From positions 120,313,354 through 120,377,353 of the forward strand of contig OX578142.1 of the NCBI GenBank assembly GCA_951213105.1: a DNA stretch of 64,000 nt. Direction: 5' to 3'. The position numbers and the translations under genes were made by a program. The notes beneath the pieces were generated by a model that ran no database searches, was not told the DNA's origin, and worked only from the letters and a program-made list of their open reading frames with translations. This DNA comes from Amaurobius ferox (lineage: Eukaryota > Arthropoda > Arachnida > Araneae > Amaurobiidae). Shown piece by piece: positions 1 to 64,000 of this stretch (position 1 is its first letter; each line of letters opens with the position of its first letter).

Positions 1-183
1 TATTAAAAAGATCTTTAAAATCAAAAGTTTGAAATCCTATTATTTTTCTAAGAGATGTTAATTTATTCTTTAATTCTTTACTATTATTTAGAATATGGTA
101 ATTATTGCTAGTCTGGCTTAAACTATTATTTATTAGATTTAAAGAATTTAGTAATAATTTACTCGCAGTAGTAGAGTAATCAT

Positions 184-636
184 TATGAAAAGTCATTTAC
201 TTCAATAGATTATACTTTTTACAGATATGTTGATGATCTGATTTGCTTAGTACATACAGAAAATTATCTCATAGATATAGATAACTATCCAGACAATTTG
301 GAATTAATTCCTAATGAAGCTATTAGTAAAAATGTTAATTTTTTGGATTTAAATCTTTTTATTGATCCTTCTAATAGAATTGTTACAAATTTATATGATA
401 AAAAAGACTTTTATAATTTTAATATTAATAAAATCTTACCATTTAATTCCTGTTACTCGATTCAATTGTTTAGAAATATTATACTTAATCAGCTTTTTAG
501 AATTTATAGATTATCTGATAAAAAATTTCATGCTATGCATATCAATAATCTCAAAATTACTAGCAATTTATATAAATATCCCTCTTATTTAGTAAATAGT
601 ATTGTTAAAAAATTTAAAATAGCTGGATTTTTATAA
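184..636 (+). pseudogene. Naiad RT C-terminal fragment (copy A)
   Basis: An open stretch of about 150 codons with no in-frame stop, ending at TAA. It contains the RT catalytic box YVDD (near 229-240) and the FLDLN motif that also occurs in the intact element at 13846-16485 as FLDLS. The upstream fingers and palm motif A are missing in this orientation because of the inversion at about 188, so this is a fragment and not a working gene. The C-terminal tail of about 40 residues is deleted in copy B. Confidence 0.75.
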
Positions 637-1478
637 TTCTTTTCATAGTATCTTATATTAGCCAGACATCTCCATTCTCTTGTATTTTTTTTTTTTACAT
701 TCTCTTCCGCTTCAGCATTACTATTATTTGCCCCTCCTTTTAGTAGCTCTTTTCGTATATTAATACTTTTTCTTAACATTTCGCTTAACTGTTTTTCAAT
801 TCTTATGAATGGCAACAGTAAATGGTTTTTTTATTTTTTATTTACACTGGTCTCTTCTATCAGTGTTCCCGGTATCGACTCGATTGTACATACGCTGTGC
901 CTTTTCCAGGTATTCATTTTTTCTTTTTTATTCCTTCTTTATGTATGTCGTCCAAGTAGAAATAGTTTATAGATATAATCTATCTATTTCTTCAGAAACA
1001 TACATTTTTGTGTTTACTTCTACAAAAAACTTGGACATGATTAGATTTTTGTAGAGGTTAACAATTCATGATTTAGGCTTAGAGCCTCGTCCACGTGTAT
1101 AGCGTTTGTGCTTGATTTCGTTTGTTATACTTTTTTCGATTCCATACCTTTGTATTATGATATTTTTCATTGACTTGTTGATTCGATATTTATTTTATTT
1201 ATTTATTTTTCCATTTGCTTGAGGATTAGTTGATTTTTACTTTTGTTTTGTAAGCCAGTTAGATAGTTGAATTTAGTTTAAGTTTTTCTTTTTTTGTTTC
1301 CATACCTTTGAATTTTGTTGATTTTCTGTAACTTGATAGCTTGTGTTTTGTATTTTTTATCCATTTGATTGATGATTTGCTGTATTATATTTTATTCTGT
1401 AGGTGTTTTAAAAAGTTAGGTTTATCGTGTTACATCTTCTTACTTTTCGTTCATTGGATTTTCAAACTACTATTATTA
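637..1478 (+). other. Naiad copy A 3' UTR
   Basis: Non-coding and T-rich. It aligns with 8821-9222 of copy B, including the conserved words TTTATAGA, CATTTTTGTGTT, CCACGTG and CATTGGATTT. It contains the structured RNA candidate at 950-1036. The last clear match to copy B is near 1477. Confidence 0.65.
950..1036 (+). ncRNA. Putative structured RNA element in Naiad 3' UTR (copy A)
   Basis: A three-way-junction fold can be drawn by hand. The outer helix is 950-957 with 1029-1036 (8 bp, GTCCAAGT/ACTTGGAC). Hairpin 1 is 958-965 with 984-991 (8 bp), a UUU bulge at 966-968, then 969-974 with 978-983 (6 bp) and a 3-nt loop. Hairpin 2 is 996-1000 with 1011-1015, plus CA/TG inside. Copy B (8877-8959) keeps the same plan with different bases in the helices. 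The function is unknown; recognition by the element's own RT is one possibility. Confidence 0.55.
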
Positions 1479-2405
1479 TTGAAATCATTTTATTTATGAG
1501 CTGCATTTGCGCAATAAATTAAATGTATTTTGCATTTTCAATCAATTTACTTAATAACTTTAAATTCTTTATTTAATCATATTTGCATAGTATCCTTCAT
1601 ATTTTAGTAAGCTATAGTATCTATATATATATATAAATTATATATAATTATTAGAAAGATAAAATAATAACCAATTCCAAATAATTACGAAAATTAAATC
1701 AATGAAATCACCAAAGCAGTTAAACCACAACTGAAATGCCGAAAAAGAAATGAACAGCACTAGCTTAAATTGGAGGTTAATTAGACTAGATTCTTCATCA
1801 GGTCTGAGCATCCAACCCTAATTAATCCAAACAAATGCTTGTTTCAGGTATAGCAATAGTAAGTTACAATAAATGCCATAAACGCAGACTACAAGCATTA
1901 ATAGGGAAAAAATTGAAAAATTGTTAATAAATCAAGTATTACCAAGAACCATGAGGCTGGAACACTGTATACATGTGCAGTGAAGGCAAGCAGTTGTAAT
2001 TGAATGAAAAAAGTTGAGATGCATGCAAGAGAAGGAAAAGAAAATAAACCATGGAATCAGAGGGGAACAAAGAATAGAAAGGACCTCCACAGAAACCCAT
2101 CGAGGGAGTTCCAGGGAGAAAGGTAAATAGGATGAACAGGAATCATAGATGAAAAAATCTTAGTAAAAAGTGATTCACAAGAGAAATGAATAAACGAGTA
2201 TGCCACTAACACCATTAACAAGGGGCTCAAATCGTTATTACAAACTGGCTAAAGTTGCATATTTTTAGCGAAAATAGTTTTCAAAACATTAAATATTTAT
2301 GTATCTTATTATCTAATTATTTTCTAATTTTTTGTTTTTCAATTTTTTTTGTTTATTTTATTATTTTTTATTTTTATATAATCACATAATTAATAATAAT
2401 AATAA
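1479..2405. other. Non-coding; microsatellite and possible 3' UTR of antisense Naiad-like copy D
   Basis: There are no supported genes. A short (TA)n tract lies at about 1618-1660. On the minus strand 1660-2405 follows directly after the copy D coding remnant and could be its 3' UTR, ending at the TA tract; this is inference. Position 1792-1804 carries a 13-mer whose complement, GACCTGATGAAGA, recurs at 9832-9844. Confidence 0.35.
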
Positions 2406-3300
2406 TTAGTTTTTTTTATTAGGTTTTTTTTTATTTTTTTTTATATAGCAGCCATAATTGTGAATATTGTCTAGGATTATATCGAGTGGTAGTTGATACA
2501 CTGAGTTGATAATATTAATTACAAATTTGGGAAGATATGCATTATTAGTTACAGTATTTAATAATTCTATAAAATGTGCTAATTTATAATTATCATCACA
2601 AATTTTATTTATTCTAAGAACCAGGTTTGATGTAATATTTTTAAACACTGATATATGCAAACAAGATTTAAAATGTTGAATTTTAGGAGTATTAAAATTA
2701 AAATCTACTCTTTTATCATATAAGTTTATAGCCAGATTACAATTTTGTAAATCTAAATTTAAATCTAAAAAGTTTGCAACATTAAAATCATTATTACTTT
2801 CATTTAATTGTAAATTATTAAGCTAAAAGTTAAATACAATAGAATTATTATTATAGGATATGCATAATATATCATCTAAATATCTATACATGTGTATATT
2901 ATGCAAACTGTGATTATAGTTTTTTTTTTATAGAAGTATAAATATAGATTAGCCAATAATGATGAGGCACACCCCCTTGTGGGATACCAAACTGTTGCTT
3001 ACAAAATGAACCACCATGTTGAATATAATTCTCATAGAGTGAAATTAAGTAAATAAAGGAATTATGAATATTTTGGATAATATTATATTTTTCCAAAATT
3101 TCTAAAATAATTTTATAAAGATCATCTATATCAATATTATTGAACAAATTTTTAAACTCAAAGGCATAAATACTATGGACTTTAATAAGAGTTTTTAATT
3201 TTTAACTAATTCAAAACATTTTTTTCATAATATGACTACTATTTGAAATGTCATCTGAAAAAAAAATTTCATTTAGAATTTTTAGCAATAATTACCAGCA
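2406..3300 (-). pseudogene. Naiad-like reverse transcriptase remnant (copy D)
   Basis: Minus-strand fragments read, in order, the RT motif A region (LFNNIDIDDLY, about 3147), the GIPQGG motif B, a YLDD catalytic box (about 2877-2888), and the FLDLNL and NLYDK segments, ending at 2406. The order and spacing match the RT of the intact Naiad at 13846-16485. The frame is broken by at least two frameshifts between motifs B and C and by a TAG near 2824. It is a diverged lineage, with LDD rather than the VDD of the other copies. Nothing 5' of the RT fingers is visible. Confidence 0.7.
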
Positions 3301-3589
3301 TTAATTAGTAAGGTAAGAAATATGCCCATATACACTCATGTCCAAAAGTTAAGCATAATTCGTAAAATGCGAAAAATTCGGAGTTAATATGGATACAATG
3401 GTTCACAATCAGTTGTGGAGAATCGTGGAATGAAGGTAAATCATTGTGCATGTGCAAAACAGTTCACTCGACGTCGATATGCGCAAAGCACCCGCGCACG
3501 TCGGAACGAGTATAAAACGAGCTCGAGCGGCATGACCAGTTGAAGCAGAATTTCGCAATTGCTGTGGTAAAGAAAGATCAATCATGCAT

Positions 3590-4865
3590 AAAGCATTGAT
3601 TATGAAACACTTTCTAACTTCATTGCAATTTCATTTAAACATCTCTAAAATGCGATACATTCCTAGGTAATATTTTGAAAATTATCACAATACTACATTA
3701 ATTTATTACATTTGAAAACTTAAAACTTCATCGACAAAAATGAACTTCATTCAAATGACGGCATTGAAATATAAATTGCCTCGTTCAAACATCTCTAAAA
3801 TGCAACACATTCCTCGGTAATATTTTTAAAATTATCATAATACTACAAAAATTCATTATATTTGAAAACTTCATCGACAGAAATTTATTCAAATGACGTC
3901 ATCGAAATATAACACGCCTGGCTCTCTCTATAAAAGCAGCATTTCATTCATAAACATTTTCCCATTCATTTCATTCATCACAATACTATATAATAATTTA
4001 TTTTATTTAAAATCTTAGACCATGGAATTACAAGTAATTAAACTCTATTCTTAAAACTTTATCGGAAACATCGTCTGCTTCTCTGTGTAAAATCAATGAA
4101 TTCATATCAGCTATATTGCAGACTCCATGAGCTAAATAATTTTGCGTTAAAGAAATGCAGCAATTCTTATACAACTCGTTCTACATATTTTGCTGTTTAC
4201 ATTTTTCATAAGTGAAAATTAGGCTTCGTTGTAGAAATAATCAAATTTCTATGATCATTTAAACTCAAATATATTGTAATTGCGTTGTTTCAGTATGTAG
4301 GTGCACAGAATTTAAGCAAAAATAAAGCGGTTTTAGGACGGATACAACACTCAATATGAATTAAAAAGAACTTTAAAAATCACGATTTTGACACAAGATG
4401 GATGTCATGTTTCATTTTGAAGTGGGTCACATGATCTTTTCATATAATGGTCACATAATCACTTCATATAAAAGGTGTAATTATTATTTTAATTTTTATT
4501 TTAAAAACTACTGAATATATTTTGCTGAAATTTTTTTTATATATTTTATGGGATAATTTGAATATTTTCTAAAATTTTCGAAGCAATTTGTGAATTTTAA
4601 ATCCGCTTAAAAAATGTTTGAAAAATTAGGTCCCATAGGGTTCAATGTATTTCATTTTTTCAACCCGGGTTCAATCCAAAACTAATTGGGTGATATTATA
4701 TATTTATATTCCCATAGGTCCCACTGACTGTCTGAACAACATACTGAAATTCCATTTTGATAAAGTCATTTTACGGCAGTTATCGTGCTAACGGACAGAC
4801 AGACAGACAAAATGAACAATGTCATAAACACTTTTCAACTTTGTTGTAAAGTGTTAAAAACGACG
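3590..4865. repeat. Probable nested non-coding insertion with an internal ~140-bp direct repeat
   Basis: This separates the Tc1 leader (3340-3585) from the transposase coding region (about 4881). It contains two diverged direct copies, about 3634-3780 and 3784-3900, both starting with AAACATCTCTAAAATGC and ending with GAAATATAA, and a TATA-like CTATAAAAG at about 3938. The right part ends in a (CAGA)n run at 4793-4808 typical of dispersed invertebrate repeats. The exact borders and class are unresolved. Confidence 0.4.
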
Positions 4866-4880
4866 AAAGATGTCACAAAG

Positions 4881-5889
4881 ATGCCAACTGGACATGTTTT
4901 TGAAGGGACAAATTATTGGAATGTTGGAATCCAGTCGATCCCAAACGGAAGCGTCTCGAATTCTGAATGTGCCTCAGTGTGTGATCTCCAGACTCTGACA
5001 GAGGTTCCAAACTACTGGAGATGTTACCCGACAACCAGTACCAGGTCGGCCAAGGGTAAGAACCGCTCGGCAAGACCGATATTTGGTGATAACTGCTGGA
5101 CGTCAAAGGAACCGTTCTGCCAGATAACTGGGTTCAGCCCTGACAACCGCACAGGAGTCACTGTTTCGAGACAAACTGTTTACAGGAGACTTAGACAGTT
5201 TGGTCTCTATGATGCCAGACGACCAGCAGTTTGCATCCCCCTCAGCACAGAAACGCACGCGTTTACAGTGGTGTTTGGAACATCGACAGCGGCGTGGACA
5301 ACAGTAGTGCAATGTCATGTTCAGTGACGAGTCCAGGTTTAGCCTGCAAACTGATTCTCGTCGTACCACGATCTGGAGAGAACGTGGAACGCGGTTTCAC
5401 CCGGGAAACATCACGGAAAGGCATCGTTTTCTATTTGGAGGACATCATGATGGACGGCCGCAAAGACCTCCACATCTTTGACACAGAGTCGGTTACCGGT
5501 CAAAGATACAGAGACGAAGTCCTTGAACCTACCGTTCGATTGTTTCGAGGTGCTGTTGACCCGGATTCCATATTCATGGATTATAACGAGCCTCCTCACA
5601 GTGCGGCCTTGGTCGACGACTTCTTTCAAACTGAAGATATCCAGCACATGCAGTGGCCTGTCAACTCTCTTGATCTGAATCCAATAGAGCATGTGTGGGA
5701 TATGCTCGGGAGACATCTTGCAGCACTCCGTTCTCTTGCAGCACTCCATGCTCCGTTCCGGGATTAAAAACTGCTCTCCGTGAGACTTGGAACTCTTTGA
5801 GCGCACAACTCATCCAAACCCTCATCGAAAGTATAGGAAATCGTTGGGCAGCATGCATGGCTACCCGAGGTTCCCACACATCGTATTAA
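4881..5889 (+). pseudogene. Tc1-like transposase, inactivated
   Basis: Reading through all three frames gives a DD34E-type transposase: an N-terminal helix-turn-helix region, SDESRF (first Asp, about 5320-5335), then a segment aligned to the usual DDN motif, LDLNPIEHVW (Glu, about 5670-5700) and a normal C-terminus ending at TAA 5887-5889. At least two frameshifts break it. The second catalytic Asp is replaced: the motif reads MDYNEPPH where family members have MDDN (about 5575-5590). A short duplication of a Leu-Ala-Ala-Leu segment follows. It cannot encode an active enzyme. Confidence 0.8.
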
Positions 5890-6127
5890 ACTACAGCATC
5901 ACATTTTTTTAATCATTCTGTTTCACTGAGTCTGACACACGTATTGTGACCCTTTTTCTTTCAACCCTTTTCTTTGGATAATAAAACTCGTTATTATCCT
6001 TGTTTTGCATTGTTTCCTTCTTCTATAACCCTATTACACCCACACACCGCGTTTCCTTCTATTCCGATGTAGATTTCCTGAAATTTTCACATAAACAGCA
6101 ACTATGCTTAACTTTTGGACATGAGTG

Positions 6128-6289
6128 TATATATATAACAATATATATGCATATATATATATATATATATATATGCATATATACATATATATGTATATAT
6201 ATATATACATATGTATATATACATATATATACATATGTATTATATATATATATATGTATATATATATACATATGTTATATTTCAGTGCA
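6128..6289. repeat. (TA)n-rich tract with CATATATG palindromes
   Basis: Simple TA/TATG-rich sequence between the right end of the Tc1-like element and the next mariner fragment. It is low-complexity and any apparent reading frames in it are meaningless. Confidence 0.9.
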
Positions 6290-6649
6290 CTGAAAGACAG
6301 GCACCAGCACTGAAAGACGCCTTACGGCAGGAGGTAGCATGGCCGTTGATATACTGTTTCATGCTGTATCAGCCGTAATACCGCGACTGCACTCAGTACT
6401 GGAATGTGGTGGTGGACACATTGAGCACTTGCAGCTGTAAATCATGCTGAAATAAAATATCTCATTTCACAATTATTAACTCGCATTGTTTTCTTTGAAG
6501 CAGTGTCCCCTAGTGTCGAGATTTTGAACTATTTTCTTTTCATGTCATACAAAATCCCCAACCACGGTGAATATTAATCTGCAAACAGCATGTCTCTCCG
6601 CCTGATATTTTTATAGCGTTTTACTTTTGCTCCGAACTTTTGAATCACC

Positions 6650-6651
<2 letters not shown>
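6290..6651 (+). mobile_element. 3' end of a mariner-like element
   Basis: The segment 6369-6440 reads [19 protein letters not shown] followed by TAA, the characteristic C-terminus of arthropod mariner-like transposases, with a frameshift just upstream. About 190 bp further on, TTTTGAATCACCCTG ends next to TA at about 6649-6652; its complement CAGGGTGATTCAAAA is the terminal repeat. The 5' part is gone, cut off in the (TA)n tract. Confidence 0.65.

Positions 6652-6690
<39 letters not shown>
6652..6690. repeat. (TA)n microsatellite
   Basis: Pure TA repeat. It marks the 5' border of Naiad copy B, which has another TA tract at its 3' border. Confidence 0.95.
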
Positions 6691-6695
<5 letters not shown>

Positions 6696-6699
6696 TTTC

Positions 6700-8819
6700 T
6701 TCCTACTTATAATATAATTGAATATAAAAACTTTGCTCATCATGGTTTTGAAAATATAAATACATATTTTGGATATAAAAACAAATACTGCTGATAGAAT
6801 GGTCATTGAAAACTTCTATATTAAATCACAATGTACTCTTTTTCCATATGGATTAAATCAATTATATCTCAATGGTAATATTGTAAAATATAATTTTGTA
6901 GATAATAAATATTCTATTTATAATCACCTGTTTTTTAATCCTCTTTTACATAATAGTAATTCTGCTAAACTCAAAAGATTTAAATGCGGTAAAGGAAATT
7001 CCCCCCAACATGATTTTAAAGCTGAGATTAAAAGTATGCATCAACATTTTAACAACACATTTTAATGGAAATTTATAAAATCATGGGTATTTGCGGTTAA
7101 GAAAAAACAATTAAATACAGTTTATGCTATTTTCTTAAAGTTAAATCTTACTAATGAACATTTTAATCATATTTTCTATGATTTGCTCATTACTAGATCA
7201 AAATATTTAAAAATAAAACTTAATCAATTTCATAATAATAACTGTTCTAATTCTTATTGTGTAATATCTTTTAAGCATTCTATTTATAATTCTATAAACT
7301 TTAAGAATTTATTTAATCATTTTCATCATTTATTGCCTGTAAAAGATTTGAATGTTACTAAAACTTTTAAATACAACAAGCCTATTGGAAGAACCATTTT
7401 TAATTACAATGCAATTTCAAAATCAGTCGACAAAGATTCCTCAACAAATGTAGATGGTGAATGTATTTGTAGTGTTGATAATTATGCTAATTTTATAAAT
7501 CCACACTTGGGGCATATAGTTACTGGAGAGAGACTTAGCCATTGTTAAAGATAAATCTTTAAGAACTATAATGTCATTTGGTATTAAATTCAGGTTACCT
7601 TCATGTAATAATTCAAAACAAGTCTTAAAGTCAATCAATCTTGACCTTGATAAATATATTTATGGATTAGCTTCTAAATATGCTCAACCTTTAGAGGCAT
7701 TTAATATGTGGAAATTTACTATTTTAAGATCTATTAAAAATGCCATTTGTAGTATCAATTTATCTAGATCTATATATAATATGGATAATATAAAACACTC
7801 TGTTAATGATTTACATAGATCTTTTGTTATTACTTATGCTGATAAAGCCTCTAATAATTTTGCTATTATTTGTAAAAAATTCTATATACAATATCTGTTA
7901 GATTATTTAAAAAATGACAGTCTATTTAAACTTGGTTCACAGTCTGTTAATAGTATCAAATTGAAAATTATCAATATGTATAGTGATTTAGATATTAATA
8001 ATAAATTTTTGAAATTTCCATATATTGTGCTTATACCTAAATTTCATAAAAATCCTATTAAATTTAGAACTGTAACTAGTGGTCATAATTCATACTCTAC
8101 TACTGCTAGTAAATTATTACTAAATTATTTAAATGTACTAAATAGTAATTTACGAGATTCTAGTGATAACTACATTATTCTAAACAATAGTAAAGAATTA
8201 AAAAATAAATTAAAAACACTTGGTAAAATAATAGGATTTCAAACTTTTGATTTTAAAGATCTATTTAATAATATTAAGATCACTGATCTTTATGATGTTA
8301 TTTTAGCTTTATATAATGCTTATATTACTAATCAATCTCATCTTACTAAATTTATCAATTTTCCTAAGCTTCTCCATTTTGTTCTTTTCAATATTATATT
8401 TTTCAAGGCAATAAATTATACTTACAAGTCTCAGGGGTTCCACAAGGTGGCTATAGTAGAAGTATGTTAGCTAATTTATACCTATATCAATATGAAAAAT
8501 TCTTTACTTCAACAGATTATAAAATTTACAGATATGTAGAGATGATCTGATTTGTCTTGTATTTACTGATAACTATGTCATAGATATAGATTTCTATCCG
8601 GATAATTTGGAATTAATACCTAATGAAACTACTATTAGTAAAAATATTAATTATTTGGATTTAAATCTAATTATAGAACCTACTAATGGGATAGTTACTA
8701 ATTTATATGATAAAAAAGATTTTTTTAAATTTAATATTAATAAATTATTACCATTTAATTCCTGCAACTCGATTCAATTGTTTAGAAATATTATACTTAA
8801 TCAACTTATTAATAATTAA
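6700..8819 (+). pseudogene. Naiad EN-RT polyprotein, copy B, broken
   Basis: The pieces in order are the end of the GIY-YIG domain (ENFYIKSQC.LFPYGLN, about 6800-6860), the linker, a CxC motif (ECICS, about 7460-7475) followed by HIVTG, the RT fingers (IPKFHKNPIKFRTVT), motif A (DFKDLFNNI, about 8250), a PQGG-type motif B (about 8440), a YVDD box (about 8530) and FLDLN-like YLDLN. At least four lesions are visible: a TAA at 7063-7065, a frameshift in a GAGAGA run near 7530, one lost G near 8437, and a 2-nt GA insertion in the YVDD codons near 8538. The C-terminal tail is deleted after 8808. Confidence 0.8.
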
Positions 8820-8876
8820 TATTTATATTTAATATTTATATTTCCTTTATTTTTTTCCAATCTTTATGCTTGTCGC

Positions 8877-8959
8877 CCATATAATACAAGTTTATAGACA
8901 AAATCTATCTTGTGTTACAGAAATAAGCATTTTTGTGTTCATTTAGAAGGGATATATGG
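8877..8959 (+). ncRNA. Putative structured RNA element in Naiad 3' UTR (copy B)
   Basis: This has the same plan as 950-1036. The outer helix is 8877-8883 with 8953-8959 (CCATATA/TATATGG, 7 bp). Hairpin 1 is 8886-8890 with 8909-8913 (ACAAG/CTTGT), the identical UUU bulge at 8891-8893, then 8894-8898 with 8904-8908 (ATAGA/TCTAT). Hairpin 2 is 8921-8924 with 8941-8944 and inner AA/TT and CA/TG pairs. The outer helix and the lower stem of hairpin 1 differ in sequence from copy A but remain paired, which is the signature of a selected RNA fold. Confidence 0.55.
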
Positions 8960-9220
8960 ACTTGAAAAATAATTTTTTCGAAATGAACTATTCTTAAGCC
9001 TAAAGCTCTTCCACGTGCAAGCATTTTTGCTTGATTTTTTTGTTTTCCTATTTTCATTCCTCTCCTTTGAAATTTGTTGATTGTCTTTGTCTTCATGACC
9101 TGCATTACGTATTATAATTTCCTCTTTATGGTTGAATTTCTTTTATTTCATTGTATTTTGTAGGCAAATTTTAAGATAATGTATTATGAGTTGCTACTTA
9201 CATTCTACCATTGGATTTAC

Positions 9221-9222
<2 letters not shown>

Positions 9223-9311
<89 letters not shown>
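9223..9311. repeat. (TA)n microsatellite, ~90 bp
   Basis: Uninterrupted TA repeat. It separates the 3' end of Naiad copy B from the left TIR of the next transposon. Confidence 0.95.
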
Positions 9312-11982
<2,671 letters not shown>

Positions 11983-12435
11983 CAGGGTGTCCCAAAAACA
12001 TTCACCTCGGCTTTTATTCCTTAAATATTGATCTTAGACATATATAATAAATTACGAAGTTGCATAAAAAAGTACATAATTTTATGAAATCGGTAAAAAT
12101 TTTCAGGGGATTAAATACAAAATTTAAATTTTTATACAGCTCCCGTACAAAAACATTTCCAATGAGTAAAATGTGCCCCTTACACTAATAAGGTGATGTA
12201 CAAAATTTCAGCATTTTATCAAAAAAAATCCCAGAGATATAAAAAGACAAAAATGCTGACTTTTCGACGCATCGACATGGGTTCTCAGAGGGGAAAAATC
12301 ATGTAGGCAGATCGCGTTTCAGGGGTCATACATAAATTACGAAAGAAACAATGATTACATAAATAAATAATAATTTTGCTATTTATTGGTACAAAAGTAT
12401 CTACACTGCGTAGAAAAAATAACTTTAAGCAAAGA

Positions 12436-13583
12436 TTACAAAGCTCGTTCAAAATGTTTTCCATCCATGCCAATACAGAACTGCATTCGTCTGATAACAC
12501 TTCTGTGCACTCGATCAAGTTCTTGATCGGTGATGTAATGACAACTATCTTGAAGGCGTTGTTGCAACTCTGTTTTATTTAAGGGAGGTGACAGATAAAC
12601 AGTTGCACGTAAACGACCCAACAAATAAAAATCCATAGGCATTAAATCAGGCAATCTAGGGGGAAATTCGACTGGCTCAATCAAGCCAATCCACTTGTCT
12701 GGAAACTCGTTATTTAACCAGTGTTTCACAACTGTAGTATGGTAAATTGGAGATCCGTCCTGTTGAAACCACACATGTGGTAATACTTTTAGGGGCAGTT
12801 CATCCATAAAATCAGGAATAACCGCATTCAAAATCTCATTAACATATCTGTCACCTGTCAACGTACCATCATACAGTATGGTTCCAAACAAACGGTTTCT
12901 GAAAATACTACACCACACATTCACAGAAAATTGCTTCTGATGATGAATATCACGTACCACGAATGGATTTGTGTCAGATCAGAAGTTCTCATTTTGAGGA
13001 TTTATGCATCCATCTTGTTTAAAACAGCATTCGTCAGCCCAAATTACGTTTTTCAGGAAAGAGGGATTTGCATCTTCCTAATTTAGAGCCCAATTACAAA
13101 CATCTAGACGACGTAGATAATCTATTGGCTCCTGTCCTTGCACACCACGAATGTTAAACGGATGCCATTTATTCAGTCTCAGTATTCTCCACACTGTTGC
13201 ACGTGGTACCTTCATTTCTGAAGCAGCGGTACGAACACTACTATATTGAAGACCCAGATCGTCCGACTCATCCAAAGGACTCGAGTAACTGCTTGGACGG
13301 CCGGAACACTACTATGTGGATGACTGCAAAAGTAAGCTAAAATATCAATTTCTACATTAGTTGAGTGAAGTCTGGGCCTACCTAGTCCACCGACACGATG
13401 TACGCTTCCTCTTTCATGCACTCGTTGCACCAATCGGGAAATAAATTTCCCAGAAGGATGTTGAGAAATGAGAAAAATACGTTGATATTCCCGTGCAGTT
13501 TCGTTAGCATTGCGATTGCATAACTGTACAGCATAAGCATTTCAAAAAGTTCTTCGTTGCTGTATTGCGATATGCTGTCCGTA
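12436..13583 (-). pseudogene. mariner-like transposase (DD41D spacing), dead, in R1
   Basis: Minus-strand fragments show an N-terminal HTH region (KFISRLVQRVHERGSVHRVGG; RPRLHSTNVEID), a second HTH (VPRATVWRILRLNKWHPFNI), WADECCF (first Asp), WFQQDG (second Asp) and PPRLPDLMPMDFYLLG (third Asp). Between the second and third Asp I count 41 residues, the DD41D spacing. The C-terminus ends CIGMDGKHFERAL. Lesions are an in-frame TGA at 13542-13544, a frameshift near 13270, a TAG near 13078 (ALN*EDANP) and a TGA before SDTNP near 12990. The same lesions occur in the second copy. Confidence 0.8.
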
Positions 13584-13682
13584 CAGGCTAACTACACTCT
13601 CAAAATGTAGCAGAAATGTGAAATCATTAGCCAAGCCAAGACGCTTGCTTGCCTGGGACCGAAGGTCCCTCACGGCCACATC

Positions 13683-13865
13683 GAATGTATAAAAGTCCAC
13701 TGTAGATAGTTTTTTCAGTAATAGCAATATGGAATAGCATTCATCTTCGAGAGGCTGCTGTGTAGGAGTCAGTGGCGCAGCCAGAAATTCGTTCTGGGGG
13801 GGGGGGGGGGGGCGACGGGTCAAACCTCATTGTATATTATTACGCATGTCAAATGACAATATATT
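13683..13865 (+). repeat. 180-bp unit with a 17-G tract upstream of the Naiad ORF
   Basis: This is the unit that is tandemly repeated at 18661-19378. It begins GAATGTATAAAAGTCCACTG, contains GTGGCGCAGCCAG, then a run of 17 G (13796-13812), and ends with the ATG and first codons of the Naiad ORF. Position next to the ORF suggests 5' UTR or promoter sequence of the Naiad. Confidence 0.6.
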
Positions 13866-16485
13866 TGACAATATATTGAAGCAAGTGATGAGCAGTGTTT
13901 ATAAGCCTTGTACAATTGTCCATGATAAAGCTGTGACAAACATAAAAAATGTAAATTCTTTTGTAATAAATGACACGATCTATAATAGATCATCTTTTTT
14001 TAACGACTTTTATCAACACTACCACCATATGAAGAACTTCAAGTTCAAGAAATGCAATTCTAAGCGATGTAAGCTTTGTCCCGTAGCCAATCCACACCAA
14101 ATTTCTACAAAAAAGGACAATATAAAAATCTTTTGCAAAACTTTTAATGTGGTATATTGCATATCATGCCTTGCCTGTCAGGCGAAATATATAGGACAGA
14201 CGCAGAATTCCCTGAATATCCGTATAAATCTGCACCGAAGTCAAGTGGGCAAAATCCAACAGCTATCCACCAATAATAACTTAGAAGTACGACATTTTCA
14301 AGTACACCCCTTCAGCAATATTATGGTAACTATTATTGATATAGTACCAGACCTTTCTGAACGCTTGTGGTGGGAAAACACCCATATAAAGCAATATAAT
14401 TCTGCATATCCATATGGTCTGAATACTTTATTATTCAAGGAAAATTGCAATAAAGAAAGATGCAGGAATAGTAAAGCATACCCTCTCTTAGAAAATTCAA
14501 TACCTAAGAAAACTTATAGACACCAAAGAGGAAATAAAAAGCAACAATTTAATTATAACAAAACAGAAGAAAAAATCTCAGACTTCATAAAGACAGAAAT
14601 AACGGTGAAATTCGGATGGATCAAGAATATAGCCAACAGTATCAAAATCAAATACTTACAACGTATATGGAATTTTATTATAAATTTCAATTTAAGTGAA
14701 AATAACTGCAATACAGAAGATACAAACACTAATATAGACATCATTCTGGATTTGATTAAACTCAGAGCCGCAAAATATAATGTAGCACTTGAACCAAAAT
14801 ATCAAATTAACAAATCAAAAGAATTTTTTATCACAACATTTAAGAATAAAATGTTCGAAAATATTCCATTCAACCAAATATTACATAATATAGAAGAACA
14901 TCTTCCTTTGCCTAATCTAAATATTAAGATATCCTATCGCTTTGTAAGAACCAACGGAAGAAGATTATTCAACTACAATAAATTATGTAAAACCGTGTCT
15001 TCATTTAATATTGAATCCTGTCAATGTCATAAAAATATACATTGTGATCCCTACCACAAGCATATAATTACTGGAAACTTAGATTTTATAAAAGATAATA
15101 AACTCAAAAACTTATTACAACTTGGTACTAAGTACCGAATACAAGAATATAATGATATTTATAATGAATTTAATTACGATCTGGAAACCTTCATATACAA
15201 GATGGCTGTCAAACACAGTATACCTGTACAAACTTTTAACGCATGGAAATATGCCTTTTACAGTGCTTTTTGCCAATTCTACCCGAGAAGAAACAAGGAT
15301 TCTGGGAGTTCTCAATTTCCGTTTTCAATCAAACATTTTAATGAAGAATTCGTATTGACATACACCGACAAAATCGTATCGAATTTTGCATTCACGTGTA
15401 AAAAATTCTATGTCGATACTTTAACACAATGCTATAAGGATTGTGCCATGTATACATTAATTCCTAGCAACGAATCAATCATCACTAATAGAATAAAAGC
15501 ACTGTATAAAAGAATTGGTATGGATATTAAATCAGTAAAATTTCCATACTTGATCCTCATTCCCAAGTTACACAAAAAGCCAGTCAAGTTCCGTACTGTA
15601 ACAGTGGGATGCGGATCATACCTGGAACATGCAAATAAAAAACTTCTGAAATTACTCCAATATGTTATGACTGATATTAAGAAGCAAAACTCTATAATGT
15701 TAAAAAACGGACAAGAATTGATAGACCGACTGAAATTTTGCCATAAAGATTTAAACTTCAGAAGCTACGATTTCAGGGATCTGTTTAATAACATCGATTT
15801 AACAAACCTACAAATGATCTTGAAAGAATTACATGAAGAGTATAATTTAAAACCATATATAACTCTCAGAAGATATTTGGATTTGATTGAGTTGGTTTTA
15901 AATGAAAACATACTATATGACGGTATGCATTTCTACAAACAGGTCAAAGGCATACCCATGGGTGGTGCATGCTCATCAATATTGGCGGATATTTATCTAT
16001 CCAAATATGAAAGAGGAACCCATCTATTATCGGAAATACCTTATTTCCGTTATGTTGACGACGTGATATTAGGGGGTTATGCAAACACCCCTGACATAGA
16101 TTTTGCATTCTACCCAAGGGAATTGGACTTAATTGAAAACCCGATCAATGAGGATGGATCGACAGACTTCCTGGATTTGTCAATAAGAAAGCACCAACAG
16201 TATGGAATTTATACAACCATACACGACAAGAGAAATTCATACAATATCAAAATTAATAATATTATTGATTGGAATTCAAACCTCACTAAAAATATATTCA
16301 GAAATATTATTATCGGGTACTTCAGAAGAAACAGAAACTACAGTACTTTTAAAAAAGACTGCATTCATGAATGTAATAAAATAATAAATGATGCATTAAA
16401 AAGAAATTACCCTAGATATTTTTTACAACATTATTACTATTCCTTTTTCAAAGAAAGAAATTGTACATTGTTTGATTCTAAATGA
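13846..16485 (+). CDS. Naiad-type Penelope-like element polyprotein (GIY-YIG nuclease + reverse transcriptase), intact
   Basis: An uninterrupted 879-codon ORF. It encodes a retroelement protein expected to nick target DNA and prime reverse transcription from it. Domains in order: a Cys-rich stretch (C75, C78) and a GIY-YIG endonuclease at residues about 98-195 (VY 103-104, YIG 115-117, Arg126, Glu177) with extra Cys 105/108/111; a linker with a CxC motif (C392, C394; HHC residues follow); RT fingers (IPKLHKKP, about 572-579), motif A (DFRDLFNNID, 642-651), motif B (GIPMGGACS, 702-710) and motif C YVDD (736-739). A nuclease at the N-terminus with the CxC linker is the published hallmark of Naiad elements, unlike canonical Penelope elements with a C-terminal nuclease. 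The ATG at 13846 was chosen; the frame stays open upstream to a TAG at 13735 through the G-tract, giving a low-complexity extension that is unlikely to be real. Confidence 0.88.
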   Translation: MSNDNIFDNILKQVMSSVYKPCTIVHDKAVTNIKNVNSFVINDTIYNRSSFFNDFYQHYHHMKNFKFKKCNSKRCKLCPVANPHQISTKKDNIKIFCKTFNVVYCISCLACQAKYIGQTQNSLNIRINLHRSQVGKIQQLSTNNNLEVRHFQVHPFSNIMVTIIDIVPDLSERLWWENTHIKQYNSAYPYGLNTLLFKENCNKERCRNSKAYPLLENSIPKKTYRHQRGNKKQQFNYNKTEEKISDFIKTEITVKFGWIKNIANSIKIKYLQRIWNFIINFNLSENNCNTEDTNTNIDIILDLIKLRAAKYNVALEPKYQINKSKEFFITTFKNKMFENIPFNQILHNIEEHLPLPNLNIKISYRFVRTNGRRLFNYNKLCKTVSSFNIESCQCHKNIHCDPYHKHIITGNLDFIKDNKLKNLLQLGTKYRIQEYNDIYNEFNYDLETFIYKMAVKHSIPVQTFNAWKYAFYSAFCQFYPRRNKDSGSSQFPFSIKHFNEEFVLTYTDKIVSNFAFTCKKFYVDTLTQCYKDCAMYTLIPSNESIITNRIKALYKRIGMDIKSVKFPYLILIPKLHKKPVKFRTVTVGCGSYLEHANKKLLKLLQYVMTDIKKQNSIMLKNGQELIDRLKFCHKDLNFRSYDFRDLFNNIDLTNLQMILKELHEEYNLKPYITLRRYLDLIELVLNENILYDGMHFYKQVKGIPMGGACSSILADIYLSKYERGTHLLSEIPYFRYVDDVILGGYANTPDIDFAFYPRELDLIENPINEDGSTDFLDLSIRKHQQYGIYTTIHDKRNSYNIKINNIIDWNSNLTKNIFRNIIIGYFRRNRNYSTFKKDCIHECNKIINDALKRNYPRYFLQHYYYSFFKERNCTLFDSK

Positions 16486-16928
16486 GAATTCTTAATCATA
16501 TATATTTTCATATCTGCGATCCTATCATCTTGAAGTCTTTTCGCGCATGTGCGACTTTCTCTTATAAAATGTTGTGTTTTCATGCTGGATAGTAAGGTGT
16601 ATCTCTTCCATGCTTGGTTCCATCTTTGCTCTTTTGTCCGTTCGGGTGCTTCTGTCTTTGCACATGTGGGAGATTGACCATTGAGTTACATTGGTGCCGT
16701 GAGCGTTGCCCGGGTCGTAAAAGCTGCTTTAAGCGGGAAAGGGGTGTCGCAATCCACCCCAGCCATTCTATGCAAATCATATGGTCACTCCTGTTCTCGC
16801 TTATTTTTTCTTCTTGTTTATATCCTTGTATTCCACTCTGGATGCAGAGCTGCTAAGCGCCACATCCTCTGTAAGGTTTCTGTTTTCTCCTTTACTTAAA
16901 TAGGAGTTCCGTTCGTGATATACTTATT

Positions 16929-16934
<6 letters not shown>
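16486..16934 (+). other. Naiad copy C 3' UTR
   Basis: 449 bp without coding potential between the ORF stop and a short (TA)n tract. It is more GC-rich than its surroundings (GGTGCCGTGAGCGTTGCCCGG near 16690). It does not contain the three-way-junction motif of copies A and B. It ends at a TA tract (about 16935-16960), like the other Naiad copies here. Confidence 0.5.
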
Positions 16935-16960
<26 letters not shown>

Positions 16961-18840
16961 CAGGGTGTCCCAAAAACATTCACCTCGGCTTTTATTCCTT
17001 AAATATTGATCTTAGACATATATAATAAATTACGAAGTTGCATAAAAAAGTACATAATTTTATGAAATCGGTAAAAATTTTCAGGGGATTAAATACAAAA
17101 TTTAAATTTTTATACAGCTCCCGTACAAAAACATTTCCAATGAGTAAAATGTGCCCCTTACACTAATAAGGTGATGTACAAAATTTCAGCATTTTATCAA
17201 AAAAAATCCCAGAGATATAAAAAGACAAAAATGCTGACTTTTCGACGCATCGACATGGGTTCTCAGAGGGGAAAAATCATGTAGGCAGATCGCGTTTCAG
17301 GGGTCATACATAAATTACGAAAGAAACAATGATTACATAAATAAATAATAATTTTGCTATTTATTGGTACAAAAGTATCTACACTGCGTAGAAAAAATAA
17401 CTTTAAGCAAAGATTACAAAGCTCGTTCAAAATGTTTTCCATCCATGCCAATACAGAACTGCATTCGTCTGATAACACTTCTGTGCACTCGATCAAGTTC
17501 TTGATCGGTGATGTAATGACAACTATCTTGAAGGCGTTGTTGCAACTCTGTTTTATTTAAGGGAGGTGACAGATAAACAGTTGCACGTAAACGACCCAAC
17601 AAATAAAAATCCATAGGCATTAAATCAGGCAATCTAGGGGGAAATTCGACTGGCTCAATCAAGCCAATCCACTTGTCTGGAAACTCGTTATTTAACCAGT
17701 GTTTCACAACTGTAGTATGGTAAATTGGAGATCCGTCCTGTTGAAACCACACATGTGGTAATACTTTTAGGGGCAGTTCATCCATAAAATCAGGAATAAC
17801 CGCATTCAAAATCTCATTAACATATCTGTCACCTGTCAACGTACCATCATACAGTATGGTTCCAAACAAACGGTTTCTGAAAATACTACACCACACATTC
17901 ACAGAAAATTGCTTCTGATGATGAATATCACGTACCACGAATGGATTTGTGTCAGATCAGAAGTTCTCATTTTGAGGATTTATGCATCCATCTTGTTTAA
18001 AACAGCATTCGTCAGCCCAAATTACGTTTTTCAGGAAAGAGGGATTTGCATCTTCCTAATTTAGAGCCCAATTACAAACATCTAGACGACGTAGATAATC
18101 TATTGGCTCCTGTCCTTGCACACCACGAATGTTAAACGGATGCCATTTATTCAGTCTCAGTATTCTCCACACTGTTGCACGTGGTACCTTCATTTCTGAA
18201 GCAGCGGTACGAACACTACTATATTGAAGACCCAGATCGTCCGACTCATCCAAAGGACTCGAGTAACTGCTTGGACGGCCGGAACACTACTATGTGGATG
18301 ACTGCAAAAGTAAGCTAAAATATCAATTTCTACATTAGTTGAGTGAAGTCTGGGCCTACCTAGTCCACCGACACGATGTACGCTTCCTCTTTCATGCACT
18401 CGTTGCACCAATCGGGAAATAAATTTCCCAGAAGGATGTTGAGAAATGAGAAAAATACGTTGATATTCCCGTGCAGTTTCGTTAGCATTGCGATTGCATA
18501 ACTGTACAGCATAAGCATTTCAAAAAGTTCTTCGTTGCTGTATTGCGATATGCTGTCCGTACAGGCTAATTACACTCTCAAAATGTAGCAGAAATGTGAA
18601 ATCATTAGCCAAGCCAAGACGCTTGCTTGCCTGGGACCGAAGGTCCCTCACGGCCACATCGAATGTATAAAAGTCCACTGTAGATAGTTTTTTCAGTAAT
18701 AGCAATATGGAATAGCATTCATCTTCGAGAGGCTGCTGTGTAGGAGTCAGTGGCGCAGCCAGAAATTCGTTCTGGGGGGGGGGGGGGCGACGGGTCAAAC
18801 CTCATTGTATATTATTACGCATGTCAAATGACAATATATT
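16961..18840 (-). repeat. Direct repeat R2, near-identical to R1
   Basis: 1880-bp second copy of 11983-13865 at a constant offset of 4978 bp until the G-tract, then 4975. It carries the same dead mariner with the same stop codons and frameshift. R2 follows the Naiad 3' UTR and TA tract, so the array reads R1, Naiad ORF, 3' UTR, (TA)n, R2. This is the head-to-tail layout expected of tandem Penelope-like insertions. Confidence 0.85.
17414..18561 (-). pseudogene. mariner-like transposase (DD41D spacing), dead, in R2
   Basis: Copy of the transposase remnant at 12436-13583 with identical visible lesions: in-frame TGA at 18520-18522, a frameshift near 18250, TAG near 18056 and TGA near 17970. Identity of the lesions shows that the duplication happened after the transposase died, so it was not made by mariner transposition. 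Confidence 0.8.
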
Positions 18841-19378
18841 GAAATGAATGTATAAAAGTCCACTGTAGATAGTTTTTTCAGTAATAGCAATATGGAATAG
18901 CATTCATCTTCGAGAGGTTGCTGTGTAGGAGTCAGTGGCGCAGCCAGAAATTCGTTCTGGGGGGGGGGGGAACGGGTCAAACCTCATTGTATATTATTAC
19001 ACACGTCAAATGACAATATATTGAAATGAATGTATAAAAGTCCACTGTAGATAGTTTTTTCAGTAATAGCAATATGGAATAGCATTCATCTTCGAGAGGC
19101 TGCTGTGTAGGAGTCAGTGGCGCAGCCAGAAATTCGTTCTGGGGGGGGGGGTCAAACCTCATTGTATATTATTACGCATGTCAAATGACAATATATTGAA
19201 ATGAATGTATAAAAGTCCACTGTAGATAGTTTTTTCAGTAATAGCAATATGGAATAGCATTCATCTTCGAGAGGCTGCTGTGTAGCAGTCAGTGGCGCAG
19301 CCAGAAATTCGTTCTGGGGGGGACGGGTTAGACCTCATTGTATATTATTACGCATGTCAAATGACAATATATTGAAAT
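18661..19378 (+). repeat. Four tandem 173-184-bp units with shortening poly-G runs
   Basis: The units start with GAATGTATAAAAGTCCACTG at 18661, 18845, 19028 and 19203; the last ends near 19378. Each contains GTGGCGCAGCCAGAAATTCG, a G-run, TCAAACCTCATTGTATATTA (third and earlier units) and then ATGTCAAATGACAATATATT, the first codons of the Naiad ORF. G-run lengths are 14, 12, 11 and 7 in order. The first unit overlaps the end of R2. Confidence 0.9.
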
Positions 19379-20152
19379 AAATCAATTTATCGCCGAATAG
19401 ATTTATTTATTTAACATTACGTTTACTAAATAAGAACAGTACTGATAACTTCTATAAATGAAAGTATACAATATTCAAAGTTTAATATCAAGTCGTCTAG
19501 GCTTCTTAGCCATTTCATTTAAAACCTCTTCAGGGTTTACTTCAATGTCCTTGTGGATATATCCCTTTCGCGACGATCGGCACGCCCACGTGCCAGCTGC
19601 GAACTTGCATTCAAGGACGAACAGCACGCACTCGTGACGGAGGAAACTTCACCGTAAGCGGAGAGTGGCACTTATACGTGCCTCCCCGTGGAACGTTTTA
19701 ATTTGTCTACTAGATGGCGTTATATGTCCATGAAACTAACTTCAATGTATTTTGCAGAGGCATGACCTTGGCAGAAGAGGATCGAATGCATTATTTCTCC
19801 ATTTGGAGCGGTAAACATAATTTTGTAATATAAACAGACAGGGCAATTCTCGTAGCATCAGCAATTTTATTAATTGAGTGTCGGTTTTTATTTTTATTTC
19901 AGCGTTATGATTTCGTTGGTGAATCATAGGAATATAAGAGAGTATTTTTTTTTGTTTGGGTTTTAGAGGCAGTGAAATTATTCGTTTATTTCGGATAAAA
20001 GAATGGGAGCAACTAACGAGTAATATTATAATATAATAATTTGTATGAAAAATATACATCAAATAGAAATTAAATATTTCTTTTATTCCTGAAAAAAGTA
20101 GATTTCTGTGTTGAATAGGTGATTTTTAGTGAATTTTTTTCGAGAGTTAGGC
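19379..20152. other. Non-coding, with a GC-rich patch at 19565-19700
   Basis: I see no gene. The patch at 19565-19700 (CGACGATCGGCACGCCCACG) stands out from the AT-rich surroundings and may be the end of an unidentified element. Confidence 0.4.
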
Positions 20153-21320
20153 TTAGCGCAAAAAATGTGCCGTCCTTTGGGACCAGTTCGGAAGCGAAGC
20201 GCTCCGTCTTTTGGGCCGCGACAGCTCCGGAATGCCGCCGTCGCGAAAGGGATATAACATAAACAGTACATTTAATCTGTGCTCACCTGTTGAATTTCTT
20301 AAATAATTTTTTAAATATCGTACGGTGGAGAAAGATCTCTCTGCGCTACACGTTGTGACTGGAAGTGTAATCATTATCTGCAGAAGTTTTCGTATACTTG
20401 GAAACCTAATTTCATCACATTCATGAAAAGCTTCCAAAGCATTATCTGGATATTCTGGATTCTGAAGTCGTTCGAGTTTGCTGTGCCATATTTTTAACTC
20501 ACCATACAAATTTTCACACGTGATATGATCAATATCTTCTGAATACCGGGAACATAGCGTCTTCACTGCTTCTTTTGTAAGGTCTTGAGCTGTTTTGCTC
20601 GGCAATAGGATTCGAAAAGAAGCTAATATATTTTTATGTTTCACAAATCTTTCATCGAGCTGTATTAGAAAATGATCTATAAAAGGTATAAAAGCAGCTC
20701 TCCTATAATATACCTCAGGAGTATCATAGTCGACGTTAATTCGTGTAGCTTGATATTTTACAGTTCTTGGTACTGATGTGGGGATTTCATAATTTTCACA
20801 AAATGTTTCAACATCTTTAAAAATTACTGAGAACTCTTTTTCAGAATTGTTCCTTAAACTTTGTATAATTGCTCGTGTATCTTCAGCATAACCAATGGCT
20901 TTGGAAAGATCAATTTTTACAGATTGTAAATATTTCGACAAAGGTAAACTATACGAAAATAGTTTTTTAACAATATGTAGGGAAATAACGAATTCACACT
21001 TTTTAATTGCATTGTACAAAATGCTTACGAGTAGGGTCCGGATTTCTATGCACTTGTATATTTCCGTGCATATTGTGTAATAATTTTGAGCATATTTGCA
21101 TACTATTTGAGCTAAATGTCATGCATGAAAATCCGAGCCTTGCAAATTATATTCACGATCTATTATGACAACTATATAAAAACAGCCCTTACCTTTTTTC
21201 CTACAAATAACCCAATATCATTGGGATTCACGTCGATTTCAGATGGTGTAAATAATGATGTCTCAACGTCTATTGGAGCTTTTCTTTCTGAACTGTCATC
21301 TTCAGAGCATTCAACATTTT
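20153..21320 (-). pseudogene. hAT-family transposase remnant
   Basis: The minus-strand open stretch 21019 to about 20270 encodes the C-terminal half of a hAT transposase: an alpha-helical region (AVKTLCSRYSEDIDHITCE), then FPSIRKLLQIMITLPVTTCS followed by AERSFSTVRYLKNYLRN, the hAT C-terminal dimerisation block with its conserved AERSFS. The last ~35 residues before the stop at 20153 are not hAT-like, so the coding sequence is cut near 20270. Upstream, 21320-21190 in another frame reads an acidic N-terminal piece ending NPNDIGLFVGKK. The core between is missing. No ends or TSD were found. Confidence 0.7.
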
Positions 21321-21780
21321 TCAACTATTTTCATTACATTCACTATCTTCTTTTTTTTTCTCTTTTAAAAAAATTGTATATGCTACTCTCAAATAACTTT
21401 CCTTTGCTGCTATTCATTATACAATTGCTAATATAAAAGAACAGATTAAAGATCCCTTGATCGAAAAGCGTATAGGTTTTATTTTTTAAAGCTTCAACAC
21501 GTGCTTCCAAAACAAGACCAGACATATGACAGCAGGAAATTCTTTTCGAAAGGGAAATTTCCCTATCCGAAGGATTTTTCCCTTTCTGAAGGACTTTTCC
21601 GTTCCGAAGGGAATTTCCCTTAAACCAAAAATGAAGTGTCGAGTAAAAACAAAATTTTAGGGGAATTAAATTTGTTTGAACGAAGTACGAGAAAAAGTAA
21701 AAATATAAATACCAAAAATGAGAAAAAAAAGTAGTTATTTTTATTGTAATCAATATTTTTTTGTTTTTAATTTAAGGCTC
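21321..21780. other. Non-coding with short imperfect repeats
   Basis: It contains several imperfect copies of a GAAGG/TTTTCCCTT motif at 21545-21625. There is no identifiable gene. It ends at the G10-TCTGGT-C10 junction (21782-21807), which can form a hairpin. Confidence 0.4.
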
Positions 21781-21789
21781 TGGGGGGGG

Positions 21790-22550
21790 GGTCTGGTCCC
21801 CCCCCCCATCGCTGCGCAACTGGCCATATACCCAGGCGACGTCCTCAGATCACAGCAGCCTAAAAACAGAAGAGACTCCGGCTCAAGAACATCAACACTG
21901 GACTGTGGATGACTGGCGACGTGTAGTATGGTCAAATAAATCACTCTTCTTCTTGTATGCCAATGATGCACGTTTCCGCATCACCAAGAGGTCCGGAGAA
22001 GAGTATCATTCGAACTGTCTCCAAAGATCAGTGCAGTTCGGGGGTGGGAGTGATGTTTTGGGGATGTATTTCGGTGACTGGCGTTGGACCACTGGTGAAA
22101 GTCATCAATTGGATGAAGGCTGTGGATTATATCCCCATCTTGGATGACTACGTCATCCCTTATGTGGACTTTCTGCATAGAGAGGGCCTTGTCACCGAAC
22201 CTGTCTACCAAGACAATTGTACCGTGCACCATGTCCGATGTGTTCAGGACTGGTTCACAGAACATGAGATTGACCTCTCACACCTCACTTGGTCCACCAA
22301 TTCGCCTGACCTTAACGTCATCAAGAAAATGTAGGACGCTTGGAAATTGCTGTCAAGAAGAGAGTTGCATGTCCACAGTCACTAGCGGAATTGACAGCCA
22401 GATTGATGGACAAGCAGGCCAGCATCACTGCAAACGCTATCCGACCCCATCTGGACAGCAAGCCCTGTAAGATCCAAATGGTGATGAGTGTATATGGTGA
22501 TGTAACCAAGTATTAAATTCAATAAAACCTTATTTTGTAATATTTTGTCC
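21790..22550 (+). pseudogene. Tc1-like transposase, 5'-truncated and dead
   Basis: From 21860 to about 22345 the sequence reads in shifting frames as a Tc1-like transposase core: HWTVDDWRRVVWSNKSLF, VMFWGCISVTGVGPLV, a long helix, VYQDNCTVHH and SPDLNVIKKM. The first catalytic Asp is Asn (WSNKS instead of WSDES) and the final Glu of the NPIE-type motif is Lys (NVIKK), so it could not cut DNA. The N-terminal DNA-binding half is absent; the fragment begins next to the poly-G/poly-C hairpin. The 3' side ends near a CAATAAAACC poly(A)-like signal at about 22520. Confidence 0.7.
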
Positions 22551-22970
22551 GGGGTGTTTAGCTGTCAAGTATGTAACCACCAGTTATACGGGTATAATAC
22601 ACCTTCAAGAAATGCCTAAACACATCTTTGCCCACTGTACAGGAATTCAAAAGGAAGAAAAATAAAGCTGGAATTAGAGATAAAATATCATGAGTGGTTA
22701 GTAAGTGAGCAAAGTCTATTAAAAAAAAGTAGTATATCAGTGAAAATTGCATATAATTAGATCAATAGGGGCTGAGATGGATGGAAACAATAGAGGGGGC
22801 AGAGGGGCCAAAACTTAAATTATAGAGGGTCGGGAGACTTTTTAAATGCCGAAATCCAAACAATATTCACAGAAAATTGTGGCGTAACCAAACGGTTATT
22901 TTGTGGCATGCTTCCAGGGAAAATAAGTTCAATTTTTTTAGCCAGCTCAATCTGACAAAAATTTATTATG
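22551..22970. other. No gene seen
   Basis: AT-rich sequence without coding signal or recognised repeat end. Confidence 0.4.
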
Positions 22971-23900
22971 TTTAGAATATCTGATGTGAATTAAAAATCT
23001 TCACTTTGGAAAGTTCTGTAAATGTAAAAGATAATGCAACAATAAATTTCACATAGACTAGCGTATTAGGATCATTTAGATACTGCCTTATTCTTTTATA
23101 TCCAACATTTGATATATTACCACCACAAGTGCGTTCCTTTGGGAGGAACTGCAGCAAATATTCCATATACACTATATTATCCGATGATGTGTTTTAGCAC
23201 TGATTCAATGGTAAGCCATCCAGAACTAATACGACATAAAAGAAAATGATCATTTAAAAACTGAATTCCAGAAAAATATTCCTTTTGTGCAGCATTTGTT
23301 TAAAAAAAAAGCAAACAATTCAGTGGCAAACTTATCAATGTTTATATCCGAAAATTTCAAATCTTTTGATATTGCATTATGAATCTTATATAGACATCAT
23401 GTGACAATATCAAGGAGTTCTGCTTCTCCAATTACTTGTAGTTCAAAATTTAACACCAATTTATTTATAGGGCCATCAATTGACAATATAAGTTTATTAA
23501 GGGCAACTGCTGATGTTTCAAATTTTCAAGCAACCTCTCTTTCAGTACATTTGTTAAATAAGCACATTTAACCATATTTTTTTATTGCTAGCACCGTACA
23601 TACACAAAGTCTTTTTTACCTGAACAGTACCCTTCATCAAATATAAGAATATATGCGATGACAATATTTTGTCATACATCTCTTAAGAGCACAGAAGTGA
23701 AATATGGAGTAATTCCATGGGATATAATGCAAGATTTTTTGTTATCTGGATTGGCATAATATAGGAAAATATTTTTTTTTAAAGTAGAAAAAAGCAGAAA
23801 AAATAGGAAATAAGTAAAATGTCTAAAAAGTAGAAAGAATATGAACCCTGGATTTTCAGCTATACTGCCAGCAGACACATGCAAGAATGTGAGGACATTT
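22971..23900 (-). pseudogene. Old hAT-type transposase fossil
   Basis: In minus-strand frames separated by many lesions I read, in order, ISHGITPYF..VLLRD, FDEGYCSGKKDFVYVRC, a segment like LINLYCQLMA, AISKDLKFSDINIDKFATEL, SGWLTIESVLKHI and KRIRQYLNDPNTLVYVKFIV. This order and wording match a hAT-like transposase class found widely in arthropods (conserved GI.P.F, FDES, W.T.....I and YLNDP...Y...). It is heavily decayed and no ends were found. The call rests on a by-eye reading of short motifs. Confidence 0.45.
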
Positions 23901-24064
23901 TAAAATTCTATTCTAGGACTCATTTCAGAATTATATTTCTTATTTTGTGTCATTTTGTACATTTTTGACAATGATGAGTTATCCAGAATAACATTTGAAT
24001 TAGCAACAAGTAAATGAGGGTTTTAATACATTGTCATATGAGAGCCAGACAGGACTGAAAAAAA

Positions 24065-24121
24065 CTGAAGACTTATCAAGAGTGTCCGATTATCCAGGTG
24101 ATGACTTATCAAGGTTTTACT
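24065..24121. repeat. Possible pogo/Tigger-type terminal sequence
   Basis: The sequence CTTATCAAGGTTTTACTG, whose complement is CAGTAAAACCTTGATAAG, resembles the termini of pogo/Tigger-like elements. No partner end was identified with confidence. Confidence 0.3.
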
Positions 24122-26896
24122 GAATTTTTAAAAAGGACCCAAAATATGTCAAGTGTCCACTTTCCTATAGGTCAGGGGTCAAAAGACCTTGCGCCCGAGA
24201 GAAATTTAGAGACAGCCCTGATGAATATAGTTAAAGATATGGCAGATATACTTGCAGATTAAATATGTGACTTAAATTCACAATGGAGAAAAATGACAAT
24301 ATTTAAACAATTAAAATGAAACTAAATATGTTAGAAGTTTATAAAATTCAATGTAAATTACTATAGAAGACACTTAAAATCATGGATCATTAAAATGTGT
24401 TAAAAAATATATAAAATATTATGTAGGAATGTGTATTTACACTGTATGTTGATTTCATGTTCAAGTCATGAATTGCTTAACTATAAAATTCTGAAGTGTA
24501 ATGTAAATCCATGTAATGTAAACTTAACAAATTGTTAAAATAATATTTCTGGTCAGAATCATATATCTAAATATTTTACTCAATATTTTAAATATCCATC
24601 GATCTGATTCATTTAAGCTATGAAATATTGTTAGAAATTTTTATATCTTTTTAAATATGTATACACACCTATAAAGTATATAAGATAAAGTGACTTGGAA
24701 AATCCCATTTTGCACAATCAACACAAATTACTTATATTTTATTTTACCAATTTGGTACATTTAAAGTCGTTATTGATACTTAATGTGGGTTTTTTTATTC
24801 CATGCATCGTTTTAAATATAGATCAAAAATAAAAAATAGAAATAGCAGCATATTTACAATTTTTAAATGTATATGAATAATAAAAATCTATTACTATTTT
24901 CCAGGTGATGAGAACATTTGTTCTACTTACAAAATTATAACAGCCCAACACCACTTAACTTTATCTCTGTATAAAATTATAAAATGCCTTGATAGTTAAA
25001 ATGTATGTATAAATTATTTATTTTATTTTAGCAATGTATATTTATTTGCAGTTTATAATATTTTGCAGAATGTAAGAGTTTTTACAGTTGCATTATGAAG
25101 ATAAACTTTTATAAATACAATTGGTTTAGAAATGTCTAACATCTCTGGTATTCCAAAATAGGTAAACTATCCCAAAAGACCACTTTCTATAATAGACTAT
25201 ACAATTATTTAAAAAGAAAAGTGACATGTCAAATTTAAAAATGAGTTATTTATTTATATATGTATTTAAACTGTAATGAACACGTTTGAGAATTAAGTTT
25301 GAGAGAAAGATAGTGTGGTCTTCTGATGGCATTAAGACATATCTCAAATTATGCCATTTTGCATTTACAAGGCTGGTTGGCTTTATTTTAATGGATTAAT
25401 AGTACAGTATTTTTGATGGCGTATCTAAAAGCAAATATGAGAATGCGAACAAAAATATTTCTTTTCTAAAGCATTGGTCCATTTGAAAAAACGTGGACCA
25501 CTTTTTATTATCTCAAGATTCATTTTGCATTTCTCATTTTGCCATTATAAGACTGAGCATTAGCTCAATTAAAACAAGATGTAAATTACAAAACATAGTG
25601 CATTTCATCAGCTTGTATTAGCACACTCATTTGCAATATATGTAATTATACTAAATTAATATACAAATCATCTACAGATTAGTTAAAAATTATTTTTGTT
25701 GATTGTGTGAAACGGGATTTTTATTTCATTGTTTTTATAATTTTGGACACGTGTATATAAATATTTAAAAAATTATTAATATTTCAAAAGGTAAATAAAA
25801 TTCATAACATTTATATCAAAAATTAAAAGAATAAAATTGACAAATATTTAAAATACTGTCGCTAAATATTAAATTAGATATACAAAAATCATTATGTATT
25901 ATTTACTTTAGAATATTCAAACAAAGAAATGTATGATTTAACTAACTTGAAACCAGCATAGTGTAGGCCAATGAATTACTTTTTTCAGCATGTTTTTGAA
26001 ATTAAAAGCTAAAGTTTAAAATGAATGACTTTGAAATAGAAAATTTCTTTGTTAAGAATCAAATAGCACATAAGAAAAGGCATATACATTAAAATAAAAA
26101 AGAAACTGAGTTATTTGAGTATAATCATATATATATGTAGGTCAGAAGTTTACTTCAAATATTAGTATTATATTGAGAAATTCCAATGGCTCTAAATAAA
26201 ATCTAATGTAAATAGAAGGTTGGGGAACTTGCCTTCTATTTACATTAGTACATTCTTTAGTTTGGGATGAAATAGATTGAAGGGGAAGGTCACAATAGAT
26301 GCCTTAACATGGCATTAGCCAATAGCCAATGCAATTGTATTATAAGACTATGACCAAATGTATAGCAATACAAAATAAGCATTTTGAAGAAATAACAAGT
26401 TAACAAAAACAATTACAATTAAAAAATATAACTTTATTTGCTTTTTCATAAATGATCACTGCATAGCATAAGATTAAAAAAAAATTATACTAATTTGAAA
26501 ACATCACAACATAAATTGCTATGTACAGGGAAGTAAAACATTTAAACTTAAAAAAAGAAGCACAGCTAAACTCATGCTGAGATTGGAAAATATTAACATT
26601 CTCAGTAAAATAGGAATATGACCTTCAGGCACTCCTTCAAAAGAGATTCAAGAAATCAGATGGCATTCATATAAACTCATTTTTATATAACAATTTATAT
26701 CAAACAATGGGGAAGATGACGTACATATTAAAATTTCAAACTTTGGCTGGTACGGATTGCATGAAATGTTGATAAAGCAGACAAAAGCTGAGCTAAAATG
26801 ATTTCTATATCATGTTAAAAGTGCAATGAAGTCACAACCATTTGCATCAGCATGCAAGAATTCCCCACATCAAAATAAATCTCATCACGTTCAATT
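24122..26896. other. AT-rich 3' flank / 3' UTR region of UBTD
   Basis: About 2.8 kb without recognisable coding sequence, downstream of the UBTD stop codon (minus strand). Part is probably 3' UTR. A candidate poly(A) signal in the gene's orientation is at 26438-26433, and many others exist in this AT-rich DNA, so the true end cannot be fixed. Confidence 0.5.
26203..26248. repeat. Perfect 17-bp hairpin in UBTD 3' flank
   Basis: CTAATGTAAATAGAAGG (26203-26219) and its exact complement (26232-26248) are separated by a 12-nt loop. Pairing stops sharply at the base. Confidence 0.85.
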
Positions 26897-27285
26897 TCAA
26901 CCAGTAACATTTAATGCAGTTACAACAACTTGAACTACAAATCCAGTCTGCAACTTAGCTTCTTCAATTTTCATTTTATCATGCAATAATCGGCCACCAA
27001 AGTACCATCGTTGCCTTGCTGGATCAACTGCTTCAACAGCTTGTAAGCGTTTTTTACTAGTTAATACTGTTTCTCCAGTTCGAATAGCAAGTTTGGTGTC
27101 TTTTCCACTAGTAGAAAGACGAAATTTAACAGTTATTTCTTCACCTCCTTCACTCCAGGGTTCACTTTCAGCAGCAGGAGATTCAGATTCATTGCTTTCT
27201 TCAACTAAATTAATTGGAACACTTAAACAATATACAGGTAGCTGATAGCGATTTCCCAGTTCATCGTAGCAATCCATCAAAGTAC
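26897..27285 (-). CDS. UBTD2: UBTD exon 3 (3'-terminal coding exon)
   Basis: The acceptor AG is at 27287-27286. The first two bases complete Gly107 and the stop codon is TAA at 26899-26897. It encodes the second half of the UBTD domain and the ubiquitin-like domain. Confidence 0.92.
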
Positions 27286-30200
27286 CTAAAAAAAGAAGTG
27301 GCTGTTATTAAAAGAAATTAGAAAATTCATCTTTGAATAAGCTATGCTGGGTCTAGTAAATTTTAAGTACCACCAGGGCTAGGTACATACAATACATATA
27401 TTCTACATTTGATGTATAATATGTGGATTTCTAATGGTGTATTCTATATTGTAAAAAACTTACTTCAAAGTATATTTTAAAATATTATCATATTTTCAGT
27501 TTAATATAAAAACTTTACACAGTTTATAACTTTATTATAATAAAATACATATATTCTCTGAGTGAATAATGATTCTAACACTTAAATTCAGGGAACTTTT
27601 ATTTTTATTATACAGGGTGATTCTCTCACTAGGAAACTCAAACATTCCTCAATAACTTTTTAATTTTTGTATCGTTCTTGTGGGGGTTTCTGAAATGCCA
27701 TGTATATACTGCAACAAGCGGTGAACAATTGACACCTTCAAAGACGAAATACGCTGAAGGCTGCTATCATTACCCATACCACAATAGCATGTGTTTTCAC
27801 CTCGCCAATTCTCAGATTTGCTTACAAAGGTGCTTGGATGCTAGTGGTGGTCACTTTCATCATATACTCTAGGCCATTGGTTCTCAACAGGGGTAGTGGG
27901 AGGATGCTGAGGGGCGGTGAACTTGTTTCGGATGGTAGGGGGTCGGTGGGCATGTTTTGATCAGTAGGAGGGGGGGGGGGCGATGAGCATGTTTTGGCAT
28001 TCAAACTTAATTTTAAAACTCCCAAATAAATTTATTAAATTGATTATCCAATTTACACCATTTGTACCAGTAATAAAACGAACTTACGCGACAGCTCTGG
28101 AACCAGTAAGTTTTATCCCCTACGTTTCCCAGGTCTTCTCTTTCTTCAACGCCAATAATTGTGTTCCCATTGTACAACCCCTCCATGCCTGTGGTCAGCA
28201 AAAAGAAGCAGGGGTTCGGTATTTTGCCTCTGGGCAATTGGCAATAGTTTCGTCTTTGTGTGTATTGACACAAAATGATATTCAACACTCCGTGTCGTGA
28301 AGATGTTGGGAAATACAATGAGACTCCCCTTGCGCAATTCTCAGAATGGGGAAAGAATTTGTCCGAAGCAAAAACAAAGTCTTATTTTGCCGTTGGGAAA
28401 AGGTTATTCTACGTAAGATGACCTTAAAGAACTCGACACTATGACCCCTTGGCCATCAGGATTCTTCTCCGATTCCAACCAGCACAGCACATGCGTCAGC
28501 TGTTTTCGCCTCTGAATACTTGGCTCATTCAAGCCATTTGGCGAATTCTCTTTACCGCGATTAATCACAGCGAATGCATTCAGAGTCCTTTCAGTATGAA
28601 TGTTTGATTTGTCCCGTGTTTCTTGTGTTGGTTTTCATTCGCTTCATTTCCGTTTTTTACCCCAGTTTCGATTTACTTTCATATTTTATTTGGCCAGTCG
28701 GCTAGGTAAGTGCACTTATTAGGTTCTTTATCGTGAATTATTAATTTTGAGAAATAGTTCTTTCCCTCATCATATTTTGCTGCCACCAATGATGTCAGTT
28801 AACAAAAAGAAATGTCGTCAATACAGTGCCACATACTTGGAGTTCGGATTTGTTCAATCGCCGTCAAACTCTCAACTACCCTTGTGCTTACTTTGTAACA
28901 AAGTGTTATCTAATGAGGCAATGAAATCGTCTCGTTTGCAGGAGCATCTGCAAAAAATTCATCCTGACAAACAAAATAAAGATTTGTTGTTTTTCACGAA
29001 CATCAGGGAGAAGTTTATGAAGGCACCGTCTTTCACAGGCCTACTAGCAACCTCATCACAAAAATGCGACGATGGTTTGATAGCCTCTTATAATATATGA
29101 AAATTAATTGCTAAATCGGGGAAAGTTCATACCATCAGCGAGGAGTTGATACTGCCGGTTGTCAAGGAAGTTTTAGAAACAGTTTTACACCATCCAGCCA
29201 TGTCCAATATAATAAAAAATGTCCCATTAAGCAACGATACAGTGAGACGACGAATTGATGAGATGTCTGAAGATATTGAAGTTTCCTTATGCAAACTTTT
29301 GATACCCACCGAATTTTCTCTTCAAGTTGATAAATCAACCATGCCAAGTAATGAGGCTTTACTGTTGGCGAATGTCCAGTTTGTGAAGGAAGGAATGAAT
29401 GAATGATATAAAGGTGGGTGGCTCCAGAAGAGCCTAGCACATCGACCAGAGGTCTATTGTACTACCCCAAAAAGTGAAGGTCCCTAAGAGAAGAGACCAG
29501 TAGCCAATGCAAACATAAGCAGGCACTTGACAGGAATGTCGTTCAGCTCCCAGGGTTCAATCACATGACGACCAATGTGTTCGAATCTGTGAGCAGAGTA
29601 GGCCTCACATTCACACAGAATGTGAGCTGCAGTTTCTTCGCTGTAATTGCAGCCTCTGCAAAGCGAATCTTTGGAGACACCCATAATATTAAGATGTCTC
29701 TTGAGAGTGCAGTGCCCAGTAAGGAGCCCAACAGCTCTCCTGATGCCAGTTCTACTGAGCCTGAAAAGTTCCTTTTGACGTGCACTAGGACAATTACAAT
29801 TGAGAATTTTCGCTTGCCTTTGCCCTTTAGTGTCACGCCAGTTCTTGCATTGAAGCTTCCTGAAGATGTCAAAGACAATTCTTCTGATAAGATCATTGGG
29901 TATACCCAAGGCTAGCTCAGGGCCCACAAAAGGAGTATTAGAGCCTTTCCTAGCAAGTTCATCCGCCAATTCATTGCCAGGAATGCCCGAATGACCAGGC
30001 ACCCAGTACAGAATGACACTATTATTACTAGCAATTTTACAGAGAGCTTTATAGCATTCCCAAACAAGGGAAGACGTCACAGTGAATTTCCCCAGAGCCA
30101 TAAGAGCAGCCTGACTGTCAGAACAAATGAAAATCTGGCTATTCTCGTACTTTCTGTCATAGCAAATTCTACAACACATAAGAATGGCAAATACTTCAGC

Positions 30201-33200
30201 CTGAAAGACAGTAGCAAAATTGCCAAGCGGATAAGATAGCTTAGTGCCATCATCAGGGCAGCAGACTCCCGCACCAGTACTAGTGCCAATCTTCGAGCCA
30301 TCAGTATACCATACAAAACAATTATGTTTATTGTAGGTTGGAGTCCTCTTCCAATCATCCCGCGAGGGGACAAGAATTTCATAAGGCTTATCAAACGTAA
30401 ATTTGACGTGTATGCCATCAGGTGGCATACAGAAATAAGGATGCCTAGCAACATTACTGTTAAGTTCGCCCCAAGATAGATACCTTGAGTAATCTTTCCA
30501 GTGTTTCAGATATTTGAGTCTGTTCATGCAGATAAGTGCCTCTGCTTCAATACGCATATAAAGCGGATGCAAACCAAGTAAAAGTTCAAGAGATGCAGTA
30601 GGAGTGGTTTTCATGCATCCGGAGATTGCAATGCACACCATCCTTTGAAGCTTAACTAAATCAAGTTTAGCAGTTTCATTTCTAATTCTGGACCACCAAA
30701 CAATGGATCCATAAGAAATGATAGGACAGACTATCATCGAGTAAATCCAATGAATAGCTCTGGGATTAAGGCCCCAGGTTTTCCCAATAGCATTCCTACA
30801 AGACCAGAAGATTCTTCTGGCTTTAGTTGTGCAGTAGTCCAAGTGTCTCTTCCAATTAAGTTCCTTGTCAAAGTAAATTCCCAAGAATTTAACCTCCTTG
30901 GAGCAAATAAGCTTCTGCCCAAATAAGCAAATATTTCCAAGATTAAGTATGCGTTTCCTTGTAAACGCAACTAAAGCAGTCTTCTGCGGATTAACCGTAA
31001 GACCTGCATTTTTACACCATGCTTCAACCCTCCTAAGAGCAGTAGACATCATGTCAGAGACAGTGTTGCCAAATTTGCCCCTGGCAACGATGACAACATC
31101 ATCAGCATATCCAATGCAAGAAACACCAGAGACATCAATGCTATCCAGAAGAGAATCCATAACAAGACACCAAAGAATTGGTGAGAGCACACCCCCTTGT
31201 GGACAGCCCGAAAGTGCATGCACAGTCATACTTTCTCCAAGTAAAGATGCACAGATATACCTGTTAGATAGCAGGTTCTTAATCCAATAAGATATCGTGG
31301 TATCAACACCTCTTCTGTTGAGAGCAACAAGAATGGTGTCAATGGGTACTTTATCGAAGGCACCTTCAATGTCAAGAAAGGTAGCAAGAGCAATTTCCTT
31401 GGCATTGAGATTTCTCTCTAAAATAAAGGAGAGACTGTAAAGAGCAGTGTCCGTAGATTTGCCCGGTTGATAGGCATGTTGAGAACTAGACAAGGGCTTA
31501 GAGGCCAGAATCACTTCCCTTAAATACCTATCGATAAGTTTTTCAATAGTCTTAAGCAGAAAAGACGTAAGGCTGATAGGCCTAAAAGATTTGGCCTCAT
31601 AGTAATTGTCCTTTCCAATTTTTGGAATGAAGATTACCCTAGTATGCCTCCACGCATTTGGTATATAACCAAGGGCAATACAAGCACTGTAGATGTTGCA
31701 GAGAATAGGAGCAAGCATCTCTATTCCCTCCTGGAGAAGAATAGGAATGATGCCATCAGTTCCCGGAGTTTTATAGGGTTTATGGGAATTAATTGCCCAT
31801 TTAACCCTATCAAGAGTAACAATGCTCCTAGCAATACCCCAGCTATTGTCGTCAGACAAGGTGGAGCAAGCAATTCCACTGTCATTCTGAACAACAGGAT
31901 GAGAAACCGGAAAGTGAACTCTGAAGAGCTCACTAAGAGTCTCCTCACCAGTGACAGTAAAGTCACCATTGGGCTTCTTAACGTGAAGGAAGGAAAAATT
32001 GAGATGCTTTTTGCAAGAAGCTTGATTGCAGATACTAAAGGTGAATCTATTTTTAATACTGTCAAAGATTATTTTAAAGAGAAAAATATTCCTCTTGCGA
32101 ATATTATGTCTGTTGCCACTAATGGAGCTCCTGCAATGGTGGGTCGTCATCGTGGGTTCATCGCCCTTTTGAAGATGGAGGTACCAGGTATTTTAGCTGT
32201 TCACCACGTGATTCACAGACAGCATTTAGTTGCAAAAAACCTCAGAGACCATTTGCATCAGTCATTACAATATGTCATCTCTACTGTGAACAAAATTTGC
32301 AGTAATGCTCTCAACGATCGATTATTCGGGCACAGGGTAAGAAATTAGAGGGGGCCATGTGCGAAATGCGACCAAATTTTTATCATTTGCGACCATAATT
32401 TCGGAATTGGGGGCCAAATCACGACTAGAATTAAACCACTATAATTTACCAAAAATAACTGAGGTAAAAAACCCCTTTTTTTTCTTGTATAAAACAATAA
32501 GTCAATTTAAAATTAATACAATAATATAAAACAAGCTTAATATTCCCACTCGCCAGATGGCGATTAAACTTCAAAAACTGGCGATTAACAAAATTCTGAC
32601 TACCGGCCAAACTCTGTGATAGCTTAAAGAATGACCCTTCTCCTTAAACAATGCCACCTGTGGAGTAACAAAACGCTGTCAACAATCGCTACGATACTGC
32701 TATGGCTCTTCCATAGTTGCTCTCCCCTACAAGGCAATCGTAACTTATTGCATTTGCAACAGAGAATGAGTGCAATCCACATTCCTATCTTTCCCCTCCT
32801 CTCAATCACAGATATGTTTTGCGACATGCCGTGGCGTAGCATCTTTACCGCGCTCTATGCATTGACCTAGACACCCCTCATTTTTACACGCTGTACGAAG
32901 GAGTAACTACTCTGCTTCGAGGACTAATCTAGATCTTTGGTAGCAATAGGTCTTTCATCATTTTTACACCTACCTCAAATTTAAAAGGGTTCCCTAAAGC
33001 GGATGCACGAACGGAATTGAAATCACTCGCTAAAAAAATAAAAAATACTGCGTGAAATTCTCCCTGTCTATTTTTGCCGAATTTTGAATTTATTTATTGG
33101 TTAGATATTCATTATAGCATGTTTCTCATAATAAAAACTAAAAGAAGTAATCTATAAGAAAGAGTTTCGGGAATTCGCTGTGGCTCGGGACCAGTGCAAA

Positions 33201-36200
33201 CGAACTAAAATCTGGGCATCCGGGGCAAATAAAGGACATCAATCTTGAGGAAGGGAGAATTCTTTTCCGAGCTGAATTGCTGATATTGCAATGTTATATA
33301 GTATTGTTCTACTTTAATCTACATATTCAAGGTCCATAAACGACCATATGGAAATTATGAATGTGTGTAGCATTGACTAAAATAGCACGTTTGAAGGATA
33401 CTAACCCGGACATACTTCGTATTAATTTTAAAACTAGATCACGAGAATTTCACAATTTTTAAAGTCTCGATGCACTAGTGTTTTGTTCACAGAAATTGTA
33501 GATTTCCTTTTATAGATTATATTCTGTTTTAAGTTATTAATCTCTCATCGATGATGCATAAAAATAAAAATGTATGGATTCCTAAAATATTTAGTTGTAT
33601 TTTTAGAAGTTCTAAGTGTTAACAATTATTATAAATTGAAAGTTAAATCGGTTCCATTTTCAACTTATCTGCGGTCAAGAGCTGTTCATGTTTTTTCTAA
33701 TTTCTTACCCTGTTCGGGCAGCTGTGTAAGGACAACGATGAAGAATTCAATCGCTTGCTTCTACACACCGAGGTTCGCTGAATCTCCAAACGCGTCTGCC
33801 TCAATAGGTTCTGGAATCTTTTCGAGTCTGTGCTCGAGTTCCTCGAAGCAAAAGATGTAGGTCTGAGAGACAGATTGCTACAATTTAAGATCGATGTTGC
33901 TTATATGACCGATTTATTTGCAAAATTCAATGGAATTAATTTTCAGCTTCAAGGCGACAAGCTCAATTTGATCACAACAAAATCTGTTATTTCTCCTTGC
34001 CTAAAAAAACTCACTTTGTGGAAGCAGAATTTTGGTTGCAACGAGTTCAGCCAGTTTCCAATCTTGTCGGATCTGCATAAGAACAGTGAAATCCCCTTCG
34101 ATGATACACAAGTTTACTGTCAACACCTTGAGTCTTTGCACAAGGACTTTTCTGAGCTTTTTGAGGATATTTTGTCCATTGAAGTCCCTGAATGGGTCAT
34201 GAACCCTTTTGTGAATATTGAGACAGCAGAGGTTCAAATTCAGGAAGAATTAGTCGAACTTTCAACTAATGAAACTTTAAAAGCCAGCTTCCAGAATGGT
34301 GATCGTTTCACAGAATTTTGGCTTCAAGGTAAAATCAGTCACCTCTACCCTGGACTGTGGACTATCGTCAAAAAATTTTTAATTGCCTTCCCTTCCTCCT
34401 ACCTCGTCGAGCGAGTATTCAGTGCTGTGACGGATCTAGTTACAAAAAAGAGAAATCGACTCCAAATCGTGCAAAGAGGGGACTTGCGCCTTCATCTCAC
34501 TAAAAATATTGAACCGAATGTTAAAAAACTGCCACTGAACCATCAAGCACAACCATCCCACTGACGTAGGTACTTGATTGTTTCATTGATACTACTTTTT
34601 TAGTGTAAAAAAATTTTTTTGTTGCTTTTTTTTTAATTAGATAATTAAGAATAAAGAACTCTTTTTAAGCATAAGTTTTTCGTTTTTTTCTTTGCATTAG
34701 TCATTTTAATTTTAACAAATAGACTGCAATTACCTGCCGGGGCAAAAGTATTGAGTTAAACCAAACAAATGTAGTAAGTCTATTGAAAAAAATTACTTAA
34801 AAATTTTGCCTCTTATAATTCAGTACCCCCCCCCCCCCCCATACCCTAAATTACGGGATTTTCACAAAGGGGGTGTTGAAAATTTTTTCGCTTCTTAGGG
34901 GGGAGGCAACTTTAAAAAGATTGAGAATCATTGCTCTAGGCAAACCTTGTTTTACAACATACAAGATAAGCACATGTCAATTTTCATAATGAACTATGTA
35001 AAAATTTAAAAAATATTGAGGAATGTTTGGTTTTCCTAGCGAGATAATCACCCTGTATATTAAATGCCCATAAAAAATGTAATATATCACTGAACATGAT
35101 ATAAACACACCTAAATTAGCTGCATAAAAACATTTTCTTTTCACACTTTAAATTAACTAGCAGCACATGTATAAAATTTAACATGAACTATACATTATTT
35201 ATGGTACATGATTTATGTGTATACACATGATTTATGTATTTTCTAATTATCTCAAATCTTATACTTTGCTTTTAATATTCAGTACCTTAGATTCTTTCAT
35301 TTTTAAGATATGAGTAATGTTGCCAAGGCTGGGGGCGGAAATGATTTTTTTGGAAAAAACAGAAACAAAAATTTATCCTCGAATTACTTTCTGCTGGAAA
35401 TTTTGTATTAATTTTTTTAAACATTTGCATCAAATGTAATTCAAAATTTATTGTATAGTTCGTAAAATTTACATTTCTCTTATGAAAAATGTTTTATGAA
35501 AAGTTAAATTTAAGTAATGAAAAATGCCAAAGTTTCCCCCAAAAATAATTTTTTTCCAAACACAAAAATTTTAACTTTTTTAGAACACTAGGTATGATAT
35601 GCAAATAATTATTTCAAATAAGAAATAGTTTAATAACTTTTTCTAAATTGATATTTACCAAATACTGCAACAAGCCACCCCCAGAAATAAACCATGTTAA
35701 ATAATAAAAAGTAAGCAAATATGTTTAAAAATTATATTACATATTTCTAAAATAAAAAGTGATATGATATGTTTTCGACATATTCTATGTATATATGATT
35801 AGGTTTTGAATAGAAAATCCAACCCCGAGTACCACACATATGTTAACATATTACAGTGATTTTTAACTTGTCTAAAGTAACCATTCAATCTATGTGTTAT
35901 GAATAAGTGCTCTTAACACAAGGAATTTTGTATATGGAGTGAAAAATCCATTCCAGACTAATAGGTTGCTACTTTTTCTTAAATCCAGTTTTCTTATAAA
36001 AAATATGTTGTTATAATGAAACTAATAAAAAGAGGCTATAATAAATAAAAAAAATAAAATTACTGTAAAAACTAAAATGTAGTGGCTCATATGAAAAATT
36101 AAGTAAATTTTTTTTTTCAGGTGCAGTCCATTTGAGAAATATAATGTTCCCAATAACATGCATTATGGGGTACCTGAAATAAGTGGTCATTAAACACAGG

Positions 36201-39200
36201 TGGTCACTTAATATAAGGAATTTCTAAAGATTCAGCTTCAGATTTTTTAATAATGGCCACTGGCCACTAAGAACAAAATTTTTAGTAGCCAACCAAAAAA
36301 GTTAGTGACAATAAAATTTTCAACGACAGGTGTCTAAACTCAAGTTTATATTGATAGGTCATACACCTGGCTATTGAGGTATATTCATGGATTGAAAATA
36401 CTAAAATTATGTAGCTATATACTTTTATATTATATTTTGTGGACAGTAGACTAGAGACATCCTATTTAAAGAAAAGGTAATAACACTATAGAAAGAGAAA
36501 TTTAACAAAATTTGATTGAAATTCATTCAATTTATTTAATTTCACTCCCTAACCATAAAACAGCAGCTATAAAAAGTATTATGTTTTTACAATGAAAGCA
36601 GAAATTCTCTCCAGGATAAAGAACACACAGGAAGATCTTTGTCAGCTATAGTCCCAGAAAATATGTAGGCCATTCAAAAAATGTTAATGGATGATAATCG
36701 TTGTACCTACCAAATGATACAGAAGGAACTTAACATTGGATCTGCAGCTATACATAAAATTATTCATGAACTGCATATGAAAAAATTAGTTTGTAGTTGG
36801 GTCCCCCATAATTTAACAGAACACCAAAAAGCAGAGCATGTCAGAATCAGCAAAGAAACCCTAAAATTACTTAATGATGGTGGACACTGCATTATTTCTA
36901 AAATCATAACTGGTGATGAAACGTACAACCATTTTTTGACGTTCTAACACGTCAAGAAAGTAAAGTATGGGTCTTTGAAGATGACCCCCATACCAACAAT
37001 GGTGAAAAGACAATAAGTAATGAAAAAAGTAATGAATGCCATGTTTTTCAGAAGTACAGGTCTGATCAAAGCCATTAAGCTAGAGGGACAGAAGACAGTT
37101 ACAGCTAACTGATACACCACTAAGTGTCTTCCAGAAATTATTCAAGAAGTGAATGTTAGGGGACTCATGCTTCACCATGACAATGCATCTTCTCATTCAG
37201 CAAGAGTGACAGTCGTATTTCTTGAACAAAAAACATCAAAGTGATAGAACATCCACCCTATTCTCCTGATCTTGCTATGTGTGAGTTTTGGCTATTTTTT
37301 AATATAAAAAAAAATTTATGTGGGTGTCGTTTTCATTCCGAAGATGAGATTGATGAGGCTATAAGAGCATATTTTTCATCGATTCCAAGAAATGGATGGC
37401 TTGAAGCATTTAATCTTTGAAAAATTCGCCTACAAAAGTGCATTGATGTTGGAGGGGAGTACTTTGAACACTCCTAAGAGTTGGTAAGTTTAACTTGTAC
37501 CACTTAGCCGTATCTCAAAAACTTCAGTTTGACCCTCGTATTGCTCAATTGCCTATCTTGTGAAATGTGGAGTCAATCAAAGCTGAACTTATTAAGCATG
37601 TCAGATTTACTGCCACATATTTAACTTCTGGAAGGCAATGCACAACAAATTGAAAAAAAAAGTACAAATATTTTGCTGTAATATCAGTGTGACAAAAAAC
37701 ATACTTTTTCTGAAAAATGACCCTTATACGCTTTTCAAGAGACCAGTGAAAAAACTATATAATTGAAATTTATATCAATGGATAGGAATGTTTTGGGACC
37801 AACAGAAAAAAGAATATAAATATAATAAAAGTGTATAAATGGTGCTTTAAAAGATTATGACCTAACAAAGTTTGGGCAGCTGACAACCATATATTTGCTG
37901 AAAACACTAACTTAGACATCATAAGATAGATAGTTCATTTCTAATAAACTTGATAAAGATAAATATATGTTTATACATTTTAAAGTTAACTTTTATACAT
38001 TTTAAAGTTAACAAAAATGCACGACAAGGTGAAAATTTATAGAACTTACCAGTTGGCAAAGATATATTTGCACCATCAATAATTGCCTGAGCAAGGGCAT
38101 AATCATTGGTTTCAGCAGCATAAGCTGCAGCTTTTAAAGCATCCCATATCTCTTTTCTTCCTTCAAAAGCAGGAGCTGTATCCCAAAATTCATCGCGCTT
38201 GCTATGAAGCTGACCACCAGTCAAAGGCACGTCACTCTTCCATTTTGGCTTTTCATGTTTTAGAGGTTGATTCTTTCCAATGGTAACTAAATTTGGAAAA
38301 AAGTTTTAAATAAAATAGTGTAAGATTAAAAACACAGTGAAACTGTCATAATACATTTCTAAAAGGAAATTGTAAAACAATTTGATTTATAGAATAAATT
38401 ACTGGATATATAAAATTAATAAATGAAATCCTCAAATCAGCAATGCTCTTTAGTTTCCCAATGATAGGAGAAGCTACAGGAGACACCCATTCACTATAAA
38501 TCAATGTACATATTAAAATAAATCATACAGTTTTTTAATATTGCAGTTTAATATTCCACCATAGTCTTATTTATAAGACAGAATGCTATCAGATGATCAA
38601 TGTCAATGAGATGTTATAGTTTATAATTCAATGTTATATGGATTCAAAATTAGGCAAATTGTTTTTCATTAAGAAACAGCATAAAGGGTGATTCAAAATT
38701 CCCTGAAGAAATTTTAAAGGATGGTAGGGTGCACCAAAATAAACTTTTTTTTTAATCAAAGAATATATAACTGCAACTGTTGCACATTGGTGCTAGAGGG
38801 CATGATGTGTGCTAACAACCCATCATGTTGAAACCATATTCGACGGTGAATAGACACAGGAATATCTATCATTCATTAGTTCTGGCAACAATTCTTCTAA
38901 TAAAAATATGATAAATTTACCCATTGAATCGAGGGGGCAGTCACTATGGCCTAATTAAAAAGTCATGGGTGATACCCACCTAAACAGTAACTCGTTGCTG
39001 GTAAGCATGTGGCCATGTAGCATGTAGATTGGCATGAACCTAAGCATATGAGCAAACGTTGTGCCCAAATATTGACAAAAAGTTTGACAAAAGAAGCTTA
39101 TTTTTGGTGCACCCTACCACCTTTTAAAATTTGGCCAGGGAATTTTAAACCATGCTGTATTTAGAAAGAATGAACGATTTTCAAAACACTCCAAACAGCA

Positions 39201-42200
39201 CCCTCTAGTGCAAACATGCAACAGTAACGGACATATATTCTTGGACATAAAAGTTCATTTTGGTACACTCTACCACCCTTTAAAATTTGGCCAGGAAATT
39301 TCTAATCATGCTGTATTTGTTATTTTATGAATAAAACCATATTTGAACCAATATTCATATATTTTATATTTATTGGTGCACTAGATTTAAGCTTTAAAAA
39401 CAATTGTATAATTGCCTAATAGAAAATATGAGATGGGATAACCACTACTGGAATACAATAATCTTGGAAATTCTACAGTGTTCCCTCTAGAAATTTTTAC
39501 AAGGGTACAGCACCTTGCCCTTTTTTGATGTGTTCTGCCAGTTTTCGAAGTGACCTATAAAAGCTCAAAAACTATATTTAAAAACTTGAAACATCCTTAA
39601 ATTGTATGGCATAGGGCAAGTGAGGACCCAGTAAATATCAAACTAAATAGACAAAATAATTTTAATTATAATATAGAGCTATTTTAGTATTATACTCAGG
39701 GGTTGAAATTCAGAGTGGATTTCCACCAAAAATCACCACTCTTGCCTCAGAAAGTTTGTAAGGCAGGAAGCTCCCACCTCCAAATAAGTGGCGAATCACA
39801 ACATTTGTAATCTTTTGCAGTGCAGGTGCATTTTCGATCTCACTCGCAACCCTATGAATACTTTTACAGCGAAATATTATCTGCTCTTCTGTAAGCATAG
39901 AAATTAACACCATAAAACTTGACTATGAAGTCATTACAAGCATAAATCATAGTTGACAAGCTGCATTTCAGCTAAGGGCATCCAACATGCTATTAAATAA
40001 AAGTTACTTATCATATTTTTAGTTATTAAAGTGTAAAAGCCATAATTCAAGCATTTGTTTCTTGTAATCACATTTTGTTTCACTCAGAACTAAATACTGT
40101 ACTCAACGCGGTGTTACCTGGGATTTAAAGCAGAGAATAATTGAACTTGTTCATTAAGTTTTTCAAAAGGTTTAATCGCCCATTATGCGATCACAAGTTT
40201 AAATTACAAAACATACGTGAACATATGCTTGCCCTAAATAAGCATGTAATCACACCTTAGATCACTACTAGGATACATAATATGCTTTTGTCCCAGAGCT
40301 GGGCACATCGAATGTTACACCCTAATTCACAACATAAGCTTCTTCAATTGAAAACAACAGCACATTTTCTAAATGAAAATCCTTGCATAAATGCAAAAAT
40401 CTCTTAATACGCCCTGAATAAGCTTTTCTTATACACCGTAAATAAGCTCTTTTGATTTGCTCCAAATACATCTTTCACCCTCTGTGTGGATGCAATACAT
40501 TTTAAACATGCTCGTTTGATACACCCTATATAAGCTCTTTTGATTCATTATAGTATAAGCTCTTTCAATTAAAATCAACAGCACATTTTCTAAATGAAAA
40601 TTTTTAAAACTCTGATAATATTTTCGATTCTAGTACCAGCTCACCTAGGGTGGCCAACCCTCCCGTATTTCCCGGGAACTTCCGTATTTCAGATTATTTT
40701 TTTTTATCCTCCCGCTTCCCGTACTGACCTTTTATTTCTCCCGTATATTTCTTTAAAAATCAAGAACGCAAAATTTTAATTATATATTATTCCTGCAAAA
40801 TACATTCCTGTATAAATTGTAAGATTGGGGTTTATTTTCGCTTTGTTTATCGTCGGAGACGAGGTGTAAATAATTTGAGCTTTTTATTTCTACGGTTAGC
40901 AGTGACATTACGTCTTTTTAGTTCGTGCATTGTTTACCTGTTTGATTTTGGATGAAGCAGAAAACGTGGATTTTGTTATTGCAGCAGAAATGTTTTTGAA
41001 CATAGAGATTAAGTTGTGAATAAAAGAAATAAAGATCGTGGTTTTATTTAAATTCACAGATCAAGGACTGATCAGAGAAATCAAAGCAGCTTACAACTGA
41101 TTAAGTCAGAGCTAATGATAATTAATTATGACTATAGTTGTAAAGAGTTTTGAAAATTTGCACAAGAAAATAAAATACTTAGTTCTGCAGCATCAGTGGA
41201 CAAATACGTATAGGTTAGTACTAAGAAACATGTAAATTTGTACATTTGTATTCCATATTGTGCCCTGTATATAATATAAAATGTAAATTAATTATTTTGC
41301 TTATTATTATCCATTCCATGAACATTTTCTGGAGTGACGGTTCGTTGTGCTGCACCACGCTGCTAAAAATTTGTCGAGACTAAATCTCCCTTAAATTCAT
41401 GGCCGAAAGTTGGTCACCTTAAACTCACTATCCAAATAAATCCCTAAGCGGATGCCAGTTTCAGGTGATGATGTACCCGACCTACATACAGCATTCCAGA
41501 TTCATGCTTAAAGAAGACATCTTTTGACCCTGTGCCAAGTATGGGGGAAAACCTATTTTATCACTTGTTCTGTGCGCTGCTGAGATTCTTTTGAAAATTT
41601 ATGGAGGTTTACATAAAAATCCATACTTAATGAACAGATTACAGCAGAAGCATAATTTTTCGATTGGAGTAGTTTGTTATATTCAAAGAAACATCTGGTA
41701 AATTTTTAAGATGGGATTGTAAATTAATTTTTTTTATATTGCAATATAAAAATCAGAAACGTTTTTAATATATGTGAAAAATATATTTTAAAATTCACAA
41801 AAATTCATCTTTTAATCATATGGATTCTGTTCAAAGTTTGTTTAAAACAGAATTTATCGATCTTTCCGATGGTGTTAAGATGGAAACTCTGTGATAATAA
41901 TTTCGCTTGCTAAAGAACCTATTTGTGTAAAAATCACTCAAAATAATACTAAAACATAAAATATCTAAAAAACTAATTCGAATTTTTTTAAAATCTTGCC
42001 AAGGCATATAGTCCCAAGTCCTGAAGTACCTGAGTATCAAATTTCATGGCCATACAAAGTTTAGATTTTTTGCTACAGATGACACAGACAGACAAACACC
42101 TTCTTTTATTATTATAGATAAACTGTTTGTTGCTTTCTTTTAGCAGTAGTATATTAAAAGTTAAAAAATTGCAATTATCAATCACACTTAGACAAATAAT

Positions 42201-44418
42201 CAGGTATTCTCAACCTTTTTGTATTTCAAACAATTTAATCTAAATTGGCGAAGCACTTTTATTAGTCAAGAAGCTGAACATCCAAGTATAATTTAAATCA
42301 TATAATATTCATCAAATCTCCTCAAAACATCTATATGTAAAATATTCAATGTATAGAATCTATTTATTTTGTAATATTAACAAATTTTTGCCAAAATTAT
42401 AGAGATAGAAAGATTGAAGAAAAGAATTCTTGGGAAAACCTCAGTGTAAACCATTTTTTAAAAAAAAAAAAGTTAAAAAGTTAACCTATTTTCTTTTTTT
42501 TAAGAGGGAGGGGAGGACATTTTCTTGATTATTATAGTGTGAACAAATATGAATACGCTAAAATTACTACTTCTAATTTAACAACAAACATTGCTTCTCT
42601 CAATCCTTTATCTACACACCCACTTAAATAAAAATTCTCTTACAAATTAATAATTTTCAAACAGCCGCAGTACACTTCAGTATTTGCTAACCAACTTCAT
42701 TTCATTCTCAAATTATAACCGAGACAGGAGCAGTAAACAAAATTAACCATGATTGCAAATGTTTTGAAACTTCCAGATCACTTTTCAACTATTAGGAGGC
42801 GAGAAAACCTCCAATTACAATTGGGAGTAACGTATAAGAAGGGAAATGAAATATAAAATGCTCAAATTAAGGATGCCAAAAATATGCAAATGGATTCAAA
42901 ACTTTGCAGCTTGAAGTTGTAGCCATATATATTTTAAATTATTAAAAGATAAAATACATAAATTAAAATGGTCAAGTATTATAAAGTCATGTTAAAAATA
43001 TATCTGATACTTACATAATTAAATTTAAACTAAAATGTGATCTTAATCTTTATGGGTTAAAGTTTAACCAAAATAATTAATCTTTGCTTCAATCTTCTGA
43101 AGACAAAATTGAAATTTCTATGCACATTAAAGATACTAAACCTATTTAAAATATGAATTTTCATAAAGCTTAAATATTTGTGTAGTTTTGTTGCTTATAG
43201 TTTAAAAACTTGCATTAAAAGTGGAAAGTAATTACTTTGAAATAAATGTTGAAATGAAATCTTTCTAAAGTCTAAAGAGTGTAGAAACATAATTTATTCC
43301 AATTACACATTTGCTTTCTATAAGCATATTAATCAGCTTCAAGAGTGAACATCAGACCTACAGTGTGGGTTTTTAAGATCTGAAGACATCCCTAAATACA
43401 AGAGTGAAAGTATGTCCTATGAAGTGCACTAGTTGTATGGCTATGGCCTCTGACAGGGGATGACAAAAGGATGCATTGTATAAAGGTCTGGGAGATTTGT
43501 TTATGAAAAAAGTCAATAACTTGCAAAATAGGAGGTAGTAGGGGCCCCACACATTTGCTGCATAAGGGACCAAAATTATGTCAGTGGCACTATGTGTGCC
43601 ATCACATTTTGCAGGGAGTCAGGATGCCAATGCATAATACCAGTGTTGCACCACTACCTGTTAGTTTTACTACTTAATTTAGCAACTCTTTATTTGCACA
43701 ATTTGAAAATAGAACATTCAAATCTAATGCTTGAATATACAATCCCCTTCACTATACCAAAATGAGCTCAGAATAAACTCACAAGGGGAGAAACAATTGT
43801 CTTTTACATTTTTATCTCCTTATTTAGATGCATTATTTAACCTGTTTCAAGGTGACATACTTGAATGTGCTACTGCCCTTATTGTTACCCACATAATATT
43901 GTAGCAACTGAATAGAAATTCAAAATACCAAGAATTATCATGAGAGAACTATCATCCAAAATATAAACCAAATAGTGCAATAGTTTGTAACCACAATTAC
44001 TTCTTTCACAGAGTATATGTGCCACTGCAAACTTCCCCTTTAAATTAAACACATATTGCCAATATATCATACTGCATTGTTATTAACATGTGAAAAATAC
44101 AATGAGTATTCTTCATGAATACATTCGGACTTAATACATAATTAATACAGAGCAACAAGTTGAAATGTGTTGTACTCAAGAGAATATATACCATACGCAA
44201 GAGAATATAAACCCAATAATTAAAACCAAAATACCAATAAAACGTCGCAGTAACATGCTCAATTTGAGTTTCAGTAAAGTAGTTTTAATAACGTATGTCA
44301 CAGATATCGTAATATAAATTGATGTCAGCCACTTACTCGTTTGATGCAAACTAGTGCCATCGAGAGATTCAATACCCGAGGAAGGTCTGCTTTGTTGAGT
44401 GCCAAAACAACCTCCCAT
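26897..44418 (-). CDS. UBTD2: Ubiquitin domain-containing protein (UBTD1/UBTD2 orthologue), 3 coding exons
   Basis: The spliced product is 235 aa, against about 230 aa for vertebrate UBTD1/2. Exon 1 (44418-44337) encodes residues 1-27, starting MGGC: Gly2 and Cys4 fit N-myristoylation and palmitoylation. Exon 2 (38286-38050) carries the conserved UBTD domain ([35 protein letters not shown]). Exon 3 (27285-26897) continues it ([18 protein letters not shown]), then an acidic linker and a C-terminal ubiquitin-like domain (about 150-232; RWYFGGRLL). Donors GTAAGT and acceptors TTTAG are consensus; both introns are phase 1 and the frame joins exactly. The ATG at 44418 is preferred because a further in-frame upstream start would be GTG. 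Vertebrate family members act as adaptors for ubiquitin-conjugating enzymes; the function here is inferred by homology. Confidence 0.93.
29395..31982 (-). mobile_element. 5'-truncated I/Jockey-group LINE, antisense inside the hAT
   Basis: 2588 bp bounded by 12-bp target duplications GTGAAGGAAGGA (29383-29394 and 31983-31994). The 3' end carries a short tandem tail, (TCAT)n on the element's strand. The endonuclease domain and 5' end are missing, as is common for LINE insertions made by target-primed reverse transcription. Confidence 0.9.
29484..31982 (-). CDS. LINE ORF2 fragment: reverse transcriptase + RNase H + zinc knuckle (5'-truncated)
   Basis: An open frame of about 831 codons of LINE origin. 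RT motifs: [11 protein letters not shown] (A, near 31370), [10 protein letters not shown] (B, near 31200), GYADDVVIV (C, 31112-31086). A thumb region follows, then RNase H with YTDGSK (near 30300), an EVFAIL glutamate, SDSQAAL (near 30115) and [11 protein letters not shown]-terminal Cys/His motif is LCRGC.....[10 protein letters not shown] followed by RNase H places it in the I/R1/LOA part of the I-Jockey group. The frame stays open for another 56 codons upstream of 31982 through antisense hAT sequence, ending in an ATG at 32150; those residues are accidental. There are no internal stops, so the insertion looks young. Confidence 0.88.
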   Translation of the reverse strand, partial: VKKPNGDFTVTGEETLSELFRVHFPVSHPVVQNDSGIACSTLSDDNSWGIARSIVTLDRVKWAINSHKPYKTPGTDGIIPILLQEGIEMLAPILCNIYSACIALGYIPNAWRHTRVIFIPKIGKDNYYEAKSFRPISLTSFLLKTIEKLIDRYLREVILASKPLSSSQHAYQPGKSTDTALYSLSFILERNLNAKEIALATFLDIEGAFDKVPIDTILVALNRRGVDTTISYWIKNLLSNRYICASLLGESMTVHALSGCPQGGVLSPILWCLVMDSLLDSIDVSGVSCIGYADDVVIVARGKFGNTVSDMMSTALRRVEAWCKNAGLTVNPQKTALVAFTRKRILNLGNICLFGQKLICSKEVKFLGIYFDKELNWKRHLDYCTTKARRIFWSCRNAIGKTWGLNPRAIHWIYSMIVCPIISYGSIVWWSRIRNETAKLDLVKLQRMVCIAISGCMKTTPTASLELLLGLHPLYMRIEAEALICMNRLKYLKHWKDYSRYLSWGELNSNVARHPYFCMPPDGIHVKFTFDKPYEILVPSRDDWKRTPTYNKHNCFVWYTDGSKIGTSTGAGVCCPDDGTKLSYPLGNFATVFQAEVFAILMCCRICYDRKYENSQIFICSDSQAALMALGKFTVTSSLVWECYKALCKIASNNSVILYWVPGHSGIPGNELADELARKGSNTPFVGPELALGIPNDLIRRIVFDIFRKLQCKNWRDTKGQRQAKILNCNCPSARQKELFRLSRTGIRRAVGLLTGHCTLKRHLNIMGVSKDSLCRGCNYSEETAAHILCECEAYSAHRFEHIGRHVIEPWELNDIPVKCLLMFALATGLFS
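32333..33712. mobile_element. Non-autonomous hAT-type element
   Basis: 1380 bp with perfect 16-bp TIRs (CAGGGTAAGAAATTAG) and 8-bp target duplications TTCGGGCA (32325-32332 and 33713-33720). No transposase is encoded; the interior is AT-rich with no supported gene. Its removal restores the host hAT frame. Confidence 0.9.
35058..36619. other. Intron sequence without a gene
   Basis: AT-rich. Phrases such as GTGGTCATTAAACACAGGTGG followed by TCACTTAATATAAGG at 36183-36222 resemble internal repeats seen near pogo/Tigger termini, but no bounded element was found. Confidence 0.4.
36620..37480 (+). pseudogene. mariner (DD34D-type) transposase remnant
   Basis: Starts near a [12 protein letters not shown] segment, then [20 protein letters not shown] (HTH), [19 protein letters not shown] (the WVPH-L linker typical of mariners), TGDETY (first Asp, about 36910), [11 protein letters not shown] (second Asp, about 37175) and [13 protein letters not shown] (about 37270), where the third acid is Glu rather than the usual Asp. 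It ends in a recognisable C-terminus ([18 protein letters not shown], about 37420-37476). There are multiple frameshifts and stops. It is in sense orientation on the plus strand, opposite to UBTD. Confidence 0.75.
37481..38049. other. Intron sequence, nothing recognised
   Basis: AT-rich sequence adjoining exon 2 of UBTD. A 17-bp direct repeat (TTTATACATTTTAAAGTTAA) occurs near 37970-38010. Confidence 0.4.
38050..38286 (-). CDS. UBTD2: UBTD exon 2
   Basis: The acceptor TTTAG ends at 38287 and the donor GTAAGT begins at 38049. 237 bp, phase 1 at both ends. It encodes about residues 28-107 including the WKSD and [11 protein letters not shown] motifs that define the UBTD family. Confidence 0.93.
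38684..39315. mobile_element. MITE-like palindromic element(s), mariner-type ends
   Basis: The left arm 38684-38750 (AGGGTGATTCAAAATTCCCTG region and GGTAGGGTGCACC) is inverted at 39096-39160 and again at about 39245-39315. The outer pair extends further: 38760-38805 is the complement of 39195-39235 (around the CTAGAGGG core). One copy seems to have been inserted into, or duplicated within, the other. No protein is encoded. Confidence 0.6.
39481..40640. repeat. Dispersed repeat pieces, including a 50-bp direct repeat
   Basis: Positions 40336-40386 and 40556-40606 share CAACAGCACATTTTCTAAAT followed by GAAAAT. Between them are several imperfect copies of a TAAGCTCTTTTGAT motif, a decayed minisatellite. 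Confidence 0.5.
40645..42119. other. Intron sequence with likely repeat ends
   Basis: AGGGTGGCCAACCCTCCCGT at 40648-40667 and the stretch ending GACACAGACAGACAAACACC at 42077-42096 read like termini of dispersed repeats. No coding sequence was found. Confidence 0.35.
44337..44418 (-). CDS. UBTD2: UBTD exon 1
   Basis: The ATG at 44418 gives [15 protein letters not shown]. The Gly2/Cys4 arrangement matches the MGNC start of vertebrate UBTD1 and suggests lipid anchoring. The donor is GTAAGT at 44336. Confidence 0.88.
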
Positions 44419-45182
44419 TATCACAGATAAATAAGCATAATTCTATTAACACTTTTTTCAGCAGTATCTAGACCAGTTTTCCTACGTTTCTGTCGGCAGC
44501 TGTGAAACCCCTTCATCCGGACAATATGAATTATGGTTTCCTAAATTAATACGTAATGAGGGAATTCCCATCTGCAAATAACGTCCAATATCAGTAAAAA
44601 TCACATGCAACTGAAAATGAATCTGAAACACAAATACACAATCTTATTTCTAGTTCTTGACAATCATCCATTGTTAAAAGGTTAATCGTCCTTCCTCGCG
44701 ATGAGGCGCTCCAACCCAGTTGCCAGATAAACTAATGTAAATACCGATAGTTATTATATGTTTACTTTAGATCAGGATTTCTCCAGTAATTCTTATGATT
44801 CATTCTTTATTTCTACAGCCATAAGGAAATAGTTAATGATTGCAAAATTTTGCTATTTTGTACACCAATTGTTTATACATACCAGGTTACCAGCTCTTCA
44901 GCCAGAGGTTTCTTTTTTTTTTTTATGATGGAATAAAAAATGAAACTGAAGAGAGGACCAGAGGCAGAATGGTAATGAATAAACAATAAATGATTTTGAA
45001 GCCAGTAGCGTCTCCAGAAATAAATTAGGGCCGGGACCAAATATTGTGTTTCCCATTCCCCCAAATAGAATTTCTCTGAATATCAATGGGTTCTGATGAC
45101 TTCATGGGATCGGTTATGACCTCCACCCCACCCCTGGGGCGTTACTATTCGTGGAGGCCACTAGTTTTTAGAAGAATTGTAC
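44419..45182 (-). promoter_or_regulatory. 5' UTR / presumptive promoter region of UBTD
   Basis: Lies immediately upstream of the UBTD start codon, in the gene's orientation. No TATA box can be assigned with confidence. A slightly GC-richer patch with several CpG is at 44690-44715. Positional inference only. Confidence 0.35.
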
Positions 45183-45320
45183 TTATCCATATTCATGGGC
45201 GCCCATAAGGGACCACTTACCTCTCCTGCAGTTCAAGGACACAAAGGTTGGCATCAAGCTAGTCGATGTTGCACGTCTTATTATTGAGTTTTCCCCTCTT
45301 GGAAAAAGTTTTATGGGTGG
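45183..45320. repeat. GGGCGCCC-containing dispersed repeat unit
   Basis: Shares ATGGGCGCCCATA, CTCTCCTGCAGTTCAAGG and CATCAAGCTAGTCGATGTTG with units at about 50155-50410; an inverted relative lies at 49640-49840. Confidence 0.55.
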
Positions 45321-46892
45321 CCATATCTATATTTACTTTGTAACAATACATACACCCCCCTCCAACGCGGTTCGTTCGCTATGTGCTGCATTTTCGTGGA
45401 TTTTCTCGTGGATTTTGTAACATAACAAAGACATAGTTTTTCTTTTCAGTTCTTATTTTTCTTTTCATTCTCTAATCTGTTGTATTTTTAATTTAAGAAA
45501 TTGTTTAAATGTTAAAACTTTCATCAGTTTATTAGTCAAATCACCATATGTTCAACATTTCCAGGTGAAAGAATGTGCTAGAGCACGCCTCTGCCCTGAT
45601 CTCACATACTTCACGAACGGATAAATGAGCAAATTCCCACTTAATGTCGTAACGCTAACGAGTCTTGGAAAAAATGTTCACAACATATGGAACTCGGCGA
45701 TCTGTTCAGAAGAGTATCGGAAGCATAAAAATAAAGTTATTTGAGGCATGTATGAGTAAAGTAAGGAGTTATATCTTTATATTAAGAAAACGCCAATATC
45801 GTTTGAGATAATAATTCAGGTGGCGCTGGGATAAGATAAGTAGTCCTGTACTGTATGCATTTCCATGGCGAAAGACCTAAAATATTTATTTAAACTGTCA
45901 ATTTTGTAAAATTATAATTATTAGTATAATGCAAAGAATAACTGAAGCAATAAAGAATATTCCTACATATTCAAAATTATTTTACTTTCCAATTCATTTT
46001 CATCTCCATATTCTATACTCTATACTACAACTATGAAAAAATACTGGTTAACTATGCTCATAATTAAGGAATCCTTAATTTAAAAATTATTAAAAATACA
46101 TATACTAAATACTACGCCTTTCTATAGTGTCAACTAACAATAGCAACTACTTTACAAACACTAGCGACACCTAGATATCAAAAGCATTATGGCATTTTCA
46201 AGCTTTTCGTCCATAGGAGTTTTATCTCCTCCTTTCTAACTCCATGGCTAAAACATTTGAAATGTTTTATAAATGTTTGCAAACAGTATTTTTAAATAAA
46301 TTGAAAAAATATTCTTATTTAGAACTATTTAAATAGAAACTTAAATAGAAAGTAAGCAAGTGTTAACTTACATAAATTTTAAATCCTCATAGTATGAGTT
46401 TATAAATACTTGTGCAAAAAAAACTTACAATTATGCTTGGAAATATTATGCATCTTGAAATATTATTTTAGAATTAATTTTGCTCTTACACAACAAAGTA
46501 GTATTAGATAAGATTAATTAAATATAATTTTGGTAAAATCTAAACCCAGACTGTCGACGTCATCTGCGAGGTTGGGTTTTATGAATAGGGAACTTTTATG
46601 CATAATATGTACATTTGAGTTTTCTACAGAGAATAGTGAAAATACCTTACAAGAAAATTTCCTTCAAATTCAAGAATCCTTACAAGAAAATTTCACATGC
46701 AGTAATGTTACAAAAGAAAAAATTCCTTTGCTGAAAGCTCTTTAGAGAACCATAAGGGATAAACACCGTACTGGCAACCTTTCCTGTAACATGAATCTAC
46801 GGTTGCAATTTCATAATTTTCGATTTAGAAGTGCCAGATTTGGCTATTTATTGCAATCTGGCGACTTTTGACCACATTTCAAATGTTCGAGA
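45321..46892. other. No gene seen
   Basis: AT-rich with no coding signal or bounded repeat recognised. Confidence 0.4.
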
Positions 46893-47229
46893 ACCTTCTC
46901 GATATAACAAATATTTTATGTGATACGAGCCCCTTCTAGAAGTTTCTACAGAGAGTATATAAGAGGAGGCATCACTCAGTTGGAGGGAAATTGACGTGAT
47001 ACGAGCTACATTGAATTGTGATATATATCTCTGTTTTGAGAATAGTATTGGCTGTTTTATGAAATTAGCTGAGCAAAATTGACGTTCTACTGTACCTGAC
47101 AGTTGTTTAGTGATCTCGTGAGATAGTTGCCGAGCTATTTCCTATATATTACTCCTGTTTACGCTCTGCTTGTAAATAAACGTGTTAGTTATCCAGGAAT
47201 TGGACTCATTATTGTATCCCGAAAGTACA
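46893..47229 (+). mobile_element. Possible solo LTR
   Basis: Starts TGTTCGAGAACCTTCTCG and ends GTACA. It contains a TATA box (TATATAAG, 46956-46963), an arthropod-like initiator TCAGTT (46976) and AATAAA (about 47175), in the order U3-R-U5. No convincing target duplication and no second copy in the window, so the borders are uncertain. Confidence 0.35.
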
Positions 47230-48594
47230 TCCATGATTCCAGAGGATATGTCGTAGAAGTAATATATTTTTCCCTCAATACTGAAATAAATTAAAATTGC
47301 TCAGCTGCTTAACCGTTTATGACTTTTAGTCTGGAAATATTAAATGAATCATCGATTGATAACACAAAGATTGCTTTTACATTTTATATCAATTAAATTT
47401 CTGATTAAAAAGAAGATTAATCCAAACTATGTAATAATTATTTTCGTGTTTAGTCATGCATATGATAATTTAAATGGAAAAAAAAATCTCAACTTTAACT
47501 ATTTCTTCACTTTGTAAAATAAGCCTTAATACATGTGATAACAACAATACGTATAGACAGGATCTTGGAATGATGGTGGGGGGGGGGGGTGCAATGAACG
47601 AATGCAGGGTTATAGTACGGCATTACATTTCCCAATGTGAATTCTGTGGAAAAGTGACGTAACTGCTCAGCTAGTGGGTGTGTTATGACTCCCAAAACCC
47701 CACCATCGACACCACTGCTTTAAACTACCCAAATAATTTATAAACGAAATAAATGATACATACAATATAAATAGCGTGGTGGCCGGGATGCGATAAGCCC
47801 AAAGGTATACCAATTCAGAAAGTTTCTCTCACATCACACGCCAAACGTCGTTTTATCGCCAGTTCTGGTACACTATTTTTGCAACTCCTGCAAGCGGAGA
47901 GAAGCGGAATTCCTCAAGCGGAGAGAAGCGGAATTCCTCAAGCGGAGAGAAAGACGATTGTTTTTAATCCGCGATATTGTTCACGGAGACAGATTAGATA
48001 CATTTGTATCCCATTATTTAAATCATGTTTTATGCACATTTTGGTTTTAAAGTAATACTATGAAAATACATGTATTTAAGAACTTTTTGTACTGCACGCA
48101 GATTGTTTGCAATGAGTGTAAGAAATGTTCCACCCACATATATAATTTATTATTTGAATAAAACGTTTATATGCGAGATTTTGGAGTAAATATATTCGTA
48201 GGATCCGTATGTTGTTCAATACTTATATTGTACAACAATCAGTGACGAAAATTGAAGATTATTTAAAAGGAGGGAATATTTGTCATTTTAAAAATGCAAA
48301 ATTTGTGACATTTTAAGGAAATTTGCTTGACATTTTCGGTTTGTGGGAGCAATAAATATTACTTTTCTGACATACCTAATATAATGCATCGTATTTCAAG
48401 GTAGACTTTTCAAAGTTTTTCGGAACCCTTGGGATTCCGCGACGTGATAGTTTCATGCAAATTGTCTTAAATTTAAAAACGTGTAAAATTTTGATGCATA
48501 ATTTGGACAACAGGTGATATTTCTTATTTTGGGGTTCCACCATCAAATTAAATTTCAAAAGGGTTTCGTGACAAAATGAATTTGAAAAATACTG
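47230..48594. other. No gene; short tandem repeat at 47891-47952
   Basis: A 24-bp unit (CAAGCGGAGAGAAGCGGAAT plus TCCT) is repeated 2.6 times at 47891-47952. A 12-G tract is at 47578-47589. Nothing else was recognised. Confidence 0.5.
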
Positions 48595-49330
48595 ATATAA
48601 TGTATAGGGAAAGTATTATGACGAGGTTGAAAACTCGAATTCTGCTTTGTGTTTTCGACGGTAGAGCTTGTTTCAAACATCCCTGAAATCGAATCGTATG
48701 TTTTTAAAGTGATATCTGTGTGTGCATGTATATTAATGTATGTAGTATGTGCATGTATATTAGTGTGTGTATGTGTATTAGTGTGTGTGCATGTATATTA
48801 GTGTGTGCGTCCTTGAGTCAGTAGATGCGATATCTAACGAACGGATGGAACGTTTCAAACAAAAAAAATTCGATTATTACAATCAGTGAATACTGGAAGA
48901 CTATTGATTTTATAAGCAATCGAATATTTGGAAACCAGCTCCAAACTTTCGAATGAAATTTTGAAAAACATCATAAAAAATCAGAACCTTTAATATTGTT
49001 ACATAAAATATCATTTTTTATTTAATTTTTTATTAGAAAATGAATGACATAAACTTTGGGATAATAGCATGAACCATTCTTGATATATTGTACGTTTTTC
49101 AAATAAATTTTAGAAAATACATGAAATTAAAACAGTACTAACTACCGTAATATGTTTCCATTCCATGTACAATATTATGTGACAACGGTGTTAGCATCAT
49201 TCTGGTAGGTTTTATTCACGAGACACTGTTTCACAATAATTTTGTATTTTGACATCAAACAATTCGTCAAATGTAATTTATTAGTTTGTCTGTCTGTCTG
49301 TAATGCTTGTCGATAAATTAACAAAATATC
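48595..49330 (+). repeat. Dispersed repeat related to the element at 59380-61419
   Basis: Aligns with 59380-60060: AAAGTATTATGACGAGGTTG against AAAGTATTGTGACGAGGTCG, the CATCCCTGA word, a (TGTG)n stretch, TTTTTATTAGAAAATGA and GCATGAACC..TC..GATATTGTAC. No right end was identified. Confidence 0.6.
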
Positions 49331-49589
49331 GTCAACTTAACATTTTATTTAAAATGTTTCCAAATTGGCAAAAATGACATTAAATTAATAAAAATGATAT
49401 CAAATTGATGAATATTCTTGAAAAATGAAGTTTAATTTATTTGATAATTCCTGTCCCTTTGGGGAAATTAATATTCTTGATTTAAGATATGTTGAGTTTC
49501 GCGGTTATAATCGTTTCAAATACAATATTTGCACAAAATAAAAGTTAATTCGGTTAAGCTGTGAAGGACTCAAAGTCATTGATTGATAA

Positions 49590-50420
49590 AGTCTTTTTGA
49601 CACTCCCACCCATTTTATTCACCCTCGAGTGAGAAACAAAAATATTAAGCCCCGTTAGGTTCTGGCCCGTTGTCGATACTATAAGCATAAGCGCCCATAG
49701 CACTTTTCTAGGCGTTAAACTCAATGATATGTACAATATCGACTATCTTGATCCCCCACATTTGGGATCTTGAATGTCCAGGAGAGCGGAAGTGCCTCCT
49801 TTCCCTCCCCTATGGGCGCTCATTGAAAAAACTCCCTACTTATACTAGTAACCTCAGGACAGAACGAACCTAACGGAGTTGAGTTTCGATTTCCCCAGGG
49901 GTGGAAAAATGGAGTCTTTCCAGATCCCACAAAAGTTTCCGTGAAGTCTAAATTTTTACAACACTTATAGCCACCCCGACCACTCAAATAGCTGCTGTAA
50001 GCCCTCTGGGTCAGTCGAGTGGTTTGGGTCTGCAACACTTATAGCCACAGAATACTATATTAGTCTGTGCTTATGGCCATCTCTCTCGGCCACTCAAACA
50101 GCTGATGTAAGCCCTATAGGGCTAGTCAAATGGTCTGGGTCTTCAACACTTATAATCATGGGTACCCATAGGGGCGTTCAAAGTCACAAATGTAGGTATC
50201 AAGCTAGTCAACATTGTACTTCTCATCCATGAGTTTACCCTCTGGAAAATGTTCTATGGGCGCCCATAGGGGAGCGCGAGGGGGCATTTCACTCCCGCGG
50301 ACGTTCAAGGTCAGAAATGTAGGTAATAAGTTAATAGATATTTACCTCCCATCCTTGAGTTTGGCCATCTCAGGAATAAGTTTTATGGGCGCCCTTGAAT
50401 CCTACTCGTTCGAAACAAGG
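49590..50420. repeat. Cluster of GGGCGCCC repeat units
   Basis: Several 110-130-bp units in both orientations. Two direct copies with GCTGATGTAAGCCCT-like cores are at about 49970-50045 and 50085-50160. ATGGGCGCCCATAGGGG-type palindromes occur at 50255-50275 and nearby. Confidence 0.55.
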
Positions 50421-51309
50421 TCGACCTCTCCTGCAGTACCACACTATATTTTGATCGTACTATATTTTGACACACACACACATACTCTCTTTCTCTCTCG
50501 CCCTCTGTGTCTCCCTCCCTCCCTTTCACCCGTATTCTAATCACGTTAATTACATGATGATCTACCTAATTCTAATTTTTTCAGAATGCAGCTACATATA
50601 GAATTTCGTGGCTGTACGTACTCTCTCTAATTTAATATCTCTAATTTGGAATAACGTTTTAATCCCATTTATTACAAAATATTCTACCTGTTTCTAATTT
50701 TATATAGAATGCATCTACATATAAATTGCCATAGTGATACGCGCATTCGAACCCCACAGATACACACACACGCGCGGATGGAAATATTTCCCAAAATGTT
50801 CGAAATGTGTTCATGGTGTCTTTAAGTTTATTTTTTCGTCTAAATGTCGTGATTATCCGTGAACTTCCTCTATACAATAGCATTAGAAAATAATAAAATG
50901 ATTCTTTAATTGAGTGAATATTGAATTAATTTAATTCTAATCTAAGAGATAATGCATTTAAAAAGTGTCTATATTGCTTAATTGTAAGTTATATATCGGC
51001 GATAAGCCCATATTGCTGAATTGTAAGTTATATATCGGCTTCTTTAATCTAATCAGTATTGAATTAATTTAATTCCAATCTAAGAGACAATCCATTTAAA
51101 ACGTGTCTCTATTGCTAAATTGTAAGTTATACATATATCCTATAAAAAAATAAACCAAATTGCGAGAGTCTTTTCTCTTGATATGGCTGCTATAGTAACC
51201 TTGAGAGAGAGAGAGCACTCCTTCGCGTATCACGCTGGCGATAAAACGAAGTTTGGCGTCTGATTTGAAAGAAGGCTTTCTGGCTTAGTATATACTTTTG
51301 GGCCTTCCG
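50421..51309. repeat. Low-complexity and a duplicated ~80-bp segment
   Basis: (CA)n and (CT)n runs are at 50470-50530. Positions 50922-51000 and 51057-51132 are direct copies sharing ATTGAATTAATTTAATTC and TAAGTTATA words. No gene was found. Confidence 0.5.
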
Positions 51310-51475
51310 CGGCCGGGATGGCACAGCAGATAAAATGAGAGGATCGCTCACGGTACATCTGAGTTTGATTCTCGGCGACATCCAAAACTATCTCCGTGTC
51401 TATGCAGAGTATGGGCACATTAAATATTGTCGTTAAAGTCCGAACGTTCATTAGAGAGGTGATGAATTAAGGGAA
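51310..51475 (+). mobile_element. tRNA-derived SINE
   Basis: The head contains a pol III A-box-like TGGCACAGCAGA (51319-51330) and, 31 bp later, a B-box GAGTTTGATTC (51361-51371). It is preceded by GGCCGGGA and followed by a unique body. It does not fold into a complete tRNA gene. Confidence 0.6.
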
Positions 51476-51483
51476 GGGTAGTC

Positions 51484-51531
51484 CCCAATTCAGACCGAAA
51501 TCCATCAGATTGGATTTCGGTCTAAATTGGG
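51484..51531. repeat. 20-bp near-perfect hairpin
   Basis: The arms 51484-51503 and 51512-51531 pair at 19 of 20 positions around an 8-nt loop; the core is AGACCGAAATCC. Confidence 0.8.
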
Positions 51532-52023
51532 TTGCACTTACTGGCTGCTCAAAGAATTATTTTACAACTTCGAGTAGGTTCCTGGGATGAGTCGGTTGGC
51601 CTGGATCTTCCACACCTACGAGTAGGTCGGGTGGTCTGATTAGGAAAAAATAAATAGTGTATTGTTGAACCAATAAATATTTTGGTAACAACACAGTATA
51701 TAGGAAATGCAACAAGCCCAATTCCTTAATAACAAAGCAATTGAGAGTTGAGCCTTTCAACTTCTCGGTTACAATCTGTCGTATTTGTGGATTAACTTAG
51801 ATTAAATAGAGTTTTTAACCATTTCCTAAACGTCTGAAATTCAAAACATTATTAAAACTTGTGTATTGTATGGGAGTAAAAGTAATTCAGATGTGTTACT
51901 GTGATATTATGTTCTTGTTTTGGCAACACTAACTTTAGGTACTTGAAGAATGGCAACACTACTATGTTTGATGTTCCAACTACTAGCGTGCGATACTGCT
52001 TTGCCATTTTGTCATGCATCATT

Positions 52024-52096
52024 CTAGTTGATTAAAGCTTTCTTTAAGTCTAACTCGTTTTCTAATGATCATTTCTATTACAATTTAATCAACTAG
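52024..52096 (+). promoter_or_regulatory. Candidate self-priming signal (13-bp inverted repeat across the LTR end)
   Basis: CTAGTTGATTAAA at 52024-52036 inside the LTR is the exact complement of TTTAATCAACTAG at 52084-52096, which begins one base after the LTR end in the PBS position. This is the arrangement of self-primed retrotransposons such as Tf1, where the 5' end of the transcript folds back onto the PBS. No tRNA-type TGG PBS is seen. Confidence 0.5.
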
Positions 52097-52122
52097 ATTT
52101 CTTGGATCTAAATTCACATGAG

Positions 52123-55100
52123 ATGGAACGACTTCTCAAGCCAGAGAGATTCGACGTGGATCCAACGTGCTTAGGAGCTGAAGCAAAATGGAAACATTGG
52201 AAACGGACATTTTCAAATTTCCTGGGCGAAGTTCAGCATTTGACTGAGGAAAATAAGCTTCATCTCTTGTGTAATTACGTGTCGGCGGGTGTTTATCAGC
52301 ATATCAACGAAGCAGAAAACTACAATACGGCTATTACTGCCCTGGATTCTATTTACGTTACTAAACGAAACGAAATATTCGCCAGACACTGCGTGGCTTC
52401 GAGAACTCAACAATCGGGAGAGTCTGTGAGTGAATATCTACAGATACTTAAACAAATGAGCAAAGATTGTAATTTCAAATCTGTTACGGCTGAACAATAC
52501 AAAAATGAGTATATTAGAGACGCATTCATCCGGGGTTTAAGGAGCACTCGAATTCGAGAACGCCTGTTGGAGAACACTACAATTACGTTGGATAATGCAT
52601 TCGACCAGGCTAGGGCATTAGAACTGGCAGAACATCACTCCGCTTCATATTCTGCAAATTCGAATTCGGTACCTGTGGCTGCTATGGAGCAGAAAGACGA
52701 AAAACCCGAGGAGACTCACGCAACTGCAGCTATACCAGCCCGCACCGGAAAATGCTTCTTTTGTGGGAATGACCGCCATGTTCGAAACGTCTGCCCGGCC
52801 AAGGATGCACTATGTAGAGGGTGTGGAAAGAAAGGTCATTACCAGAGAGTTTGCAAGTCTAGACTGTCGCGCCCCCCGAACAATTCTACGGCATCAGTTC
52901 ATACTTTAGCATCAGCATCAATTATCCCCAGTTGTCTCCAAAAATCTATTACTAAAGTGGATATAAATGGAATAGAGCTAAATGCTCTGATCGATACTGG
53001 CAGCTCACTCAGTTTTCTAAACCAATCTCTGGTAAAAAAGTGTCGAATACTAGTGAAGCCATACTTCGGTAGAATAACTATGGCTAACTCTTCCTTAAGC
53101 TCGGACATTACTGGCTGTTCCATGATAACGGTAAAATTACAAACTCATTCATATACAAACGTAGAGGTGTTAATCATGAAAAACCTCTGTGCAGATTTTC
53201 TGATCGGCCATGACTTACTAAAAAATCATTCTTCAGTTGAGATTGATTTCAACGGTGACAGACCACCTCTGAAAATCTGCTCATTGGCAATTGCTCAAGT
53301 CCCCTCTGTCTCACTGTTTGCTAACTTAACCCCTGACTGTAGACCAGTGATCACGAAGTCAAGGCGTCAAACGGAAGAAGATAGACTATTTATAGCTGCG
53401 AACGTAAACAGACTACTAGAAGAAGGTGTAATCGAACCCAGTAATTCACCTTGGCGTGCACAAGCATTTGTCGTGAAAGGAGAACACCACAAGCCCAGAA
53501 TGGTTGTCGATTATTCACAGACAATTAATAGATTCACGATGCTTGATGCTTATCCTCTTCCCAGAATTGAAGAATTAATTTCACAAGTGTCTAAATATGA
53601 AATATTTAGTACTATTGATCTCAAAAGTGCCTATCATCAGGTACCCATATTAGAATCTGAAAAACATTACACAGCTTTTGAAGCTGAAGGTAAACTGTAC
53701 CATTTTCTACGTGTCCCTTTCGGTGTGACTAATGGGGTAGCATGCTTCCAGAGAATCATTGATAAAATAATTAAGGATGAAGGTTTAGAAGGCACTTTTC
53801 CATATCTTGATGATGTAACGGTATGTGGGAAAAATCAAAGAGAGCATGACTGCAACTTGGAAAAATTCATGATCACTGCTAAGAAATACAACTTAACACT
53901 GAATGATGAGAAGTGTAGTAGGATCCTGGGACCTCTCCCCAGTATTCTTACAGAAGTTCTCTGATGAGGAGGCTGGACTGCTAGGATATGGTGGTACACT
54001 GTCTTGAGCTTCATCTTCTGTCATATTTTTGTATTGTTTTTTCTACTAAATCGATCAAACTACTAGGATACTTTATCGAGAACAAAACTATAAAACCTGA
54101 CCCCGACAGACTGGCTCCACTGTTGAACTTACCTATTCCTAAAGACACAGCGTCTCTACAACGTGCGCTGGGCATGTTTGCCCATTATTGTCGTTGGATT
54201 CCCACATTCTCTGAGAAGATTCGCCCTCTCTTGGCTAAGGGTCCCTTTCCTCTTCCAGAAGTTGCTGTGAAGGCTTTTGACTCATTAAAGACCGATATAG
54301 CTAATGCCTCCTTGTTTGCTATTGAGGACAACATACCCTTTAGAGTGGAAACAGACGCCTCTGAGTTTGCTATAGGGGCTTCCTTGAGTCAAGCTGAACG
54401 TCCTGTGGCATTCTTCTCAAGAACTCTGAACGCATCTGAGCAGAAGCATTCCTCGATTGAAAAGGAGGCCTATGCAATTGTTGAATCCCTACGGAATTGG
54501 CGACATTACTTAATTGGTAGACATTTTGAAGTTTTTACTGACCAAAGATCAGTCACATTCATGTTTGATCAGTGTCATAACAGTAAAATTAAAAATGAGA
54601 AAATCATGCGTTGGAGATTGGAACTTACCTGCTTCAAATTTGATATTATCTACCGACCTGGAAACAGAAATGCAACTGCGGATACTCTATCAAGAATAAC
54701 GGCGGCTACCAGCCCAGGAGTGAATATAAGAGAATTACATGAGGCATTGTGTCATCCGGGAATCACCCGAATGTATCATTGGATCAGATCTAAAAATTTA
54801 GCCTTCTCTTTGGACGACATTAAGAGGGTCATAAACGCTTGCCCCTGTTGCAACGAAGTCAAGCCACGATTCTGTAAAAATGATGGAAAATTAATCAAAG
54901 CAACTGCTGCTTTTGAAAGATTAAATCTGGATTTCAAAGGACCTTTACCAACAGTTTCCAGGAACCGCTTCCTCCTGACTGTAGTAGATGAGTTTTCGAG
55001 ATTCCCCTTTGCAATTCCCTGTTCTGATATCTCGGCGTCTACCATTATAACTCACTTGCAAAACATCTTCTCAATTTTTGGAATGCCGGCTTATATACAT

Positions 55101-55763
55101 TCTGATAGAGGTTCATCTTTTATGTCCCGTGAGTTAAAATCTTTTCTCACTCCACTTGGGATAGCGACTAGCAGGACGACTGCTTACAATCCGCAAGGAA
55201 ACGGCCAAGTCGAAAGATACAATGGAATCGTATGGAAAACTATCCAGCTGGCACTAAAATCAAAAAACATGGCAATTGAACAGTGGGAAAATGTTTTACA
55301 ACCTGCCTTACATTCGATTCGCTCCCTACTATGCACCTCCACAAATGCTACACCTCATGAACGAATGTTCTCCCACATTAGAAGATCCTACAATGGTTAC
55401 TCCATACCTACCTGGCTTACCCATCCAGGTCCAGTGCTAATGAGGAACAACACACGAGCTAATAAGTATGAGCCTATTGTGCAAGAAGTAGAACTCATTG
55501 AAGCAAACCCAGACTATGCTTATGTTAGACTCCCAGACGGACGTGAAACCAGTGTCTCTATACGGCACTTAGCTCCAAGAGGGAAAACTCCTTTACCTAT
55601 CAATGACGACGGAGACAGCTGTAGCAGCCATCTGCCTTCTTCTGATATTCTGAATTCTGAATTGTCTAACGCACATACAAAAACCCCACCGGTGAGTCTC
55701 AAAAATATGACAGAAGATGAAGCTCAAGACAGTGTACCACCATATCCTAGCAGTCCAGCCTCC
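52123..55763 (+). pseudogene. gypsy gag-pol polyprotein, split by a 119-bp insertion
   Basis: The ATG at 52123 starts gag (MERLLKPERFDVD); the frame is open slightly upstream but only with a TTG. The order is gag capsid, two CX2CX4HX4C zinc knuckles (52753-52855), aspartic protease (DTG, 52993-53001), RT (YLDD, 53803-53814), RNase H (ETDASEFAIGASL, about 54345), integrase with HHCC (54738-54850) and D, D, E (about 54928, 55102, 55215), then a C-terminal domain. A 119-bp insert at 53920-54038 shifts the frame and adds a stop in the RT connection region; removing it restores the frame exactly. The gag-pol fusion and knuckle wording recall Mag-like (K02A2.6-type) elements; clade uncertain. The final SNFKK and stop (55778) appear to be flanking DNA. 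Confidence 0.85.
53920..54038 (-). repeat. Inverted fragment of a sibling gypsy 3' end inserted in pol
   Basis: Positions 53968-54031 are the exact reverse complement (64 of 64 bases) of 55700-55763, the end of this element's own pol frame. The remaining part (53920-53967), read in reverse, continues the frame (SSENFCKNTGERSQDP) beyond the point where this copy ends, so it derives from a longer sibling element. Confidence 0.85.
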
Positions 55764-56056
55764 AATTTCAAAAAGTAGAAAGCATTTTATACAATTATGC
55801 ACATTCTATGAGTATTCAAAGTTTTATTCAGTTAAGAAAAATATTTTAAAATTGCTTATTTTCTGTTTAATTTTTATAATATTATAATTTTTGTTTCTTT
55901 CTAAAAACAAAAAATATAGACGTCCACGCTTGTGCTATAATAATTTTAAAATATATTTTAAATAATCAATTTTCAGACATATCAAAAACACTTTAGATAT
56001 TTTGCAGTGTTTAAGCAATCTCTCGTCACACACATATTCACTCGCAATTATCTATC
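55764..56056. other. Flank between gypsy and tandem array
   Basis: AT-rich, no gene and no LTR. Confidence 0.5.
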
Positions 56057-58983
56057 TATATATATATATATACTAATTGCCAAATGGCCGTCTATCCGTC
56101 TGTCCATCACGCCTTTTTTAGGCACTTCCCGAATAGATAGAGACTTGCAATTTGGTACACAGCTCGATCGTTCGATAAAACCCCCCTGGCAAAATCGAAT
56201 TTTTCGAAAACTTTCTCTAGAGAGGTTGCTCCACACCAAAACATTCGAAAAGTGAAATGATAGGAAAGCATACTTTGCGATAAGATAGAAACTTTAAATT
56301 TGGTGCATGGGTAAATCGTTCGAAAGGAAGAACGTGTGAAATTTCAGATTTCTAATATTTTCTGCTTAAGGGGGTACCACCAAAATGTTCGATTTACCGA
56401 ATAAATGAGAAACGGCTCCTTTAAAATTTGATAGAGGCTTGAAATTTGGTATATGGGCTAATCATTTAATTGAAACACCCAAGACGAATATAGTTTTTAA
56501 AAAATGTTCATTTAAGGGGGGGGGGGGTGCTCCAGAGAAAAACGTTCGATAGGTGAATTGATAAAAAAAACATACTTCGGGATGAGATAAAAATTTCAAA
56601 TTTGGTGTACTGATATATAGTTTGGAATGAAGAAAGTGTACAATTTCAGTTTTCCAATATTTTCTAATTTAGGGAGTGCCGCACCCCAAAATGTTCAATT
56701 TTCGGAATAAAGGAGAAACGCCCCTTTTAAAACGTGATAGAGGCTTGATATTAGGTATATGGGCGAATCATCTGATAGAAAACACAAAAAGAATAGTTTT
56801 TAAAACATTTATATTTAAGGGGGTGGGTATTCCACACAAAAACATTCGCAGGTGAAATGATAGAAAAAGCATGCTTCGCGATGAGATAGAGACTACAAAT
56901 CTAGTGTACGGGTAAAAAGTTGAAAGGAAGAAAGAGCGCAATTTCAGTTTTTCAACATTTACAATTGTAGGGAGTGTCGCTCACCAAAATATTCGATTTT
57001 CCGAACAAATGAAAAACACCTCATTCACAATGTGATAGAGGCTTGAAATGTAGTATATGGGCTAACCATTTGATAAAAAACCCATGATGAATACGGTTTT
57101 ACGAAAATGTTCATTGAGGGTGTGCTACACAGAAAAACGTTCGGAAGGTGAAGTGACAGAAAAACATTCTTCGCGATAGGATAGAGTCTTCAAATTTGGT
57201 GTATGGGTAGATAGTTTGAAAGGAAGAAAGTGCGAAATTTCAGATTTCCAATATTTGCTACTTTAAGAGGTGCCGCACACTCATATGTTCGATTTTCCAA
57301 ATAAATGAGGTAAGCTTCCTTTTAAATGTGATAGAGGCTTGATATTTGGTATATGGGCCAATCATGTGATAAAAAACCCAAGACGAATAGATTTTTTCAA
57401 AAATGTTCATTTATGGGTGTGCTTCACAGAAAAACGTTCGAAAGAGAAAATGATAAAAAGCATGCTTCGGGATGAAATAGACTTTAATTTGATGTACAGA
57501 TAAATAGTTCGAATGGAAGAAGTGCGCAACTTAAGTTTTCCAATATTTTCTTCTTTAGGGGGTTCTGCACACCAAAATATTCGATTTGCCGAATAAATGT
57601 GAAACGCGAATTATTCAGAAATTTACATTATTCAGGGGTTGCGTATTACGAGACCGTTGATTTTCAACGGGTATTTGGCTAGTATATACTAATTGCCAAA
57701 TATTCATCTGTCCGTCTGTCACGCGTTTTTAGACACTTTCCGAATTGATAGGGACTTACAATGTGGCACATGGGTCAATCGTCCAATAAAATCCCCTGGA
57801 AAAATCGCATTTTCCGAAAATGTTCTGAAGAGAGAGTGCTTGCTCCACACAAAAACGTTCGAAAAGTAAAATGATAGAAAAGCATGCTTTGCGATAAGAT
57901 AGAGACTTCAAATTTGGTGCATGGGTAAATAGTTTGAAAGGAAGAAAGTGTGCAATTTCAGATTTCCAATATTTTCTACTGAATATTTCCAATATTTTTT
58001 TCTGCCGCACACCAAAATATTTGATTTACCGAATATATGAGAAACGACACCTTTAAAATTTGATAGGGGCATGAAATTTGGGGTATGAGCTAATCATTTG
58101 TTGAAAACACCCAAGACGAATATAGTTTTTCAGAAATGTTCGTTTAAGGGTGTGCTCCAGAGAAAAATGTTCGATAGGTGAATTGATAAAAACACATGAT
58201 TTGGGATAAGATAGAGATTTCAAATTTGGTGTACGAGTAGATAGTTTGAAAGTAAGAAAGTGTACAATTTCAGTTTTTCAATATTTTCAACTTTAGGGGT
58301 GCCGCACACCAAAATGTTCGATTTTCGGAATAAAGGAGAAATGCCCCTTTTAAAACGTTATAGAAGCTTGATATTTGGTATATGGGTTAATCATCTGATA
58401 GAAAACCCAAGAAGAGTGGAATTTTTCAAAAATATATATTTAAAGGGGTGGATACTCCCGACAAAAACATTCGAAAGCTGAAATGATAGAAAAAGCATGC
58501 TTGGCGATGAGATAGAGTCTTCAAATTTGGTGTACGGGAAAATAGTTGGATAGGAAGAAAGTGTGTAATTTCAGCTTTCCAACATTTGCTCTTGTAGGGG
58601 GTACCGCTTGTTAATTATATTTAATTTTCCGAACAAACGCCTCCTTTACAAAGTGATAGAAGCTTGAAATTTAGTATATGGGCTAATCATTTGATAAAAA
58701 AACCAAGATGAATACGGTTTTTCAAAAATATTCATTTAAGGGGGTGATACACAGAAAAACTTTCGAAAAAACATGCTTCACGACAGGATAGACTTCACAT
58801 TTGGTGTACGGGTAGATAGTTTGAAAAGAAGAAAGTGTGAAATATCAGTTTTCCAATATTTGCTACTTTAAGGGGTGCCTCACACCAATATGTTCGATTT
58901 TCCAAATAAATGAAGCACGCTTCCTTTAAATGTGATAGGGGATTTATATTTGGTATATGAGCCAATCATCTTTAAGTTTGTGT
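56057..58983. repeat. Higher-order tandem array (~300-bp monomers in 1.62-kb blocks)
   Basis: Monomers with the anchor GCTTGAAATTTGGTATATGG or variants occur at 56143, 56437, 56743, 57041, 57337, then 57753, 58069, 58366, 58662 and about 58940. Equivalent monomers of the two blocks are 1603-1632 bp apart. Each block starts TATACTAATTGCCAAAT followed by CCGTCTGTC, and the first ends GTATTTGGCTAGTA, an inverted terminus. This suggests two tandem copies of a non-autonomous element with an internal minisatellite. No protein. Confidence 0.85.
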
Positions 58984-59379
58984 CAGGCCCGGCTCTAGGG
59001 TTTTTGCCGCCCCAAGCAGAAAGCAATTTGGCCGCCCCCTCCAATATTAATAAATTTTGTTATTAAAAACTTTTATTTAACTCGTCATGAATGATGCGTG
59101 TGTGTGTGTCTGTCTGTTCCAACTTCTTTGATGGCATTTTAACATACTTTCCTTCGTCCTAAAGAGCTGAAATTTGGTACACAGTGCAGTCTAGTAGAAC
59201 ATTTTAATATATTAACGTTTGTTACATCATCAAAAATCGAAATAAAAAAATCGAAATTATCGAAATAAGAAAATTGAAGATCTTGACCTTCGAGAAAATT
59301 AAGAGGCTCTCTGACAGTTATTGGTTTGTACATCAAATATATTTTGATTTGACTAATTTTTTACTTTCCTTATATACAT

Positions 59380-59546
59380 AATGTATAAGGAAAGTATTGT
59401 GACGAGGTCGAAAATTCGAATTCGAGTTTTCGACGGGAGAGCACGTTTCAAGCATCCCTGATCACGAATCAAACATTTATGAAGTGATGTCTGTGTGTGT
59501 GTGTGTGTGTGTGTGAAAGTATGTGTGTGTGTGTGTGTGTGTGAAA

Positions 59547-59581
<35 letters not shown>

Positions 59582-61419
59582 AGTGAGTCTGTGGAGACGA
59601 TAACTGGCGAACGAATGGACCGATTCGAACCAAATTTGGTACAAAAATCACAATCCGTAAACACTGGAAGCCTAATGTTTTTATACGCAATCGAATGTTC
59701 AGAACCCCCTAAATTTTCGAATGAAATTTTGAAAAAATCGTCAAAAAATCAAAACCACTAATAAAGTTACCCAAATAGACATTTCTTATGTAATTTTTCA
59801 TTAGAAAACGATTGACAAATTTTAGAACGTTAACATGAACCGCTCTCGAGATATTGTACATTTTTCAAAAACATTATCAAAAAGTCATATAAAATAAAAA
59901 AAAATATTTCTTATTACGAAACATGTTCACTTTTCGTATGTAATACCATGCGATAAATTGAGTGACATCATTCTCGTGGATCTAGCTCGTTCCATTCATG
60001 AAAAAAGATACTTTGAATAATACTTTTGTATCTGAACGCCAATAGTCATTTATCTGCTGTAAGAATAACTTATTTCTTAGTGCATAACGCTTGGCGAGAT
60101 TTTGGCGACGAATTTGGCGGAATGTCGCCAACTTGGCGACTTTTTTGAAATGTTGCCAAATTAACGAAAATCTCGCCAAATGGATAAATATGACGCTAAA
60201 TCAATGAAAATGACGATTAATTGTCGAAAATTCAATATCTTGGAAAGAATATTAGTATCTACTATAAGAAAAACCTATTTTTTTACTGTAAAAGTTGCAA
60301 ATTCATTACATTATATAAGGAAAGTCATGTGTTGCCCACATCAGATTTTTTTTATATATATACCGCAGCATATGGAAAAGTAAAATGCTCAATGAGAACT
60401 TCTAAGCAATGGTATTCATTCATTTCCTGTTAAAAGTAATTTCAAAATGGGTACTAACTTAATAAGATTGAGTGTATTTAATTTTTTTATGATTTTTTTC
60501 TGGTTCAAATAAAAAATGCAAATTATCTCGAAACGTAATATATATAAATGATGATATTCGCTTTTAAATGAAAATTCAATTAAAATATCTAATTTTGTAA
60601 CATTTTTAAACTTTATACTTTTCATGCTCTTCCTAGTTTTGATTTTAAATGTTCAAAAATTGATGACTTTCTTCTATCCCATTTACCCTTAAATTAATGA
60701 GTCTCTGATATTTATTGATAGAATTAGTATTATCGAATTGTATTCTATTTTATTGATTTGTTATAGAGATATCATTACCAAAGACAAAAGTGATTATTTC
60801 AGGAATCTATCTGGCGGGGGGGGGGGGGGGGGGCGAAGTTCCTTCTGGAAACATCCTCCCATCCACCCCCGGAGAGATTTTATGTCACCGTACCAAATGC
60901 TAATAAATTCAGAAACTCACAAAATACTTTTTGTGGAAAAATGTGCCGCATTTTAACCTAGTTTCCACTTCTTATGTGGGCAGCATTTAGATCATTATTA
61001 TAATTTTATTTTGTGATTGATTATTTTCAGAATGAAATTTTGTAGCTATAATTCAATTTACATTATTTTAAAAGTTTTTCATCTTTTTGTTTAGCTGGAG
61101 TAAGTTTTTCTTGCAATATTTGAATAAGTATTTGCTATATATATAGTAATTACTTCTATATATGTGTATATATAATAATTACTACTATTAGTAGTTAGTT
61201 AAAATTATATTAGATAACTTGTTCCCTTTGAAGTTCCATTTCTCTCCCCCCCCCCCCCCCAGACAAAAATTCCTGAAAAAAAAAAACACTGCGCAGATAG
61301 ACAGACATCATTAAAAAAAATGGTTGATTAGTATTCAAGGACGCTCAACATTGGAAAATTTATCAAAATCCGAGCGTCCGGTTTTTAACCCCATCACAAT
61401 ACTTCTCCTTTCCTATGTG
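59380..61419 (+). mobile_element. Non-autonomous TIR element nested in the hAT
   Basis: The left end ATGTATAAGGAAAGTATTGT and the right end ACAATACTTCTCCTTTCCTA are inverted repeats with small gaps. A local palindrome (TACTTTCCTTATA / TATAAGGAAAGTA) overlaps the left end. Contains (TG)n (59491-59580), an 18-G tract (60816-60833) and a 15-C tract (61246-61260). No protein. Related copy at 48595. Confidence 0.6.
59491..59580. repeat. (TG)n microsatellite
   Basis: Three TG runs separated by GAAAGTA; the apparent reading frames here are artefacts. Confidence 0.95.
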
Positions 61420-63840
61420 TTGTAGAAAAATAAATTATATATGTAAAGGATATTTTTGTAATTCTTGTTGTCATATTTATTTTACTTCCCTCGTTAAATA
61501 GAAGTAAGCACTCGAACATATATTTTTCAGAGATCTATAAGTTTTGAAGGGACTGGTTTCAAAACACAAAATAAATACTATTTAGTTTTTTGTTGTTAAT
61601 CGGCCTTTCAGTTAGTTTATTGCTAAATCCAGGTACCCTGCTGTTCTCAGAATCTAATGAACTAATGAAGTCAGATTTTGAACATAGTTAGGTTGTTACT
61701 CGATCCAGTGAATAACGTTACGATTTTTTTTTTTTTTTGTAGTTTCGCACTAGTCATTCACAATTTGAGCACATGTCGTTTTCACATCATTGCAATACGA
61801 CTACTCAACGGATTGAAATAAAATTTTGTACGAATATGTCTTGTTATATGCTTGAAAAAATATTCTGTGAGAACATTTCTGTACATCACACTGCAAGCAT
61901 TAAAATTATATATAAAAAAAATTATAAGGAAAGTGCATGCTTAAAATGCAGAATTTAAAAGTTTCAATTAAATAGTAACATAATTTCAATTATACTCAAC
62001 AGTTGAAATAATTTAGAAAGTTCAAGAAATTTACAGTATTAGTTTTTACATTTTATTTACCAGAAAGAATGAAAATTCTTTGAGAGTTCATAATTTTTTT
62101 TCGATGATTTAAAATGGAAAAATAAAAATTAGAAAGATTAGAGCTCTACATGTGAGACAGTTGGTTTAGAAAATACATTTTAATTGATTTCCAATTAATT
62201 TTAAAAACTAAATTATTTCCTATTAACTTTTATTGTAAGTACTCAAATACCAAACAATGTTATATTCTATAGGATTCTTACTCCGTAACTTAAACGCAAA
62301 ATATAATATATGTAATAATGATATTTTTATGATCCGATATAATTCGTTTATATTTTTCGAGTTTATAAGATAACAAGGGTTTAAAAGCGGCAAGATGTGA
62401 ATCTGTTGAATATGGTTATTGTTTAAAAAATTACCTCATTCAAATCACATTAGTTACTTTTCAAATTAAACGAAGTTTTAGCTGAAATCTTGATAACTAA
62501 AAATTTGAATAATTCGAAAAAGTAAAAATTTCCCGTAAATAACATAATTAATATTAATACATACTTTTATTTTAAGAAAGAATAAATACAGTAGGGAAAA
62601 CGCACACAGAAAAAGAAATCTAAAAATTGAGCAAAACGAGGAAACAATTTCTAAGAACTTTCAAGGAGCTAAATTTAGTATAACACCCTAAGAACAAAAA
62701 ACAGTATTATACTGATCCGTGTGAAAAATTTAAAATACCTTTTAGCTAAAAGGTGACTCAACTAGATGCTGTATATAAATTGTTATAATGAGAACTATTA
62801 CGATCTTTAAATTAAAGACTATACCGATTTTACACCTGGAATTTAGAATAATCTGGATCCCCTTGATGAGGATCTACTATGTTATAGATACGTTAATAGA
62901 AACAAATTTAAACAATCATAAAATAATTATATCATACTTACCTTACATTTTATAATTACACAAAATACTAGATGAGTATTTTAGATAATGTCAAGTTCAA
63001 CTGTATAACATTTAGAAAGAAATACGAATGCGGCAAGAAAAATGACATTTGACTTTCTCACCGAAACGTAAGACTAAACTGATTCAACCCAGAACAAATC
63101 TCTCGCAGAACAAAATGATTGATAACACATATTTCATAGCTGATGGGATTGCTTGGGGTGTGTATGTAACATAAATTCTACAATGGTTCACCGATGTTTC
63201 AAAGATGTCTTTTGAGACCTGTCCCTGTCCAGTTTTCTAATTACTTCCAATGAGGACACCTGTTTTGGCATATATGTGAAAGAAGTCCTTTATTTATGTG
63301 TCTGAGTGATGGGGGAGATGATTTCCGGATTTGGAGAGTAGAAGAATAATTAACAAGGATGGGTATCCTGGCACGGCAATTCTAGGATTAACCAAAGAGC
63401 TAGACACCTCGAAGGGAGGAACCCCATCGTTTCAAGCTCTTTCATCGGATTTTTTCATGGAATAGTTAACAAAAACCAGTTTCACATAAAAGCTTTTGCA
63501 GTTCACAGATAATGGTTAACATGCCGCCCTAGACGTGCTGTTGATAGCTGTACTGGACTCCCGGTGCTCTAAAGTAATTAGCGGTTACTTGCGTTGCAAG
63601 ATAAACGATTGGGGCGACATACTGGAAGCCATCACATTTTTGCCCTCTGGTCCTCTTTTTCCAAGGGGAGAATGAATGATAGCCGTTTTCACTCTTTTAT
63701 CTATTAACAAATTTTTAACATTTATTCAGTGTTTCGTTTTACTTTTTAGCTCATACAACTGTATTTGTAAATGCGGTTGCATGCGGCCCAGAATTTTTTT
63801 TTTATGTAATACCTTGTTGACTAAAATGCCGCCCTTAAAA
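61420..63840. other. Interior of the hAT element, nothing recognised
   Basis: About 2.4 kb of AT-rich sequence with no coding signal or bounded repeat. Confidence 0.5.
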
Positions 63841-63899
63841 TGTGCCGCCCCAAGCATGTGCTTGTTTTGCTGGTGCCTTAAGCCGGCCCTGGTTTGTGT

Positions 63900-64000
63900 A
63901 CGGGTAGATAGCTCAAAAGGAAGAAGTGCGCAAATTTAAGTTTTCCAATATTTTCTTCTTTAGGGGATTCTGCACACCAAAATATTCGATTTTCTGAATA
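63900..64000. repeat. Tandem array resumes
   Basis: Matches the end of block 1 (about 57490-57600, GAAGAAGTGCGCAA, TTCTGCACACCAAAATATTC), continuing the array interrupted at 58983. Confidence 0.85.

Follow-up and report, generated by a model that had tools for sequence, protein, structure and literature searches.

What kind of RNA fold follows the Naiad-like reverse transcriptase (RT) genes in the spider Amaurobius ferox, and what might it do for the retrotransposons that carry it? The question arises from a 64,000-nt stretch of contig OX578142.1 (120,313,354-120,377,353, forward strand; hereafter the window), in which the original prediction saw a covarying three-way junction shared by two diverged copies. 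Both copies, A and B, are indeed present at 950-1036 and 8877-8959. We propose that the feature is very probably a non-circularly permuted type-SGC hammerhead, in a derived form in A and B, situated in the inter-ORF region (3′ UTR/pseudo-LTR) of Naiad-like Penelope-like retrotransposons. All sequences discussed here come from one genome, and the genome-wide counts refer to its 3.56-Gb assembly.

The outer helix of the predicted junction exists: it is formed by GTCCAAGT/ACTTGGAC in A and by GTCCATATA/TATATGGAC in the B family, with both-sided changes across families. The same holds for its first hairpin with the UUU bulge (h1), both sides of which also change between families. The extent has to be revised, as copy A occupies 941-1064 (plus strand) rather than 950-1036, and position 950 is the first base past a predicted cut. 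Immediately upstream of the reported start lies one strand of a further helix, stem III, whose other strand is the 5′ half of the supposed second hairpin; both strands vary from family to family, as AUGUAUGU/ACAUACAU for A, AUGCUUGU/ACAAGCAU for B and GCCAGU/ACUGGC for G. Hairpin 2 is hence mostly one strand of this other helix (998-1005 with 941-948); an alternative, AAACA/UGUUU-like hairpin can nevertheless be drawn by eye in several families. Another helix, here termed the interaction helix, has its 5′ strand between the stem III 5′ strand and the outer helix, and its partner 3′ of the outer helix. Both stem III and the interaction helix cross the outer helix, and the three-way junction gives way to a chain of pseudoknots. 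The AAACA/UGUUU alternative hairpin (996-1015 in A, with counterparts in several families) consists of nearly invariant letters and would hide a GAAA box. It could represent an off state of the element; since its letters hardly vary, variation argues neither for nor against it.

Three sets of letters are conserved around these helices: the outer helix is preceded by GUC or GUA and followed by CUGAnGA, or a variant at positions 3 and 8, and GAAA precedes the second stem III strand. Judged by their letters, these are the three hammerhead blocks in the order S-G-C, the outer helix is stem I, and h1 stands where a short linker would be. In copy A (all plus strand), the stem III 3′ strand AUGUAUGU (941-948), whose last U corresponds to U16.1 in hammerhead numbering, is followed by the predicted cleavage site between C949 (H17 of the GUC triplet) and G950, the base at whose equivalent some genomic copies start. 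Thereafter come the stem I 5′ strand GUCCAAGU (950-957, pairing with 1029-1036), h1 with its UUU bulge (958-991), inserted between stems I and II and covarying in its lower stem in families E and F, and the UUCA of the stem II 3′ strand (991-994). The GAAA box (G12 A13 A14 A15.1; 995-998) leads into the stem III 5′ strand ACAUACAU (998-1005), the 5′ strand of the interaction helix (1010-1028) and the stem I 3′ strand ACUUGGAC (1029-1036). The CUGAnGA-type box (1037-1043) reads AUGAUUA, with A3-U8 in place of the standard C3-G8; it is followed by the GA of the stem II 5′ strand (1044-1045) and the 3′ strand of the interaction helix (1045-1064), which pairs at -18.1 kcal/mol. Both stem II strands are short and weakly supported. 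The earlier statement that a hammerhead core is absent therefore holds for the usual block order only, and fails once the block order may vary.

Such a form has a precedent. The type-SGC, non-circularly permuted hammerhead was published in 2023, alongside which the usual types I, II and III correspond to the block orders CGS, GSC and SCG (PMC10085705). As set out in that article's main text, it comprises stems I-III and a further helix that connects stems I and II at their far sides; cleavage was demonstrated at the predicted site, all four helices of one sequence were tested by disruption and compensation, and 580 of 583 members of the published set have the standard core. The spider elements share with this type, including the HRIMA-1 group of that text, the S-G-C order, stems I-III, the I-II helix, the GAAA and CUGAnGA boxes and a predicted cut after UH. 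Unlike the description there, in which the linker between stems I and II typically measures 3 nt, they carry a hairpin of about 32-34 nt at this place, and most A and B rows have U-A or A-U at positions 3 and 8. Two other candidates were set aside: the canonical hammerhead types I, II and III, given the S-G-C block order and the lack of an Rfam match; and an HDV-like nested pseudoknot of the same strand topology, compared by eye and dropped after the hammerhead boxes were recognised. A telomerase-like pseudoknot was considered as well. Rfam returned nothing relevant, and specifically no hammerhead, either in positions 1-10000 at E≤10 or across the whole window at gathering scores.

The window holds three such elements, each next to remains of a Naiad-like gene on the same strand: upstream of copy A lies an ORF end (181-624, plus; tblastn identity of 77.9% over 149 aa), upstream of copy B a broken ORF (6690-8807, plus; five tblastn pieces of 82.6-93.3% aa identity), and upstream of the third copy, E, RT remains (2487-3201, minus; three tblastn pieces of 30-53% identity). 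Copy B (8866-8989, plus) is decayed, with GCCC replacing GTCC and GAAAT replacing GAAAC. Its parts are stem III (8866-8873/8923-8930), the predicted cut (8874/8875), stem I with one mismatch (8875-8882/8954-8961), GAAA (8920-8923), the box UUGAAAA (8962-8968) and an interaction helix of -13.5 kcal/mol (8934-8950/8973-8989). Copy E (1898-1769, minus) is more distant than A and B are and has a canonical core: stem III (1898-1891/1842-1835), the predicted cut (1890/1889), stem I with one mismatch (1889-1882/1809-1802), h1 (1880-1849), GAAA (1845-1842), CUGAUGA (1801-1795) and the interaction helix (1831-1810/1792-1769). An S-G-C descriptor, set once the families had been identified and applied to either strand, matches the window exactly twice, at A and E, and does not match copy B; 12 shuffled windows gave two matches in total, both scoring lower than those of A and E.

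Some further features of the window may be recorded here. An inverted piece of a Naiad-like ORF (aa 585-646, 74% identical) occupies 2-187, before copy A. Downstream of the ribozyme, A and B share a second block (1065-1125 and 8995-9045; in A, TTAGGCTTAGAGCC ... CCACGTG ... GCTTGATTT), whose folding is unremarkable. Two identical transposase-like ORFs of 174 aa (12436-12960 and 17414-17938, minus) lie 4,978 bp apart. Since the segments 900-1100 and 1720-1900 each occur three times on the contig at 100% identity with a spacing of 29,004-29,005 bp, the window probably lies within a tandem duplication of about 29 kb.

Across the genome, a pattern of the conserved parts of A and B finds 6,595 exact matches (reversed control, 0), some of them in tandem units with a period of 4,254-4,258 bp (two arrays retrieved). 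The copies retrieved with this pattern yielded further families of the same architecture, B2, B3, C and D, and a profile search of the retrieved loci added E, F and, weakly, G (E 0.15). A canonical-core pattern occurs at 6,107 places, again with none in the reversed control. In viral contigs the canonical-core pattern found two stretches (L142 and L143), whose stems I and III are incompletely paired and which we took as chance matches; among the phage matches listed (20 of 52), the best E was 0.04 and none reached at least 80% query coverage.

Could complementarity of this kind arise by chance among AT-rich, closely related repeats? The composition is AT-rich, and the minimum folding energy of copy B is ordinary (z -1.38; 20 of 200 shuffles as low), which is what such a reading expects; that of copy A lies beyond chance (z -3.90, 0/200). 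Against it stand the pairing statistics. In a family alignment of 17 rows, made from joined block windows and covering stems I and III and pair 3-8, 95.5% of cells are paired, as against 17-46% when the strands are slid by 1-3 columns; both sides change in 11 of the 17 pairs, a number reached by one of 500 shuffles, and the covariation score is reached by none of 500. We also applied a home-made, R-scape-like tree-aware test, in which substitutions are reshuffled along branches: five of the 17 proposed pairs have E<0.05 (two in stem III, two in stem I, and core pair 3-8), and when all 780 column pairs compete, only stem I pair 14-32 and core pair 3-8 are significant, both within the structure. 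At the family level, the tree-aware test thus speaks for stems I and III as well as for pair 3-8. For the interaction helix, the mean over the 17 rows is -15.9 kcal/mol (weakest, B2_L057 at -7.2), compared with -8.0 (sd 0.54; 0/500) for shuffled partners and -9.9 when rows are given each other's partners; 20 further rows range from -8.2 to -23.2 kcal/mol.

A second alignment looks inside the E/F group, leaving out G and A-D. Its 25 rows, 20 picked by eye for variety from about 100 canonical-core places plus five earlier loci, have 91.0% of cells paired over the full pseudoknotted structure, and both sides change in 20 of 49 pairs against 9.8 in shuffles (0/500). These changes fall in the lower stem of h1 (6/7), the main part of the interaction helix (8/15), stem III (2/8) and stem I (3/8); the three scored pairs of stem II have 74.7% of cells paired and no both-sided change, one of them failing in 14 of 25 rows. 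By the tree-aware test, three of the 49 proposed pairs are significant, two in h1 and one in the interaction helix (79-122), none lying in stems I-III; no pair is significant against all 11,175 column pairs. Taken with the descriptor scan and the empty reversed controls of both the A/B and canonical-core patterns, the pairing within families and within E/F and the energy of the interaction helix leave chance complementarity with next to no credibility. The suggestion that selection acts on the RNA structure is upheld by the covariation test at the family level, within this one genome.

The core letters sort the families. The S, G and C blocks stand in this order in all 18 representatives of families A-G, for which the anchors were set by the analyst and box letters change in three rows (B2_L057, C and D), and in all of 20 additional rows, which were selected by a pattern demanding that order. 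Core pair 3-8 is Watson-Crick in every one of the 18, as C-G in eight, U-A in eight and A-U in two. The standard core letters (CUGAnGA, GAAA, U16.1 and H17) are found in 6/6 representatives of E, F and G, and are absent from those of A, B, C and D: the A, B, B2, B3 and C rows have U3-A8 or A3-U8, the B1 row has a CCGAAGA box in which C3-G8 is kept but C replaces U4, the C row has an A at G5, and GATA replaces GAAA in the D row. On these letters, E, F and G are the likeliest active families. Since A and B, with U-A or A-U at 3-8, depart from the standard core, they may be slow, protein-assisted or decayed; for copies of A-D, our claim is that they probably derive from, or work like, a type-SGC hammerhead.

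One might extend decay to the whole genome and regard the element as an ancestral ribozyme now inactive in every family. The noncanonical 3-8 pairs of A and B and the C for U4 in one B subfamily would sit well with this; the 6,107 places with an exact canonical core, the compensatory changes inside the E/F group and the junctions at the cut site in A and B too, to which we now turn, would not, and we judge general inactivation to be decidedly improbable.

A (TA)5 run close to the stem I strand makes the 5′ end of a copy readable. In loci retrieved earlier, (TA)5 lies within 34 nt of 9 of 13 distinct A ends, 21 of 28 B ends and 2/2 F ends. For a larger set, we took (TA)5 at most 30 nt from the stem I strand (reversed-pattern controls: A 0, B 0, F 8+34 vs 466+73 real) and read the junctions by eye among the matches listed (the first ~100 per pattern), merging sliding duplicates. 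This left 23 distinct places for A, 25 for B, 26 for F and 39 for a control internal to h1. Among these listed matches, 22 of 74 junctions start exactly at the base after the predicted cut (A 10, B 5, F 7) and others one or two bases past it (A 2, B 5, F 3); the remaining 42 are either scattered farther upstream or ambiguous. The 10 of A include one ambiguous place (C2:14976214) and two with a duplication (C1:16285718 and C2:92976562), and in some of them AT-rich filler separates (TA)5 from the element; three of the seven exact-cut places of F, which reads TGTA at the cut, are ambiguous. Two B places (C2:93734559 and C2:93745845) resemble one duplicated event, and neither begins at the cut. 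Short duplications of the 5′ end near the cut were also seen at L135 (C2:92976562), C2:148860978 and C3:42054175, as if the RT had restarted on the same template end.

The h1-internal control, with its 39 listed places drawn from a shorter part of the genome, has more (TA)n junctions per length of genome than the cut region and has hotspots of its own, the largest taking 6 of 39 places (15%). Among the matches listed, the share at the cut is above this in each family (A 43%, B 20%, F 27%). In h1, the hotspots coincide with TA, ATA or TAT in the element itself ahead of the junction, and base-pairing of this short match with (TA)n may account for them. The letters at the cut are TGTC in A and B, to which that explanation does not apply, and TGTA in F, which is open to it. 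Since the control region also has hotspots, the junctions at the cut are support, short of proof. From the 22 cut-start copies, we retrieved ten, picked among plus-strand places: all are ORF-less, span the element from the cut to its 3′ end over 232-530 nt, and are followed by (TA)n; L132 and L137 among them are shorter than other members of their families. Such short copies from cut to 3′ end fit an RT that copies a self-cut RNA to its end.

The same copies bear on the first of the functions originally suggested, a structure for RT recognition or priming, according to which the fold is kept for binding the element's own protein in cis and its likeness to a hammerhead is an ancestral leftover or inactive. 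From the cut down to the (TA)n after the 3′ end, the ten short copies measure 232-530 nt; most A and B rows are without C3-G8; and a related Penelope-like element, by the portions of PMC11167929 consulted, starts reverse transcription inside the RNA and needs an RNA stretch thought to be bound by the protein. Yet binding alone would leave unaccounted for the conserved GUC/GUA, GAAA and CUGAnGA letters, the Watson-Crick exchange at 3-8 and the copies that begin at the predicted cut. We hence consider it rather unlikely as the whole explanation; RT-binding and ribozyme roles can coexist in one element. Among the original guesses, that of a degenerate ribozyme comes nearest to the type-SGC hammerhead preferred here.

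A tandem unit of the B family contains an 868-aa ORF, which, read by eye, has a GIY-YIG-like N-terminus, a CxC stretch and a C-terminal RT; these, and copies ending in (TA)n, are features shared with the Naiad clade. Two ORFs of the window were submitted to Pfam, which found RVT_1 in an open Naiad-like ORF of 879 aa (13846-16485, plus) and nothing in a 299-aa piece of copy B. This 879-aa ORF shares 32.4% identity with the 868-aa one over 836 aligned aa, and its 3′ flank holds no match to the S-G-C descriptor. The ORF of the B-family unit also bears on a SECIS element for selenocysteine insertion, another of the original suggestions. Its attraction lies in the selenocysteine that Craig et al. 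in 2021 reportedly described in spider Naiads; yet the 868-aa ORF is without an in-frame UGA and Rfam gives no SECIS match for positions 1-10000 at E≤10, because of which we give this reading virtually no weight.

On the type-SGC reading, the element runs, from 5′ to 3′, through the 3′ strand of stem III, UH (cut), the 5′ strand of stem I, h1, the 3′ strand of stem II and GAAA; then come the 5′ strands of stem III and of the interaction helix, the 3′ strand of stem I, CUGAnGA, the 5′ strand of stem II and the 3′ strand of the interaction helix. We envisage that self-cleavage of its transcripts would fall between H17 and the opening base of stem I, leaving a 3′ product that still contains the site at which genomic copies end 3′; reverse transcription of this product up to the cut end would give the short copies without an ORF. 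In tandem transcripts, the same cut would free unit-length RNAs. A broader proposition, to which we lend somewhat less than even credence, is that Penelope-like elements whose protein is itself permuted, with the endonuclease first, carry a permuted hammerhead too, hammerheads being general to endonuclease-bearing Penelope-like elements, and that the self-cut RNA is reverse-transcribed and sets the 5′ end of a large class of short ORF-less copies and, in full-length copies, possibly that of the 5′ pseudo-LTR.

How does this compare with ribozymes already associated with mobile elements? In the relevant sections of a review (PMC7761336), canonical Penelope-like elements and Terminons bear minimal type I hammerheads whose role is called a mystery. 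The putative hammerhead of the spider shares with these its place in the pseudo-LTR region; those described in these sections have the ordinary order and a minimal stem III (PMC7761336), whereas the present form is non-circular, its stem III is complete and one more helix is present. Likewise, retrozymes, as outlined in the same sections, are short ORF-less units made with a hammerhead; in contrast to them, the present units are parts of the autonomous element's own 3′ region and have a permuted ribozyme (PMC7761336). HRIMA-1 was found beside hairpin ribozymes in metatranscriptomes, with variants from RefSeq, metagenome and metatranscriptome searches, and differs from the present case, an animal retrotransposon with thousands of copies; the main text of PMC10085705 contains neither "animal" nor "spider", and "retrotranspos" occurs there in a reference only. 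Among the literature matches listed, which cover subscription journals thinly, no title or abstract describes a hammerhead of permuted order within a retrotransposon. Craig et al. in 2021 reportedly state in their abstract that Naiad-type elements are without canonical hammerhead motifs; a permuted hammerhead would escape ordinary searches.

The implications are several: (i) pseudoknot-free models, such as those of Rfam, miss elements of this kind; (ii) non-circular hammerheads have so far come from metatranscriptome elements of unclear biology, and an animal retrotransposon would supply them with a biological home; (iii) its thousands of copies would give a large natural alignment; (iv) with copies that begin at the predicted cut, a connection of self-cleavage to the RT template becomes open to direct test. 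The element could reveal what hammerheads do for Penelope-like retrotransposons.
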